A stretch of DNA of 64,000 bases, taken from NCBI GenBank assembly GCA_011109175.1, contig RDEW01000040.1:186001-250000 (forward strand), given 5' to 3'. This document shows, piece after piece, positions 1-64,000 of this stretch (position 1 is its first letter; the number at the start of each line of letters is the position of its first letter). A model generated the notes under the pieces. It was not told where the DNA came from. It was given only the letters and a program-made list of their open reading frames with translations, and made no database searches. A program made the translations under genes and the position numbers. The stretch comes from Dicyema japonicum (Eukaryota > Dicyemida > Rhombozoa > Dicyemidae).

Positions 1-172
1 GACATACACCCAACAAAAAGAAAAATAATACGTGAAGAGCAGTCCTTGCTTATCCCTCTATGATTAGTTATAATAATTGTTCTTTACTTAAAAATAAAGT
101 GCGTTCCTTCCTGAGCGAAGCTAAAGCTAATATGGCTCTGCATAAAAATGAAGTTTTTTTTTGTAAAAGGGA
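1..172 (+). repeat. SINE, 3' part, cut by window edge
   Basis: This stretch matches the 3' half of the tRNA-derived SINE that is complete at 39019-39346. The shared landmarks run in the same order: a CGTGAAGA/AGTGAAGA block, a GATTAGTTA...TTGTTCTTTACTTAAA block, an ATAAAGTG block and the final ATGGCTCT block. The promoter-bearing 5' part lies outside the window. It is diverged by substitutions and small indels, so it is an old copy. Confidence 0.6.
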
Positions 173-2590
173 GTACAACATTAAACTAAGAGTCCTCTTT
201 AATAATACAATTATTTCAGTTAATAACATCCTGAGAGTCTGGCTTGACCAGGGACTTTCTTTCAGGATTACAACTGCAATAAAGAGAATGAAAATTTTAA
301 AGATTAGCAATTTGAAGACAGGGTGGATGATAGATGAAAAGACGCTGTAGAGTAGGATGAAAGACACGAAATGGGAACATATCTCAGGTACCTCTAAAAG
401 AAAATTTGATGAACTAATCTATATCATAAACATTTTGAAAGAAAAATGCGAAAGGCCAACTTGAATTTACTGATGTGGTGGCTCTGGTCCTCATGACCGA
501 CAGCTATAAAGAGGCTGAAAGGGTTAAGAGGTTTAATATGCTTTCATCCCTTGCGGATCCGAGAAGGCAACAATTATCGTTGTTAACAAAACAAAATCCA
601 ATTGATAACAGACGGATATCAAGCTATGTCTATGACGTAAAGAGAAGGACCTGTAGCGGTGATGGAGACATCCGTCAACTTGAGTTAAGAATCCGAGGAT
701 AATTGCCTTGACGTTTTTTGAATTTTGAAGTATTCTGCTCCGACAGGTTGATTTTTTGTAGATGGATTGTGTTCGAAAAACCTGAGGAAGTGCGCGGAAA
801 AAATTGAAGATTAATTCATTTATAAGAGAAAGTCAATTTTGATTGGAGGCTTCAACTCAAACATCAGTGTTTCTTGTCTCCGCCTCTTTTGAAGCACGCG
901 GAGTCCCTAACTATATTATGAGAGATAGAAATTGATCGCGTTCCTCAGCCGGTGACGATCAACATAGAAACGAAGAGTCCCTGTAATGTTTTATAGGCTA
1001 AAGTCGGTTTCGGTTTGGTGGACTGCAACCACTACATGATGTAGTGGTTATGGAAAAATTTCTCAAATAAAATTTGACAAGAAGTGGAGATCTGAAGCTG
1101 GAATGGGGACTTTTTGTCGGGACGGAACTCATTTTTGAATATGGCGAATTTTTATCATAACCGTTAAAGCTTAAAAGAGGAGTCCCTCAGACTTCAGGGT
1201 TCAACCACCTGCTATTCAACATTAACATGGCTGACACTACAGAAATTCCGAAAGTCTATTTATATGGATGACGTCCTAATTTTGGATGTGTTAAATCAAG
1301 AAAATTGTCGTACAAAAGACTTGACAATTAAATCAAAGAAATCAGCAAATGTTGTGTTTCCAACAATATCAGCAAAGAAAGAGAACGTTCTGATTGAATC
1401 GACATAAATTGGCATTGAGGAACATGAAAAATACGGCTAACTTACACTATCTTAGAGTGTTAATTGGAAAAAAAAGAGACTTTGTAAAAAAACTTAGACG
1501 TTAGAAGGAAGAGAGCCTTCAAGTTCTTCTGTGCATGATAAAATTGGAAAATAGGTTTTCTGTTCAAGCACGTCATCTTCATCGTCTACGTAAGTGGTAC
1601 TAAACCCCCAAGAAAACCAGAAAATATCGCACTTAGAAAGAAGTTCACGCTAAAAAGTTAGATGAATAAGGAGGTCAGCACTGATAGAGCCATTTGGAAC
1701 AGTAACACAGGACAAAATGAATATTTGTACAAGGAAGAAGCCATATTAGAGACTCATATATAAAAATTATTTCTAAAAAGATGGAGATGGACACTGGTGA
1801 AGAGACCAAGCCATATGGCAGGACTTGAGGTAACAAATCATCATTAACTAGCCCTTTTGTAAACCCCTTATTAAATAAAATATAATAAAATGCTACTGCG
1901 ATGAATGATAGTGAGGATTTGGATAACAAACCTACAAAAATAACAAATGAATCTTCTATGGAAAATACAGAGCGACCTTCAACTGCAGCGTGGCTAGGAT
2001 TAAGATACACAAACTTTTTGTATCAAAAGCAACATCGATATTAGATCGACGTTCCATTTGTCACTGTTGCTCCATCATACGATTCAACGCCACAAAATGG
2101 CCGTTTCTTTACCTTTCACCAAGAAATCAGCGTGCGATACATCTTTTTTATCGATCAGGAATCCACGAGTTTGATTTTTATATTCAGAAATACGAACCTA
2201 GATGACCGGATCTCTTTATGATCACCACTTTGGTTAAATCCAGCTTCGCTTAAACATATTCTCCATTTAGGCGATCGGAATACGCTCGGAAATATCTCGA
2301 ATATGCTCACAGAATATCTCTTTATCCTCTCCTCTAAATAGCTCCTTCCTTAAAGATTTTTCGAAAGCTAAGTTTTTTGATTCCCGTTTATTCATCTAGT
2401 TGTCTCAACAACAACAACCTGGAATGTGAACCGGCACAGAAAACCATGGTGTTTCTTCCCCTTGGCCTTCTTAGCTTTTCTGCAGCATATATGTATCTAC
2501 CACACTACAGACGATATTGAGAGGAAAAAGGGAGTCGATCTATGTATCATCCTATACCATCCCATATATTGTTGGATTGAATGACCTTTA
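173..2590. other. no supported gene
   Basis: I find no conserved gene here. Open frames are short (75 codons at 475-702, 111 codons of hydrophobic composition at 1675-2010 on the minus strand) and resemble nothing I recognise. Composition is mixed, with GC-richer stretches around 470-700 and 840-1220, which suggests decayed mobile DNA. One possible reverse-transcriptase remnant is listed separately. Confidence 0.4.
1240..1406 (+). pseudogene. possible reverse transcriptase remnant
   Basis: A 55-codon open stretch contains IYMDDVLIL, the form of the catalytic YxDD box seen in several retroelement reverse transcriptases. No other RT motif can be found on either side, so the element family cannot be named. 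Chance occurrence is possible. Confidence 0.28.
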
Positions 2591-2739
2591 TTTTATTATA
2601 ATTATTTCTTTGTGGACTTGAGTCTGTTGGATACCCCTATTTTTGTAAACTCTGGCGAGGGACATATTTGTAAAATCTGAATTAATTTTAATGGAAGAAG
2701 CAAAATGAACCTTACTTGTGAAACATAGTTAAATTCTGA

Positions 2740-2820
2740 AGTGGAAATGATATATGTTATGTTGTCCAATAAGTCGTGTCCGACCCTTGGAGATCTCATG
2801 AACGAGTGGAAATGATATAT
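2740..2820 (-). mobile_element. RTE-like LINE, 3' terminus fragment
   Basis: Read on the minus strand this is nearly identical to the terminal 70 bp of the LINE fragment at 40363-40693. It encodes the end of the ORF (VHEISKGRTRL) followed by an ACAACATAACAT tail. Only the extreme 3' end is present, as expected for a severely 5'-truncated retrotransposon insertion. Confidence 0.6.
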
Positions 2821-2984
2821 ATCTGTACAATACGACTCTGTAAGAAAACGCAAAGCAGATGGACGTGGAGAAAAGATCTGGACAGTACAGCACCAGTTAG
2901 TTAATAACACCGACCTATTAAGTAGGACACAGCAAATTTCGGTCACTCCCATAAATCAATCAGCTTTAGCATGGTAGACAGCGT

Positions 2985-3205
2985 AATAGATCAGGACATT
3001 CAAAAAAGTGATTTTCCATCAACTCAATGATGCCGCAAAAGGAACAGAGGAAATCTTTTACATCATCCAGTTTGCGTACGTACACCGGAAGAGAAGGATG
3101 GTGTCCGCATCGTAGACGAGGCAGATTTACCCGGATGTTCCTCGGAATAGAGGATTCTAATTGGTCTATTGGGTAAGAGGCTGATGTAGTATTTTAATAT
3201 AATCA
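2985..3205 (-). pseudogene. Jockey-like LINE ORF2, C-terminal zinc region
   Basis: On the minus strand a frame reads RLRCGHHPSLPVY and then CSFCGIIELMENHFFECP. This is the C-terminal layout of Jockey/CR1/I-type ORF2 proteins: an LRxGH box, then a Cx2C...HxxxxC knuckle downstream of the reverse transcriptase. The rest of the ORF is absent or scrambled. Confidence 0.55.
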
Positions 3206-3389
3206 AGTCTTCGGATGGATCTTGTGGAAACGAAATCGTGTATTTGTTTAAAACAACTCAGGTTATTAAGACCAAAAGGGATAGCGGGTAACATTTGAGA
3301 CAGGTCAGAGGTTGTCATAATACAGTACAATACAGCACAGGAGGAATATTAATATAATATTTATAAATTGGCTGCTTCAGTCTCGGACC

Positions 3390-3600
3390 CAGGTCATGCT
3401 TTCGAGGATCGGAAGAGAAAAAAGTACCGAAGAATTACGGAGGATCACTCGTTTGTCCAACTTGCTGTTGAGACGTTGGGAATCCTTGACCACAAGCTGA
3501 CGATCTAGTCCGTCGAATCGTCTCAATGATCCAAAGGGTCAACAAGGATTCACGTGAGACTGGAGGGCTTAGAGCTTGGCCATTCAAGTTCCCTAACTTT
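3390..3600 (+). pseudogene. family B retrotransposon, C-terminal fragment
   Basis: The plus strand resembles 34960-35110 closely: the shared blocks are GGAGGATCAC, CTTGCTGTTGA, CGATCTAGTCCG, CTCAATGATCCAAAGGG and AAGGAT. The encoded remnant (FVQLAVETLG) matches the C-terminus of family B, whose best local copy is at 63790-64000. It faces a minus-strand copy at 3650-4330, giving a tail-to-tail pair. Confidence 0.55.
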
Positions 3601-3649
3601 TAATCTAAAATTAGTGTATTATTAAATTTTTTTATTGAAAAAAATTCAT

Positions 3650-4330
3650 TAACGAAAGAAACAAATGTTAGTCGAAAAAGCCGGCTGCTTAGATAGCGAA
3701 CGAGTTCCTTCGGAGTATGGCCATTCCAATCTATTGTCTCATCCATATCGCTTTTCGTTAATCCCTTTTCTTTCTGGCAAGTATTCTTCCGAGTTCGCGC
3801 AAGAACTCAGCCATCATTGGACCAAAGGCTTCCAATGACATGACCGCAACAAAATTAAATCGGTAACGGTCCCAGAGGCAAGAATATTTCTTGATTTTTA
3901 AATTTTTCGCGGTCAAAGCAGCTGCTGAGGTGTCTGAACCGATTTGAAAAGATTCGTGCTTGAAAATGTGTCAACACAAGTTGCGTCCAAGACCAAAGAT
4001 CTTCCGGATGTGTAGGGGAAAAAGGTCATCCTGTCAGGTCTCTTTCCATCTCCTCAATCGAGACCCACTGGTTCAAGCTGAGATGGGAAGCCTGTAGCCA
4101 TAAGAGCTCTAACGATCACATCGTTCAGAGCAGCGTGACGTGGTCCTCTTCCGGTGCTTCTTTGCAGGACAGCGAATGCAATCCCTTCGCATCGACTATT
4201 TTCCCGCATCGGCATCGGTGCTCCTGGCAAACGTCTACTCCTTTGTCCAATTCCAATCCTCAAAGAATCGTCGTCCAAAAAAGTCCCTAAGTTTGGGCAA
4301 GTTATGGGACCAAGCCATGCTTCACTCCCT
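3650..4330 (-). pseudogene. family B retrotransposon, endonuclease-like domain
   Basis: On the minus strand the 74-codon frame at 4054-4278 reads GPRHAALNDVIVRALMATG and continues to LEPVGLD. After a stop it continues with GDGKRPDRMTFFPY and LVLDATCVDTF. The HxxLN...EPxGL...GDGKRPDxMT...WDATCVDT pattern is the C-terminal domain of a widespread metazoan retroelement ORF. The PD...DAT residues could be a PD-(D/E)xK-type nuclease core, like the restriction-like endonuclease of Utopia and other early-branching LINEs. That clade name is from memory and tentative. Stops and frameshifts make it a pseudogene, and the reverse transcriptase part is missing. Confidence 0.7.
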
Positions 4331-4369
4331 GTATTATTTAATTAAAAATAAATTTTAGGCTCTCAGCTT

Positions 4370-4530
4370 GGGAAAATAAAGATGATTTGATCATCCATAC
4401 AGGAAGTGTGTCGGTTCTCGGGAGGAACACCGAGAAAAGATGAGTCGGCTGCTTAAGGAGGCCGTGATCACCTAACGGCCCATTTTATTTTGTCGGTGAT
4501 TCTTAGTATTAAATAAATAAATTTCCATTA
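4370..4530 (+). mobile_element. Jockey-like LINE 3' end and 3' UTR
   Basis: Sequence shared with the reverse complement of 57000-57125 and with 49880-50010. It encodes the ORF2 end (GGTPRKDA, stop at a conserved place in the other copies), then AAGGAGGCCGTGATCACCT and a short 3' UTR containing ATTTTATTTTGTCGGTGA. Three copies ending alike define the family's 3' terminus. Confidence 0.6.
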
Positions 4531-4617
4531 ATTTTTATAAAAAATAATTATTGTTTTTATTAGTAAGCTAATGATTTAAAAAATAATAAATTTTTGTTTA
4601 CTTTTTGTCTCTGTTGT

Positions 4618-6837
4618 ATGAATTTCAAGATTAATTCAACAAATACTTTAAAGAGAAAACCAAATTTAGATCTTACTGAAGGTACTAATATAATCTGATG
4701 TATCCTATAGAAGAGAATAAATCTCCTTCCCAGAATACTAAGCGTATTAAATTTCCTACTTCTATTATACCTGCTGACGGGTTAGAAGACACGGAAATCG
4801 ATACTTTGGACACTTTTATGGCTGAATTAAATGTACTTCCTTAATAATTTCAGAATGAAATTGCTGAAAATAGCTCGAAAAAAGAAGAAAAGTTTATTCC
4901 ACTTTAAAAGTAGGGGGACACGTGAGGATATCGCAAAAGAGGACGAACATGAAGAGTACATCCGCTTTATGGACGAACATAGAATAGATAAAGCCGAGGA
5001 TGACGACTGTCAGTACTTGTTCGACGACGAAGGGACCGTGATTGGAAAGGCTTGTAAGGCTTGTGCCCATATTGATTACTTTTCAGGAAGTGATTGAACC
5101 GCTTCCTTCTATCGACCATGAGTCTGTTCGTTACTTAGAGTTTAAACGGAATTTCTACTCGGAGGCCCAGGATATTGCCAAACTTTCAGAAAACGATGTC
5201 GCAAACCTTCGAAAGAAACTGCAAGTTACTGTTTCTGGGATAGACCCCCAAAACCCGTCACATCGTTCTCCCACTTTGCCTTCCATGGTCCACTTTTGGA
5301 ATGCATCAGAAAGTCGGGGTTTACGGTTCCAACCGCAATTCAGAGTCAGGTATACCTCTTTTGGAGATTAAAGGGGATTCCCGCGGTCCTCAGTGGAAGA
5401 GATGTCATTGGGATTGCCAAGACTGGGAGTGGGAAGACTTTGGCTTTCATTTTGCCAATGGTCGTGCATATAATTGACCAAGAGCCTCTGAAACCAAATC
5501 AGGGACCAATCGCATTGATTGTGTGCCCCACAAGAGAACTGGCTCAACAGGTCGGGGACCGATTTCATGGTAGATCACGGTGGAGGCTATGAAGTACGGA
5601 AAGCCGTACAGATTGCGGATTCTCTGTGCTTTCGGTGGAGGAAGTATGTGGGAACAGCAGAAGGCATGTCAGTCTGGTGTGGAAGTCCTTGTTTGCACTC
5701 CCGTTTGAAGTTACCGATAACTTAAGGGACGGCTGATTGATCTTGTCAAGAAGAAGTCCACCAATTTTCAAAGAGTCACATTTCTTGTCTTTGATGAGGC
5801 TGACAGACTTTTTGAGTTGGGATTCGAGGCTCAGATAAGGTCAATTGCCAGGAATGTACGACCAGACAGACAGAGTAATAGTTTGGTTTTATTCTCAGCC
5901 CTCTTTTTTTCCGCTACGTTTCGGTGGAAGACAGAAAAGCTAGCACGAGACGTCCTCATAGACCCAGTTAGAGTGGTACACGGAGATACGGCAGGAGAGG
6001 TCTAAGACTGCTGAGTGGTAGATTAACCAAGACATCTCCCAGATTGTGGACCTGGTTCTTTCCGAGGAATCCAAGTGGGATTGGTTGAGACTGCGGATTG
6101 TATCTTTTATGAGCGGTATATTGGCTGTTTATTTTTAAGTTGGGACTGTCCTCATTTTTGTCAACAAAAAACAAACTTGTATCGATTTGCTAGGAAAACT
6201 TGGTCTAAACCATGGGGAAGGTTACTTTTAGGTTTTAGTCTAGTCTGCGCCCTCCATGGAGACTTGACTCAGTTCGAAAGGAATGATATAATTACTGGTT
6301 TTAAGAACCGGAAATATAATGTTATGGTGGCTACTGATGTGGCTTCACGTGGATTGGACATTCCCCATATAAGAACTGTGATAAACTACGACCCGGCCAA
6401 GAACATGGACATTCACACTCATCGCTGTGGTCGTACTGGTAGAGCTGGAGAGAAGGGGACAGCCTACACACTCTTAACATCAAAGGACAAAGAATTTGCT
6501 GGTCTCCTTGTGCGACAGTTGGAGGCCACGAACCAATTTGTTTTGAAGGGAGTCCTTGACCTAGCTAACATGGTAACGCATTGCTTATCCCAGAATCCCT
6601 GGTTCCAAAAAAACCGACACAAACATGTTAAGAAAGCTCAATCAAGTTGCGATGAACCACGTGTAAAATTCTCAAACACAATTTAAGGATATAAAATCAG
6701 CTATGATGGTTCATATTTACTTATATCAGGCTAAATATAAATCTCGATTCGTCCCGGCAGTTAGTCAGCCTATTGAGGAGAGGACCAGGAGTACCATGGA
6801 TAGTAAGAAAGTAAAGAAAACTCGATGGAGTAATTAA
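4618..6837 (+). CDS. DDX42: DDX42 orthologue, DEAD-box helicase (spliced)
   Basis: An ATP-dependent RNA helicase of the SF3b-associated DDX42/SF3b125 type, acting in the nucleus with the U2 snRNP. All motifs are visible once about a dozen tiny introns are removed: AKTGSGKT, PTRELAQQ, TPGRLID, DEAD, SAT, ATDVASRGLD and HRCGRTGRAGEKG. The N-terminal acidic EDIAKEDEHEEY and IEPLPSIDH blocks and the KKTRWSN end are diagnostic of DDX42. Clear introns include 4682-4710 (29 nt), 4833-4853, 4892-4913, 5350-5373, 5703-5726, 5875-5898, 6000-6021, 6116-6139, 6221-6243, 6573-6593, 6663-6687 and 6709-6729. The start is the first in-frame ATG. Two places do not join cleanly: near 5240-5262, a run of C/A homopolymers after VSGID, and 5551-5585. 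Each may be an assembly indel or an unrecognised splice. The long Gly/Ser-rich tail of vertebrate DDX42 is absent. Confidence 0.95.
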
Positions 6838-6859
6838 AATTGTGACAATAAACATATTA

Positions 6860-9139
6860 CTATGCTTTTTCTACGTAAAATAGTAATAGTTTTGTGTCAA
6901 ACCATATTGGTAGTCGGTTATAGCTTGGTATTAATTAGTGGATTACCTCGTATATATTGATATCAAAGCTCTGTTTTGAGGGAAGATATGTCAAACTCAC
7001 TCATTACAAACTTTCGCACACAAAAAGATTTGTTGACAGGCAGTAGTCCTACCATAGTTCCAGCTTCTATGAAAGAGATGATGGCTGAGGAGTCTGTGCT
7101 TTGTCTGCATATTAAACCAAGGAGTACCTTTTGGCACAAAAAGCATCAATAGGGTGACATAGAACCTCAATCGCCGCTATTAGGTGGCTCAACTGTAATT
7201 TGTTATGCCATGACTCAAACTATCATTAGATACATCAAAAAACCCAGGCTCTATCGGTCTTCCAGGACTCCCCATTCGACAGATCCGTACATTCGTCCTT
7301 TTGGATTATATCCAGTCGTTGAAGAGCAAAGAAAGCCTCCTTCTCCTTGATTATTCTATGAAGTAGTACAGAGTTGCCTAATAAGCCAAAATGCGAACCT
7401 TCCGCCTGAAAAGCAACAATATTGTTGATAGTCTCCACGATATTCATCAACGAAACGTGATTATGCTTTCTATGTAGAAGAAACCACGGAGTGGAAGCAG
7501 ACTGAAATCACAAAAATAAAAACCTTCATAATAAGAATCAAAGCATTCGCAGAATGGTCGAAATACGCTTTCATATAGGCCGACACTAACACGTGGTCAC
7601 TATAACTTACAATTAGCTAGGATTGTGGTAGCGTAGTCAATAAACTCATACTGCTGGACATAACCAACGAAAACGGTGGAATAAATCGTCTAAAATTACT
7701 GTGGTTTCAACCGAAATCAGATAGTCCATGTAGGTAGTACTTGGGGACCTCTCTTTATTGAGAAAAACAGCAAAAGTCCTCTCAGCACTAAGGATGAGCA
7801 GCAATTGAATGGCTAAGAGATTGATCCCCTTTACAGATGAACTTCTGTCCAAGTTCCGGTTGTTTCCTTGCTCGACAATCTCCAATAATAGTCCCGTGAT
7901 CGTCAGTAAATACTCACTACTCAAAAAGGCGTGAAGGAAGTTCTAGAATTAAAACAAGGGAGACCTTGTTGAGATAGGACGTGGCCCAAAAAAGGTAGAG
8001 AAGCTCGTAGCTGTGGGATCCCCACGTATCCTTTGAATACATCCACGGAATTATGCTTTTTGAAGTCAGCCTCCCAAGAATATCGCCAAATCCCTTAACC
8101 ACTGTCGATAGACTCTGCAGTAATCAACAAACCGAGACCATGTGTATGTCAATATCGCTGAGAAACTCAGCAAACAAATTGAGCTCAACCTGATTCTCAG
8201 CAGATAGCCTGACGTCGACAAGTGAGCTGACCAGCTGGGCGGAAATCACCACATTCTCTAAAATAATTTCCTCGCAGACCGTAAGAGGAGGCCGAATCAA
8301 AGATCTTGGACAGAAAAGCAAAAAATATTTTCTGACCTCGTTTTCTATAAAATATTAAGAAATGGAGCAACTCGATCTGGCAGACCGACTCAAATCTCCT
8401 TAGCCACGTGTAGGACATAGAGGCATCTGAGGAAACTGAAATTACACTGAATATACTGTCTTCGAGTTCATAAAGGTACTCAGAAATGACTGTGAGCAGC
8501 AGAATCTGGACAGTTATCTGGTTTGCGGTGATCTGGGGGATGGTGACCTGGAAAAACGAGTTTACGTGGTCCTCCACAGAGTTGGAGATGATCTCTTCGA
8601 CCTCAACGCAGAAGTTTGGAAAGAACATGAGATCCTATAGAGATTAGAGACCCCCAAACGATTATTATTTCAAGTAGAGCAGTACCAAGAGGGAGTTCGT
8701 CCTTGGGTTATTGAAAAAAAGAACCTGAGAGCACTTAACAGTCTCGGTCCACATAAATTTCCGCGACTTCCTATCCTCGTGAATAAACGGAATTATCCTG
8801 GTAAGCAGTCTTATCACAGAAATGACTTAAAATAAGCGAAATATCAACGTGTGTTTTTTGCTTTCTTCAACATTAACGGAATTCCGGCATATAATCAGTT
8901 TTTCCGTCAAAAATCTAAATAACTGTGTGAAAAGCTCAGGCTTCGTGTCCCTCAGAGACCGAATGTCACCAACTTGAACCGACTCGATGTAAGATTCAAG
9001 GCTGTTAGAACCTTGACATGATATATTTTCCAGAAATCGGTCTCTGTCTGAAATTTAATCGCAATTTATTTACTTCAGTTGCACTGTTTAGGTGAGATAT
9101 TACTTTGCAAAGAGGAATTTTAGAATTGGTCGTTCCCAT
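6860..9139 (-). CDS. HID1: HID1 orthologue, Golgi/dense-core-vesicle protein
   Basis: A HID1-domain protein, known as a peripheral Golgi protein needed for dense-core vesicle and secretory sorting. The N-terminus MGTTNSKIPLCKVISHL matches the myristoylation-type MGxxxSK start of the family. Further anchors in order are LLTRIIPFIHED, ELLYLFW (7980-8010), ILSAERTFAVFLNK (7745-7800), INNIVAFQ...GNSVLLHRIIK (7340-7440), FIEAGTMVGLLPV (7010-7070) and the C-terminal PIWFDTKLLLF before the TAG at 6860-6862. Introns that can be placed exactly are 9048-9073 (26 nt) and 6924-6946 (23 nt). Others, including the ones near 9010-9030 and around 7930-8100, are clear only from frame changes. It converges on DDX42 with 22 nt between the two stop codons. 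Confidence 0.92.
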
Positions 9140-9750
9140 CACTAAACTCAGACAACAATTTCATAAATTTTATTATTATTTATTAATTTTATTAAAATTA
9201 ACATTTAAATTTATTAATCTCAAATTAATGTTTTTTTTACTAACTTTATTATTTAGCGGCTTAATTTTTCTACCAATTTCATTAAATGTTTTCTGTGAAA
9301 TTTGTGATAGGATATACTCAATAATTAAATAAATGGAGATTTTATTTTTTTAACGAATCCAACTGTTTCCTTAACGAATTGACATTAATTATAGTTCGTA
9401 CATTTTTTTGAATTTTTACATTTTTCTACTAATTAATTCAAAAATAAATAATGAATATTATTAAACTATATGTTGATTCTGCTTCTTTTGACTACTATGT
9501 TGTGTGGCTAATAAGAGAAATAAAATATCCTGAGAGTATTAACAGTTGCAACCTTAGCAACGCCTAAGCAATAAATCTCTAAAAGATGCCTCTGCTAGGA
9601 TTGTTTTGTACCAATTTTGCAGATACAACCAAACAAAACATTTTCAAGCCTTATCAAGGAGGGATAACCCTACTTATCTTTAAAAATGAAAATGGTGCTG
9701 ATTTACGAAATTAAAGTTGTAATTTTCGAGAGATTTCTACGAATAAAAAA
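9140..9750. other. AT-rich intergenic spacer
   Basis: Upstream of HID1. Very AT-rich with TTATTATT and TTAATTTTATTAAAATTAA runs. The 75-codon plus-strand frame inside it is low-complexity translation and overlaps the start of HID1 on the other strand. No promoter element can be named. Confidence 0.6.
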
Positions 9751-9752
9751 AA

Positions 9753-10020
9753 GCCTGGCTGGCGCAGTGTAAAAGGTGCCGGGAAAAAAGGCCTGAAGGT
9801 ACTTAGTTCGAATTTTGATCCTGTACATTTTGTTTGAAGGTTCCACGTATCTCATGCCTTTGCTTGAAAGAGTAACGTCTTAATAAGTGAACATCTCAAT
9901 GTGGAACCGAATCGTCTACAAATGGACTCACGTCTTCTTGACTAGAAAAAGGTGTCTGTGCATGCCCGATCCAAAATCTGAAATCTCCTTCGAAAAAAGG
10001 GGAAAACAGTGATCACATCG
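9753..10020 (+). repeat. degenerate tRNA-derived SINE copy
   Basis: The order of landmarks follows the intact SINE: an A-box-like TGGCGCAGTG, a B-box-like TTCGAATTTTGATCC, then GAAGGTTCCACGTATCT and GAACATCTCAATGTGGAACCG. The 3' half diverges. Clearly older than the copy at 39019-39346, or a related subfamily. Confidence 0.5.
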
Positions 10021-10170
10021 GGCCCTTTCTATCACCAGAAATGACAGGAATCACTGATGGGTAGACAAGAGAGCGGGTATAGCGATATTTTCAAATATTT
10101 TGCACTTCCCAGCATCATAGTAAACCCAAAAATAAATATTTTAACGAAACAACGAGTCACAAGTAATTAA

Positions 10171-13100
10171 TTAATTAGCTAATCTCCTCTTCTTGGGGCC
10201 AACGTCAATTGTCAGTATAGGTGTGTTTTCGTTGTCGCACAACCCACATTCCGAGACTCCCCTAGGTCGACATTCCTTATCAGCTTCCTCCTCATCAGGT
10301 ATCGATACTCCATGTCTATCTTCAGCTTGCATGCTCTCCAACGTCTTTCTCAATACTAACGTTTGGATGTACGCTTTCACCCTTTCCTCCAGTTTGAGGG
10401 CATCCAGATGGCCCTTGAAGAATCTCGAAACAATCCCATCCCAGGTAATGACTACAGGGATTATTTTTACCTTTGCGCGATGAATACATCCGAGTTCGTT
10501 CGCCAGTAAGTCATACTTATGGAACTTTTCCACCTCGACTTGCTTGAGGCAGTTTTGGGACGTGATCCCAATTTCAACGAGAGTAATCGTATTACGCACC
10601 TTATCATGAACGAAAATATCGGGTTTGTTATTCTGTACAGCCGTATCTGTACTAATCGTTGTGTCTACACGAATCTCCACAAATTCATTTGAGACAACAG
10701 ATTGGACTGAGTGGGTCTTCAGTTTCTTAGTTTTTCTTATTCCATATTGACGGCAGAGGTGTAAGTGAATACATCTGACCACCTCGTTATGCCGCCTGAG
10801 ATACGAGCTATTCAGCATTCTCCCACATCTAGTTGCAAGGTGATCAACGGTCTTCTTTCCTGAGTTACAATGTTTGCACTTGGCTTCTCCATTATCAAAA
10901 AACATGTTACGATCCTGAAGCAGACACAGCCTTCCTTCGGTTACAGGAGAATGATTTCCATGAACTAACCACCCTGAGGATTCAGCAATATTCACTTCGG
11001 TATCTTTCAGACACTCAAATAGAATAGAGTGCAGCGATTTCTCTTCAATTTTTCCCAGTAGATATTCATGTTGTATTTCCATCAATTTCAACATTGTCAA
11101 ATCCTTCACATTTTCAATGTTGTACTTTCTTGAGATGAATTCTACGATAGTGGCCATGTGTATTTTCTTTGAATTAATGACCCGTAGAATTCCCGCTCTT
11201 CTTAGGCAGTAATTTGCCTTATGTTCCAAATCACTATAAAATTGGAGGAGCATTCTTTCTGCTTTGTTACTGACTGACTCGAGGCCTCTTCCAAATTTAT
11301 TTCTTGGTAGATAAAGTCTTTCTTTGTTTGCCGGTTGCAAGTGGATATGACTGTCCATAAGAATTCTGCGAATATTTTTATCAATCTGTTCAAACTCTCC
11401 AGGTTCGATATCAATCAATCCAATGTAATAGTTGTAAAGGGAGATTGCATACTCATTCATAGCTTTAAACAGGTTCACTGAGTTTAAATCCGTCTTCGTC
11501 AAATTTTTGATCCGCTTAGATACTTCTCCATAGATTTTATTCATAATTTCTCCTTTAAGAACATTGCTGTTCTTATCTTCAAGAACTCCCAAATATCGGT
11601 ATCCATCCAATCCATCAAGGAAACGAGCTTTCCCAGACAAGGACTTGACATTTGTTGCAGATTTGTCAAAGTTCCTCTCCAACCCGGCTGCATCAAAAAA
11701 CGAATCAACTTCTTCCATCATCATAACCATTGAATCACTTTTGTGAGAAAACAACTTTATATCGTCCATAAACAGAAGGTGATTAGTGGCATATGTTGGC
11801 TCTCCATTTCCCGGGCTTCCCATAGTTACTTTAGGAAATTTTCCATTCAATATTCGGCTAAGGGGGTCCATTAACAAAGCAAAGATCTGTGGCGAAAGAG
11901 AGTCCCCCTGTAGAATTCCTCTTCTTATTCTAATCTCCCCCAACACTTTTCCTTCCAAATTCAGTCGTATCTTCCATTTCCCAACAAGTTTCGTGATAAA
12001 ACTCACAATCCAGAAAGGCAGGCCAGAATTCTGGAGCACTTCGCCCAAAAACTCGTGGTCAACGGAATCAAATGCTTTTTTAACATCGATCCAGGTAGAA
12101 CATAAGTTACTTCCATTTCTTTGATTTAAATATTGGTTCACCAAAGCTTGTTCTTTGGCTCCTTGACACATCCTCCGAGTTCCCAATTGATTATCACTTA
12201 AGAGATCGTACGATTCAATATATTCAGATAATTTCTTGTTCACACACTTTGTCAATAGTTTATAGAGATTAGGCATACAAGTAATTGGTCTTAACTCCTT
12301 GGGTGAATTACATACGTCCACTTTTGGTATAAGATGTGTTATCCCCGTGTAGAACCAATCACCAGGCGTATATTCATCATTTATGATCTTCTGAATCTCC
12401 TCGCAAAGATGTTCATGAATCGAAGTAAAACTTTTGATAAAGAAGTTATAAACTCCGTCGCACCCAGACGCTTTCCAATTTGGAAGCATCTTGATAGTAT
12501 CGACGATCGCTTCCTTTGTAAAATCGGCATAAGAATTTTCAGATCCAGTCACTCTCTTGTTCAACAAGAATTTGCTCTCCTTTCGATCACTCTCATTCCA
12601 AATGGTTGTCCAAAAAGGTAGACATTCCCCTTCATCGAAATTCAGCACTCCCTTCTTATTATCTCCACTAATATTTCTGTAGAACCGCCTTCTATTCAAC
12701 TCGAAGCACCAATTGGCTCTTCTAAATCCCTTTCTTGATTCATAAATTCTCAATTTCTTCTCAATTATCTTGATTTGATCACGGACATAGGAAGCAATTC
12801 TCTCAAATTCTCCCCTCTTCGATTTCTTAAATCCATATGAACATAGAGTATTGCGCACTTCTTCATCAAATTGCTTCTTCCCGTTCATTTCACTAGCCAT
12901 TTGAATTTGCTCAAGTTGTTTCCTAAGTTTAGTGATTTTTCCTTTCATGGACTCTTCCCAATTACTTTTAGTGCTATTCCTCCTGGTAAGACTTTCATAG
13001 GTGCACTGCCCAGCATATATGATATCTGTGATATCATTGATATCCAAATTAGGCAAGGAATCTATATATTCCTTGATTGCCGCATTAATTCCATTCAAAA

Positions 13101-13626
13101 TATCCTTTTTTATCAATTGTCTGGGAATCTTCCTAGTAGGCATGCGAAGGTTCCTTCCCGTTGTGAATACTTTCCCAATTTGGCAACAAAACTCTTCAAA
13201 GCATTTTCTAAAATTCGAAATTTCTACCTTCTGTATTTCCCCAACTGGAAGACCACAGAGTGATTCACTCGAATTTGAAAAGAGCAAGCTCTTGAAATTG
13301 GTAACGGATTTCGATGTCCCGAATCTTTGGTTAAAAGCATTCGTAATCAGAGGCCAACCACCACGGGGCATTCTCTTAAATCTGGATTTTGTAGCTTCAA
13401 CTACTTCCACAGCCCATTGTCTCTTGTCCACAGTGTGAACTTTGTCGACTACGCATTGCAGTGAGAGAAGATGTTCTTTAAGATCAGTATTGACAACTTT
13501 TTGGGTCTTGGACAAGTCATCGACCACATTCTCTACGTTTCTTTTGTTTTTTCTTTTAGTAACTTTCGTAGATAGGTCGATTGAAACATCTTTTCTTCTT
13601 TTCTTACAAGAAACAGCCATGCCCAC
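10171..13626 (-). CDS. intact RLE non-LTR retrotransposon ORF (family A)
   Basis: A single uninterrupted 1151-residue ORF encoding reverse transcriptase plus a restriction-like endonuclease, the R2/R4/NeSL type of LINE that copies itself by target-primed reverse transcription. Visible parts: a basic N-terminus (residues 1-35); a MPRGGWPLITNAF block near 86-98; reverse transcriptase with WIDVKKAFD (512-520), GILQGDSLSP (570-579) and the catalytic FMDD (619-622); and a zinc knuckle Cx2Cx7Hx4C (917-934). It ends with RHN (945-947), KPDI (1001-1004) and a following E at 1018, which together form the nuclease signature. The 5' flank carries TTTTTTGTTGTTGTGG just before the ATG, shared with the copies at 32547 and 53725. 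Right after the stop is TTAATTAATTA, also shared with the second copy. No N-terminal C2H2 finger is seen. It contains no introns. Confidence 0.95.
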   Translation of the reverse strand: MGMAVSCKKRRKDVSIDLSTKVTKRKNKRNVENVVDDLSKTQKVVNTDLKEHLLSLQCVVDKVHTVDKRQWAVEVVEATKSRFKRMPRGGWPLITNAFNQRFGTSKSVTNFKSLLFSNSSESLCGLPVGEIQKVEISNFRKCFEEFCCQIGKVFTTGRNLRMPTRKIPRQLIKKDILNGINAAIKEYIDSLPNLDINDITDIIYAGQCTYESLTRRNSTKSNWEESMKGKITKLRKQLEQIQMASEMNGKKQFDEEVRNTLCSYGFKKSKRGEFERIASYVRDQIKIIEKKLRIYESRKGFRRANWCFELNRRRFYRNISGDNKKGVLNFDEGECLPFWTTIWNESDRKESKFLLNKRVTGSENSYADFTKEAIVDTIKMLPNWKASGCDGVYNFFIKSFTSIHEHLCEEIQKIINDEYTPGDWFYTGITHLIPKVDVCNSPKELRPITCMPNLYKLLTKCVNKKLSEYIESYDLLSDNQLGTRRMCQGAKEQALVNQYLNQRNGSNLCSTWIDVKKAFDSVDHEFLGEVLQNSGLPFWIVSFITKLVGKWKIRLNLEGKVLGEIRIRRGILQGDSLSPQIFALLMDPLSRILNGKFPKVTMGSPGNGEPTYATNHLLFMDDIKLFSHKSDSMVMMMEEVDSFFDAAGLERNFDKSATNVKSLSGKARFLDGLDGYRYLGVLEDKNSNVLKGEIMNKIYGEVSKRIKNLTKTDLNSVNLFKAMNEYAISLYNYYIGLIDIEPGEFEQIDKNIRRILMDSHIHLQPANKERLYLPRNKFGRGLESVSNKAERMLLQFYSDLEHKANYCLRRAGILRVINSKKIHMATIVEFISRKYNIENVKDLTMLKLMEIQHEYLLGKIEEKSLHSILFECLKDTEVNIAESSGWLVHGNHSPVTEGRLCLLQDRNMFFDNGEAKCKHCNSGKKTVDHLATRCGRMLNSSYLRRHNEVVRCIHLHLCRQYGIRKTKKLKTHSVQSVVSNEFVEIRVDTTISTDTAVQNNKPDIFVHDKVRNTITLVEIGITSQNCLKQVEVEKFHKYDLLANELGCIHRAKVKIIPVVITWDGIVSRFFKGHLDALKLEERVKAYIQTLVLRKTLESMQAEDRHGVSIPDEEEADKECRPRGVSECGLCDNENTPILTIDVGPKKRRLAN

Positions 13627-13808
13627 AACAACAAAAAATTATAACCTTCCTTTAATATCATCATAGTAAATAAGAAACATTTTATAATATCGATTAATTA
13701 GTTACATTTTATAATATTGATTTATTATGTATTAGCATTTATAACTCATTAATAAATAAATGAATTAAAAATAATATTTTTGAATTATTCAGATTAAATC
13801 AGAGGTTT

Positions 13809-14448
13809 AAAAAAGTTGGTTCACTACTTGGAGACTCAGAAGATGTTACCCACAGAAAAATCCTTTCCACTGCTGCATATAAAAAATTCTTAACTATCTG
13901 GCGTTCTAAGAAGAGCATAACTACGAATACAAAGCTAAAATTGTATAAAACATTCGTGGTTCCAGTCCTGACATACAACTGTGGGACATGGGGGACTACG
14001 AAACGGGAAATGGACAATCTGGATCAATTCATAGAAATCAACTAAGAAACATCTTGAGAATACATTTCCCGAAAAAGATATAAAATTCAGAACTGTACAA
14101 AAGATGTGGCTTAAGGCCATTATCAGAAGAGATTCTCACGGCTAGGTGGAGACTTTTTGGTCACATCTTAAATGGATATGTTGACTCGACCAAACATTGC
14201 AATGGAGAACTATTTCGCACAACTGAAGGGATCATTCCGTGGCAGGCCTAGAGTGACGTTGCCTTCAGTACTAAATGATGACCTAATCCGAATAAACAAA
14301 ACTACGAAATGGTGAAGATCTTGACTCACTACGAGCAATGCTTCGGAACAGGGGAACATGGAAGAGGATGTGTGGGAGGATACTGGACGTGGCACAAGGG
14401 GAACTTAATTAATCTAATTAATTTTTGATTTCCCGAAAGTGCTTAAAA
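13809..14448 (+). mobile_element. 5'-truncated LINE (family C) with 13-bp TSD
   Basis: The fragment encodes the end of ORF2: KVGSLLGDSEDVTHRK, KLKLYKTFVVPVLTYNCG, RWRLFGHIL and RGRPRVTLPSVLNDDLIRI. These match the 3' half of the copy at 50117-51560. It is bracketed by a perfect 13-bp direct repeat AAATCAGAGGTTT (13796-13808 and 14449-14461), the target-site duplication of a 5'-truncated retrotransposition. Small frameshifts show it is dead. Confidence 0.82.
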
Positions 14449-14452
14449 AAAT

Positions 14453-15137
14453 CAGAGGTTTTTAGAAAATAATTCTCGCGGCACACTAATCGTAAAATAT
14501 TAGTCAACGACACACATTAAAAAATAAAAAAATTAAATTTTTATCGGATACGTAACAATGAGGACAAAATTTGTAAGTTTATGGGCAAATTTTTATTAAT
14601 TTTCCAAAATAGACATCGTATATTTTCCAAACAATTGTGTAATTCCTGAAATTCATCGAGTTACAATGAAAAACGAGTTTCTTCAATAGAAAATGAGACA
14701 TTGTTTTCAACACTCTCCGACAAAAAACAAATTCGACGAGAAACAGTGTTATCTGACAAGGGTATCTTCATAGTGATTATCGAGTTTTTTCCAATGGTAT
14801 GAGGTTTCAGTTCTTTTGCTATTTATTCAGAAAACAGATATAAACATTTCAATGATTCAGTTGAGCTCACAAAAGTATCACTAAACAACATTTGACTGGA
14901 TCAACATTACATAGTAAAAACTAAATAATAATTGTGTTGTTTTTTCAAATGCATAAAATAATCCACAGATTTTTTGGAATAGTTGGGATGCTTGGAAGTA
15001 AAATGTTTTTTGCTAGGAACCATAGCATCAATTTCTAAATCTTCCATGCAAATTAGGCACTAAAGTAGTTTCTTTTTATCATCGCATAGAAATCCAAATA
15101 AGAATCTTTATATGAACGACGAACTGATTTATCCATT
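14453..15137 (-). pseudogene. hAT transposon remnant, BED-finger end
   Basis: On the minus strand an ATG at 15135 opens MDKSVRRSYKDSYLDF. A frame then reads CLICMEDLEIDAMVPSKKH, FTSKHPNYSKKSVDYF and a basic tail, the BED-type zinc finger that starts hAT transposases (Cx2C, then spaced His). At the other end the plus strand has CAGAGGTTTTTAG followed by CTCGCGGCACACTAA, typical of a hAT terminus. The catalytic DDE core and dimerisation region are gone, leaving a short internally deleted element into which the LINE at 13809 inserted. Confidence 0.6.
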
Positions 15138-15429
15138 TTAAATTTAAATTATAATCAAAAAATTTAGCATTATAGCGATAAAATGACCCTACTTATTACC
15201 CAAAAAGATGGAAAATTAGATATTTTTGTTACATCCGCTGTAACATAAGTCCTCCTTCATCTTGGGCTCTATTATCGTGATTTCATCCCCATATATAATT
15301 TATTACTTGAATATATAACTCAAGGATCTCATCTCTCTAAATTTCGCCATCCATTTCTCTACTGCTTATTGACATTATAAAGTTTAATCTTCTAAAGCTC
15401 GAGTTTTTCATTGAGGAATAAGGCCAACT

Positions 15430-16300
15430 TTAGGGATATATCCTATATTAGCCTCCGTCTGTTGACAGAGTAGAAGGACCTCGAAGCTCGTGCATCAAGT
15501 ATAATCCCTCGATCCTTGTGTCTGCAGATGATGTAGTCAATTTGGTTGTATGTGTTAATTACTCGCCCTTCAGAATTTGTTCTATATCCCCACCACGTTG
15601 ATTTATGTCTGGCTGGGTGCATGAAGGCGGTATTGCATAAAAATAAGTTGTTCGTTTGACAAAAGTTAACTAGTAGGGTTCCTGGGAGATTTCTTTCTCC
15701 CCTGCCATGCTTTCCCATGAATGTCTCATCGGTTGTAACTTGGGTGCCAGCTTTCGCATTTAGGTCTCCTATTTAGGCTGCGATCATTACTAATGTTGAG
15801 AGAGCATACTTGGAGAACACGGCAGAAAGACTAGTGTAAAAGTCATCAATCTCCTCAGGGTTTTTATTAAGCCATCCACTGTGAGGGGCGTAAACGTTTA
15901 TTATAGTTAGGTATTTCTTCGACGGGTTGAGGTCATCCAGTTTCAATTGCAACACCCCGATTCTATCATTCACGCTGTAATAGCGGCAGACTCTTTTTGA
16001 TAGATCATTCCTAACGGCAAATCCTAGCCCATAGTGCTTGTTTCCACCTGGAATGAAGATTAGTCGAAAGTTCCCATGTTGTTCTTCGATCCCGTTGATT
16101 AGTTTAGTCTCCTGAAGGCAGGCGATTGAAATCTTGTACTTTGAAAGATTTTTCCGTTTTCAAACGCTAGAGAGTCCCCTGACGTTAAACGTGAAAAGGG
16201 AGAAGTCCAATGGCTTGATGCTGTGTTTTCCAGACACTGAGTTCAAGATCCACGTCACCAGCTCAACCAAAAAATGGGATACGCTCACTTAGTTGGACTA
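15430..16300 (-). pseudogene. family C LINE, AP-endonuclease domain
   Basis: The minus strand encodes an AP-type endonuclease in pieces: FTFNVRGLSSV (near 16180), ACLQETKLINGI, HYGLGFAVRNDLS (near 16010), LTIINVYAPHSGW (15890-15930), GRGERNLPGTLLVNFC (15650-15710) and STWWGYRTNS...YNQIDYIIC (15520-15600). This is the order of the N-terminal endonuclease of family C, whose start is also seen at 50117. An in-frame stop follows SLSTLVMIAA, and the reverse transcriptase is absent. Confidence 0.78.
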
Positions 16301-16329
16301 CTCCACACAGTCCACTGCCGAATTTATCA

Positions 16330-17630
16330 CGTAATATAATCTCTCCTTATTGGCTGCCAGCATCGAGGTTTCAACTGGAACAAGCAAATTGTTTCGAATA
16401 AGTCCACTAAGGGTTACGTCATTTTTTTGCTTTAAAATTTCTCTTTTTAAGGAAGCGGATCAGAGGCAAGTTAGGTTTGAAAGAGAAAAACCATCGACGC
16501 AAGATTCAACCATCCAGGCCTCCCGCTATAAATTCGTTCATGCTTTGAACAGTTTTTGGAGAAGAGATAAGGTGAAATCCTTTTACGTAAACCTTGAATC
16601 ATTCGCACATGCACCGGTGGCTCATGTAAGCTTTGCAGAGAAAAACTCCTATTCGCGTTAATCTTTGTTAGGCATAATCATGGTCCAGACAACGAATAAA
16701 AGTAGTTCTCAGCCGTCCACAAAAGCCCATAAATAAGTAAAAATATTCAAAAGACCAAAAGTAAATCAAACTAACTAATTCCTTGATCCTGACCTGCTCT
16801 AGCAGAACCCTCACACAATCACAGCGACCCAGATGAAGTTGTCCAGGGAGCTGAGGTCGATTCCAGAACTCCTTTTGAATTCCGGCCAGGCATTGGATGT
16901 CTTCTGAGTAAAGTGAATTTAATGACGCTATCAGAGAGAAAGAAGAAAAAATTTTCAACTAATTAGTTACACAGTACCACAATGGTGCCACGCAGCTTGC
17001 ACGTTAGGATGGTACTCCCCAAGGCCCCATTTTATTCAACAACCCAGGACCACGGTAAAACCAAACTAATTATCACATGATCACGATGAATTCTAACATC
17101 GACTTTATCTTTGCACGATGTTCTTCCCTCGTGCCTGCGCATAAACGTACAGGCCAGCTGACTGATTTTTCAGGGCCACCTACCCGTGATCTGGAGTCTA
17201 GTCTCATAAGGGCCTCCAGAGGCGTAGGTCCGATTTGGTGCAACGCTCCGTTACTCTGTAAGCTATCTTTTGCAATTTCCTCAATATTCCTCATATTTGT
17301 CCAAGATATGGACGGTCTTCACGAGGCGCATGCATATGAGAAACATAGCTCGATTTACTGGTTGTACAAGTTCATCAAGACCAGGTGAGTACCACTCTTC
17401 CATAATCCCGACAAATTTTCAATACGTTCAGTTTCTTCTCGCATTTCAATAGAATGATATCTACGTGTGGTGTCAAACAGAGATGCATATCAATTGTCAC
17501 GCACAAGATCCTTTGACATCTGTTGAAAGGGATGCCGACCTTGTTTAATTTCAAGGTTGTTTGTCGACCTTGTTTGTCAAAGGTAGAAGTGACGTAGACG
17601 ACTACTCTGCATTTACTATGAGCCGGTTTT
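16330..17630. other. unassigned region with short open frames
   Basis: No family recognised. Frames worth recording are 16350-16661 on the plus strand (103 codons), 16668-16958 on the minus strand (96 codons, LPGQLHLGRCDCVRVLLEQ) and 17073-17294 on the minus strand (73 codons, VGGPEKSVSWPVRLCAGTR). The last has the look of the RNA-binding part of a LINE ORF1 but this is weak. A small spliced host gene on the minus strand cannot be excluded. Confidence 0.35.
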
Positions 17631-17639
17631 CCATTATCC

Positions 17640-18070
17640 AGGCATTAAGTCTAGGTTAATTTGCATTCTTTCTGTGGCCTTCTGGATGTCCTGATCTAGC
17701 GAAGCCAACACAATATCATCCGCATAGGAGAGTAGAACATCATTATCAGGTTCAAGAGTCGGGAGATCGGCTAGAAAGAGGTTAAACAGAGTAGGGGATA
17801 AATGAGATCCTCGAGGGACTCCGTTGAGGAGGAGAATTGAGATTGATTTCAGAACTCCGAGGCAAACACGTCCCCTTCGTCCACTTAAGAAGTTGGTGAT
17901 ATAGCTTGAGCTTCCCTAGGATCTCCGATTGAAATATTTTTCTCGAATCTTCCTCGAGACTGAGTCAAAAGCTTTGTGTATTTCGATCGAGCAGAGCACT
18001 GTTTTTAAATGTCTTGGCTATTTGCAAATCCGACTCGAATAAAGTCGGTCAATTTCCAAAGCCTCATGGC
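17640..18070 (-). pseudogene. Jockey-like LINE reverse transcriptase fragment
   Basis: Minus-strand frame with NGVPRGSHLSPTLFNLFLADL followed by DVLLSYADDIVLAS and QKATERMQINLDL, that is motifs B' and C (YADD) of a Jockey-superfamily reverse transcriptase. Upstream, remnants of motif A (CSIEIHKAFD-like) can be traced at 17960-18010. It is broken on both sides and lies just upstream of EIF2B1 in opposite orientation. Confidence 0.75.
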
Positions 18071-18175
18071 TTTGCAGGGTTGAGTCAATATGCATTTCAT
18101 TCCTTAATTAAAATATAAATTATAATTTATATTAATTAAGAATAATAATTTTAACAAAAATAAATGTGCGTTTGA

Positions 18176-19306
18176 ATGAACTTTCTTGCTAATGTTGTGT
18201 ATAAATCATTAAACTCTTAGTTAACTGAGTTCTCCTCTATCGAATTTTCATTAGTAACCGGTAAAAACTACATAAATAACAGCATAGACGTTTCATCTCG
18301 ATTTAACGAATATGCAGAAAAGAATTTATCTCACCCATATGCAGCAGTTAAAGTCTTGGTGGACATTATGGCCACTTCAGACTGTATTTCTTTCAATATA
18401 TCTCAGCCGCGAGTTTGAAAGGACTTAGTGAAGAACTTGTCTCAGCTTACAAAACTATGAGTGGACTTTCAGAGCATTCGTTTTCCGTGCATTCAGCCTG
18501 TGACATGTGTACCCGATTTATTTGTCGTTCTCCCTCCATTTACAATCCAGTATTTTGAATGTCTCACTTTTAGGATTATTTTCAATTTAGAAAAGATCTG
18601 TTCTTGCGTTCTCACAGCTTCTTAGACATGGTTGAGAACTCGGCTGAGCGATCTTCTCTCACAATGTCTTTAGAGTTGGCAAAATCTCAGGTTTTTTTTA
18701 ATTTTAGAATTTAGTCTGTTTTTGTCGTTGGGAGTAGAAAAATTGTCGGAAAAGCTGTCATCAATTCTGTCATTTCTAGCAGGAATTTGAAAAGTATTCA
18801 TTTTAGCCACCAAGAACAGTAATCTTTGTTTTAAATAATTAGGTCTTCATTTGTGAAGAATAAACTGGGTGATTGTATGCCCGAACACTTTGTTGTTGAC
18901 ATTAACGAATTTTGGTATTTAAAGTTGATTATTTGAGTAATCGTGTTGGAGGATACGACTCGTTGATATTAGGTGCTGAGACTGTCTTCTCCTCTGGTGA
19001 GTATCTGGCTGAGGTTTTTTGTGAGTCATTTTAGAGCGGAGTCCTTCCTTTCTTGATTATTGCAAAGTCTTTTGGAATTTGTATTTATGTGATGGTGGAA
19101 TTTTATAAATTCAATTCCGGAGTATTGATTGGTGATAAATGCTTATATAATGTTTTTTATATTATTATTTGTAGTTGACAACCATTAAAAGTGACCTTTC
19201 TGGTTTTGATGTTGTTGAAAGTCAATATGTTAACAAATATATGACAGACATTGGAGAGATCTATCCTGATTCCATTAAATATGTTATTGACAATATGTTT
19301 ATATAA
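18176..19306 (+). CDS. EIF2B1: EIF2B1 orthologue, eIF2B alpha subunit (spliced)
   Basis: Regulatory alpha subunit of eIF2B, the guanine-nucleotide exchange factor for eIF2 in cytosolic translation initiation. Matches to the family run in order: HPYAAVKVLVDIM; then LKGLSEELVSAYKTMSGL and SACDMCTRFI; FRKDLFLRSHSFLDM; SVFVVGSRKIVGKAVI; YDSLILGAETVFSSG; the IAKSF...VMVEFYKF block; and the C-terminal YMTDIGEIYPDSIKYVIDN with its TAA at 19304-19306. Exact introns: 18384-18406 (23 nt) and 18550-18573 (24 nt). Three or four more, between 18690 and 19175, are evident but not all resolve to one splice choice. The start ATG at 18176 is the likeliest; an earlier ATG at 18164 is followed by a stop. No frame-breaking defect is certain. 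Confidence 0.87.
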
Positions 19307-19309
19307 AAA

Positions 19310-20080
19310 GGATTAAACTTACAAACTAATTTGTTAACTTACAACAATGATAGAAATGTGATCTCTCAATACATCATCCTTTATTCTATCCGATAGTAGG
19401 TCATAGCATCCAGACAACACTGGAAAATTAGTCGTATTGTCTATTGTTCGTGATAGTTATGGTAAAAATCAAATTTATTAAGTTATTAGGAAATTTTTTG
19501 GGATTTACTCAATTCATATTTGTTATGCTTTATTGATTTACATATCCACATTGAAATCCTGTCAACGATAAATTATTCTGTTTTTAAATTTGATGGATTG
19601 CTTAATAACCTTCAAGCAAACTTTCCCATTTATTATGAATACATTTGGGAGATTGCAACCATTTTTTGCTTTTTGACTTGTTTTGATAGTGTTACCTTTA
19701 TTCATCTCGATACCTTCAAGTGAAAGAAACCGGTGGTTAATGAAAACGTTACAGTCAAGAGCGGACGCTCCCAGAGATCCGACAGGTATATTTGGTTATG
19801 AAGAGAACCCGAAAAGTGAAAAATTTCCCGTTTTGGTAGTCAAGAAACCGCCATAGTGGAGAGGAAGATTGGCCAATCATGTACAGATATGAATGTAAAT
19901 TAAGTGACGACCACAACGTAGGCGCGCCAATTAGACTGAACTTCCTGCGCTTCGCTTTCGGCAACAATAAGTGTAATACACTCAAGAAGCTTGTTTATAC
20001 CAAGGCTTCTGGTGACTTTAGTGATATCCAATCGTGGATTGTTTTCTGTCGTGACTGAGAGCACATGACTCTGGGATGGT
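19310..20080. other. intergenic, no supported gene
   Basis: AT-rich up to 19740, then mixed composition. A 67-codon frame at 19520-19723 (plus) and a 76-codon frame at 19755-19985 (minus) match nothing I recognise. Likely spacer plus old repeat DNA. Confidence 0.45.
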
Positions 20081-20589
20081 TTGTAGAATCATAATTTGAT
20101 CACCAAGAATAGAAATAATTCTCCTTTTGTTTGTGGAGATCAGTGAGATGAATGTGTCAGCGCACTACACTTGTCAAGGAATTGAAGACTAGCATCTTGA
20201 AATGATCCCTGATTTGGATAATTTTTGATTCCTAACGTAGGTGATGAGTTGGTGCGGTTTTTAGATAGTCAATATCATTCTTAGAGCAGAGTTTTAGTCG
20301 TTTGTATTTTTCGATGTTTGCTATTGATTCCAGGGACCTCAGGCAGGAACAGCACAGTTCATCGTTGTTCTAATAAATTGTCTGTAGTGGTCAAGCTCTC
20401 ATTGCTCTGGCCAAATGATGTACTCGGCATAGCATAGAGTACGTTGAGCTTCTGAGATTTTTCGCATACACATTAGAGATGTTTTGAAAATGACAAGGAA
20501 GTATCACATGTAAACATAGTATTTTAAAATTTTTAACCACAGAAAGGAGAGAGTTGTTCATAAATAACGTTGGTTCAAAGTTGAATTGA

Positions 20590-22260
20590 CGACGGTGTGT
20601 GGTGAAAAGTGTTATTGATGACTTTTTGTAAGAAGAGATGAGGAGATTTTATCTATTCAGGAGAAATTTTGTAAATATGTTCTTGCAAGACCATAGAAGC
20701 AACGGTTACGTCGCAATGGTGAGAGGCAATTATGATATCATCAGTATAAGAAGCGCGTCCTGGTTTGTTAATAAGCTTTTTAGATGAAGGTTAAATAAGG
20801 CTGGAAATAGAATCGAACCCTGAGCAACTCCGTTTGAAGGTATCTATAATGAAAGTAGGTTGACATAATAAAAGAACGACCAAGGCGACCAGAAAGGAAA
20901 GAAAGCAACCATAATTTCAAACGAGAGGGGATGTTTATAGATAGGATTTTACTGCTCAGAACATGTCTGATGTCCTATCAAAATCTTTGCTGATATTAAT
21001 AGACGCAACAATTGTTGGGAGGTTTATTATTGAATTCATCGGCAATAAATTGAGTCAGTTTAGAAAGATGAGCTTTATTAGAATGATAAGAACGAATGTC
21101 ACGTTGGGATTCGGAAAATGATCAAAATAGTAGAACTATTTCATCAATCTTCGGGACAACAGACAAAAGGTAAAAAGCATCAGAAGGTCCGCGATTAAGT
21201 TTCAAAATATGAATGATTGTGGATTTCTTCCCGAGCATAGATATCCGTGATTAATTGAGTGTTCGATTAAATTGATTAAAGCATAAATTTTATTCGGTCC
21301 TAATTTTTTGGATGATGTATAGCAAGATCGTAGGCCCTTTTGCATTCGAGTTGAGTGATTAGAGACTCGGGAATAACAAAAAGTTCTGTTAACTTAAGAG
21401 CATAAGGTCTTTTACAAGAGAATCCTTTTGGTGTAAGAAGGTGGCTTATCTTCTCATAATGACCCATTACTAAGTTGGCTTAGTCACGGAAGGATAAGAC
21501 CCATTTTTTTTCTTGAGAGACCGCTTGATTGTGACTGAGGAAACGTCTGTCTAGAATTTATCTTCTGGGGTTCTCCAAAAGATACGGGATCCAGTATAAG
21601 AAGTTAGAGTTCTAATTTATTTTAGTTTAGAGTAGAAATAAAGTCACTTCATCCATTATTCTTGTATTTTAAGATCTGGTCGTCAATACTTTATTGATTT
21701 CAGAGAGATATTCTACCCTCATTCAGTGATCATCCTGCGTTATTTGAAAAGATTAATAATTTCACGGGGGAGTGAAGATTAGGGATGAAACTAATAAATT
21801 TTCTGTCGACAGAAATTAGACAGTTCTTCAAGAACTAGACAGCAGCACCAAAAGAGTGGAAAGAATCACAAGATAAGTCTTTGAGTACGCGTTTGGTCCC
21901 GTTTTTGTAAGAATTATATACGTCTTCGTGATCCTCCTCTTTGTATTTGGATGGTTAAAGGTAATTAAAATTAGATCATCAAGTACATCCCATTTAGCGA
22001 AGAGAGCGATACCTTGACAACAGAGGAGATATCGGGGGATGTATTAGAATGATCTGAACGTAGAGCACAACGAGGCGCAGTCGGAAAGTAATACGGAATA
22101 TTTCTTGAAGTGAGGAGTCTTGGATTTCGGTGTAAGTTTAGTTTCTTGGATAAGGGAAATATCCACACAATAATTGTGCAAGAGGTTACGTAAATCAATA
22201 CATTTTTTTGAAAGATCGTTTATGTTCAATTGGAGTATCTTCAACTTTCGTGAAATGACA
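20590..22260 (-). pseudogene. degenerate Jockey-like LINE ORF2
   Basis: A heavily decayed ORF2 on the minus strand. The 5' end is the endonuclease start MKILQLNINDLSKK...DISLIQETKLTPKS (22100-22244). Far downstream, 20700-20870 reads NGVAQGSILFPALFNLHL and LLYTDDIIIASHHCD, the reverse transcriptase motifs B' and C. Between them only scraps are readable. Its 5' end lies about 410 bp upstream of the AK9 start in head-to-head orientation. Confidence 0.65.
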
Positions 22261-22671
22261 TGGGTCCAGAGTTAAGTTTTATGCAACAGCTGTGCAAAAG
22301 ATGTAAATCACAAGTTCAGTTGAGTGCTATTACGGATATTTTTATACGAGGCTTTCCCCAATATACTCGAAAACAGCGATTAAATAAATTTCTATGAAAA
22401 TAAGATTACTAAGCAACTCAAACAAAGCACAGAAATTGTCAAGAAGGAAATCGAGGTTTAATAATGTAACTAGAGATACTCAGTGCCAGGTTGAATAATG
22501 AAAGAATAGTGAATTTTGGAGAACTGAAGTGTGTTTGAGTTTGGCTCAAAGAGGAAATGAATTAACTAAGGACTCTTAATTTATTTTAGTTAATTTTGAA
22601 TATATAATTGGTTTTGTAAAATAATTTATTTATTGTTTAAAAATAATTTTCAAAATATAGCCAAGCAACAA

Positions 22672-25600
22672 ATGTCTGATTTTACGAAATCTGAAACTTC
22701 ATTTTCATTCAAATTGGTTAAAGACGATGATGAAAGCATAAATGGCACGTATAAAAGATTATACAGTAAAAATGTTGATTTTTATCGGGAAGAAAATGTT
22801 TGAAATAAAAAATAATATTAGGCTGAGCTAAAACAGCTTTTTTCCAACCTACCTGCGTTCTCGTTGTCGGCAAGCCTGGAAGTGGAAAAACAACTCTAGC
22901 TAATAAATTGGCAAGTGAATGGAATCTAGAATTGATAAATAGTATTTTTAAATTTATATTTCAAAGCAACTCAATTGATTACAGAACAAATTGAATTAGA
23001 AAATGAAATTGGCAAGACCATAAACGAGATTTTGGTAAAAGGTGACCAAATCCATCCAGAAATGGTCGTTCATTTACTGAAAAATAAACTAAAATCGCCC
23101 CAAGTTAACAATCTAGGTATTCTATTTTTATTTTTAATCCCCTTTCTTTACTCTTATGTTAGGATATGTTTTGGATGACTTTCCAAATCTTGATGACAGC
23201 TTTTTGTCAATTTTTGAACAATTTGAAATTCTCAAAAACTTGGAACTCAGTCCAACATATATTAATCAGCATTAAAGCATATTTTACAATGACTCTTAGA
23301 TTTCTGATGAAGATCTTCTTGTACGACGAAAAACCAACGTGTGGATTCAGTATCAGGGATCATCTATACGGACGAATTTTTTAATCCAAGAGCAGCTATT
23401 GTCCATATTATAGTGAAATTTAGGTCGAAGAACCTCAGGTTGAGAATAACGAGGAAGAAGAGGTAAATAATAACTAATTTAATAGAATTTTGAAGAAAAT
23501 GAAGAAGAACAAGAACAAGAGAATGAAAGCCTTGAAGATATTCTTCCTCGCACAGTGGTTCGACCAGAAGACTTTTGTTACCACGTGGTTCAAAAAATTC
23601 AAAAATATAACACAAATATTTTGCCTTTGTTGGAGGTAAAGACCTAATTTATTATCCTAAAGAATTATATTGGAGACACTCCTCAACAAAACTTTATTGA
23701 AGTCGACGGAAATAGAAGCATTAGTGAGTTACTCAAAGTTTTCAAATCTTTTAAAAATAGAATATTTATATTTGGTTTGAACACATAGGTGCATGTAAGG
23801 GATTTTCCCCGATTCAACTATTCAATGAGGACTCGGAAATCCCTACGATTGAAGATAGTGATGAAATATTTAGGACTCTAGCTGGTTTTATGTCATAACA
23901 AAATATTAGGAAAGTCAAGTATAAGTGCCAGATTTCCTTGGCGAAGAAGTCATTTTGGACTGTTCTGTCCAGTCTCTCTGTTGAAAGGGAATTTATTTAA
24001 AGGAAGTATCGAAAACGCAATCGCGTAGTTTTGAATAATGTATTTAGATATATGGGAAAGCTATATTTGCTTAATGATAAAGAATCTATGAGAGAATTTT
24101 TTATTAATCCTAGAAAATATCTGTTGCCCACTTGTTTAAAGATTCCTTGTAAATTTTGGATTACAGGTTCGCCATGCTCTGGCAAGACTACAATCTGTAA
24201 TCTTTTGGCAGAGAAGTATGATGCCAATGTAACTATTTTGTGAACCAAATAGGTAATTAATATGAAAGAAATTATTAAAAATGAAAAAAATAAGAAAAAA
24301 GAACAAGAAATTGAGGGGAAAAGAATTTCAATAACAGAAAAGTTATCAGCGAGTCTCCAGAAATCGTTAAGTTATACTCTGGAGAGCATAATAGCTAAAT
24401 TGATATGTCATAGTTATATTTATTTCAGTAAATAATGAAAGAAATAAAGAAGTTAACTCTGCTGACAAAGTCGAAGAAGGTCTCTTTATGTGATATTTTA
24501 TTAGAACAGAGAGACCAAGAGGAATACCAAGTGGAACAAAGTGACCATGAAGAAGAACAGGAGGAACAAGATTTAGGTTATTTCTTTATTTAAGATTTCA
24601 GAAACTGAAGAAAATATTCCACAGGAAATTGAAGGTATAATTTATAAGCAAAGTTAGAAAATACGATTGAGGAAATCATGCTTAAAGAACTTCTCGGAAT
24701 TGACACATTTACGGATGATTTAATTGGGACCTCTCTGCCTGAAATCCTGAAGATTTTTCATTTCTACAAAAGGAAATTGATAGCGAAATAGAACAGCTGA
24801 GGAATGTTGAAATTAATTTGGAACCTGATTTATTGTTGGAATTGTTGATAGAGGAAATTACAAAGTCGAAAGAAGAAAGAATAAAGAAAAATCCTTTAAA
24901 TAATTGGTTAATTTGAACTTATTTTAGTGAGGGAAAATGGATTATTGACGATTTTCCATTAAGTGAAGCAATTGTCGGCTCAATGGGAGAAAGAGGATTC
25001 ACCCCAGATGAAATAATTTCTTTAGTAAACAAGGATGAACGCTATGAGTTTTTACGTAAAGATTGTGAAATATCGGAACAAGCAGTTTAATTTTTATTTA
25101 ATTTCAATGATCAATGAGAAAATCGAACAGTACAGGAAAGAGAGCGAAAGTTTTGATAAAATGTGGCAACGGTGTTATCCCCAAATTATGGGGGTTTCTT
25201 CTGTCCACCCGCTAGCTATAAATGTGGATAACAAAAAAATTGAAGAAATTATTGAAGAAATAATAACCTTTTCTGAAAGTATCTTGTGAAACATTAGTTT
25301 AGGATATTTTAAACATTCCTCATGGATTTACACTGCAAGGGAGATGGAAGATGAGGCTTCTGAAGACGAAGAACTTGACGTTTCCGAATTTAATTATTAC
25401 GTAGGAGGAAGAAATGGAAGTAAAGAACAGCAATATGAGGCAATATGGAGAACTCAAAAATTTTTGTCCAATAGTTTATAAGGATAATATGGTTTTATGC
25501 CCCGGAAATCCTGAAATCCCAGCGAAATACAGGGATAAAATTTATTATTTCTCGTCAGAAGAAGCACGTGAAACTTTTATGTTTAATCCTGAATATTACA

Positions 25601-28600
25601 TGCCTTTTGATAAGCCTTTTCAGGTTTTTTTAAATTTGACGAAAAGGCTCCCCCACTACGAGTATGCATTTTGGGTGCTCATGGAAGTGGTAAGACTGCT
25701 GTTGGAAAGTATATTGCAAAAAAACACAATTTATTTTTTATTTCTTTTCGTGATCGACTTCAAGAAATGATAATTGGGAAAACTCGACGAATCGTTGGAG
25801 AACCATACTTTGAGCCACCTGAAGAAACCGACGAGGGGTGAATATCAAATGTAATACTTAGATCCAATTATGTAACCAAGGACAATAAACTTGTTCATAA
25901 AAAGACGCTCTTGTTTGACTTTGATTGAATTTTAGCTTACAAGAACTTGATATGAAATTTCAAAATAAAGAATATGATATTTATAAAGATAATATCTCAG
26001 ATTTGATAGAAGCTTATGATTCTCAAGAGAATGAAATGAATGATGTATCACTTTTTTTAATCCAAGAATATCAACAAACCAGACTTTACAGAAGCTGAAG
26101 AGGCGATAGTGGCTTATTTAGAAAATGGAACTCCAATGTCAAATGAAATACTCGAAGATATTTTGGCTGAATGGTGGACTAAGGAACCTTTTCGGTAGAT
26201 ATTTTTCGGTAACAAAGAAATGCTGGATTCGTGCTTGAAGGGTTTCCTCACACATTGGAAGACGCAAAATTCCTTTTGGAGAATAAATACTTTCCTGACT
26301 TTTTTTTAGTACTGAATGTCGATCAACCAGTGACCCTAAAGAGACAACTACATTTGAGAGTGAATAACTGGAAAGAAAGGGACAATATTTTTAAGAGCAG
26401 AATTGCAGCAAAAATGGAGATGAAAGTCCTAGAAAGAGTAAGTTATTTTAAATAATAGACTTTAAAAGTCAATCAAAGACGTCTTATTTTGATAAATGAA
26501 AAGCATGAAAGGGAGCTTGAAGAAAAGGTTTAAAATTTTCTGTAAACGTCAAGGAAAGCGAACTCAGTGAAAAGGAGGAAGAAACCGTCAGTTTGGAAGA
26601 AGAATCATTTAGTGAAGGAATCAACGAAATTGAGCAACAACTAATGGATGAATTTGATCAAGTTTAATAGTTTTACTTATCCAGGTTGAGCAAGAACCAG
26701 AGACGGAAAATATTGAAGATGCCATTGAAAGAATTGAAAATGAATATGCCGAAGTTTATGACAATGATGTAAATAGTTTGGCAAATGTTCTGGTAAATCT
26801 AATAAATATATGATTAAGGACATTGCTAATGAATTCTTACTTCCAAAGATAGAAATAGACTCTAACAAAAGAACGGATGTTGTCTTTTACTTAACAGACC
26901 GTGCTTTGGAACCCTATTGCAACCCAAGAAACATTTTTGAAAGAGTTTATGAAATCAACAGAACACTCGCCAGGGATCTTTTGGACAGTGGCTACAAATT
27001 TTACAGTCATTTCAAAACCTGGTGTCCTGTTGAGGTTTGTTAAAATTTATTTTTCAGATTTTCGATAATAATCGTATAAAACAATCTGTTCGATATGACA
27101 ATAGTATTTCCGTGATATACAGAAGTCACATTTATTATATTTCAAACGAGACTGCTTTAAAAAGATTCAGGAATGATCCTCGAAAATACATAAATATGAT
27201 TTCCTCTGAGACTATAATTCCCTTTAAAATAGCAATATTCGGTCCTCCAATGAGTGGAAAAACTACTAGTAAATCAATTTAAATAAAATTTAAGTTGTCA
27301 AAAAATTATGTCAACATTTTGGATTAGTTAGAGTGTCTCCAAGTGAAGCACTCAATTATATTTTAAAGTACCAGTCTTACACTGAACTGTCTATTAAAAT
27401 TGATAAAATATTGAGAACGGGGGATGTGGTGCCTGATTATTTAGTTTGTGACGCTATTAAAATATTTATACTGACTGCAGAAGCCAAATTAAATGGGTAT
27501 GATAATCTTATTCTAAATCATTTAGTTTCGTTTTTGATGGATATCCAGTTACCAGAGACCAGCATGATTTGTTGGAAAAAAACGGAATACGCTTTGGATG
27601 TGTGATCAATCTAAATGTTAGCAGAAACAAGTTAATGTATCGGGGGCTTTTGTCCAGATATTCAAGTGACAGGTTTGCTTATGCTGTTGAGTCTTCAGGA
27701 AAGATCCACTCCACGATAGTGCGTTAAGTCTATCTCTGAGATTGGACAAGTGGAATGAGGGTAATGAAGAAGTATATCAATTATATGAGGGACAATACGC
27801 AAATTTGATTAATATTAATGGGCAAAGTCCAAGTGGTGGGTTTGGGAAAATGTGAGAAAGACAATTCTTGAAAAAATGACAAATATCAATAATTATTATG
27901 AAAATATCAATAAGGGTGATATTTTAAATTATTCAGGCATGGCTGCTCCGCTTTTAGATTTAGCCATAACTCCTCGGGAATTTTCAGAGAGACTAACACA
28001 TCTAAAGGAGTTTTGTCCCGTCAGTTTAATAGAATACGAAGAATTGGTGGATTGTAATGAATTTCACAACCTCACATATGCTGCAGAGTTTAAAGGTTAG
28101 TTTTTTTATTATTTATAGGGCGGTATTACAAAATGTGCTGTTCTCGTTGTCTATCACTGTTTTTAAAAAACCCCGACAAGTACATTAAATTGGCAAATCT
28201 TCCTGAAGATGACTATATTCCCAAAAAGATTGATTCTTTTAAGTATAACCTTGAATTTTCCGAGAGATTACATGTTTGGCGGATACTGCGTAGTCACATT
28301 TCTTCAAAAAGAGCAGCAGTACACATTTTACAAGAGTTTAGATACGAGGCATTAGTGGAGGGGTCAGAGAGTATTTGCTGTAAATACCGAGGAAATTATT
28401 TATGTTTTGCCTCTGAGGATTTAAGGAATGAATTTATTAAGTTATTTTTTGTTTATTGAATTTAGAAAACCTGAAAAATTTTATTCACTTAAGCTGCCTT
28501 ATAAATTACCCCCACGGAAGGTTTCCATTGATTATAATCAACTTCCAATATTGGGTTATCTCGAACAGCGTCTTGCTACAAATCCTCATCAAGGCTATTA

Positions 28601-28909
28601 CCTTTCTATGTAAGAAAAAACCAAAATATCCATTTCTCTCTCCTAAAAAGTCTGCTCTTGTTTTGTTGGCAATATTATTTGAAAGTAGCTTAGTTTGTAT
28701 ATTTTAGCTCATAATATCAAATCCCTAATTATTTGAAGGAAAAGTATGATAAAAAGTTGGAGGAATTTGAAGAATGTTGTGAATTGATACATATTTGGGA
28801 TAATATGAATTTTCGTGCCTTTGAACCTGAATATCGACCCGAAGGATTTGATAAAAAATATGAAGCGTTTTTCAGTATTAAGGACAATAAAATTAGTTTA
28901 TCTAATTAA
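22672..28909 (+). CDS. AK9: AK9 orthologue, multidomain adenylate kinase
   Basis: A large multi-module nucleoside mono/diphosphate kinase of the AK9 type, known for cilia-associated nucleotide metabolism. Four P-loops are visible: GKPGSGKT (about 22868-22891), GSPCSGKT (24166-24189), GAHGSGKT (25674-25697) and GPPMSGKT (27240-27263). Modules are separated by the AK9-specific linker, clearest at 25440-25610: NFCPIVYKDNMVLCPGN and KYRDKIYYFSSEEARETF, with echoes at 24040-24120, 27090-27190 and 28100-28440. Lid and substrate parts include FVLEGFPHTLEDAKFLL (26230-26280). Acidic Glu-rich spacers (23440-23530, 24520-24640, 26590-26740) are typical. Introns are tiny: 25624-25646 and 26195-26217 (23 nt each) join codons exactly, and many others fit. 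The first exon ends near 22800; the exact joint to the first P-loop exon is unresolved. The stop is TAA 28907-28909. Confidence 0.93.
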
Positions 28910-28973
28910 TTTGATTTACTAACCATTTTAAAACAAATTAATTTACTTAATAACGAATAAATTAACTAATTAA

Positions 28974-31900
28974 TTAATTAAGCGTATTTTGATCCAGATT
29001 GTTGGTAATCATTCTTCTTCTCTTAGAAGAAGAGTGTGCCATAACCTCCCTGTTACTCCGCATCTCCACATCATATTCAGTCAAAATATCTCCGTTAGAG
29101 TCCAGTGGGCTGTCTTCACGGCATGCCAGTTCCACAAGTAGGGAGGTAGCAGAGGCGTACTCTTCATCGTATACCTTCATCCCATGCTTATGTTCAATGA
29201 GCATACTTTCGAGCGTTCTCTTCAGTACAACCGATTGGATGTAAGTCCTCGTTGATTCTTCAATAGATAATTTATCCATATGATTCTTGAAGCATCTTGA
29301 GACAACTCCATCCCATGTCAAAACCACTGGAATAATCTTCACTTGGCATTCATAGAGCAGCGAAAGTTCATTTGCTAGCAAGTCATATTTGTGAAGTTTC
29401 TCAACTTCAACTTGCTTTAGTCGGTCTTGTGAGGTAATCCCCACTTCAATTAACGTTACTTCCTTCTTTATTTTGTCATACACGAAAATATCAGGTTTAT
29501 TGTATTGGACTTTTGTTTCTGTCAAAATCGACGAGTCAACTCTAATTTCGACATTTTGATTCGTCAATATTGACTGAACCGAATGTCCTTTCAATTTCCT
29601 GCTTCTTTTGATTCCATAAATTCGACAAAGATGAAGATGGATGCACTTTACCACTTCATTATGTCTTCGGAGATAATCACTATTTAGCATTTTTCCACAC
29701 TGAGTGGCCAAATGATCAACAGTTTTCTTGCTTTTTTTACAATGGTTGCATAATGACCCCGTGTGTGCAAAAAACAAATTCCTATCTTGCAAAAGACAGT
29801 ACAATGCTTCGCTCCGTGGGCCGTTATTTCCTTTGGATAACCATTCTGAGGAAGTATATAGGTCGACATTTGTTTCATCAATACATTTGAACATAATTGA
29901 GTGTAGTGTTCTGCAATAAATTTTATTTAATAAATATTTTTTCTGAGTGTCCTTGAGGGACTTAATATCCATGCTTTCCCTGTCGGCAATTGCATATTTA
30001 GAGGCAAGAAATCCTGCGATTGTAGCCAAGTGCCATTTTTTTGTTTTTATTACTCGCAGAATCCCCGACCTTCGCAAACACACAGTCGACTGTTTTTCCA
30101 AACTTTTAAATACTGGAAAAGTATTAATTCGTTCTTTAATGAAATCGAGGAAAGTTTTCTTCCAAAAGTCTTCCTGTACAAATACAGCCACTGTGTATTT
30201 GCAGGTTTGAGGTGCAACTTGAGTGACGTAAGCAGTTGCCGTATTTGTTGGTCAATATCATCAAATTCGTAAGGTTCAATATTAATTAATCCTATACAAT
30301 AGTTATATAGGAGACATTGCGTATTCATTTATTGCACGAAATAAGTTCACAGAATTTAACTTTGTTTTTGAAAGCATGGTTATTCTCTTAACATTTTCAA
30401 GTATGGACTCCATAACTTTGCTTTTAAGAACATTACTTCCCTCATCTTCAAAAACACCCAAATATCGATATCCACTGACTCCTTCCAGAGTCTCACAACA
30501 TGATAACGATTTAACATTAGAAAGTGACTTTTCCGAATTCATCTCCAAGCCGGCAACATGAAAGAAATCGCGAACAACTTCCATCATTTTAATAACAGTA
30601 TCTTCTTTTAGCCCAAATATCTTTAGGTCATCAATGAATAACAAATGATTTGTAGAATAAGTCAGTGTATTAGGATCCTCCTGATTAATTTGGAGTCTTG
30701 GGAACATAAAGTTAAGGGTCCTGCTCAAGGGTTCCATTACCATAACAAATAGTTGAGGGGATAATGAATCTCCTTGCAAAATTCCCCGTCCCAGTTTTAC
30801 AGAACCAATTCTTCTTCCATCTAAGTGGAGATTTACAGTCCACTTCTTGACTATGGTCTTTACAAAGTTTACAATCCAACGGGGTATTCCTGAGCAGTCC
30901 AATACATGAAATAAAAATTCATGGTCAACAGAATCAAAGGCCTTCTTCACATCCACCCAAGCAGAATAAAGGGCGTTTCCATACTCCTTATTTAAGCATT
31001 GATTAATAAGGGCCTGTTCCTTAGCGCCCTGACAATGTTTCCTCGTTCCCAGCTGATTGTCAGATAATAGCCCAAACGAATCCACAAAATCTGAGAGTTT
31101 GGAATTAACACATTTGGTAATAAGTTTATATAAAGTTGGCATACACGTGATAGGACGTAAGTCATTAGGAGTCTCACAATCATCCTTTTTAGGAATTAAA
31201 TAGGTTATTCCAGTATAAAACCAACTTTCAGGCATATATTCCCCATTAATAATTCGGTTAATCTCAGTACATAAAAAGCCATGTAAAGATTCCATTTTCT
31301 TAATAAAGAAGTTATATGAGCCATCGCATCCACACGCCTTCCAATCAGGGAGCCATTTAATAACATCCAGGATAAACTCATTTGTGAACTCTGGCAACAT
31401 GCCTTCAATACCAGTATTTACTTTACCCACACTGTCATATGGCACGTTCATCTCTTTTCTTTTAGACCACACTTTTTCCCAAAACGACATACAATCCTCA
31501 TCATCGAAACCATATAACGTTACTTCATTGCTTGCTGATAGGTTCCGATAAAATCTTCTTCGATTTAATTCAAAACAACAGTTGTCCTTGCGAAAGTCCT
31601 TCCTCGAATGATGTACAGCTATTTGCTTTTTTTAATTCTGACAAGGTCACATAGTAGAGCCTCAATCCTGGCAACCTCCCCTTTTTGGCCCTTTTGTATC
31701 CATAGGCACAAAGAACATCCATAACCTTTTGTTTTTCATACACAGGGAGAGCTTGTCTGGAAAAGCTATTGACAAGTTCTAGTTCTGCCATCAGCTTTGA
31801 GATTTTCTTTTCAGTGTTCTCCAACCACGTACTTTGCGGTTTAACCTTCGCAGTTAAAGTCATATAAGCACACTGTGCAGCATATAGAATATCAGTAATT

Positions 31901-32547
31901 TGATTGATATCTTGAGGCGGATTATCTTTCGTAATATAATATATTGCAGAATTTAGTCCCGACAAAACATTAACTCTGACATACTTTCTCTGAATTTTGG
32001 GTGTTGGTTTTCGAGTATCCCTCGGAATTGACTTAATTTTCTCAATTTGTACTTTTAGTTCCTCAAGGCAATTTCTGAAGGTGGAAATTTCCACATTAGT
32101 ATTATTTTGCACTTTGAAACATTCGCCTCCTTTTACATTGTTATTCCGATTTTCAGGTTTCAGCATCTTTTTTAGTTGACATAGACTGGAACTCTTGGAG
32201 TACTTTTCATTGAACTTTTTGAGTACGAGGTTCCAGCCACCTCTAGGTATCCTTCCAAATCTTTGTTTCGTGGCAAGAAAAATCTGAGATACCCACTCAG
32301 CTTCAGAGACACAGTCGACCTCTTCAATAATGGCAGATAATGAATGCAAGTTGGTTTTGGCACCAATATTCCCAGCGATGTTGATATTAGTTCTTGTGAC
32401 ATTATCCAGCCCCACAGACGACGGTCCTGCTTCTACTAAACTATCTTCTTTATTTGATTTTGCAGGAAGGCCCATAGGATTCGATTTCTCGGTATGATTA
32501 GAAACGGACATGTCAACACCACAACAACTACACGTTTTTTTAAACAA
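28974..32547 (-). pseudogene. family A RLE retrotransposon, frameshifted copy
   Basis: A near full-length relative of the intact ORF at 10171-13626. The N-terminal piece (32547 to about 31630) and the reverse transcriptase piece (about 31620 to 30310) carry WVDVKKAFD, GILQGDSLSP and LLFIDDLKIF. The C-terminal piece (30300-28974) carries CNHCKKSKKTVDHLATQC, RRHNEVVKC, KPDIFVYD and LIEVGITSQ. At least three frameshifts break it: at a run of seven T near 31628-31634, near 30310, and between 30100 and 30200. Its stop codon is followed by TTAATTAATTA and its end lies only 64 nt from the AK9 stop, so the two are convergent. Confidence 0.93.
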
Positions 32548-32639
32548 ATTAATATTAAAGTAATTTTAAAATAATTTATTTTATTGACTATCTCAATTTA
32601 ACTATCATATTTTCTGTCCGTATAAATATGACAGATTTT

Positions 32640-33445
32640 TTAAGGATTCTCGAAAAATTAGTATTTGAATGGAAGCTGTTCGCGAGTTCTTTATGTTGCC
32701 GGCTTGTGATGAATTCGGAAAAATCAGCATCTAATGTTAAATCGTTATCATGTTGTGAGGCTCTGGAAGGGTCAATGATATCGATATTTGGGAGTTTGTG
32801 AAGACGGGAGAAGTAATGTTCTCAAGAATAAAGTTATGGATTCCATCTTGAAAATGTTAAGAAGACTACCATGCTTCCACAAACTAAGTTAAATTCTTAA
32901 CTCTCTCCTATATAACTATTATATTGGACTAATTAATATTAACCTTAGGAATTTGATTATACTGATCGTCAAATACGGCAACTGCTTACAACCCTCAGGT
33001 TACACCTAAAACCTGCAAATAGAGAGAGGTTATACTTAAACAGAAATACTGTTTGGAGAAGATTACTTCAGTCACTCCAAAAATGAACTGACGATCTTCA
33101 AGTTCCATAAAAATCTGAAAAAATAGACGGCTATATGTTTTCGAAGTCGGGAATTTTGCGAGTTTGACTACAATCTCAGGATTTCTTGTCTCTAAATGTG
33201 GAATTGTCGACAAGGACAAAATGGATATTCAGTCCCTCAAGACCACCCACAATATTTGCTTGATAAAATTAATCGTAAATAATTATATTCTGTGCTCTTC
33301 AGATGCATATGGGTATTACATCTCAGGAACTCCTAAAACAGGTGGAAGTAAAAAATGTCACAATAACTACCTCCTCGCAAGCGATTTTTACGCTTATCTA
33401 AGATTGTCAAGTAAAGATTATCCCACTAGTTGTGACCTAAAGTGG
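32640..33445 (+). pseudogene. family A RLE retrotransposon, inverted partial copy
   Basis: On the plus strand this follows the C-terminal half of family A with internal deletions: a YRYLG region (32750-32830), LNSVNLF region, YNYCIGLI-like part (32905-32940), the ISGFLVSKCGIVDKDKMDI block (33165-33235), then a jump to GITSQELLKQVEVKKCH (33312-33360) and KVKIIPLVVTWSGVVS (33410-33455). It stands head-to-head with the frameshifted copy, separated by about 90 bp. Numerous stops. Confidence 0.82.
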
Positions 33446-33995
33446 AGTCGTCTCGAAATGCTTCCCTCCCAGGATGGCGATTAGCCAGCAGCACTCACGA
33501 GGGTCATAATAATTCATTCTATATTATATAATTTTCATATACACTTACAATTTCTTTAATTTTAGAAGCGAAAATAAAAAAATGCGGGACTGCACTAACC
33601 TTATCACTTGATCAACCATTTTCTGGATCTGAAAGGCTTCATTCACATGTTATAAAGAAATTGATGAAGGAGATCTAACTATTCGGACTGTGTGCACTGA
33701 TTTTACTCCTATTAATTGCTCTTCTATAGGCAAAACACCTTCCTATGTCAAACGATATTTATGTCCGATCCTTTTGAGACGACTTTCTTCCACTAATCTA
33801 CGTGATGTCTACGATTAGTAGTGGGGGAGTTGATATACCTAAGCGATTTTTTTTCTGCCAATCTAACTGCGTTTGGAAGAAGACGGTAGAATTTTTCCAT
33901 TTGCAGTTAGAACGTTTTCCACCGCCTTTCTGGAAAGATTGCTCGTTTCGGCCAACTTGCGTCTATTATAGCTTGATGTGGGAGTCAGAGGAAGT
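33445..33995. other. repeat debris, no supported gene
   Basis: A short stretch at 33455-33490 shares CAGCA(G)...CTCACGAGGGTC with 63850-63885, where it is antisense to the C-terminus of family B. The rest, including frames at 33802-34032, is not recognisable. Confidence 0.4.
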
Positions 33996-35130
33996 GGGGG
34001 CCCATTGGTTAGAAGTTGACCAGGCTAGCTGAGGATAGGGCTCTTTTCAAATTGGATCTTCGCAACGCATTCAATTCAGTCAGAAGGAATGTCATCCTTG
34101 TTGAAAAGAACCCCAAAAATATACCAATTTGTCCACCAATCGTATGTGATTCCTACCCACTCGTTTTCAAAGATAGAATAATTCCTTCTGAGACGGGAGT
34201 ACAGCAGGGTAACCCATTTAGTCCTCTTCTTTTCTTTTTAGTGATCGATCGTTTCTACTCCTCCAATTAATTGTAACTGGACGATTGCATTTTGGGAGGG
34301 AGCCATGAAGACTTCATTTCAAAAGTAACCTCGATTTCTGAGAATTGTTGGAGGATTGGTTTTGAGGTTAACTCAAGAAATGTGAAATGATCAACATGAG
34401 CGCGGAATCATTTGCCTTCTAAATCGAATAGGAAAGTTCTTAAGCGATAAAAAGACGCTTCTGGGCAAGTTCGCTGACAGATTATCTCCTGGAGAAACAT
34501 GTTGGACCTTTATGCTTAAAACTGTCTCCTGATTTCCAAATTTTTCAACTTCCGAAGTTCCCTTTGCTATGGTGAAGAGGATCTCCCATTTCTTTTTGAT
34601 AATGAAATTAAGTTTAACCCTCCAAGCGATTTTAAACATAGATTTTGATGACTATGGATGACTTCAACCAACTTTGCCTGCTTGTTTAAGAGGATTTGGA
34701 ATTACCGTACCTTCGGATTCCGCATAAAGTGCATATTTGTTTTCGAATAATTTGATAAATACGATCCTCAAATTATTATTCCGACTGAATGTATCTATGA
34801 CACCACCGGGAGCCGTTAGCAAAAGGGACGGGATGACAACATTCCCTTTTGCTAACGGCCGGATCCTGGTTTTGGAAGCTGCATTTGTTGATACGTACTC
34901 TCCAAAGAATTTGTCCGATTTAGCCTTGGAACCAGATCATGTCTTAACAGCCGAGGATCATAAGAGAAGGAAGAATCTCGGAGGATCACTTGTTTGTCTC
35001 ATTTGCTGTTGAAACGTCAAAAGTCCTTGGCCCACAAGTGGACGATCTAGTCCGCAAGATCGGCTCAATGATCCAAAGGGGCACCAAGGATCTACGTGAG
35101 GCTGGATGACTTTGAGAGCGTATCTCGATA
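33995..35130 (+). pseudogene. family B retrotransposon, RT and C-terminal parts
   Basis: Plus-strand pieces in order: ALFKLDLRNAFNSVRRNVIL (34040-34100; motif A), SETGVQQGNPFSPLLFFLVI (34190-34250; motif B'), a decayed LDDCILGG region (34270-34300; motif C), scraps to 34700, then KRDGMTTFPFANGRILVLEA and FVDTYSPKNLS (34820-34920), and LFVSFAVETS with VLGPQVDDLVRKIGSMIQR at the end. This matches the layout of the elements at 3650-4330 and 35850-37000. Expected RPDGMT and WDATCVDT are altered here, and stops are frequent. Confidence 0.68.
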
Positions 35131-35149
35131 ACCATTGTAAGAGAAACAG

Positions 35150-35500
35150 CATGGTAATTCAAATTAATTATTTATTGAAAAGTAAGCTAAACAAATTGAA
35201 AGCTTGTGAGGTGATAAGTTAAATTAAGTCTGATATTGAAACGTTGTCTAAAAGTCATCAGTTCTAAAGATCACATAATATTTCATGATTTTTGTATTTT
35301 TAACGAAATGAAATTATTCCAAAGCCAAGAATAAAACTAAAACCAACTATATCATTATTGCGTTCCAATAGAGTCCTTATCCAAGCACAGTCATCCAGAG
35401 GAAATTATTCGGTAAGTCGAAGTAAATAATAGTCTCCAGGAACGAAATAGTCTCCAATTGAAAATAAAAGAGGCGAATCCCTTTGAATGCTGGGCAGATA
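35150..35500. other. AT-rich spacer
   Basis: No open frame of interest and no recognised repeat. Confidence 0.5.
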
Positions 35501-35504
35501 TTGG

Positions 35505-35710
35505 GCGCCTTTATAAGGTGGATCTGATGATACTGCAGAAGACAAAAAACAAATCACTTTCGCGATAATACATATAGATCTGTACAGGACACAGACTTTA
35601 TTAAGGTAAATACTAATCGTAGGAGAGAGACAGAGGAATAATCCAAGAAATAAAGTCAATCACCGCTCCATACTTACAGGCTACACAATAGATTACAAGA
35701 CCGAGACAGG
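35505..35710 (-). repeat. possible diverged SINE 3' part
   Basis: Minus-strand relation to the SINE 3' half through the blocks ACAGGACACAGACTTTATTAA and AATACTAATCGTAGGA, which parallel AGGACACACACTTTATTTAA and AACTAATCGTAGAACC at 48640-48700. The tRNA-like head is not visible. Confidence 0.4.
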
Positions 35711-35849
35711 GTCTCTGATGAAACTTATAAATAGGCAACATAAGTCAATTTCAATTCAGAGTTAGACTTTAGTCTAAAAATAGTGATTAATTAAAAAAAT
35801 TGCTCCGGTAAATTACCGCCCATTCGTGCTTCCGGGAAATTTGTCAAGA

Positions 35850-37000
35850 TGACTGCACCGAAGGACGAAATGCGGACGCGGCACTTCGTCGTTTGCGGCA
35901 AGTAGCAGTGGAGGTATCAATGGCTTGAGACCGGGTCACATCAAGGATCTTACGCGGAGGCTACTGCAGAAGCTGGCTGCAACTTAGTAAAATCAATTAC
36001 AAAACTGGTTATGCGTATTTGAACGGAGATTATTCCTCCCCACGCAAGGGAGCTTCTTTTTCAGTGCACATCTACTGGCCTTCAAAAAACCTGAAGGTGG
36101 GGTCCGCCCCATTGCGTTGACAACTATTTCAGAAGACTGACAGCGAAAATCTCATGCAGCATTGTTTGTCCGAGAATATCTGAAGAATTTCCCCCTCCAA
36201 CTGGGGGTTGGTGTAATGAACGGATGGGGACAAGATTATCTGTTCGGAGACCGGAATTAAACAAGGGGACCCATTTGGTGTACTACTCTTCGCTCTGGCC
36301 ATCGGAAATTGTCCTTTCTATGAACACACAACTAAACCTCTGGTATCTCGATGACGCCACAATTGGAAAGTTCACGACGTTCGGACGTCACATGCCGTGC
36401 CGGCACTACGAAACCTCGGACTTGAGATAAATATAAAGAAATCGGAGATAATAAATATCACATACTCGGAGTGTGATTTTATTAACGTGGTCGAGTCTTT
36501 CAACTCGGTACTACCTGGAATTACTGTCGTACCCAGAAGACGGACATACTTTCTTGAGTGCCCACTTGACGAAAAGGAACTGCGGAGCCATCTACTGACA
36601 AAAGAGGATGAACTCTCTAGAGTCACGGAGAAACATTGAGAAAATCAGCTGAATTGCTTCTAAACATCAACTTTGATGTGCCGAGTTGGAACCAATGCAA
36701 GCTTCCTACACGCCTCGGAGGAACGGGTCTCAGGTCGGCGCTGGAGATCGCCATCGAGCATATGTGTCATTGCAAAAAACAATTTTTTGTGAACAATCAC
36801 AAAGAAACACAGAAGCACTCTTCACGAATAAAAATATCCACAAATAAAAAACAATTGAATATTATTCCAAATGATTTCATCAGAAATTTTCCAACAGACG
36901 TAACGGAAACATTTGTATCCGCAAACATTCCACTATATGAATCGAGAATTATCAACTTATTCGAATGTATTGAGCATCCACTTCCTTCAAACAATAACAA
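35850..37000 (+). pseudogene. family B retrotransposon, reverse transcriptase
   Basis: Successive plus-strand frames encode the family B RT: GIKDLTRRLLQKLAATLV (35940-35990), KPEGGVRPIALTTIS (36085-36130), ETGIKQGDPFGVLLFALAIG (36245-36310; motif B'), LNLWYLDDATIGKF (36330-36375; motif C, LDD), LGLEINIKKSEIINI (36410-36460), RRRTYFLECPLDEKELRSHL and CKLPTRLGGTGLRSALEIAI (36690-36755). The last two are thumb-region blocks of this family. Frame changes and a lost motif A show decay. The nuclease-like end is missing; the ORF fades into NNN-coding AACAATAACAACTAA near 36990. Confidence 0.68.
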
Positions 37001-37165
37001 CTAAATAATGATTATAAAAATTTGAATATTTACTTTTAAATTTTCAAATTATTCATAAACGAATAATAATTAAATATTTACATTTTAACCAAAAAAAATT
37101 AGCTTTTGTGGCAAGAAAGTAGCGGTCATCATCTCAATTAGTACCCATATTTTTCATTAAAAACA
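36990..37165 (+). repeat. direct repeat, left copy
   Basis: About 170 bp nearly repeated in the same orientation at 38440-38632. Shared landmarks: AACAATAACAACTA, ATTATAAAA, CATAAACGAATAATAATTAA, CGGTCATCATCTCAATTAGT and TTTTTCATTAAAAA. It follows the end of the family B fragment, so it could be that element's 3' UTR. Confidence 0.75.
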
Positions 37166-37464
37166 ACAAGGAAAAACTGATCTCTCATCCAGATACAGTC
37201 AAAAATTACCAAAAATACATCTGCTCTCATCTGAAGGACACAACAGTAGGAATTTCGTTGATCGCACAATGAATGTAATAAACAAAGCAGCAAACCAGTG
37301 ACTCGGCACGCAGGAGTTAAAAGAAATCCATACAAAAAACTAAACGAAAAAGACTATAACAAGAGATTAGTCTTAGAAAAATCAGGAAACTGAACAAGAC
37401 ACTCCACCAAAAAGAACAGTATCGCAAAATCAATGAAGTAACCAAACTAGAAGATAATTCACAA

Positions 37465-37872
37465 ATGTATATGGCCGCACCTCTATTGCACTATGTATTA
37501 TTCGTATTCCTTATCAACTTTCCGTTCACTCTGGGATCATTCAATTGCAGAGGACATGTAAAACCTTACAAGAAACACCAACTGGTATGCGATCTAACCA
37601 AATATGACGTCTCTGTCTGCTGTCTACAAGAGACAAAAACGACCATACAATGTACAGAACTGTTTGGTAAATTCCATCTTTTTATCCTCCCGTCGGCCTG
37701 CCGACATTATGGTCTCGGATTTGCAGTCCATCAGGACCTGATTCACTACGTTACAAGAGTGTGGACATCGTCTGGTATAGTTGGAACGTTAAAAATTGAA
37801 GAATGGATAACGATGCCAATATACAGAGGTATCCAGTATATGATGGTCTGGATACTTCGAAATACTGTGTAG
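37465..37872 (+). pseudogene. family C LINE, AP-endonuclease fragment
   Basis: A 135-codon plus-strand frame with LGSFNCRGHVKPYKKHQLV, VSVCCLQETKTTIQ (the catalytic Glu of the AP endonuclease), FILPSACRHYGLGFAVHQD and a truncated end. The order FNxRG...CLQETK...HYGLGFAV matches the other family C copies. The downstream part jumps to the RT-approach piece at 38030. Confidence 0.75.
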
Positions 37873-38029
37873 TAGAGCAAAATTATCCGATTTATTCTAT
37901 AGAACATGTAAATGGCAACGAAATTATGGAAGGAATACATATTTCCAGACTTGAACATATTAAATAATTTTTTATAGTTAAACATTTAATATTAGGTATA
38001 CGAACAGTATGGAAGCAATAACCGAGGGC

Positions 38030-38125
38030 ACTAAAGAATCAAATCACAGTGGAAGAAGTGGAATCAGCTCTAAATAAATTGAGGAATAACAAGAGTGCAG
38101 GGCCAGACAACAATAAAGTTACCAA
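38030..38125 (+). pseudogene. LINE ORF2 fragment before the RT
   Basis: Reads KNQITVEEVESALNKLRNNK followed by SAGPDNNKVTK. The conserved KxxKSxGPDxI box lies just ahead of the reverse transcriptase in AP-endonuclease LINEs. The RT itself is not present; AT-rich repeat DNA follows. Confidence 0.6.
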
Positions 38126-38439
38126 ATAATAAAAAACATCATATTTTTGATTAAAATATAATTTTTTCAAATAAGAAATTTGAATAACTGATAAAATAGG
38201 TAAAATGAAATAGTGGAGAATAATCAATATTTATTGGTTAACAAAAATATTAGATACTTTGGTATTATACTTCAGAATATGTTGTAGTGCTAAATGGAGG
38301 AACAAAAGGTAAATGGGTACTGCATTACACCATCTGAACAGTTATTTCACAAAATTCATATGGAGACAGAGGCATTAGAACACTGAATTCAAAACAATAT
38401 TGGTAGCAATAAGAAATTATCGACCCACAACAACAATAA

Positions 38440-38632
38440 CAACTATAAAATTTGATTATAAAAAAAAATGATTATAAAATTTGATTATTTACTATTAAAT
38501 TTTCAATTTATTCATAAACGAATAATAATTAAATATTTACATTTTAAACCAAAAAAATTAGCATATATTACTTTTGCTTCAAGAAAGTGGCGGTCATCAT
38601 CTCAATTAGTACCAATTTTTCATTAAAAATGT
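38440..38632 (+). repeat. direct repeat, right copy
   Basis: Second copy of the repeat at 36990-37165, with a few indels (for example ATATATTACTTTTGCTTC replacing TTTTGTGGC). Together the two copies frame 1.3 kb holding family C fragments. Confidence 0.75.
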
Positions 38633-38930
38633 AATTTTTTTTGAAAAAGTGATCAGTGTAAATACCGAAAAATCAAATAGTGGAGAATAATCCATATTTA
38701 TTGGTTAACAAAATATATATATATTAGACATTTTGATAATAGACTTCAACACTATTTGATGAATCCAATAATATATAATATTGAAGAAATGTATGACAAT
38801 ACAACATTAAAATAGGATAAAAATCAAAACAAGAAACCAACCACAAGATTCGTGGCAATTGCACGCCGAATAAGAACTAATGTAATAATAGGTTCGCCAT
38901 ATTGTAAAACAATTTTTTAAAATAAATATT
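38620..38930 (+). repeat. dispersed noncoding repeat R1
   Basis: About 310 bp present again as the reverse complement at 44530-44850 and partly at 38190-38285 and 45370-45480. Landmarks: GTGATCAGTGTAAATACCGA, ATAGTGGAGAATAATCCATA, GACTTCAACACTATTTGATG, GCACGCCGAATAAGAAC and ATATTGTAAAACA. No coding content, tRNA-like promoter or inverted termini are seen, so the class is unknown. Confidence 0.72.
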
Positions 38931-38979
38931 TATTTAAATTATTTTTAAAATCAAAGAAAATCCAATTGTTGTTAATTAA

Positions 38980-39930
38980 CACTATGCAAGCTGAATTCTC
39001 CTTTTCTTTGGACATTGGGCCGGGTGGCTTAGTGGTTAGGTGTCGGGCTTAAGTGGCTTAGGCTACGGGTTCGAATCTCGCTGCTGTTCACCTGGTGGAA
39101 GGTTCCACGCATCTACGATGCAGAAATGGTTTGACGAGTGACGCCGTCATCAGTGAATACTCACTGCGGAACTGGATTGTCTAGAAAGGACACTCACACA
39201 AGAAAGAAAAAAGAAGTGAAGATCATTCCTTGGTTCTACGATTAGTTAAAATTAACTGTTCTTTACTTAAATAAAGTGTGTGTCTTGCCTATGCGGAGCT
39301 ATAAAATACTATGGCTCTCGTGAAAAGGCTTTATTATTATTATTATTTTGGACATTGGCCCTTTGTATCACTCTCACTGTTCTCCTCGTATACCACTTGA
39401 GAAAGCAAATCACTAGACAAGACAGCTGTTTTTCTTGATTCCTCTTCTACGTCACCTCCGAGTTCAGAGCCTCTTGAGATAAGATGCTTAGTCACTCTTT
39501 AACCTCATCATCATAGTTATCAACTTTCAGTCCATGTCTATGCTCGATTATCATGCTCTCTAAAGTTTTTTTAATCGTCATTGATTGGATGTACGCCCTT
39601 GTAGAGACATCCACGTTGAGTCTTTCCATATAGGACTTGTAGTACTTTGTTACTACTCCATCCCATGTCAAAACAATTGGAATTATTGTCACCTTGGCCT
39701 TGTGAATTTGTGTTAGTTCTCCTGCCAAAGGTCGTATTTGTGAAGTTTTTCCACTTCAACATGTTTTAGCAAATCTTGGGAAGTGATCCCTACTTCTATT
39801 AGTATTATTTCGTTTTTGGATTTATCGTGTACGAAAATATCAGGTTTGTTATTTTTAACTTGTATATCCGTTTGTAGTGTTGTATCGACTCGTATTTCAA
39901 CTTTACTGTTTGACACAATCGATTGGACTG
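38980..39930 (-). pseudogene. family A RLE retrotransposon, C-terminal copy split by SINE
   Basis: Minus-strand frames carry KVEIRVDTTLQTDIQV (39870-39910), KPDIFVHDKSKNEIILIEVG (39795-39860), the LLKHVEVEKLHKYDL block, KVTIIPIVLTWDGVVTKYY (39640-39700) and KKTLESMIIEHRHG (39525-39580). These are the restriction-like endonuclease of family A with its PD and E residues. The 5' side stops at about 39930. Near the C-terminus the ORF is interrupted by the SINE at 39019-39346 and resumes at 39007 and below. Small frameshifts are present around 39715. Confidence 0.87.
39019..39346 (+). mobile_element. complete tRNA-derived SINE with 12-bp TSD
   Basis: The head resembles a tRNA: an A box TGGCTTAGTGG (39025-39035) and a B box GGTTCGAATCT (39069-39079), the split RNA polymerase III promoter. 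An unrelated body of about 230 bp follows (GAAGGTTCCACGCATCTACG, ATTAGTTAAAATTAACTG, TATGGCTCTCGTGAAAAGGC) and a TTATTATTATTATTA tail. It is flanked by TTTGGACATTGG at 39007-39018 and 39347-39358. The tail suggests mobilisation by a LINE that ends in TTA repeats; that partner is not identified. Confidence 0.9.
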
Positions 39931-39954
39931 TATGCGTTTTAAAAATAAATGTGA

Positions 39955-40078
39955 CCGGTTGAATACGAGCCGAGGTTGAATACGAGTCGTTAAACGAGCC
40001 GCTAAAAGCGTTATACGTGGCCCAGGTTGAATACGAGCCGTTAAATACGTTATACGTGGTTAAAGCCGTTAGAAATCA
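39955..40078. repeat. imperfect GC-rich tandem repeat
   Basis: Units containing GGTTGAATACGAGCCG alternate with GTTAAA, CGTTATACGTGG and AAGCCGTTAG. The motif GGTTGAATACGAG occurs three times within about 85 bp. CpG-containing and unlike the flanking AT-rich DNA. It abuts the truncated 5' side of the family A fragment. Function unknown. Confidence 0.6.
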
Positions 40079-40204
40079 ATATTTTTTAATGAAAAAAAAT
40101 CAATAAATTAATTAATTCCTATCTTTACAATGATTAATTTCTCATAAATATTCATTTTCTTAAAGGCTTACATCATATAAAATAGTAATAGATTTTTGCT
40201 CACG

Positions 40205-41856
40205 CTTGTTTTTGTTTTTTGTTATGAAGGTTGTCTATTTTACTCTGCTACAAAAGCAAAAAATAATAACCTATCTAAGATATCAAATTTTACCATCCAA
40301 TTTGCTGAAGGAGAAACGAAATTTCATAAGAACTGCGTTATTATTCAGACTAAGACTCATTGTTACTAACAATCCCTTGGACCTCCAAAGTAACAACCAT
40401 CAATGTACTCAAACGGGTAGAGACTGACATTTCGCTAGAGGGAAGAATCGTAAAACACAGAGTGGCGTTCTTTGGGCATGTTGTCCGCTCTGATTCACTG
40501 GAAAGAACCATTATGCTGAGCAATATTACTGGGAAGAGAAGACCTGGCCGACCAAGGACTATATACGGTGGAAGACGTCACGGGAATGCCTATATCAAGG
40601 CTACTCCAAATTGCAACGGATCGGGGGTGAGTGGAGGAAACTCGTTCATGAGATCTCCAAGGGTCGGACACGACTAAATCGGACAACATAACATAAGACT
40701 CATTGCCGGCTTAACTATTTTTTTCTAAACAAGTGGAATTTTAGGCACGTGTTCGCTGTGAAGAAGATGAACGGAAGAGGATATTAATTGAAAATGTTCA
40801 CTTCAAAAAATGGACATTCTTGTCGTGATAAACTTCTTTCTCTTCTAAAGAATCTAGTCTATGGGTCTTGCAGAGATGAAGTTATGGTTGTTCTCAGGTC
40901 TTGTTCACAATATCTGACAAGACGCTTATGAACACTCGACCAACTATAACACCTATCAGAGCATATACAGTGAGAGAAAGGTACAGTTATCTATTCTAAT
41001 ATCAGGTATATTTTTGATTTAGTTGATCTACGACACTATTCAAATTTCAATGATAATTTTTGCTGGCTTTTGGATGGATTCCTTTTCCAAATTTTACTGG
41101 ACAAGACCTCTAAAGAGTAAATCGGCTACGGAGGTGTCAAGTGCAATAAAGAGCATAATTTTAATGTTTGGAAAACCAACCATTTTGCACACGGATAATG
41201 GCAAGGAATTTGTAAATGAAAAACTGTTCAAGTTATGCTCAACATTTGGTATAAAACACGTCAGGGGACGTCCTAGGTGTCTTTGCGTCCAGGTACAAGT
41301 CGAGCGTCTGAATCAGACATTGAAATTTATGATTTCTTCAACCTGCTTTTTAAAGAATTTGAATTTCAAATGGATAGACATAATTGAAGAAATTACAAGT
41401 TCCTATAATTCTGTCCAGCATTCAACAATTTTGCACGCTCCTTTTAAATTATGTTCGGAGCTTCTGCCAATGAAACCATAAATAAGCATAAATCAGAAGA
41501 GGAAATGAATGAAATATTCAAGCAAATTGAATCATGGAATGAAGAAACACAAACTGAAGCAACTGAATATCTTGCTTGGTTTTGGTCATCAATTGAAACT
41601 TCGAGAACAAAAGCAATTTTAAATTCAAACAATGCTGAAAGAAAAATGTTAACAAAAAGAATGTGGAAGAATGATATTTCTATTTTTAACATCGGTGATC
41701 AAGTTGTTAGAAGGGTCTATCTTGATACTAATAAAAAACACAAAAAAATGGTTTAAACGACACATTGATACATTCATAAATCATGTAAAAGGAGTATCTG
41801 CCACAGAAATGATAGATCTAAAAGGAGAAGATGGTAGTGTGATTCAAAAAAATTGA
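40205..41856 (+). pseudogene. retroviral-type integrase gene with a tiny intron
   Basis: Encodes an integrase with an N-terminal Cys/His region (SCRDKLLSLL...YGSCRDEVM, 40830-40890) and a DDE core: DSFSKFYWTRPLKSKSATEV (41075-41130), ILHTDNGKEFVNE (41180-41220) and VERLNQTLKFMIS (41300-41340). A C-terminal part follows (ISIFNIGDQVVRR, 41680-41715). The gene type resembles Ginger/KRBA2-like integrases, which are shared by DNA transposons and domesticated host genes. A 25-nt GT...AG intron at 40981-41005 rejoins ERY. The copy is dead: an RTE-like LINE tail is inserted at 40363-40693, frames shift near 41060 and near 41445, and one A-box residue is uncertain. No terminal repeats were found. Confidence 0.8.
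40363..40693 (+). mobile_element. RTE-like LINE 3' end with 12-bp TSD
   Basis: Encodes the last part of an AP-endonuclease LINE ORF: HRVAFFGHVVRSDSLERTIM, GKRRPGRPRT and then WRKLVHEISKGRTRL before the stop and an ACAACATAACATAA tail. It is bracketed by TAAGACTCATTG at 40351-40362 and 40694-40705, so it is a complete 5'-truncated insertion. It sits inside the integrase gene. Confidence 0.85.
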
Positions 41857-42078
41857 AGACTTAGCGAGACTTTCTTATTATTTTAGGGTAAATCTGATCA
41901 TCAATAACGTTGAGATCATTTATAATATTATTAGAGTTAGGAAAACTTAGGGATATTAGAGTTATACAACAAACAGAAAGTAAGAAACTAACAATTTGAC
42001 GAGACACAGCTGTAATACACAAAATAAATTGAAATAGCGAAAATCACCAATGTAACTAAGAGAAAAAGTATCCATTAA

Positions 42079-42125
42079 CTCAGGGGTGTCGAACTCATTT
42101 TCCTTTGAGGGCCGCATTGACAAGC
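42079..42125 (+). repeat. hAT-like transposon terminus
   Basis: CAGGGGTGTCGAACTC followed by TTTGAGGGCCGCA has the form of the terminal inverted repeat of hAT elements of the Charlie kind. The matching end is not found, so it is a solo terminus. Confidence 0.4.
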
Positions 42126-42182
42126 TGATAGTCGGCTCGATATACTGGTTGTAGAGATGCTCCAATGCCGAGTTGTAAGATT
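42112..42182 (-). pseudogene. Jockey-like LINE fragment (RT thumb)
   Basis: Minus strand reads SALEHLYNQYIEPTIS, matching LYKQYIEPT at 49715-49750 and MQYIQPTISFCCAAWGI at 57250-57305. A small piece of the region downstream of the reverse transcriptase. Confidence 0.55.
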
Positions 42183-42800
42183 TTCTGTAATGTCCAAGGA
42201 GGACCTTCAAGAAGTTTCTTTGAAAAGAAGATAGCATGTTATTTAATGCGTCCCGAAAATCATCAGGAAAAGTCATTTAGAAAACGTTTTTCTGTTCCAT
42301 TGGCGAAGGCCACGATCAATATGAAGTCGGAGGCTACATCACAAATTAGATGTGGCTTCTACATCGGGACGAACAAGATTTTTTGTAAATGGATGAGAGG
42401 AGGACCACCAATCTGCTACAGTTGTCAGCAAATCGGCCACTTTGCATACCAGTGCACGGGAAAGAAAAAAATGCTTCCGTTGTGGGGGAGAACTCGACAC
42501 CACCAAGTGTGATGCGGATCCAATTCTTGAACGAAAATGTGTTAACTGCAAGTCAACAAGACACGGCGCAAGATACGAAGGATGCCCTGTAATTATGGAG
42601 GCCAGACGAAAGTTAAACTCCCGAATCGACAAAAGGGAACAGAAACAGACGGATATAATAACCAAGAAATTTGAACCGCCAACCCAAAAAAGGATAATTG
42701 GCCCAAGTACTAACAAGTACGAAGCTGCACTCCTCCACGAGAGTCGGCCTGGCTACCGAAGAAAAAGTTATCAGGGAGTATTACAAAAGAACTAAAGGAA
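42165..42800 (+). pseudogene. LINE ORF1, gag-like with three zinc knuckles
   Basis: Two overlapping frames give a gag-like RNA-binding protein: an FSVPLAKATINMKSEATS region, IGTNKIF, then CYSCQQIGHFAYQC (CCHC), CFRCGGELDTTKC and CVNCKSTRHGARYEGC. Three Cys/His knuckles in a row is the normal C-terminal layout of ORF1 in Jockey- and CR1-type LINEs. A frameshift near 42470 moves from the first knuckle's frame to the next. It points toward the ORF2 of a Jockey-like element on the opposite strand (42870-44480), so the two are not in normal ORF1-ORF2 order. Confidence 0.75.
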
Positions 42801-42869
42801 ATAGTATCAAGACTGAAGGAACTAACTAACATACTCGGAGTGGATTTACGCAATAGTGGCTTAGGTGTG

Positions 42870-44480
42870 GCTTAAGTTTTTAGGTGAATAGAAGATACTT
42901 TGTCAGGCCCGCACGCCCGTGAGCTCTTTAATCTGGTGATCACATCCAAGACTTGGTCATCTGTGAATATTTCGTGGTAAAGTTCCTTCTTCAGTTTATG
43001 GACACGTACCTTAATTTCTAGGTGTTTAGAGAATGGTTTGAAGCTAATTCCAGCGTAATGTTTCATAAGGGTGTTAGGATGTAGGTGGCATAAGTGTTCA
43101 GAAAACTTTCCGGTTTCGTCTGCATCATCCAGCTCCGACTTGACTTTTTTAAGAGTTTGCTAGAAATCGGGATGTACTATTCATGTCGAGGTGGTTAACT
43201 AGATGCTGCCATATCTTGTCCTTGTGTTCTTTCGTGTTCTGACAGATCCTTTTATTTATTCGTCTGAAGGCTGTTAAAGACTTCATGTCCAACAGGTGGC
43301 ATCTCTTCAGCCGGTCTCTCTGTTTTATAAGACTTATTGTATAAGAGCTGAGGGTAGGAATAAACTTCTTATATGACGATATAGGAATAAAAATATGGTC
43401 AGCTTTCTGAATGGCAGCGATGATAATTTCTGCGGCCTCATCAATAGAGCTTATTGGGGAAAATAATTTCCGGGCCAAAAATTTATCCACAAGGTTACTG
43501 AAACCGGACCAGTCAACCTTCGTATAATCCTTGAATCTTTTTGATTCCGCCGGCCGTCTCTCGTATCGTCGAAGACCTCTCAATTTTAGAAGGATTGGAT
43601 TGTGGTCACTGGAAAGCCGTAAAAGACGTTCCAAGAAATGAGTGCAGCCAGAGAAGGTGAGCACTATGCTATAGTGTTAAGTCGGGGATGTGCAGCTATC
43701 AGTCATCCTTAATGTGTATGTGAGTTAGGGTTGTTCAGTATAATCAGGTCAGAAAGATAATTTGCAACGAGTTCTCGGTTATCAGAAGATTGGGAAGTGA
43801 GCCAAACTGGATGTCGTGCATTAAGATCCCCACATAACACTAGATTTTTCAATGTTGAAATTCGTGATAAATCAGGGGTGTAAGATGACGGACACGATCC
43901 TTGTGGAGGAATATATAAATTAGCCAAATGGATCCAAAAGGACAGGAATAAATCGATTTTGACAGTAATCTGCTCCAAAGTATTGTCGGTGCCAAGAAGC
44001 TCTGAGGTTCGTTGAGTTGTATCTATAAAGGAAATATCGTTCTTTATAATAGTAAGTAGTCCTCCTCCGCGTCTTCCCTGACGATCTTTACGGATCACTG
44101 TGTATCCGGGAAAAGAGGGTGTTGGTATGGAGGGAGATAGCTTGGACTCCTGTATTAAAGAGAGATCAGCCTCATTTTCGCGGAGGAGTGCCCGGAGTTC
44201 GAAGATTTTCTTCCTGATCCCATTCGTATACAGTTGTATAATTGTAAAACCTCTCCATGGACCATGATTGGATTTTGACGTCTCCACATAGAAGAATCAA
44301 AAGTCTGGACAAATGGAGACACCAGACAGGGTCGAAGACACAGGAGATGAAAGGACCACCGGACGGTGAGGAGAAGCTGTTGGCTCTTTTCGTTCCTTTT
44401 TAATGGGTGACACCATTTCTGGTGAGCCACATGACACCACGCTAACAACATATTTCACGCTAACAACATAATTCATCAAT
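42870..44480 (-). pseudogene. Jockey-like LINE ORF2, endonuclease half
   Basis: The longest Jockey-like copy. The AP endonuclease starts near 44287: IIQLYTNGIRKKIFELRALL, ADLSLIQESKLSPS (catalytic Glu), GGGLLTIIKNDISFI, NLYIPPQGSCPSS and LVLCGDLNARHPVWLTS. After a frame change it continues with RLSSDHNPILLKLRGLRRYE (SDH box), the linker (TLSSYTISLIKQRDRLKR) and TDDQVLDVITRLKSSRACGPD, just ahead of the RT. It ends abruptly near 42870 before the catalytic RT motifs, joined to unrelated DNA. The 5' leader frame (44297-44479) lacks a recognisable ORF1. Confidence 0.87.
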
Positions 44481-44529
44481 TATAGTTAGATTTATTAATT
44501 AAAGTGAAATTTTGACAAATTTATATTAA

Positions 44530-44850
44530 TATAATGTTTATTTATTTTTAAAAACTGTTTTACAATATGGCTAACCTATTGATACATTATCATATTATTC
44601 GGCGTGCAGTTGCCACGTTCTTGTGGTTGGTTGTTTCTTTTTTTAATATATTTTGTCTATTTCTGTTCTATTGTCATACATTTTCTTCAATATTATATAT
44701 ATTATTGGATTCATCAAATAGTGTTGAAGTCTATTATCAAAATGTCTAATATATGTATTTTGTTAATCAATAAATATGGATTATTCTCAACTATTTGATT
44801 TTTCGGTATTTACACTGATCAGTTTTTCAATTTTTTTCTTATTTGTAAAA
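44530..44850 (-). repeat. dispersed noncoding repeat R1, inverted copy
   Basis: Reverse complement of 38620-38930 over about 300 bp, with substitutions and a few indels. It directly adjoins the 5' end of the Jockey-like element at 44480. A shorter piece of the same repeat occurs at 45370-45480. Confidence 0.72.
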
Positions 44851-45049
44851 ATATAGATGATCTCTGTTGCAATCGCGGGATGAACGCAAGCCGATAATGT
44901 TGGCGGGGTACACTTTGGATGGATGGCTGTGTTAATTAATTATTAATTTGTAGAATTTTAATTCTAAATATGAGATGAAGACCACTTTTCTCTCGAAAAT
45001 CAATATATGCTAATTTTAATAATTAATCAAAAATCAATATATGCTTCTT

Positions 45050-45170
45050 ATCAAAATTCTTCTCAAGTCCAGCAGCTTCAGAGAAATCATTAACTTGATT
45101 CATCAATCTAAACAATGTATCCTCTTTATGGGAAAATATTTTTAAATCCTCCATAAACAATTGAAGGTAA
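45050..45170 (-). pseudogene. family A RLE retrotransposon, RT fragment
   Basis: Minus strand reads LFMEDLKIFSHKEDTLFRLM followed by NDFSEAAGLEKNF. This aligns with the FMDD region of the intact ORF (LLFMDDIKLFSHKSD...DAAGLERNF). The first catalytic Asp of the YxDD box is Glu here. About 40 residues survive. Confidence 0.8.
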
Positions 45171-45674
45171 GGGTAGAAAACCAGAAAGGATTATTCAAAT
45201 ACGTATTAGACATATGTGCTATAGAGGGACGTCACCACCTCAACCAACAAACAATAGATGATTTGCTGCGTATGTTAGTGACATCCAATCTGGATTGTTA
45301 ATTATCACATTCGGAATTTTTTATTTAATAATTTGCTTAACACATCCATCACAAGGACAGAGATATTTTGTTAACGGATAAACATAGATTATTATACATT
45401 ATTTCATTTCTCGGAATTTATCAGTTTTTCAATTTTTTCTTATTTATGAAAATTATATTTAATCAAAAAATGATAGTCATTATTATTTGGTAGCTTTTTT
45501 TAAAGTGGATGAGAAAGAAAACCAGTTGATCGATAAAACATTGCTGATTATCATATGATCAGGAATTAATGAGGAAACATTGTTCAGGTGTCTCCAAATT
45601 ACAATTTAACCATTATTGAATTTTTGTCCTTCATGTTGACTGCATGTTGTTTTGCTTTTCTTCGTTTATTCTAA

Positions 45675-45720
45675 CGGTTTATAATAGCACTTTCACGAGA
45701 GCCATATTATTTGTTGTCCA
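45675..45720 (-). repeat. SINE 3' tail fragment
   Basis: CACTTTCACGAGAGCCATA matches CCTTTTCACGAGAGCCATA at the 3' end of the minus-strand SINE at 48591. Only about 45 bp remain. Confidence 0.5.
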
Positions 45721-46099
45721 GGATTAGCAAAAAAGACAAGAGTTACTTTGTTCAAGGTTTTTCTGTTCTTAGTCAGATCCCTCAGAGTGTCCAGGTCATC
45801 AGCAGATGCTAGTGTTTTCTTTGTGTTTTTCAGATCTACCGGCGTATATTCGAAAAACTGTTTAAATATTTTATGTCTCCCGAAAATGTTTAATTTTATT
45901 TTCTAAGAAAAAAACATATTTGAATTTTGTTCCATTATCCGTTTGAAGAAATTGACAAAATCCGATTTAGCAGATTTCAACAAATCGATAATTTTTATAA
46001 TTTGAAATTTTTCATAATTTTTTGCAATTTCGCTTCATTAATGCCAACAAAAAATGATAATGACTCTGTTAGAAGAATTTCCCATTGGAGGAAATAACA

Positions 46100-46835
46100 A
46101 GAGTCTTGAAATGTGCAAGATGACAAGGCACTCCAATCTCTTCTATATAGTATCATGAACTCGTTCATCTTATCGCAGATCTCAACGAACTCTATTTTGG
46201 CCCAATCACTCTTGACTTGTCACACAAGATCGCGTGTTCGATCATTTTTCCAGATTCAAACTAGTTGTTTTCATCGGTGTATTCTATTGATCATAGAAGA
46301 TTGGCGGTGGGGATCATTCTTTCAGATATTGAATGCATGTATGGAATCTCTTCATCTTAGTAACTAATCAGGGACGTATATGAACGGTTTATCACACCGC
46401 AAACGCGTGACTAAGGGTGTGGCAGCGTACAGTGAAGTAATTTGGTGAAAACAATTCTCATGCTAATATATCTGGCAAAATTTAGTATCATAATTAGAAG
46501 ATTATGATTAACCACATTGGTGACATTGTGTATGTTTTGAAATTCCATTTATTACAATGTTTTGTTAACCGAATAACACAAATTATTATAACCCGGTTCA
46601 TCCTTAGAACGACTGTCCGAAGTGAAAATGGTACAAATAGACTTTGTAAGTCGATTGCTAACAATCCAATCATGGACAATGTTTAATTTTGCCTGATTCT
46701 TAAAGGATGTGACTTGCGTCGAACGTTTCCGTATTGTAATTCCTACACGTCTGCGTAGGATGGGGAACACAGAAAAAAGTTATTTTCGAGTGACTTTGTC
46801 TTCAATTTTTTATTATTGTCCAAAAGGGGGAAGTT
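46100..46835. other. unassigned, possible transposon debris
   Basis: Short frames on both strands (for example 46113-46367 plus, 46552-46770 minus) match no family that I recognise. Confidence 0.35.
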
Positions 46836-46837
46836 TG

Positions 46838-46895
46838 ATCTCAAATTTGTACCAAGAAGCTCTGAGGTTCGTTGAGTTGTATCCATAAAAGGAAT
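46838..46895 (-). mobile_element. Jockey-like LINE fragment (endonuclease)
   Basis: CCAAGAAGCTCTGAGGTTCG and GTTGAGTTGTATC are shared with 43990-44040, the endonuclease region of the Jockey-like ORF2. About 55 bp only. Confidence 0.55.
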
Positions 46896-46899
46896 ATTT

Positions 46900-47565
46900 C
46901 TGGTGGTTGAAAAACTCATCTTTAGGGGTTGGTTACCTGAAGACCATTTTCAAGAATTTGTGTTGTACATCACCGAGATGTTCCATTACTATGGTTATCG
47001 GTGTCAAACATTTTTGTTGTTAGAGTCTTCCTCGGTATCGAATCATCGCCTTTTGATATCAAGAGCGACAAGAACTGTTCTTTTATGTGGTTTTGAGTAG
47101 TTCAATCCATCCGAAATGAACTGAGTTAGTTTTGTTAGATGTGTGAAGTTGAGTATCCCGATCTGAATCCATGTTGGAAACTTGCAAGATCAAGCGAATG
47201 AGTAATCTTGTACAGGACTAATATGGTCTGTGGCTTTAACTGATTTAAAATTTCATAAGTGTGTCATGATTAATTCCTGGTGTGTGTTGTATGGGAATCT
47301 TTTTGAGTTTCTGTAGTTTTCTTCATAAGGATGATGTCTCTTTGTTGCCCATTTTTTCTTTTTATTTCTGTTTCTTTTGCTAATTTCCAATTCAGATCTG
47401 TAATAACAGTATTCAATGATGTTGTTTTATCTTTAGTTTTCTTTAGTTTATTTCTTCTTGCAATAAGCCTTGTCTGTGTAGAATTTATCTGAAAATGTCT
47501 TGAATCGCCTCATTTGAATAAACTTTTTTCGGGCTTGCAAAATTTTTTCATTAATTTTGGTCTTT
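46900..47565. other. no supported gene
   Basis: AT/T-rich sequence. The 65-codon plus frame at 46903-47100 is not recognised. The flanking Jockey-like endonuclease pieces suggest a decayed copy of that element on the minus strand. Confidence 0.4.
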
Positions 47566-47569
47566 CCGG

Positions 47570-47860
47570 AGCACGTAGTATCCAGGAAACGTTGGAGCTG
47601 AATCTTTATGAGTAAGCTTTGAGTCTTGAATTAAAGAGATATCCACTAGTTGGACTGAAAAAAATCGTTGTTCGAATTCCATTTATGTTGATTTGGCAAA
47701 TAATCAATGGGGGTCCTGGATAAGGTTTGACATTGCCGGAAATAAGTTGTAATGCACGACACCATCCACGTCTCAATGAAGAAGGATAGGATTTTGCGGC
47801 TTTTTTCACATAAATTGTGCAATGCCACCACATCGTAGGTGTGCCACGCGACATTTCCAC
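47570..47860 (-). pseudogene. Jockey-like LINE, endonuclease start
   Basis: The minus-strand frame includes ICQININGIRTT, the usual opening of the Jockey AP endonuclease (LQxNxxGIxxK), preceded by GNVKPYPGPP. Its downstream part near 47580-47640 parallels 44100-44160. Confidence 0.6.
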
Positions 47861-47904
47861 GTTTTAATTTAATTACTTAGTTTTTCTTGTTAATTAATTA
47901 CTTA

Positions 47905-49130
47905 GTTTTTAGATATATCTAATAGTAGTTGCTGTTAAGAGCTGAATGTGGCTGATTTTTTTGCTTGTTCGTTCGGGACACATTGATGACGCATAGACAT
48001 AGCTGACAAATGGCTCAATGAATTGTTTATACAATAATTTAAATACTGGAAAAGGGGTCTTAATGACACCAATAATAGGTTTAATTATCACTAGATTTCT
48101 TGAGCAACTTCCGACTGCCGTCAAAGTGAGAGGAAAATGACATGTGTTTGCCGATGGTTATTCCCAAGATTTTCAATTTCTTCGTGAAATGTATTTTTTC
48201 TGGTTAATAAATATATTTTTCTAAGTCGTTTGTCTTAGGTAAATAAGGCCGAAGATGATTTTTAGTAGATATATCAAGCCGATTATAATTTAGCCAAATT
48301 ATATCTTGTGAAGGTATTCCTGTAGTCTTTCTGATGTCTTTGAGACTACATTGGGTAGTAAGCAATCTTGAAACTGATTTGGTCCTATCCATGTGTACCC
48401 AGGCCCTTCTTTATTGATGAAGTTAGCAAGCCAGAGTTTTATATTGGGGTTGACGGAAGGGCCAAACAATTTTCTGGTTAGGATTTACCTGGAGACAGAG
48501 GCCTTTTTTAAATCGATCGAGCACACGACGGTTTTGAGGTGGCAGGATTTGTGTTAAAGTCTTCTAGGATAAATTGGTTGAGGGCAGTAATAACAACGGC
48601 CTTTTCACGAGAGCCATAATATTTATAGCTCCGCATAGGCAGGACACACACTTTATTTAAGTAAAAAACACTTAATTTTAACTAATCGTAGAACCAAGGA
48701 ATGGTCTTCACTTCTTTTTTCTTGTGTGTGAATCATTTCTAGACAATCCAGTTCCGCAGTGAGTATCCACTGTTGTCGTCGTCATTTGTCAAATCCTTTC
48801 TGCATCGTAGATGCGTGGAACCTTCCACCAGGTGAACAGCAGCGAGATTCGAACCAGTAACCTAAGCCACTTTAGCCCGACAACTAACCACTATGCCACC
48901 CGGTTGAGAGCAGTGAGGTGGGTATTAGTTAAATAATTCCTTCTGAATCCATGTTATGAGTATGAAAAAAAAGGACTGAATTATAAAATTAAGAATCAGT
49001 TTTTCCAATAATTTTGTTAAGGTGCATAGTAAAGAGATTGGTTGAAATGTCGGATTATCTTTCGGTTTCCCAGGCTTAAGGACTGGGCAGGACTATTCTT
49101 CGAAATTGTTTGATTGCTCTCCGACTGATC
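47905..49130 (-). pseudogene. Jockey-like LINE RT, split by SINE
   Basis: In element order on the minus strand: VLPSPKPGKPKDNPTFQPIS followed by LLCTLTKLLEKLI (49110-49000; RT motifs 1-2), the SINE at 48591-48901, then LKTVVCSIDLKKASVSR (48540-48480; motif A), and a thumb-region frame with LYKQFIEPFVSYVYASSMCP (47990-48040). Motifs B' and C are lost. Confidence 0.72.
48591..48901 (-). mobile_element. tRNA-derived SINE inserted in LINE, 15-bp TSD
   Basis: Minus-strand copy of the SINE at 39019-39346, carrying the A box (48891-48901 region), B box (GATTCGAACC) and body. The tail is TTGTTATTA rather than TTA repeats. Flanks GGTTGAGGGCAGTAA (48576-48590) and GGTTGAGAGCAGTGA (48902-48916) are the target-site duplication with two differences, so it is somewhat older than the 39019 copy. 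Confidence 0.85.
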
Positions 49131-49329
49131 GGATTTCTGAATTAGGAAAAACGATACATGTTGGCTTCAGCTCTTCTAATTTTTTTGACATTTCGTCATT
49201 GAGAGTTTTTGTTTGATTTTTCTGACTAAGAAATGAAGGTACGTGTCTTTTTAGGTGGGATTGTTATCAGAAGATAATCCATAATACACACTGTAAATTT
49301 TCACCGTTAGTCTTGATCTGAAAGAGGAC

Positions 49330-50010
49330 TCGATTGAGCACATGACGGTTTAATGACATAATTGCCGATGACATAGTTGTCGCATATAGGCACGTAAATG
49401 TCATGCTAAAGAAAGACTACAAGGAATACTAAATAACATATATGGATGGCTGTGCGAAAATCGATTAATTGCATGTTCCGGAAAGTCAGCGATCACTCTA
49501 TTTACTAAGAATAGAAAGATGGGAACGCAAACAATTGATGTCACGTTAAATGGAGTACCTATACCAAAAAAGAAATCGCAGAAGATTCTGAGTGACATTT
49601 GATACTTTCTTCTGCTTTTAGGCCATGACGAATCTATCATATTTAACCTGTGCAAAGAAGATCAATTTTGTAAAAGCCTTCCTTCGGAACTGTGGAGGAT
49701 TATATCCGCCAGGTGTCGAGACCCTCTACAAGCAGTATATCGAGCCAACACATGTGCTCGTGGAGATCTAACCTTGCGGCAACGACCTAATAAAAATTCA
49801 AGAGATCAATTAATTTACCGGAAAAATATACTGATAGAGAATAGTCCCCAGAACAATTAAGTCTATCATAGAGGCAACTGGAGGTAATTTCAGAAGAGGA
49901 AGGATAAAAGACCCCTCTCCGTATAGAAAATGTGTGGGATCACGGTCGGAGCATCGAGAAAAGATGTCCTGATTTTTGAGAGATGCCGGGATCACCTGAA
50001 TATTAGTTTG
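49330..50010 (+). pseudogene. Jockey-like LINE, RT motif C to 3' end
   Basis: Plus strand: ADDIVVA (49357-49380; motif C), RLQGILNNIYGWLCENRLIA and KSAITLFTKNRK (49410-49520), INFVKAFLRNCGGLYP and LYKQYIEPT (49660-49750), then a tail shared with 4370-4490 ending in GATGCCGGGATCACCT-like sequence. Stops and frameshifts throughout. Confidence 0.72.
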
Positions 50011-50116
50011 TGGTTAAGATGGTGTTTCTTTGGCTTAAATAATAATAATTTCATTGTTAAAAATAGTTCGCATACGTAAGTACTGGTTGAGGTTGTAACG
50101 TGCCTTTCTTGCACCT

Positions 50117-51560
50117 ATGTCTGCAAAAAATTCAGAACAATTTAATGACCTGACTATCCTAACCTTCAATGTCAGAGGCCTGAATAACGTGGCTATGAGG
50201 CAGCTTCTATGTTCCGATGTTGAGAAATACTGGGGTTCTGTATGCTGCCTGCAGGAGACTAAAATAAAAAATGGACTCGATGAAACACATTAAAGGTTGC
50301 TATTGCTTCCCTTGGAATCGAGGCATTATAGACAAGGCTTTCCCATACACAAGGATTATATTCACAGAGTATATCTTACTGGAAAGTCAATGACAGAATC
50401 AGTGTCTTACAACTATGTACAAGATCAAACAAAAATTCGAGAAGACTAATCTCAATTATCAACGTTGCGCTGAACCAAATCAGAGAAAAAGTGGACAACT
50501 ATCTATCCCCTAGTCACAATGGATTCAGTAAAGGAAGATCCACTGCGGATGTAGTATGGAGCCACAAGTGGCGCTGCGCTATCAACCAGAGATTTGAAAG
50601 TGCAACAACAGTCCTGGGAATAGACCTCTCTAGGGCCTTTGACACGGTTTGCCGTGGTCTACTTCTCAGGATACTGAAACAACTCTTGGACCCTGATTCT
50701 GTCAGTATGATCAGAGTGTTGCTATCTAACACGAATCTCAGAGTGCAAGTAGGTAAGATGTTGTCCCGTGAATTTACGTGCAATGTTGGTACTCCACAGG
50801 GAATTCCCTTTCTCCCCTGCTAATTGTCATATATCTGGAGGCGGCATTACGAGATATTCTGAAGTTCTTTGATGGCAACATCGTCGAAAATGCCTATGCG
50901 GACGACGTCGACTTTGTGTCAGAATACAAATCGGCCCTATATCGGCTCCTCAATGTGGCCCCTGCTGAGCTGAACCGATGGTTCCTTGGAATGAACACCG
51001 CAAAAACTGACATTGTGGAAATCAAGAGAATGGAAAGCAGATCAAGTGAAACATGTCGAAAAACAAACAAACTTGGCTCTTTACTTGGAGACAGCCAAGA
51101 TATTACCAGAAGGAAGGCTCTCGCTTGGGTAACGATGAACAAGTTTAAGAAAGAGTGGATTGGTAAACGACGATCCTGCACATCACTTCGTTTGAGGCTG
51201 TATGAAGCCTTTGTCAAGCCGATCCTAATGTACAATTCATCGATTTGGGGTACGTCCAAAACCGAATAACTTGGACTAGACTCTTTCCATCGAAGACAAC
51301 TTAGATCTCTACTAGGATTAAACTGGCGAGCAAAAATAAAAAAGGAATCGCTGTACAAGAGATGTTGCACGGGTCCACTGAGTCTCGAAATTGCTGATAT
51401 GCGCTGGAGACTATTTAGACATATCTTGCGTATGGACTTGGGTGCTCCAGCCAACATAACAACGGAAGATTACTTCATGAGACAAGGACCGTGCTTTCGT
51501 AAACGCCAGCGTATTATGTCACATGGGCCAAGCGTTACCTATGGGCAGCCTGTTACATTA
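50117..51560 (+). pseudogene. family C LINE, best copy, internally deleted
   Basis: The ATG at 50117 opens NDLTILTFNVRGLNNVAMRQ and SVCCLQETK (endonuclease start). An internal deletion near 50290-50440 jumps to the reverse transcriptase: LSPSHNGFSKGRSTADVVWS, VLGIDLSRAFDTVCRG (motif A), NVGTPQGIP (motif B', then a 1-nt shift near 50810), NAYADDVDFVSE (motif C, 50890-50925), LRLRLYEAFVKPILMYNSSI (51185-51245), then RWRLFRHILRMD near 51410. Most of the endonuclease is missing, but the reverse transcriptase is the most complete in the window for this family. Confidence 0.87.
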
Positions 51561-51569
51561 ACCTTGAAC

Positions 51570-52000
51570 CAAGATTAACTTCAATTAACTTCAATTAATT
51601 TTATAAATGACCACAAAAAATTAAATTTAAGTAACTTTTTTTAGTCTACTCATTAATACAGTCGATATTTCTCCTTTCGAATTTTTTATCTATCAAATTA
51701 AACTATTTAAAACTACCTCCACGCGATTATTTGATAAAATATTAATTATTTCTGCAACTGGATAATACTGAGACTCAAACTTATCCAGTCGCAATGAGGG
51801 ATTTGTTCCAAAGTCCTTTTTAGCCCGAACCTATTTATTAATGTTTTTTGATTCATACTTTATCTCCCATGTTAAAAGTATATTTACTATTATGAACATT
51901 CATTTTCCTGATCATAGCTTTGTAATAATTCTAATTTTCTTCAATCGATTTAATTTCAAAATTGAATCTCTTCGCATTCGGACACAAATTATCTGACTGG
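51570..52000. other. AT-rich spacer
   Basis: Nothing recognised between the family C element and the integrase gene. Confidence 0.5.
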
Positions 52001-52009
52001 GAATTATCT

Positions 52010-52730
52010 AGATATAAATTTTTTAAATCAAACTACGTGAATTTTCAATAGATTCTGGAGTCGAACAATTAACCAAATCGTCAATTTGTTCTGGAATCGC
52101 ACACTTATCACTTAAATTATCTAAGTCATAATGTTAAGTATAACCATGAATTATTGAATTTATTCTTTTAATTCCTCGATATTTTTCGAAAGGACTTTCG
52201 TTAGAAAATGAATGGACCGATATGTTATAACTGTAGACAGCACTTTCTAATTTATCAAGCCACTTTTTTTCACTGTTATCCAGCATTTTTTACAACTTCC
52301 TCGTGATCGTCTGATTAAATCTTTCGACAATTCCTTGTGCTCGTGGATTGTTAGGCCTTTCGTGAATTTGCTTAATGTTAAAATCTTCGGAAAGTTTTGT
52401 AATTTCTTGATTTTTAAATTCAGAACCATTGTCCGACTGAAAAAATTTACATGGCCCATTCAGGCAGAACAAAGATCTTAAGTTTTCACATACTTCTTAC
52501 CAGACTTATTATATAGTGGTCGTACAAAAGCGAATCTATAAATTAATAAAAAACCAACCTACTATATATGTCAATGACCGTTAATTGGAATCAGTTGATT
52601 TAAGATACAATCTAAAATTATTGCAAAATTTACAATACCTGTCATTGATAATGGAAAAATTTGATATTCAACGCAATCTTTCACAAAACTCTTGTAAGAA
52701 GCCATTGCAACAAAATAATCTTCCATGCTA
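52010..52730 (-). pseudogene. second integrase gene, with tiny introns
   Basis: The minus strand encodes the DDE core of a retroviral-type integrase of a different kind from 40205-41856: VIDIYSR|FAFVRPLYNKSG (the bar marks a 23-nt intron at 52536-52558), then GPCKFFQSDNGSEFKNQEI and NNPRAQGIVERFNQTITRKL (third catalytic Glu), then KWLDKLESAVYSYNISVHS. A second intron of about 27 nt fits near 52625-52655 (GT...TTTTAG). Small frameshifts near 52490 and 52290. No flanking element ends were found. Confidence 0.75.
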
Positions 52731-52739
52731 GAAATCTAG

Positions 52740-53570
52740 GTTTACCGCTATAAAAAAATAAAATCTTTATAATCATAACATTTATGAATAAAAAACTAAT
52801 TTAATAGGATTAAATCACGATATAAATCGGATATACAAAATTAAATGTCGGATAATTGAAAGACCTTTTCAAGCCCATGTGACATATTAGCACACCTTTA
52901 GTAAATGTGAACATAATTCAAGAAATATTATCTAATATTCAAATCCATAGATATTCACGGTCCGATCGAAATCGAAGAATTTATGTCTATAAAATTCTTC
53001 TGAAAAAAAATGCAATAGATGAAGAAGAAATAACATCATTAATTGATGATAATGATAAGCTCATACATGAAGAAACTACTATAGCAAAACCCCCAAACAA
53101 GAATGCTCCTTCTCAGGAGCCAGATTGCTGACGGCGACGCACTCTTGTCGATACGCAGCCGACCAGGAGGAGGTCAAGAAGATCCGTAAGTAAGAATCCC
53201 TCGGAGACCATTACTAATTCTCCCCCATTGTTGTGGAGACAGCTGGAACTGTAGGCGCGAAGACGGACACCTTTCTCTACAGCATTGGAAGCAAACTCGC
53301 CTCAAAAAGGTGCGAGCCACGGGAGGGACTCTGGTTGAGGCAGAGGCTCGAAATGGCGATTATCATAGGTAACGCCTTCGGCATTCTGTCTTCTTAATTA
53401 TTGTCTAAATCAATTTATTTGAACAAAAAATATCTATAAAATTAATTAAATTAGCGTGCTGAAATGCGTCTAGTTTAAATTTCAAGAAAAACCTTGAAAA
53501 AAAAAAATTAATGAGGTGATGTAGATATAAAGTAAAACTAAAATCCATAGAAGTAATTAAATCGTTTAGA
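52740..53570. other. unassigned region
   Basis: A 74-codon plus-strand frame at 52907-53131 (polar, RYSRSDRNRRIY) is not recognised. A GC-richer block at 53110-53390 reads in one frame as WNCRREDGHLSLQHWKQTRL, also unrecognised. The rest is AT-rich. Confidence 0.35.
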
Positions 53571-53571
53571 T

Positions 53572-53600
53572 CAGGGATTCTCAACGGCGGCCACCCAGGA
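53572..53600 (+). repeat. possible hAT terminus
   Basis: CAGGGATTCTCAACGGCGGCC resembles the CAGxGGTTCTCAAC ends of hAT elements. No partner terminus or transposase nearby. Confidence 0.33.
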
Positions 53601-53724
53601 TTTTGGTGTATAAAAAATATTACATATTTTACATAATGCAGCCGGATTTTAACTGTGCTTTTTCTTTCTGTTTCGTACAATAAATTCTTAAATATTTTAA
53701 CTATAAATTAAATTTTTGTTGTTG

Positions 53725-53919
53725 TGGTGTTGTACATGTCCGTTTCTAATCATACCGAGAAATCGAATCCTATGAGCCTTCCAGCAAATCAAATAAAGAA
53801 GATAGTATAGTAGAAGCAGGACCGTCGTATGTGGGGCTTGATAGCATCACAAGAACTAATATCAACATCGTTGGGAATATTGGTGCCAAAACCAACTTGC
53901 ATTCACTATCTGCCATTAT
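53725..53919 (+). pseudogene. family A RLE retrotransposon, 5' fragment
   Basis: Contains the conserved 5' leader (TTTTTGTTGTTGTGGTGTTG), then MSVSNHTEKSNPMSLPA, a frame change, and MGLDSITRTNINIVGNIGA followed by NLHSLSAII. Nearly identical to the start of the frameshifted copy at 32510-32330. It stops at about 53919, where pogo/Tigger sequence begins. Confidence 0.85.
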
Positions 53920-54256
53920 TTCTAAAGACACTGTTATTAATTGTTGGAAAAAAGCTGGTTTGTACTATGAAGAAGTAAATCCTGACAATATGGTGTTAGA
54001 AGATATTGAATTCAATGAATCTGAAAATGTGAATGAATCAATATTTTTCAATCCCGAAATAACCTTTGAAGAAAGAATTGACCAAAATGATAAACCGTTT
54101 TCATATAAAGATTTAAAAGAAATAAGAATTAGACTTGGATCTCTTAAAAATTTGATGCATGATACGATAGTGATCAATATACATTTGATGAGGTTTGAAT
54201 CAAAATTAAATAAACTTCAATTAATAAAGGAAAAGGTGATATTAGATTATATTTGA
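53831..54256 (+). pseudogene. chimeric ORF: family A N-terminus fused to Tigger C-terminus
   Basis: A 141-codon open frame in which the first 29 or so codons come from the family A retrotransposon and the rest (KDTVINCWKKAGLYYEEV onward, acidic, then IRLGSLKNLMHDTIVINI) from the end of a pogo/Tigger transposase. The fusion is in frame across the junction at about 53919. No start context or promoter argues that it is expressed. Confidence 0.7.
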
Positions 54257-54349
54257 AATAAATTTGTTGATTTAAAAGAATTAAAATATTATATGGGACG
54301 ATTTTTTAAAAATACCCCTTTTTTGTCCCATAAAAAAGTGTCACCACTG
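53920..54349 (+). mobile_element. pogo/Tigger-like transposon, 3' end
   Basis: Transposase C-terminus (the TxxxCWxKAG block follows the DDE catalytic domain in this family) and a terminal inverted repeat whose end reads TGTCCCATAAAAAAGTGTCACCACTG in two blocks, followed by TA at 54350-54351, the expected target duplication. The 5' end and DDE domain were lost at the junction with the family A fragment. Confidence 0.65.
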
Positions 54350-54351
54350 TA

Positions 54352-54681
54352 GTTAGCAGTCAATGTGACCTTATCCGAAGCTATTCGAACATTCCAGGTT
54401 TCCGAATATTGCATCAATGTTATTACTAACTATTAAACAAATGGACAAACCTCAAGAAAGAAAAAAGATGGAGACCGTAGATCAGTATTATGGAAGGAAA
54501 TAAACCTAACACAATACGAAGAATAAAAACAAAATTTTCAGTGCATTATGAATGGTATTTGATAATCAATCCAAGGGATAAATAAGTAAATATATTTCAA
54601 CTGACATCTGAATGAGGAATTGGTATTTTTAAAATCATAAAAAATCGACAAGATTCTGGTAGGTTGTGAAACATCAACTAA
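54352..54681. other. spacer, nothing recognised
   Basis: AT-rich, no open frame of interest. It hosts the TA target of the mariner-like element at its right edge. Confidence 0.5.
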
Positions 54682-54840
54682 TACAGGGTTTTCCTATTTA
54701 TTTAATAACTTTGTCATAAAATTTAATAACCTTGTCAAAAAATTTAATAACTTTGTCAAAATATTTAATAATTCGTCATAAAATTTAATAACTTTATCAA
54801 AATTTTTAATAACTTTGTCAAAATACTTAATAACTTTGTA

Positions 54841-54957
54841 AAGATTATTATTTATATTTTTGGGATTATTATTTATATTTATTGAGATCATTATTTATAT
54901 TTATTGGATCATTATTTATATTTATTGATCATTATTTATATTTATTGGATTATTAAG
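54841..54957 (+). repeat. tandem repeat inside mariner-like element
   Basis: Five copies or so of an about 22-bp unit ATTATTTATATTTATTGGATC, directly inside the left inverted-repeat arm. Not present next to the right arm, so it is not part of the inverted repeat. Confidence 0.8.
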
Positions 54958-54994
54958 TTCCTATAAATACAAATTTTAGCGCAAATTGAATTAA

Positions 54995-56046
54995 ATGAAT
55001 AGTTACAAAAACAAAAATACTACTCTATCCGAAGATAACCGAAAACTTATTATAAATAAACATGAAGCAGGGTTGGCTTATTCAAAAATAAGCGAAGGAC
55101 ATCTGTATTAACTATCAGACAGTTGTTTCTATCGTCAAAATAATACAAAAATACAGGAAGTTTTGCTTCAACAAAAAATAATTGTGGACGTAAGAAAAAA
55201 CTTAATTCATCGGACATCTTATTTTTGATAAATAAATTGAAGAAGATGCTTCATTTACTCTGAAGAATTTAAAAAATTCTTTATTTGATGTGCAAAGAAA
55301 AAATGTCTCTTTATCGACAATAAATAGGACGCTAGATACATTTGGATATATTTTAAAAAAGATTCAATTTGTACCTATGGCAAGAAATTCTACAATAAAT
55401 ATAGAAGAAATATATAGATTTGCCAGAAAAATAATTGAAATTGATAATCAACGGTTTATTTTTATAGACGCAATGGGAGTCAATTGTTCTATGAGATCCA
55501 AATTTGGAAGATCTATAAAAGGAGTTACTTCGAAAAAATGTATTAGAAACATAAGAGAGAAAAATATTTCTATTTGTGCTGCTATTTCTGTTGACGGCCT
55601 TTTACATTACGAAATCAATTCCTCCCCTTATCGCGCAGAGACGTTCATTGATTTTGTAATACAGCTTAATTATAAGCTTGAACATGCAGGGAAAAAAAGT
55701 ATGGTTATATATTATATTTAAGACATGGTATTGATATGTGACAATGCATCAATTCACAAGAGCGAGCAATTAAAAAATGTTGTATTCGGAACTGGTATCC
55801 AATTAATTTTTAACGTGTATAGGGTATGAATTGTATTTTTTGCCTCCTTATACTCCTCAACTCAATCCAATTGAAGAGTTTTTTTCTGTTTGGAAAAATA
55901 ACATCAAAAAGAAAAATTGTAGGAACTTTGAGGAATTAATAAACGCAATCCAAAACATCGGAGAAATTCCATCAAATGTGTGCAATAATTTGTATAGCCA
56001 CATGCGGAGCTATTTAGTTAAAGCATTGGCTTATGAAGAATTTTAA
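54995..56046 (+). pseudogene. Tc1/mariner-type transposase, frameshifted
   Basis: DDE transposase of the IS630-Tc1-mariner type. An N-terminal helix-turn-helix region (LSEDNRKLIINKHEAGLAYS, 55020-55080), shifted frames to KNVSLSTINRTLDTFGYILK, then the catalytic core: FIDAMGVNCSMRSKFGR (first Asp, 55455-55505), ICDNASIHKS (second Asp, 55738-55765) and FLPPYTPQLNPIEEFFSVWK (acidic third residue in NPIE, 55833-55895). Frameshifts near 55085, 55240 and 55718 and a short out-of-frame part near 55820 make it non-functional. It would need a functional relative for any movement. Confidence 0.85.
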
Positions 56047-56283
56047 TTTATAGTTGTTTTTTTCAATTAATTATAAAATTGGCTTCTTTTAATTTGACCC
56101 TTGACAAAGTTATTACACATTTTGACAAAGTTATTAAACATTTTGACAAAGTTATTAAGTATTTTGACGAATTATTAAACATTTTGACAAAGTTATTAAA
56201 TTTATGACAAAGTTATTAAATTTTATGACAAAGTTATTAAATATTTATTGACAAAGTTATTAAATAAATAGGAAAACCCTGTA

Positions 56284-57055
56284 ATATACGCCAATATCGT
56301 AGTATCTTGTGAGAATGAATGGGCAATCGCCATGGTTGGCAAACAGATTTATGACATTTAATAGCAAATCCTTCCAAACACGTAAACTTCCCAAAATTTT
56401 TTTTTATTGTATCTTAGACAACATGGACAGTATTTCACGACATAAAAGATATAGTAAACTGATAGTTTCATATGCTGATGACTCAATCATTAAATCCAGA
56501 AAGAATGAGTCCAACAAATTATCAGACGATTACAGAGCTCTTCAATCACCTGAAAGGGAGGAAATGAGAGGAAAGATGGCTGAACTCCTGAATGCAAGTA
56601 AGAGACAAAAATGAAATATACAATATATGATAAATTGAATATCTGAATAAATAATGCTGAAATAATACATTTATGATTGACAAAACATTTCTATAAAACA
56701 TTCTGTAAACAATACTCCAACATTATAAGCAGATATTATAATCTTTATGATGTAAACTACAATACTTCACAACACCACCACAAACATGTTGAGCACGCGT
56801 GTTTATGTAATTTAACAAATTTAGGTTCTCCATAATATATTATCATATATTATATAAATAATATATATATTCATTATTAAATTTTATTTCTTTTACGTAT
56901 TTTATGAATGTTCAGGGACGATCTGATTGTTCAATTGTATCATTAAGTTTTCTGCTGGTAAACTGTGTTTAATCAATTTAATGATTATTTTATTTTTTAT
57001 TCTAAAACAAAGATTCACCGACAAATAAAATAAAAAAGAGTGGGGGCCGTCAGGT
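56284..57055. other. AT-rich spacer, one short frame
   Basis: A 101-codon plus frame at 56309-56614 contains SYADDSIIKS, which recalls an RT motif C, and then a Glu/Arg-rich tail. Without other motifs it cannot be assigned. The rest is AT-rich. Confidence 0.4.
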
Positions 57056-57330
57056 GATCACGGTCTCCTTAGGCATCTTTTCTTGGTGTTCCTCCCGAGA
57101 GACGACAAGCTTCATGTATGGATGATCCACATGTCGTAACCATTTTCCTCACAAGTGTCTCGAACGGAGTTGGCATTAGTGGTGAGAACCTAGTACCCTC
57201 GTGACTATTTCTTGGAATGGAATTTATTTTCTTTAGGTTGGTATAGTATAGGTGAATCCCCCATGCTGCACAGCAGAAACTGATTGTTGGTTGTATGTAT
57301 TGCATGTAAAGGTGATTTAATGTGGAGTGG
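57000..57330 (-). pseudogene. Jockey-like LINE, 3' end
   Basis: Minus strand: MQYIQPTISFCCAAWGIHLY, then TRFSPLMPTPFETLVRKM, ending in GGTPRKDA and a 3' UTR with TTTTATTTGTCGGTGAATC. Same terminus as at 4370-4530. Confidence 0.72.
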
Positions 57331-57539
57331 AAACAGCTTTTGTAGTATCTAAGTAAGGTCTTTTACAAAATTTAGTTTTTGTTGGGAGGAGGAAATGATG
57401 TTGCTGGCATGCTATCTGAAGGTCATAAGGGGTTCGTATATGATCCTCAGTATTTTGATAGAGTTAGTGGTGGGGATTTACGTTTCATTAAGGTCAAAAA
57501 TATCTGAGTTCCCGTAACCTAATCCATGATTTGATCAAA

Positions 57540-57960
57540 ATTCACGCAACTCTCCTTCCAAAGGCCTTGCTAGCCTATGTATCCTATATTTGAAACACCT
57601 TGTACCTATTGGACTCAATACTCTCAAGGCCATTTATGAATTCTCAATCAACTCATGTTTTATTCTTACATTATGCAAGAAATCGATAATTATCCCTGTA
57701 CTCAAAAACAACAAGGATTCTTCCTACAGACCTATTTCGTCAGTTGTATCGAAGATTTCGAACAAGATCTCAGACTACCTCTATGTTTTCATTCCCATAT
57801 GTCCCGATTCCGCTACCTCTTCATAGGTCTCCCTCGGGGATCCGTTCTCTTACCATCACTTTTAAGCCATACCTAAGCGACATCATAATGACAAAGAAAA
57901 CGATCCTCCTATCATACGCCGATGACATTTTTATTGCATCCAAGGATAAACGCATTTAAC
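57540..57960 (+). pseudogene. Jockey-like LINE, RT fragment
   Basis: Plus strand: KKSIIIPVLKNNKDSSYRPI (57660-57735; RT motifs 1-2), then by deletion LPRGSVLLPSLLS and ILLSYADDIFIASKDK (57900-57955; motif C). Motif A region is missing. Confidence 0.72.
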
Positions 57961-57964
57961 TGGT

Positions 57965-58550
57965 ATCTGTAATGTCTAAGAAAAACTGACTTGATGGTGA
58001 CAAACTGGATGTATCCATTCACGTCGAAATCCTTATGTGTGTGGGAGAATAGATTAGGGTGTACATGACACATGTACTCTGTGAAGACCCGTCTTGTCTC
58101 ATATACACCAACTGAAAGATAAAATTGATTGGAGAAGGAAACCTTAGATTCGTCCATGAAGACATGATCGCTTAGATTTCAGAAAGAAGAGTTCAATGAT
58201 CTTCCTCTAATTGACATTCAGTTATAGAAATGACAAAGTTTGGCCAAATTGAGTTCAAGCCATGCTAATTGGAGAATAATGAAGGGAGTATATATTGTGT
58301 CTCCAATAAATAGCAATTCCAAGAATAACGAAACCATCAATTGTTAAACCGAAATTGGAGAGACCTCGCATATTAACATGAACTGTCACTCAGTCTCTCT
58401 GAACACATATCTACGGAGATCACATAAATTATTTCCTGGCTAAACCATCTGTGCCCTCTAGCCCAAGTGGAATTAGTGGAGATGGCCACCAAAGATTTTG
58501 GTGGGTGGTTTGAAGATAGTGATATTGAATGCCCACTCTTTAAGGGAAAA
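57965..58550. other. no supported gene
   Basis: Mixed repeat-like sequence. Minus-strand frames at 57912-58157 and 58373-58567 are not recognised. Confidence 0.4.
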
Positions 58551-58554
58551 ACAT

Positions 58555-58650
58555 GATGATTTAGCACTCCTTGAGGCGGTTTCTAAAGTCGACATTCTCG
58601 TGGTGAATGAAACGAAATTGAAGAAGGTTAGTTGCTCCACAATAGAGGAA
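58555..58650 (+). pseudogene. LINE AP-endonuclease fragment
   Basis: Plus strand reads LALLEAVSKVDILVVNETKL, the NETKL box with the catalytic Glu of an AP-endonuclease LINE. About 30 codons. Confidence 0.55.
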
Positions 58651-58739
58651 CATCAATCAGTGGAAGTAAGTTGAGAAACTACTGATCTCATGTAGACTAA
58701 ATCTGAGCAAAGGAATGTTTTCAAACCATAATATTTTGT

Positions 58740-59042
58740 CGTTTATTAAACTATAGGAATTGCCTAAGAGCCAAGTTGAGACAATGTGTGAACTGTAAGG
58801 ATAGGGAGATCTAGTAGAATCGGGATGATTAAAAGAATCATTGACAGAATGCTAAGGGATGAAACAGGACGAGAGTGAAAGGTTGAAGGTGGTAGGATGG
58901 ACATTAAAAACCCGTTTTTGGCAAAGTAATCTCCATGCAGTAGAAGCATATTCCACACGGATGCTATGGTTTGTCGGTATAGCTGTTGGATGTATTCCTC
59001 AAGATTAAAAAAGTACTCTTGACAAGTGACCATGCGAACCAA
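58740..59042 (-). pseudogene. LINE ORF2 fragment (post-RT)
   Basis: Minus-strand frame with FNLEEYIQQLYRQTIASVWN, resembling the region after the RT in Jockey/CR1-type ORF2 (LYKxxIxPxxxY). The remainder is hydrophobic and frame-shifted. Weak assignment. Confidence 0.45.
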
Positions 59043-59434
59043 AAAATTAATTATAAAAATACTTTATCTCTTACTTTTTAAAGTCATTGACATATTTACT
59101 GTAAAAATTATACTTTTTCGTACTCCAATTGTATCCATGCATTGAACTTTTTGTTCCAAATCTGTAACAAAATATAAATGTTCCCATTTTTCTTGAAAAG
59201 TTCGGGTTTCTAGTTCTATTTTCCTTTTTTGAGATACAGACATTTTGCCAGAACAACAAAAAACCCATTAATTCAAAATAAATAACATAATCTAAAAAAT
59301 TATAGTAATTTTTAGATTTTTGGGCGCATTTGGTCCGCATGTTTGATCCTCTGGTTTAGAGTGTAGACTACCATTGTATTTATCTAATTTTCAAAACTAT
59401 TGGGATCTTTAAGATTGTAAGCAGTAAAGAAAAA

Positions 59435-62400
59435 TTATTTTTTAAAATATTCAACAACATCAGTCCAATATTGAGATGGCATGCGAAAATGCAAGCCAAA
59501 TTCACTTTTAAAGTCTATAATAAATTATACATAATACTGTTATCGTCCCTATCTTGTCTCTAAAATATATTTATACAACCAACCATAACATATTCTGCCA
59601 AATGTGAACAGTTCAACTCAATTGAAACAATTCGTGTATTCTCATCATTTTTGTAACAACAAGCAATCAAAGTCGGGAATAAAACGTCAATTAATTCCGG
59701 ATCAGAAAAATATTTGAAAGGAAGATTGCATAGTTGTTGAAGAATAGTCGGGGCCATACCTGACTGAATTATTTCCTAACCATTAGTTCCTAATAGAACC
59801 TGATTAGTTACATTTAAACTGGCAAAGTGTCCAATAAGAAGAATTATTGATTGTAGGAGATCATCAACATATTGAGTAAGGCAGTGCTGCATCAGATTGC
59901 TGACAATATAACGGAATTGTAGCCAAACGATAGCGTCACTCACAGCAATCTTATTAACAAAGACAATAAACCTGTAATGTGGAGACATCAAAAATAGCAT
60001 ATTGGTTCAGAAAACAGAACATTTTTTTAGATATATTAACTGTCTTTTCAGAGATAGTTTGTAATGTGAACTCGTTCTGATCAAATGACAGCAGAGTTCT
60101 GTGTAGTAAATCGATAGTTTCGAATGCACATGTCACGTGGAATATAAAAGATATGTCCTTGAATGAAATTTGATTTCTAAGCATTATAATACAAAAACAA
60201 CTTATATGGTTTCAACCAGAATACAAAAGCAGAAAAAAAGTCTAGAGAAGCAGTCACAAACACGAAAGAGGTCTTAATGTCTTCAATGAGACGAAGGGAA
60301 CATGAAATGTACTCTAATATTGCCATATTTTTGATGTAACTAACATTAGATATTAAATCAAACTTGAAAATATGAACACCATTTGAAACCTCTTTATGTA
60401 GAGCTCCGTTTTTAAAAACTATAGCAAGGATTCTTAAGCAAATGGTGAGGAGAGAGTCATCAGAAATACTGAGATTTTGACCCACAAATGGGATTTGTAC
60501 ATGTGACTAAATAAATTGACATGACTCACAGATAATTGGTACAAGAGAAGGTTGATTAAAATCAAAAATTCACAAGAATTTAACATTGTTAAACAATTCT
60601 CTTGTGAATGTTCAATGACGTGGTAAATTATCTCCAGGCATATTATTTCCAGTCTAATTTGAAACAAATCATAAACTTGGAACAAAGACGAGAAACAAAA
60701 TTAATATTTTTAGGTTGATGTGTAAGAGAATTTAATAAAATCCCAAATCCTCCACAGTTATTAAAAATTTTTGAAAATTTGTCATTTGACTTATCCTGGG
60801 ACTGAAACTAAGCAATAAACTTTATAAATTCTTAAAATTTCATTAAAATTTTTTCCCAATTCGTTAAATTGTATAATCGATTCATTTTCATCACATCTTC
60901 GCTTAATAGCCTTCAAATTAAACAATAACCTAAATATTTACATCATCCAACTTGAATTCTTTAGATTTTTTATCTCCGTAGTGTACATTTGGAGTGGTCA
61001 TTTCTGATAAACTGTTCCTTTATTCACTCATTAACTATACCTTTCAGCAAGAATTTCCCTTATTTCCGAACATTTAGTCTTTAAGAGAGCATTCCTTTGT
61101 CGCTTAAAGTCTTCAATGTAAGAGTCCTCCATCTCTTCATCAGCATCACTTATCAAACAAGGGGTCTCTATTTTTTCTGTTGGAACCCCATTCTTATGTT
61201 TTTCAGAAGAAATGTGATCCAACACATAAACATTGGAGGGAATCTGACAAATATTAAAAAATACAACCAAAATGTTGCATTTTGTACACATTTTGCAATT
61301 TAATTTTCTTGATTTATCAATAGGATGAATATTTCCCCTCGTGGGTCTAATCTGCCTCATTTGAATTGTTTGACGAGCCTTTACTTCAGCTTTCTAATAT
61401 AAAAAGTAAGCATTAACCTTTGCTTCGATCTTTTCCTTTAGAGCCGATACTTTTTCTTCTTTTGAGCATTAAGAATAGCCATTCTCTGTCTATGACTCCT
61501 TCCAATAATAATGATAATTACCTTTCTCTGTCTCTCCTATTAGCTCGGTTTTCTCGTTTCTTTTTCTTACGCTGCTCTTCAAACTCATTTTGCCTCTGTT
61601 TTTTGGTTTCTTGACGTTTCATTAGTTCACAAATTCTTTGCGATTCATTCTCCTCTCTACGAGCGACCACAGCAGCAATTTTATCACTATGTTCGTATTG
61701 TCGTCTCTGTCTTTCCTCCTGTAAGTCTGAAAAATGTAGAAAACCTGAATATCTCGCAATCTATGTTGACTTTCAGACATTTTGTTATCCAATTCATATC
61801 TTTTAGTCTCAATGTCGAGATTTTTGATAAAAGCGACCTCATTTATCTTTACTAAACAAAATTATGTGCCTTTTCGTCCGCTTCGTGAGCTTTATCGATA
61901 ATTTTCTGTAGTTCTCTAGAACGATTCTCTTCAGCAAGTCGCATTTTCCGTTCTAAGGCATCTCTCTGCTCTTGGATCATCCTTTTCTTGTATGAATTAA
62001 CCAATGCAATCTAAAAACATACAATTAACTACTTTGTGTCGTAAATCCTTGATCTTGGTTCTTCTCTGAGACAATATCTGTTGTCTGTAGTTTGCAGCTT
62101 TTTCCAATTTTTCATCAAGTTTTTTGAGAAGAGATTGTCTATATATAAAATATATAATAAAACTCTTCAGTATCGTCCTCATCAACTGATGATGCCGTGG
62201 AATCGAATGTACCTGGCTGAAATAATTCAATTTCCGCAGACAGTTTCATATCATGTTCATTATTGATTTTAAAGTTAACTCGCTCATGGACGCTAATTTA
62301 GCTCCCAATTCATCCTCATAATCATATATTTCTCGCATGGTCTATCAATTACATGTTTCCTAACCTTTTCAATATTATCATTATTTTCCTTAGAGGATGA

Positions 62401-62790
62401 ATCAAGAGTTTGTACAAAGTCTGTACTTTTAATTTCCGAAGGTTTTTGTACCGGTAAGTCATTTCTTTTGAAATAACTTCTTTTTGGGGGTTTGTGGGGA
62501 AAATAAGGTCGACTAGCAACATTAAACTAACACAAACTTAAAATGCCATGGAAGATAGTATATGGCAAAACAAGGGATCATATAACCTGAAATATTGTAA
62601 CTTGATGGGGAAATTATACTATGCAGTGAATTGACAGCACTTTCAAGGCGAAATAAGATATCCTATTAGTTACAGTCGATAACATAACTTTGCAAAAGTT
62701 GACATCTTTATTTTTGTGAGCATATTCTACCACTTGATCTAGCATTTTTTCAAATGTATGTTTGATGTTTTTATCAACATTATTAGTCAT
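59435..62790 (-). CDS. SCAPER: SCAPER orthologue (spliced)
   Basis: S-phase cyclin A-associated protein residing in the ER/cytosol, a cyclin A/CDK2 partner also linked to translation and cilia. Landmarks from N- to C-terminus: start ATG at 62790 with KHTFEKMLDQVVEYAHKNKD; a long charged coiled coil rich in Arg/Lys/Glu/Gln (62230-61430); one C2H2 finger, CTKC and then HISSEKH, split by a 24-nt intron at 61244-61267; a helical repeat region (60700-59780); then ILQQLCNLPFKYFSDPELID and VLFPTLIACCYKND (59640-59750), the most conserved block; and the end FRMPSQYWTDVVEYFKK with TAA at 59435-59437. Other exact introns: 59560-59583 (24 nt) and 59515-59537 (23 nt). It is shorter than the vertebrate protein. 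Not all N-terminal joints could be resolved. Confidence 0.93.
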
Positions 62791-62794
62791 GGTT

Positions 62795-62945
62795 ATACAA
62801 CTATTGTTAGATATATTATTAATGTTTAAATTTTTTAAATGAAATTATTATTTTATTTTAATATTTTTTATGCACTATGGTTAATTAAGTGATTTCTTGC
62901 AAAACTTGATAATTTTTTAATGTTTCCCTAAAAATACACTAACAA
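62795..62945. promoter_or_regulatory. SCAPER upstream region, no element named
   Basis: AT-rich, about 150 bp between the SCAPER start codon and the family C fragment. No TATA box or splice-leader acceptor can be assigned with confidence. Confidence 0.25.
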
Positions 62946-62949
62946 TAAT

Positions 62950-63245
62950 AAATGTATATGCACCACACTGTGGAAGAGTGGCAAAAAACCCGACAGAACT
63001 GGATGAATTCTACTCAGCATTATCAAAGACGTATAATGAATATGAGTCGTCCTCACTAATATTCATTGCTTGCGATCTAATGCGAAAATTGGAACAAAAA
63101 AGAACTCAGAAGATACCTTCATGGAAGACACGGACGTGGGAATAGAAACTTTCCTGGGATCATACTCGGCCATTTCTGCACGGCAAACAAATTTTTCTTA
63201 TGCAACACAGTATTCTCACATCGTGTATGCCACATAACCACTTGG
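62950..63245 (+). pseudogene. family C LINE, endonuclease fragment
   Basis: Plus strand: NVYAPHCGRVAKNPTELDEF, YSALSKTYNEYESSSLIFIA, then by frameshift GKHGRGNRNFPGIILGHFC and KFFLCNTVFSHRVCHITTW. These parallel 15600-15930 residue by residue, placing it in the same family. It ends where a minus-strand Jockey-like fragment begins. Confidence 0.78.
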
Positions 63246-63600
63246 TGAATCTCTTGAATTCGGGTCTGTAGCAGCTGGGACATGATGGTGGAGGGAGTTT
63301 GCACATATTGACAACTGTCAATCGGAGAGAGGGTAGGCATATTCTCAGAGTTAGTTGTTCCAGTGTGTAGTCCGAAATATTTCTGGCCATTATATGCTTC
63401 CTGCTTAGCGTAATAAGGTATCTTTCCTTTCCATGATCTTTGTCTCGTCTGAAAACGGAGTATCCCGGAAAGTTAAGAGTTGGTCGCCGTGGGTTAAGTT
63501 TCGTCTTTTGGAAAAGAGCTATATCCACTGAGTGTTTTATGAGAAAGCGTTGTAGTTCGGCAATTTTTGTTCGGATACCATTATTATTATAATAATTCGG
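63246..63600 (-). pseudogene. Jockey-like LINE, endonuclease fragment
   Basis: Minus strand: VDIALFQKTKLNPRRPTLNF and PGYSVFRRDKDHGKERYLIT, then YTLEQLTLRICLPSLRLTVV. Parallels 43900-44200. The catalytic Glu of the QETKL box is Lys here (QKTKL), so it was not active. A 13-bp repeat TTCGGATACCATT occurs twice at its 5' edge (63570-63610). Confidence 0.7.
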
Positions 63601-63793
63601 ATACCATTGATGTTAGTTTGTAACATGACTTGCCTAAATGAACAAAAGACATATTTATTTAAGTTTTATTAAAATAATATTAAATAGTTAATTGTTTTCT
63701 TTGCTTCAATAATACTTGTTTTGTACTTTCTTACTGAATAAATTTTTTTTAAATGATACAAATTTTATTAAGGAAAGAAAAGAGAGTAAACGG

Positions 63794-63982
63794 TTATATA
63801 GCGGCTGCTTTGATTGCGTGGCTATTTCCTCTCAAGATGGAGAGCGAGATTCGCTTAATTAACCAGCAGGGCTCACGAGGGTCTCCTGTTCGTATAGCGA
63901 TCCGATTCCCTAGACAACTCAAGAATTCTAGCGTCGCAGGCGTAAGGGAACCAGACGTCTCAACGGCGAATGGAACAAACAA
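63794..63982 (-). pseudogene. family B retrotransposon, C-terminus
   Basis: A 62-codon frame ending in LIKRISLSILRGNSHAIKAA, preceded by PFAVETSGSLTPATLEFL and GDPREPCW. This is the best-preserved C-terminus of family B in the window. The upstream nuclease-like part would lie beyond the right window edge. Confidence 0.72.
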
Positions 63983-64000
63983 AAAAGAAATAAAAAAAAC

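What the first reader, a model, noticed from the sequence alone, without database searches (positions are those of the whole stretch)
4682..6729. Introns of 21-29 nt throughout conserved genes
Exact excision of GT...AG segments of 21-29 nt restores the DDX42 frame at twelve places (for example 4833-4853, 5350-5373, 6000-6021, 6116-6139, 6573-6593). The same size class fits EIF2B1 (18384-18406, 18550-18573), AK9 (25624-25646, 26195-26217), HID1 (6924-6946) and SCAPER (59515-59537, 59560-59583). These are near the lower physical limit for spliceosomal introns and, with metazoan orthologues, point to a dicyemid-like host. The 24-nt introns can be read through without a frameshift, which would hide them from simple gene finders.
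Basis: partly seen in the sequence, partly recalled or inferred. Interest (0 to 1): 0.82.

Follow-up and report, generated by a model that had tools for sequence, protein, structure and literature searches.

The report
Ultrashort introns in dicyemid-like animal genome
The genes in this window carry real introns of about 21 to 28 letters, a size already known from the dicyemid parasites of squid and octopus, and the same genome also keeps a second, minor splicing machine whose few identified introns are about twice as long.

Summary
A spliced alignment of the DDX42 region to a metazoan DDX42 profile, allowing any intron of 10-150 nt at one flat cost, returned ten GT-AG introns of 21-28 nt. GT-AG ranked first of 256 dinucleotide pairs. 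Of 16 helicase loci examined 14 aligned and gave 61 introns; of the 53 forced by frame or stop codons 40 are 21-28 nt, median 24. Genome size (64.7 Mb), window GC and intron length fit a dicyemid, where such introns have been published since 2007, so the finding itself is known biology. Host identity is inferred, not proven.

Beyond it: the genome has U11, U12 and U6atac genes above Rfam cut-offs and a sub-threshold U4atac that pairs with U6atac. Four U12-type AT-AC introns of 48-58 nt interrupt CACNA1, PLC, SMAP-type ArfGAP and GGPS1 genes; the CACNA1 and GGPS1 genes also hold 23-26 nt GT-AG introns. Motif counts alone show no clear excess. No U12-type GT-AG intron was validated. I found no report of this for dicyemids. 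One frame break in DDX42 (5244) is not an intron.

The parts
4698..6837 (+). DDX42 gene (first ATG used 4698, stop TAA 6835-6837), 13 candidate introns, one frame break at 5244
4833..4853 (+). intron 21 nt
   Evidence: spliced alignment
4892..4913 (+). intron 22 nt
5063..5090 (+). intron 28 nt (5054-5090, 37 nt, is an in-frame alternative)
5350..5373 (+). intron 24 nt
5551..5573 (+). intron 23 nt
5703..5726 (+). intron 24 nt
5875..5898 (+). intron 24 nt
6000..6021 (+). intron 22 nt
6116..6139 (+). intron 24 nt
6221..6243 (+). intron 23 nt
6573..6593 (+). intron 21 nt (3n; found only at the milder penalty)
6663..6687 (+). probable intron 25 nt, by frame only
6709..6729 (+). probable intron 21 nt, by frame only
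5240..5252 (+). frame break inside a homopolymer run, not an intron
   Evidence: frameshift at 5244
18384..18406 (+). intron 23 nt in EIF2B1
18550..18573 (+). intron 24 nt in EIF2B1
   Evidence: frame restored; weak sub-cut-off Pfam matches
26195..26217 (+). intron 23 nt in the same gene, in an adenylate kinase domain
   Evidence: frame restored; name not verified
59560..59583 (-). intron 24 nt in the same gene
   Evidence: frame restored
6924..6946 (-). claimed HID1 intron, GT..AG on the minus strand, not confirmed

Best explanation
The segments are ordinary major-class (U2-type) spliceosomal introns that have shrunk to 21-28 nt in a dicyemid-like animal. They are removed by a conventional major spliceosome (shown: U1, U2 and U6 genes with conserved donor-pairing, branch-pairing and catalytic sequences; inferred: that these are expressed and do the splicing), which here accepts almost any donor beginning with GT and a branch adenosine about 7-10 nt before AG (weak statistical signal), leaving roughly 12-16 nt between donor and branch in a 22-23 nt intron. 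The genome also keeps a minor (U12-type) spliceosome (shown at the level of snRNA genes only) for at least four AT-AC introns of 48-58 nt (shown by frame and homology). I infer that minor introns cannot shrink as far because U11/U12 reads fixed elements of 8-9 nt at both ends, and that AT-AC minor introns were kept because, unlike GT-AG minor introns, they cannot slip into the permissive major pathway.
For: GT-AG first of 256 dinucleotide pairs, and all ten lengths 21-28 nt with 10-150 or 4-400 nt allowed. The spliced part of DDX42 downstream of the frame break (452 aa) matches PDB DDX42 at 550 bits over residues 1-397, and every relative with an organism named among the 120 listed of 7997 is an animal. 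61 introns in 14 of 16 loci, 40 of 53 forced ones 21-28 nt. Donor positions +3 to +6 carry 0.26, 0.06, 0.01 and 0.19 bits; YTNAY with A at -13 to -6 in 19 of 40 against 11.7 (sd 2.7) in shuffles. snRNAs: major; minor. Four AT-AC introns; the CACNA1 one lies in what aligns as domain I segment 1, where PMC6259924 reports a U12-type AT-AC site conserved in almost all calcium and sodium channels (passages). In the same CACNA1 gene GT-AG introns of 24, 25 and 24 nt; with all four removed the piece matches the N-type alpha-1B channel at 433 bits, 259 in the best stretch. GGPS1: GT-AG introns of 26 and 23 nt.
Against: No RNA data. Host identity rests on indirect features; the 18S search did not complete. 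The census uses one protein family (DEAD-box helicases) and a profile of one member, so boundaries in distant members are approximate; the 12-nt call and the tail of 32-78 nt probably include artefacts. With only five decoy pairs tried, a decoy beat GT-AG in L003 and L092 and came within two score units in L001, L008 and L093, that is 5 of the 13 additional aligned loci; leaving these five out gives 36 of 42 forced introns at 21-28 nt, median 23.5. The branch window was chosen after looking; over the whole intron YTNAY is only 23 of 40 against 17.8 (sd 2.8), 45 of 1000 shuffles as high. Motif counts alone show no clear excess of U12-type introns: 19 hits against 23, 19 against 10, 22 against 28, 10 against 26 for reversed-pattern controls; the case rests on homology and frame. 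The PLC alignment has a 7-residue gap close to the junction; the GGPS1 piece has no Pfam match and the ArfGAP piece is below its Pfam cut-off. The match around the 25-nt CACNA1 intron is weak.
Confidence: 0.88

Rival explanations
1. The segments are random indels or sequencing errors in pseudogenes or a poor assembly, and GT..AG segments that restore the frame are picked by eye.
For: One frame break each in DDX42, L006, L008 and L092 (4 of 14 aligned loci) is not an intron.
Against: GT-AG beats all 255 other dinucleotide pairs by a wide margin in DDX42; spliced DDX42 is up to 63% identical over 88% of the query to animal DDX42; the size class recurs on many contigs.
Confidence: 0.02
2. Real ultrashort introns, but the host is not a dicyemid: an orthonectid or another reduced animal.
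For: No dicyemid sequence appeared among the 120 listed relatives, which include molluscs, fishes and other animals; no phylogeny was made.
Confidence: 0.1
3. The four AT-AC cases are chance motif matches or come from contaminating cephalopod DNA, and there is no working minor spliceosome.
For: Motif counts are not above the reversed-pattern controls in 3 of 4 pattern searches (above); U4atac is below the Rfam cut-off.
Against: Joins to four known proteins, three ungapped across the junction and one with a gap near it, one at a deeply conserved U12 site; ultrashort GT-AG introns in two of the same genes; U11, U12, U6atac above cut-off and a 12-bp U4atac/U6atac stem with a double change against the Rfam consensus lines.
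Confidence: 0.06

Closest known systems
Dicyemid spliceosomal introns (Aruga 2007 PMC2222250, Zverkov 2019 PMC6543705, Lu 2019 PMC6736024: passages seen; Ogino 2010: citation only)
   Same: Introns mostly of 20-30 nt, several per gene, in conserved animal genes; similar genome size and GC
   Different: Median 24 here against 26-27 published (mean 29 for my forced set against 38 in Lu 2019); a weak branch-like signal here where Irimia and Roy 2008 saw none in 41 Dicyema introns (PMC2483917, passages)
Paramecium and B. natans nucleomorph short introns (as described in PMC2222250)
   Same: Uniform introns of 20-35 and 18-21 nt
   Different: Unrelated lineages, so independent shortening (inference)
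U12-type AT-AC introns, e.g. the domain I segment 1 site of calcium and sodium channels (PMC6259924, passages)
   Same: ATATCCTTT donor, TTCCTTAAY branch site, AC end, same segment of CACNA1
   Different: Only 48-58 nt, in a genome whose major introns are half that length
Blastocystis minor introns (Larue and Roy 2023 PMC10639083, passages)
   Same: Short (median 39 nt) and mostly AT-AC (196 of 253)
   Different: Hundreds there, at least four here; a protist, not an animal

Membership tests
U2-type spliceosomal introns | GT..AG ends | tested here: met
   GT-AG ranks first of 256 pairs in DDX42; clearly best of six pairs in 8 of 13 further loci
U2-type spliceosomal introns | excision restores a conserved protein | tested here: met
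   550 bits to PDB DDX42
U2-type spliceosomal introns | major snRNAs present with intact functional sites | tested here: met
   U1 11 hits (best 69.0 bits, just under the 69.5 cut-off; ACTTACCTG in 5 of 6 copies read), U2 27 (22 over cut-off; GTGTAGTA in 6 of 6 read), U6 10 (9 over; ACAGAGA in 6 of 6 read); U4 and U5 not searched
U2-type spliceosomal introns | branch site consensus | tested here: inconclusive
   19 of 40 against 11.7 in shuffles in a window chosen afterwards; 23 of 40 against 17.8 over the whole intron
U2-type spliceosomal introns | spliced out in mRNA | not testable with these tools
   no RNA data
Dicyemida (host) | introns of about 26-27 nt | tested here: met
   median 24,
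Dicyemida (host) | genome about 65-67 Mb, GC about 37% | tested here: met
   64.67 Mb; GC measured for the window only, 35.9%;
Dicyemida (host) | phylogenetic placement by 18S or proteins | not tested
   18S search unanswered twice; no tree built
U12-type introns | RTATCCTTT donor and TTCCTTRAY branch site | tested here: met
   four loci; the four were found by this motif, so this is not independent
U12-type introns | in-frame excision in a conserved gene | tested here: met
U12-type introns | U11, U12, U4atac, U6atac present | tested here: met
   three over cut-off; U4atac 32.4 bits against 53 but able to pair with U6atac
U12-type introns | minor-spliceosome proteins | not tested

The most novel reading that the evidence does not exclude
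This animal runs two spliceosomes with two different size floors: a very permissive major one for introns of 21-28 nt and a minor one that now serves only AT-AC introns of about 48-58 nt, because every GT-AG minor intron was lost or converted to the permissive major class. The genome would then show directly why the minor spliceosome persists: AT-AC introns are trapped.
Probability: 0.4. Interest if true: 0.68.

Novelty: new member of a known kind. Interest (0 to 1): 0.5.

Why it matters
Ultrashort dicyemid introns are known, so the finding as written adds a confirming genome. The extra result matters more: in one gene (CACNA1) a 53-nt U12-type AT-AC intron sits beside 24-25 nt GT-AG introns, so the shortest intron that each spliceosome tolerates in the same nucleus can be compared, and the idea that AT-AC minor introns are evolutionarily trapped can be tested in a genome where few minor introns were found. 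Gene finders that set a minimum intron length of 30 nt, or allow only GT-AG, would misannotate such genes.

Tried and rejected
Indels or pseudogenes as the cause: rejected by the 256-pair test, except for single frame breaks in DDX42, L006, L008 and L092, which stay unexplained. Other U12-type candidates, GT-AG ones included: of the pattern hits I tested 18 of 19 (L042 overlaps L043), 16 of 19 and 15 of 22 (the rest were repeats of places already seen). Joins were judged by open frame and by eye; only two peptides and four went to Pfam or the PDB. Beyond the four, none looked like a known protein. L037 (42 nt, GT-AG) is ambiguous. The ten GTATCCTT hits could not be read as loci (two of those places had been seen as L045 and L048, one as L037), so the GT-AG class is not excluded; imperfect motifs and gaps outside those searched were not covered. 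The PLC intron first looked out of frame with an AG end; an AC end 14 nt after the branch motif puts it in frame. A 12-nt intron in L095 and the 32-78 nt tail are taken as doubtful. Stop enrichment or 3n depletion: none seen. Duplex energy of the U4atac candidate with U6atac was not decisive (-31.7; shuffled mean -22.4, sd 3.7, lowest -36.1; genomic mean -23.8, sd 5.6, lowest -38.9); the argument is the unbroken 12-bp run, read by me. Pfam gave nothing for the SCAPER and EIF2B1 pieces and the six ORFs scanned with them. Literature searches: 5, 6, 14, 28, 50, 51, 73, 85, 89, 94.

Full report
WHERE IT IS. The window is bases 186001-250000 of contig C127 of an unnamed 64,672,829-base assembly of 191 contigs. 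Window GC is 35.9%, 27-43% by 2-kb step.

THE OBSERVATION. Every coordinate pair quoted was checked: 9 of 12 are GT..AG on the plus strand; the HID1 and SCAPER segments (3 of 12) are GT..AG on the minus strand. The exon from 5374 matches DDX42 best in the PDB. I wrote a spliced aligner (three phases, frameshifts allowed at a cost, any GT..AG of 10-150 nt at one flat cost) and ran the region 4640-6900 against a profile of 20 metazoan DDX42 proteins out of the 120 listed. It found ten introns of 21-28 nt and one frame break at 5244. The score rose from 1229 without introns to 1539. With each of the 256 dinucleotide pairs in turn, GT-AG came first; the other 255 gained 99 on average (sd 36), 204 at most, against 310. 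Allowing 4-400 nt gave the same ten; penalties of -8, -20 and -26 gave 11, 10 and 7 introns. Hand splicing gives three in the C-terminal part (6573-6593, 6663-6687, 6709-6729) and keeps the frame open to the stop. The spliced part downstream of the frame break (452 aa) matches PDB DDX42 at 550 bits over residues 1-397, and every relative with an organism named among the 120 listed (of 7997) is an animal. EIF2B1, AK9 and SCAPER segments restore frames; eIF2B-alpha is matched weakly (E 3.2e-4) and adenylate kinase just over its cut-off. The SCAPER name and the HID1 intron are not confirmed.

BEYOND THE WINDOW. I aligned 15 further DEAD-box loci (L001-L008; L090-L096; chosen from the 38 matches) to the helicase core of the same profile. 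With the window, 14 of 16 loci scored at least 150 (L005 and L094 did not) and gave 61 introns; 53 are forced (length not a multiple of three, or a stop if read through), 8 are not. Of the 53, 40 are 21-28 nt; median 24, mean 29.4, commonest 23; the rest are one of 12 and twelve of 32-78 nt. Against this: of five decoy pairs tried per locus, one or more beat GT-AG in L003 and L092 and came within two units in L001, L008 and L093 (5 of 13 further loci). Without those five, 36 of 42 forced introns are 21-28 nt, median 23.5.

SPLICE SIGNALS. In the 40 forced introns of 18-30 nt the donor beyond GT is nearly free (0.26, 0.06, 0.01, 0.19 bits at +3 to +6; 0.44 and 0.25 at exon positions -2 and -1). 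Near the 3' end, A rises at -8/-7 (19 and 22 of 40) and T at -10 and -6 (23 and 27 of 40); YTNAY with A at -13 to -6 occurs in 19 of 40 against 11.7 (sd 2.7) in shuffles, reached by 5 of 1000; over the whole intron it is 23 of 40 against 17.8 (sd 2.8), reached by 45 of 1000. The narrower window was chosen after viewing, so this is suggestive. Irimia and Roy saw no branch signature in 41 Dicyema introns (passages). The major snRNAs look conventional: of six copies read for each, U1 has ACTTACCTG in five, U2 has GTGTAGTA in six, U6 has ACAGAGA in six. Donor weakness is thus not matched by an altered U1 5' end.

MINOR SPLICEOSOME. U12 (85.4 bits), U11 (67.6) and U6atac (37.0) each have one hit, above the Rfam cut-off. 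U4atac has one hit of 32.4 bits, below 53, but its 5' end pairs without a break over 12 bases with U6atac, with a U-A to A-U double change against the Rfam consensus lines; as a duplex energy it is not exceptional. Pattern searches for U12-type introns gave 19 (reversed control 23), 19 (10), 22 (28) and, for GTATCCTT, 10 (26) hits. By count alone there is no clear excess. By frame and homology four hits are real: CACNA1 (L054, 53 nt, E 2.6e-28 to the N-type alpha-1B channel, ungapped across the junction), SMAP-type ArfGAP (L060, 48 nt, E 1.7e-8, ungapped), GGPS1 (L064, 52 nt, E 3.1e-9, ungapped; no Pfam match), PLC (L059, 58 nt, E 2.1e-14, a 7-residue gap close to the junction; PI-PLC-Y E 1.6e-24). 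All four are AT-AC and begin ATATCCTTTTT; the 3' end lies 7, 15, 7 and 7 nt after CCTTAA in CACNA1, PLC, SMAP and GGPS1. [quoted passage not shown] Cephalopod contamination is unlikely: the same CACNA1 gene has GT-AG introns of 24, 25 and 24 nt, and removing all four gives 433 bits to the N-type channel, 259 in the best stretch, with a weak spot at the 25-nt intron; GGPS1 has GT-AG introns of 26 and 23 nt. No GT-AG U12-type intron was validated; the loci could not be cut, so absence is not shown.

MECHANISM. Shown: GT-AG ultrashort introns; conventional major snRNA genes; minor snRNA genes; AT-AC introns in frame. Inferred: the major spliceosome tolerates about 12-16 nt between donor and branch and about 7-10 nt from branch to AG. 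Minor introns stay twice as long, perhaps because U11/U12 must read 8-9 fixed bases at both ends as one di-snRNP (recalled knowledge). The AT-AC bias fits Lin et al. 2010 (PMC2831892, passages including part of the abstract): U12 to U2 conversion is more frequent among GT-AG than AT-AC introns. Blastocystis, with the shortest average minor introns in the survey of Larue and Roy, is also 77% AT-AC (PMC10639083, passages).

HOST. Dicyema acuticephalum introns average 26.2 nt (n=16; PMC2222250, passages; species name as given in PMC2483917), Dicyema sp. has a median of 27 and the orthonectid Intoshia 57 (PMC6543705, passages); the D. japonicum genome is 67.5 Mb, GC 36.7%, 49% repeats with many LINE-1 ORF2 copies, mean intron 38 (PMC6736024, passages). 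The window fits these, and it holds reverse transcriptase and endonuclease ORFs of LINE kind. The 18S search did not complete, so dicyemid is inferred.

KNOWN OR NEW. The finding as given is known biology, in an assembly I could not name. On a minor spliceosome or U12-type introns in dicyemids I found nothing in the held library: 'dicyem' with 'U12' occurs in one paper, PMC2483917, whose passages treat the two apart; 'dicyemid' with 'spliceosome' occurs in four, of which the passages seen do not bear on it; one search listed 20 of 143 papers; one search gave Larue and Roy 2023, whose main text does not contain 'dicyem' and names Intoshia once. Most subscription papers and all supplements were out of reach.

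Noticed in passing
L021 (C68:163471-163599 -), L029 (C1:1591391-1591510 -), L028 (C34:237761-237858 -), L097 (C169:123513-123629 +): One hit each for U12, U11, U6atac and a divergent U4atac in a genome with ultrashort introns; U1, U2 and U6 have 11, 27 and 10 hits.
   Followed up: yes
L054:1500-1552; L059, L060 and L064 at the pattern match: Four U12-type AT-AC introns of 53, 58, 48 and 52 nt in CACNA1, PLC, SMAP-type ArfGAP and GGPS1 genes.
   Followed up: yes
window 5240-5252: Frame break in DDX42 inside a homopolymer run that no intron explains; single breaks also in L006, L008 and L092.
   Followed up: partly
window 10171-13638 (-), 30303-31631 (-), 43709-44296 (-): ORFs with reverse transcriptase (first two) and endonuclease (third) domains, probably LINE retrotransposons.
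   Followed up: no
window 54699-54839 and 56101-56264: AT-rich 21-nt tandem repeats whose consensus units are close to reverse complements of each other; a further 21-nt array at 54842-54955.
   Followed up: no
L037 (C115:188874): Ambiguous 42-nt GTATCCTT..AG candidate between open frames with no recognisable protein.
   Followed up: partly
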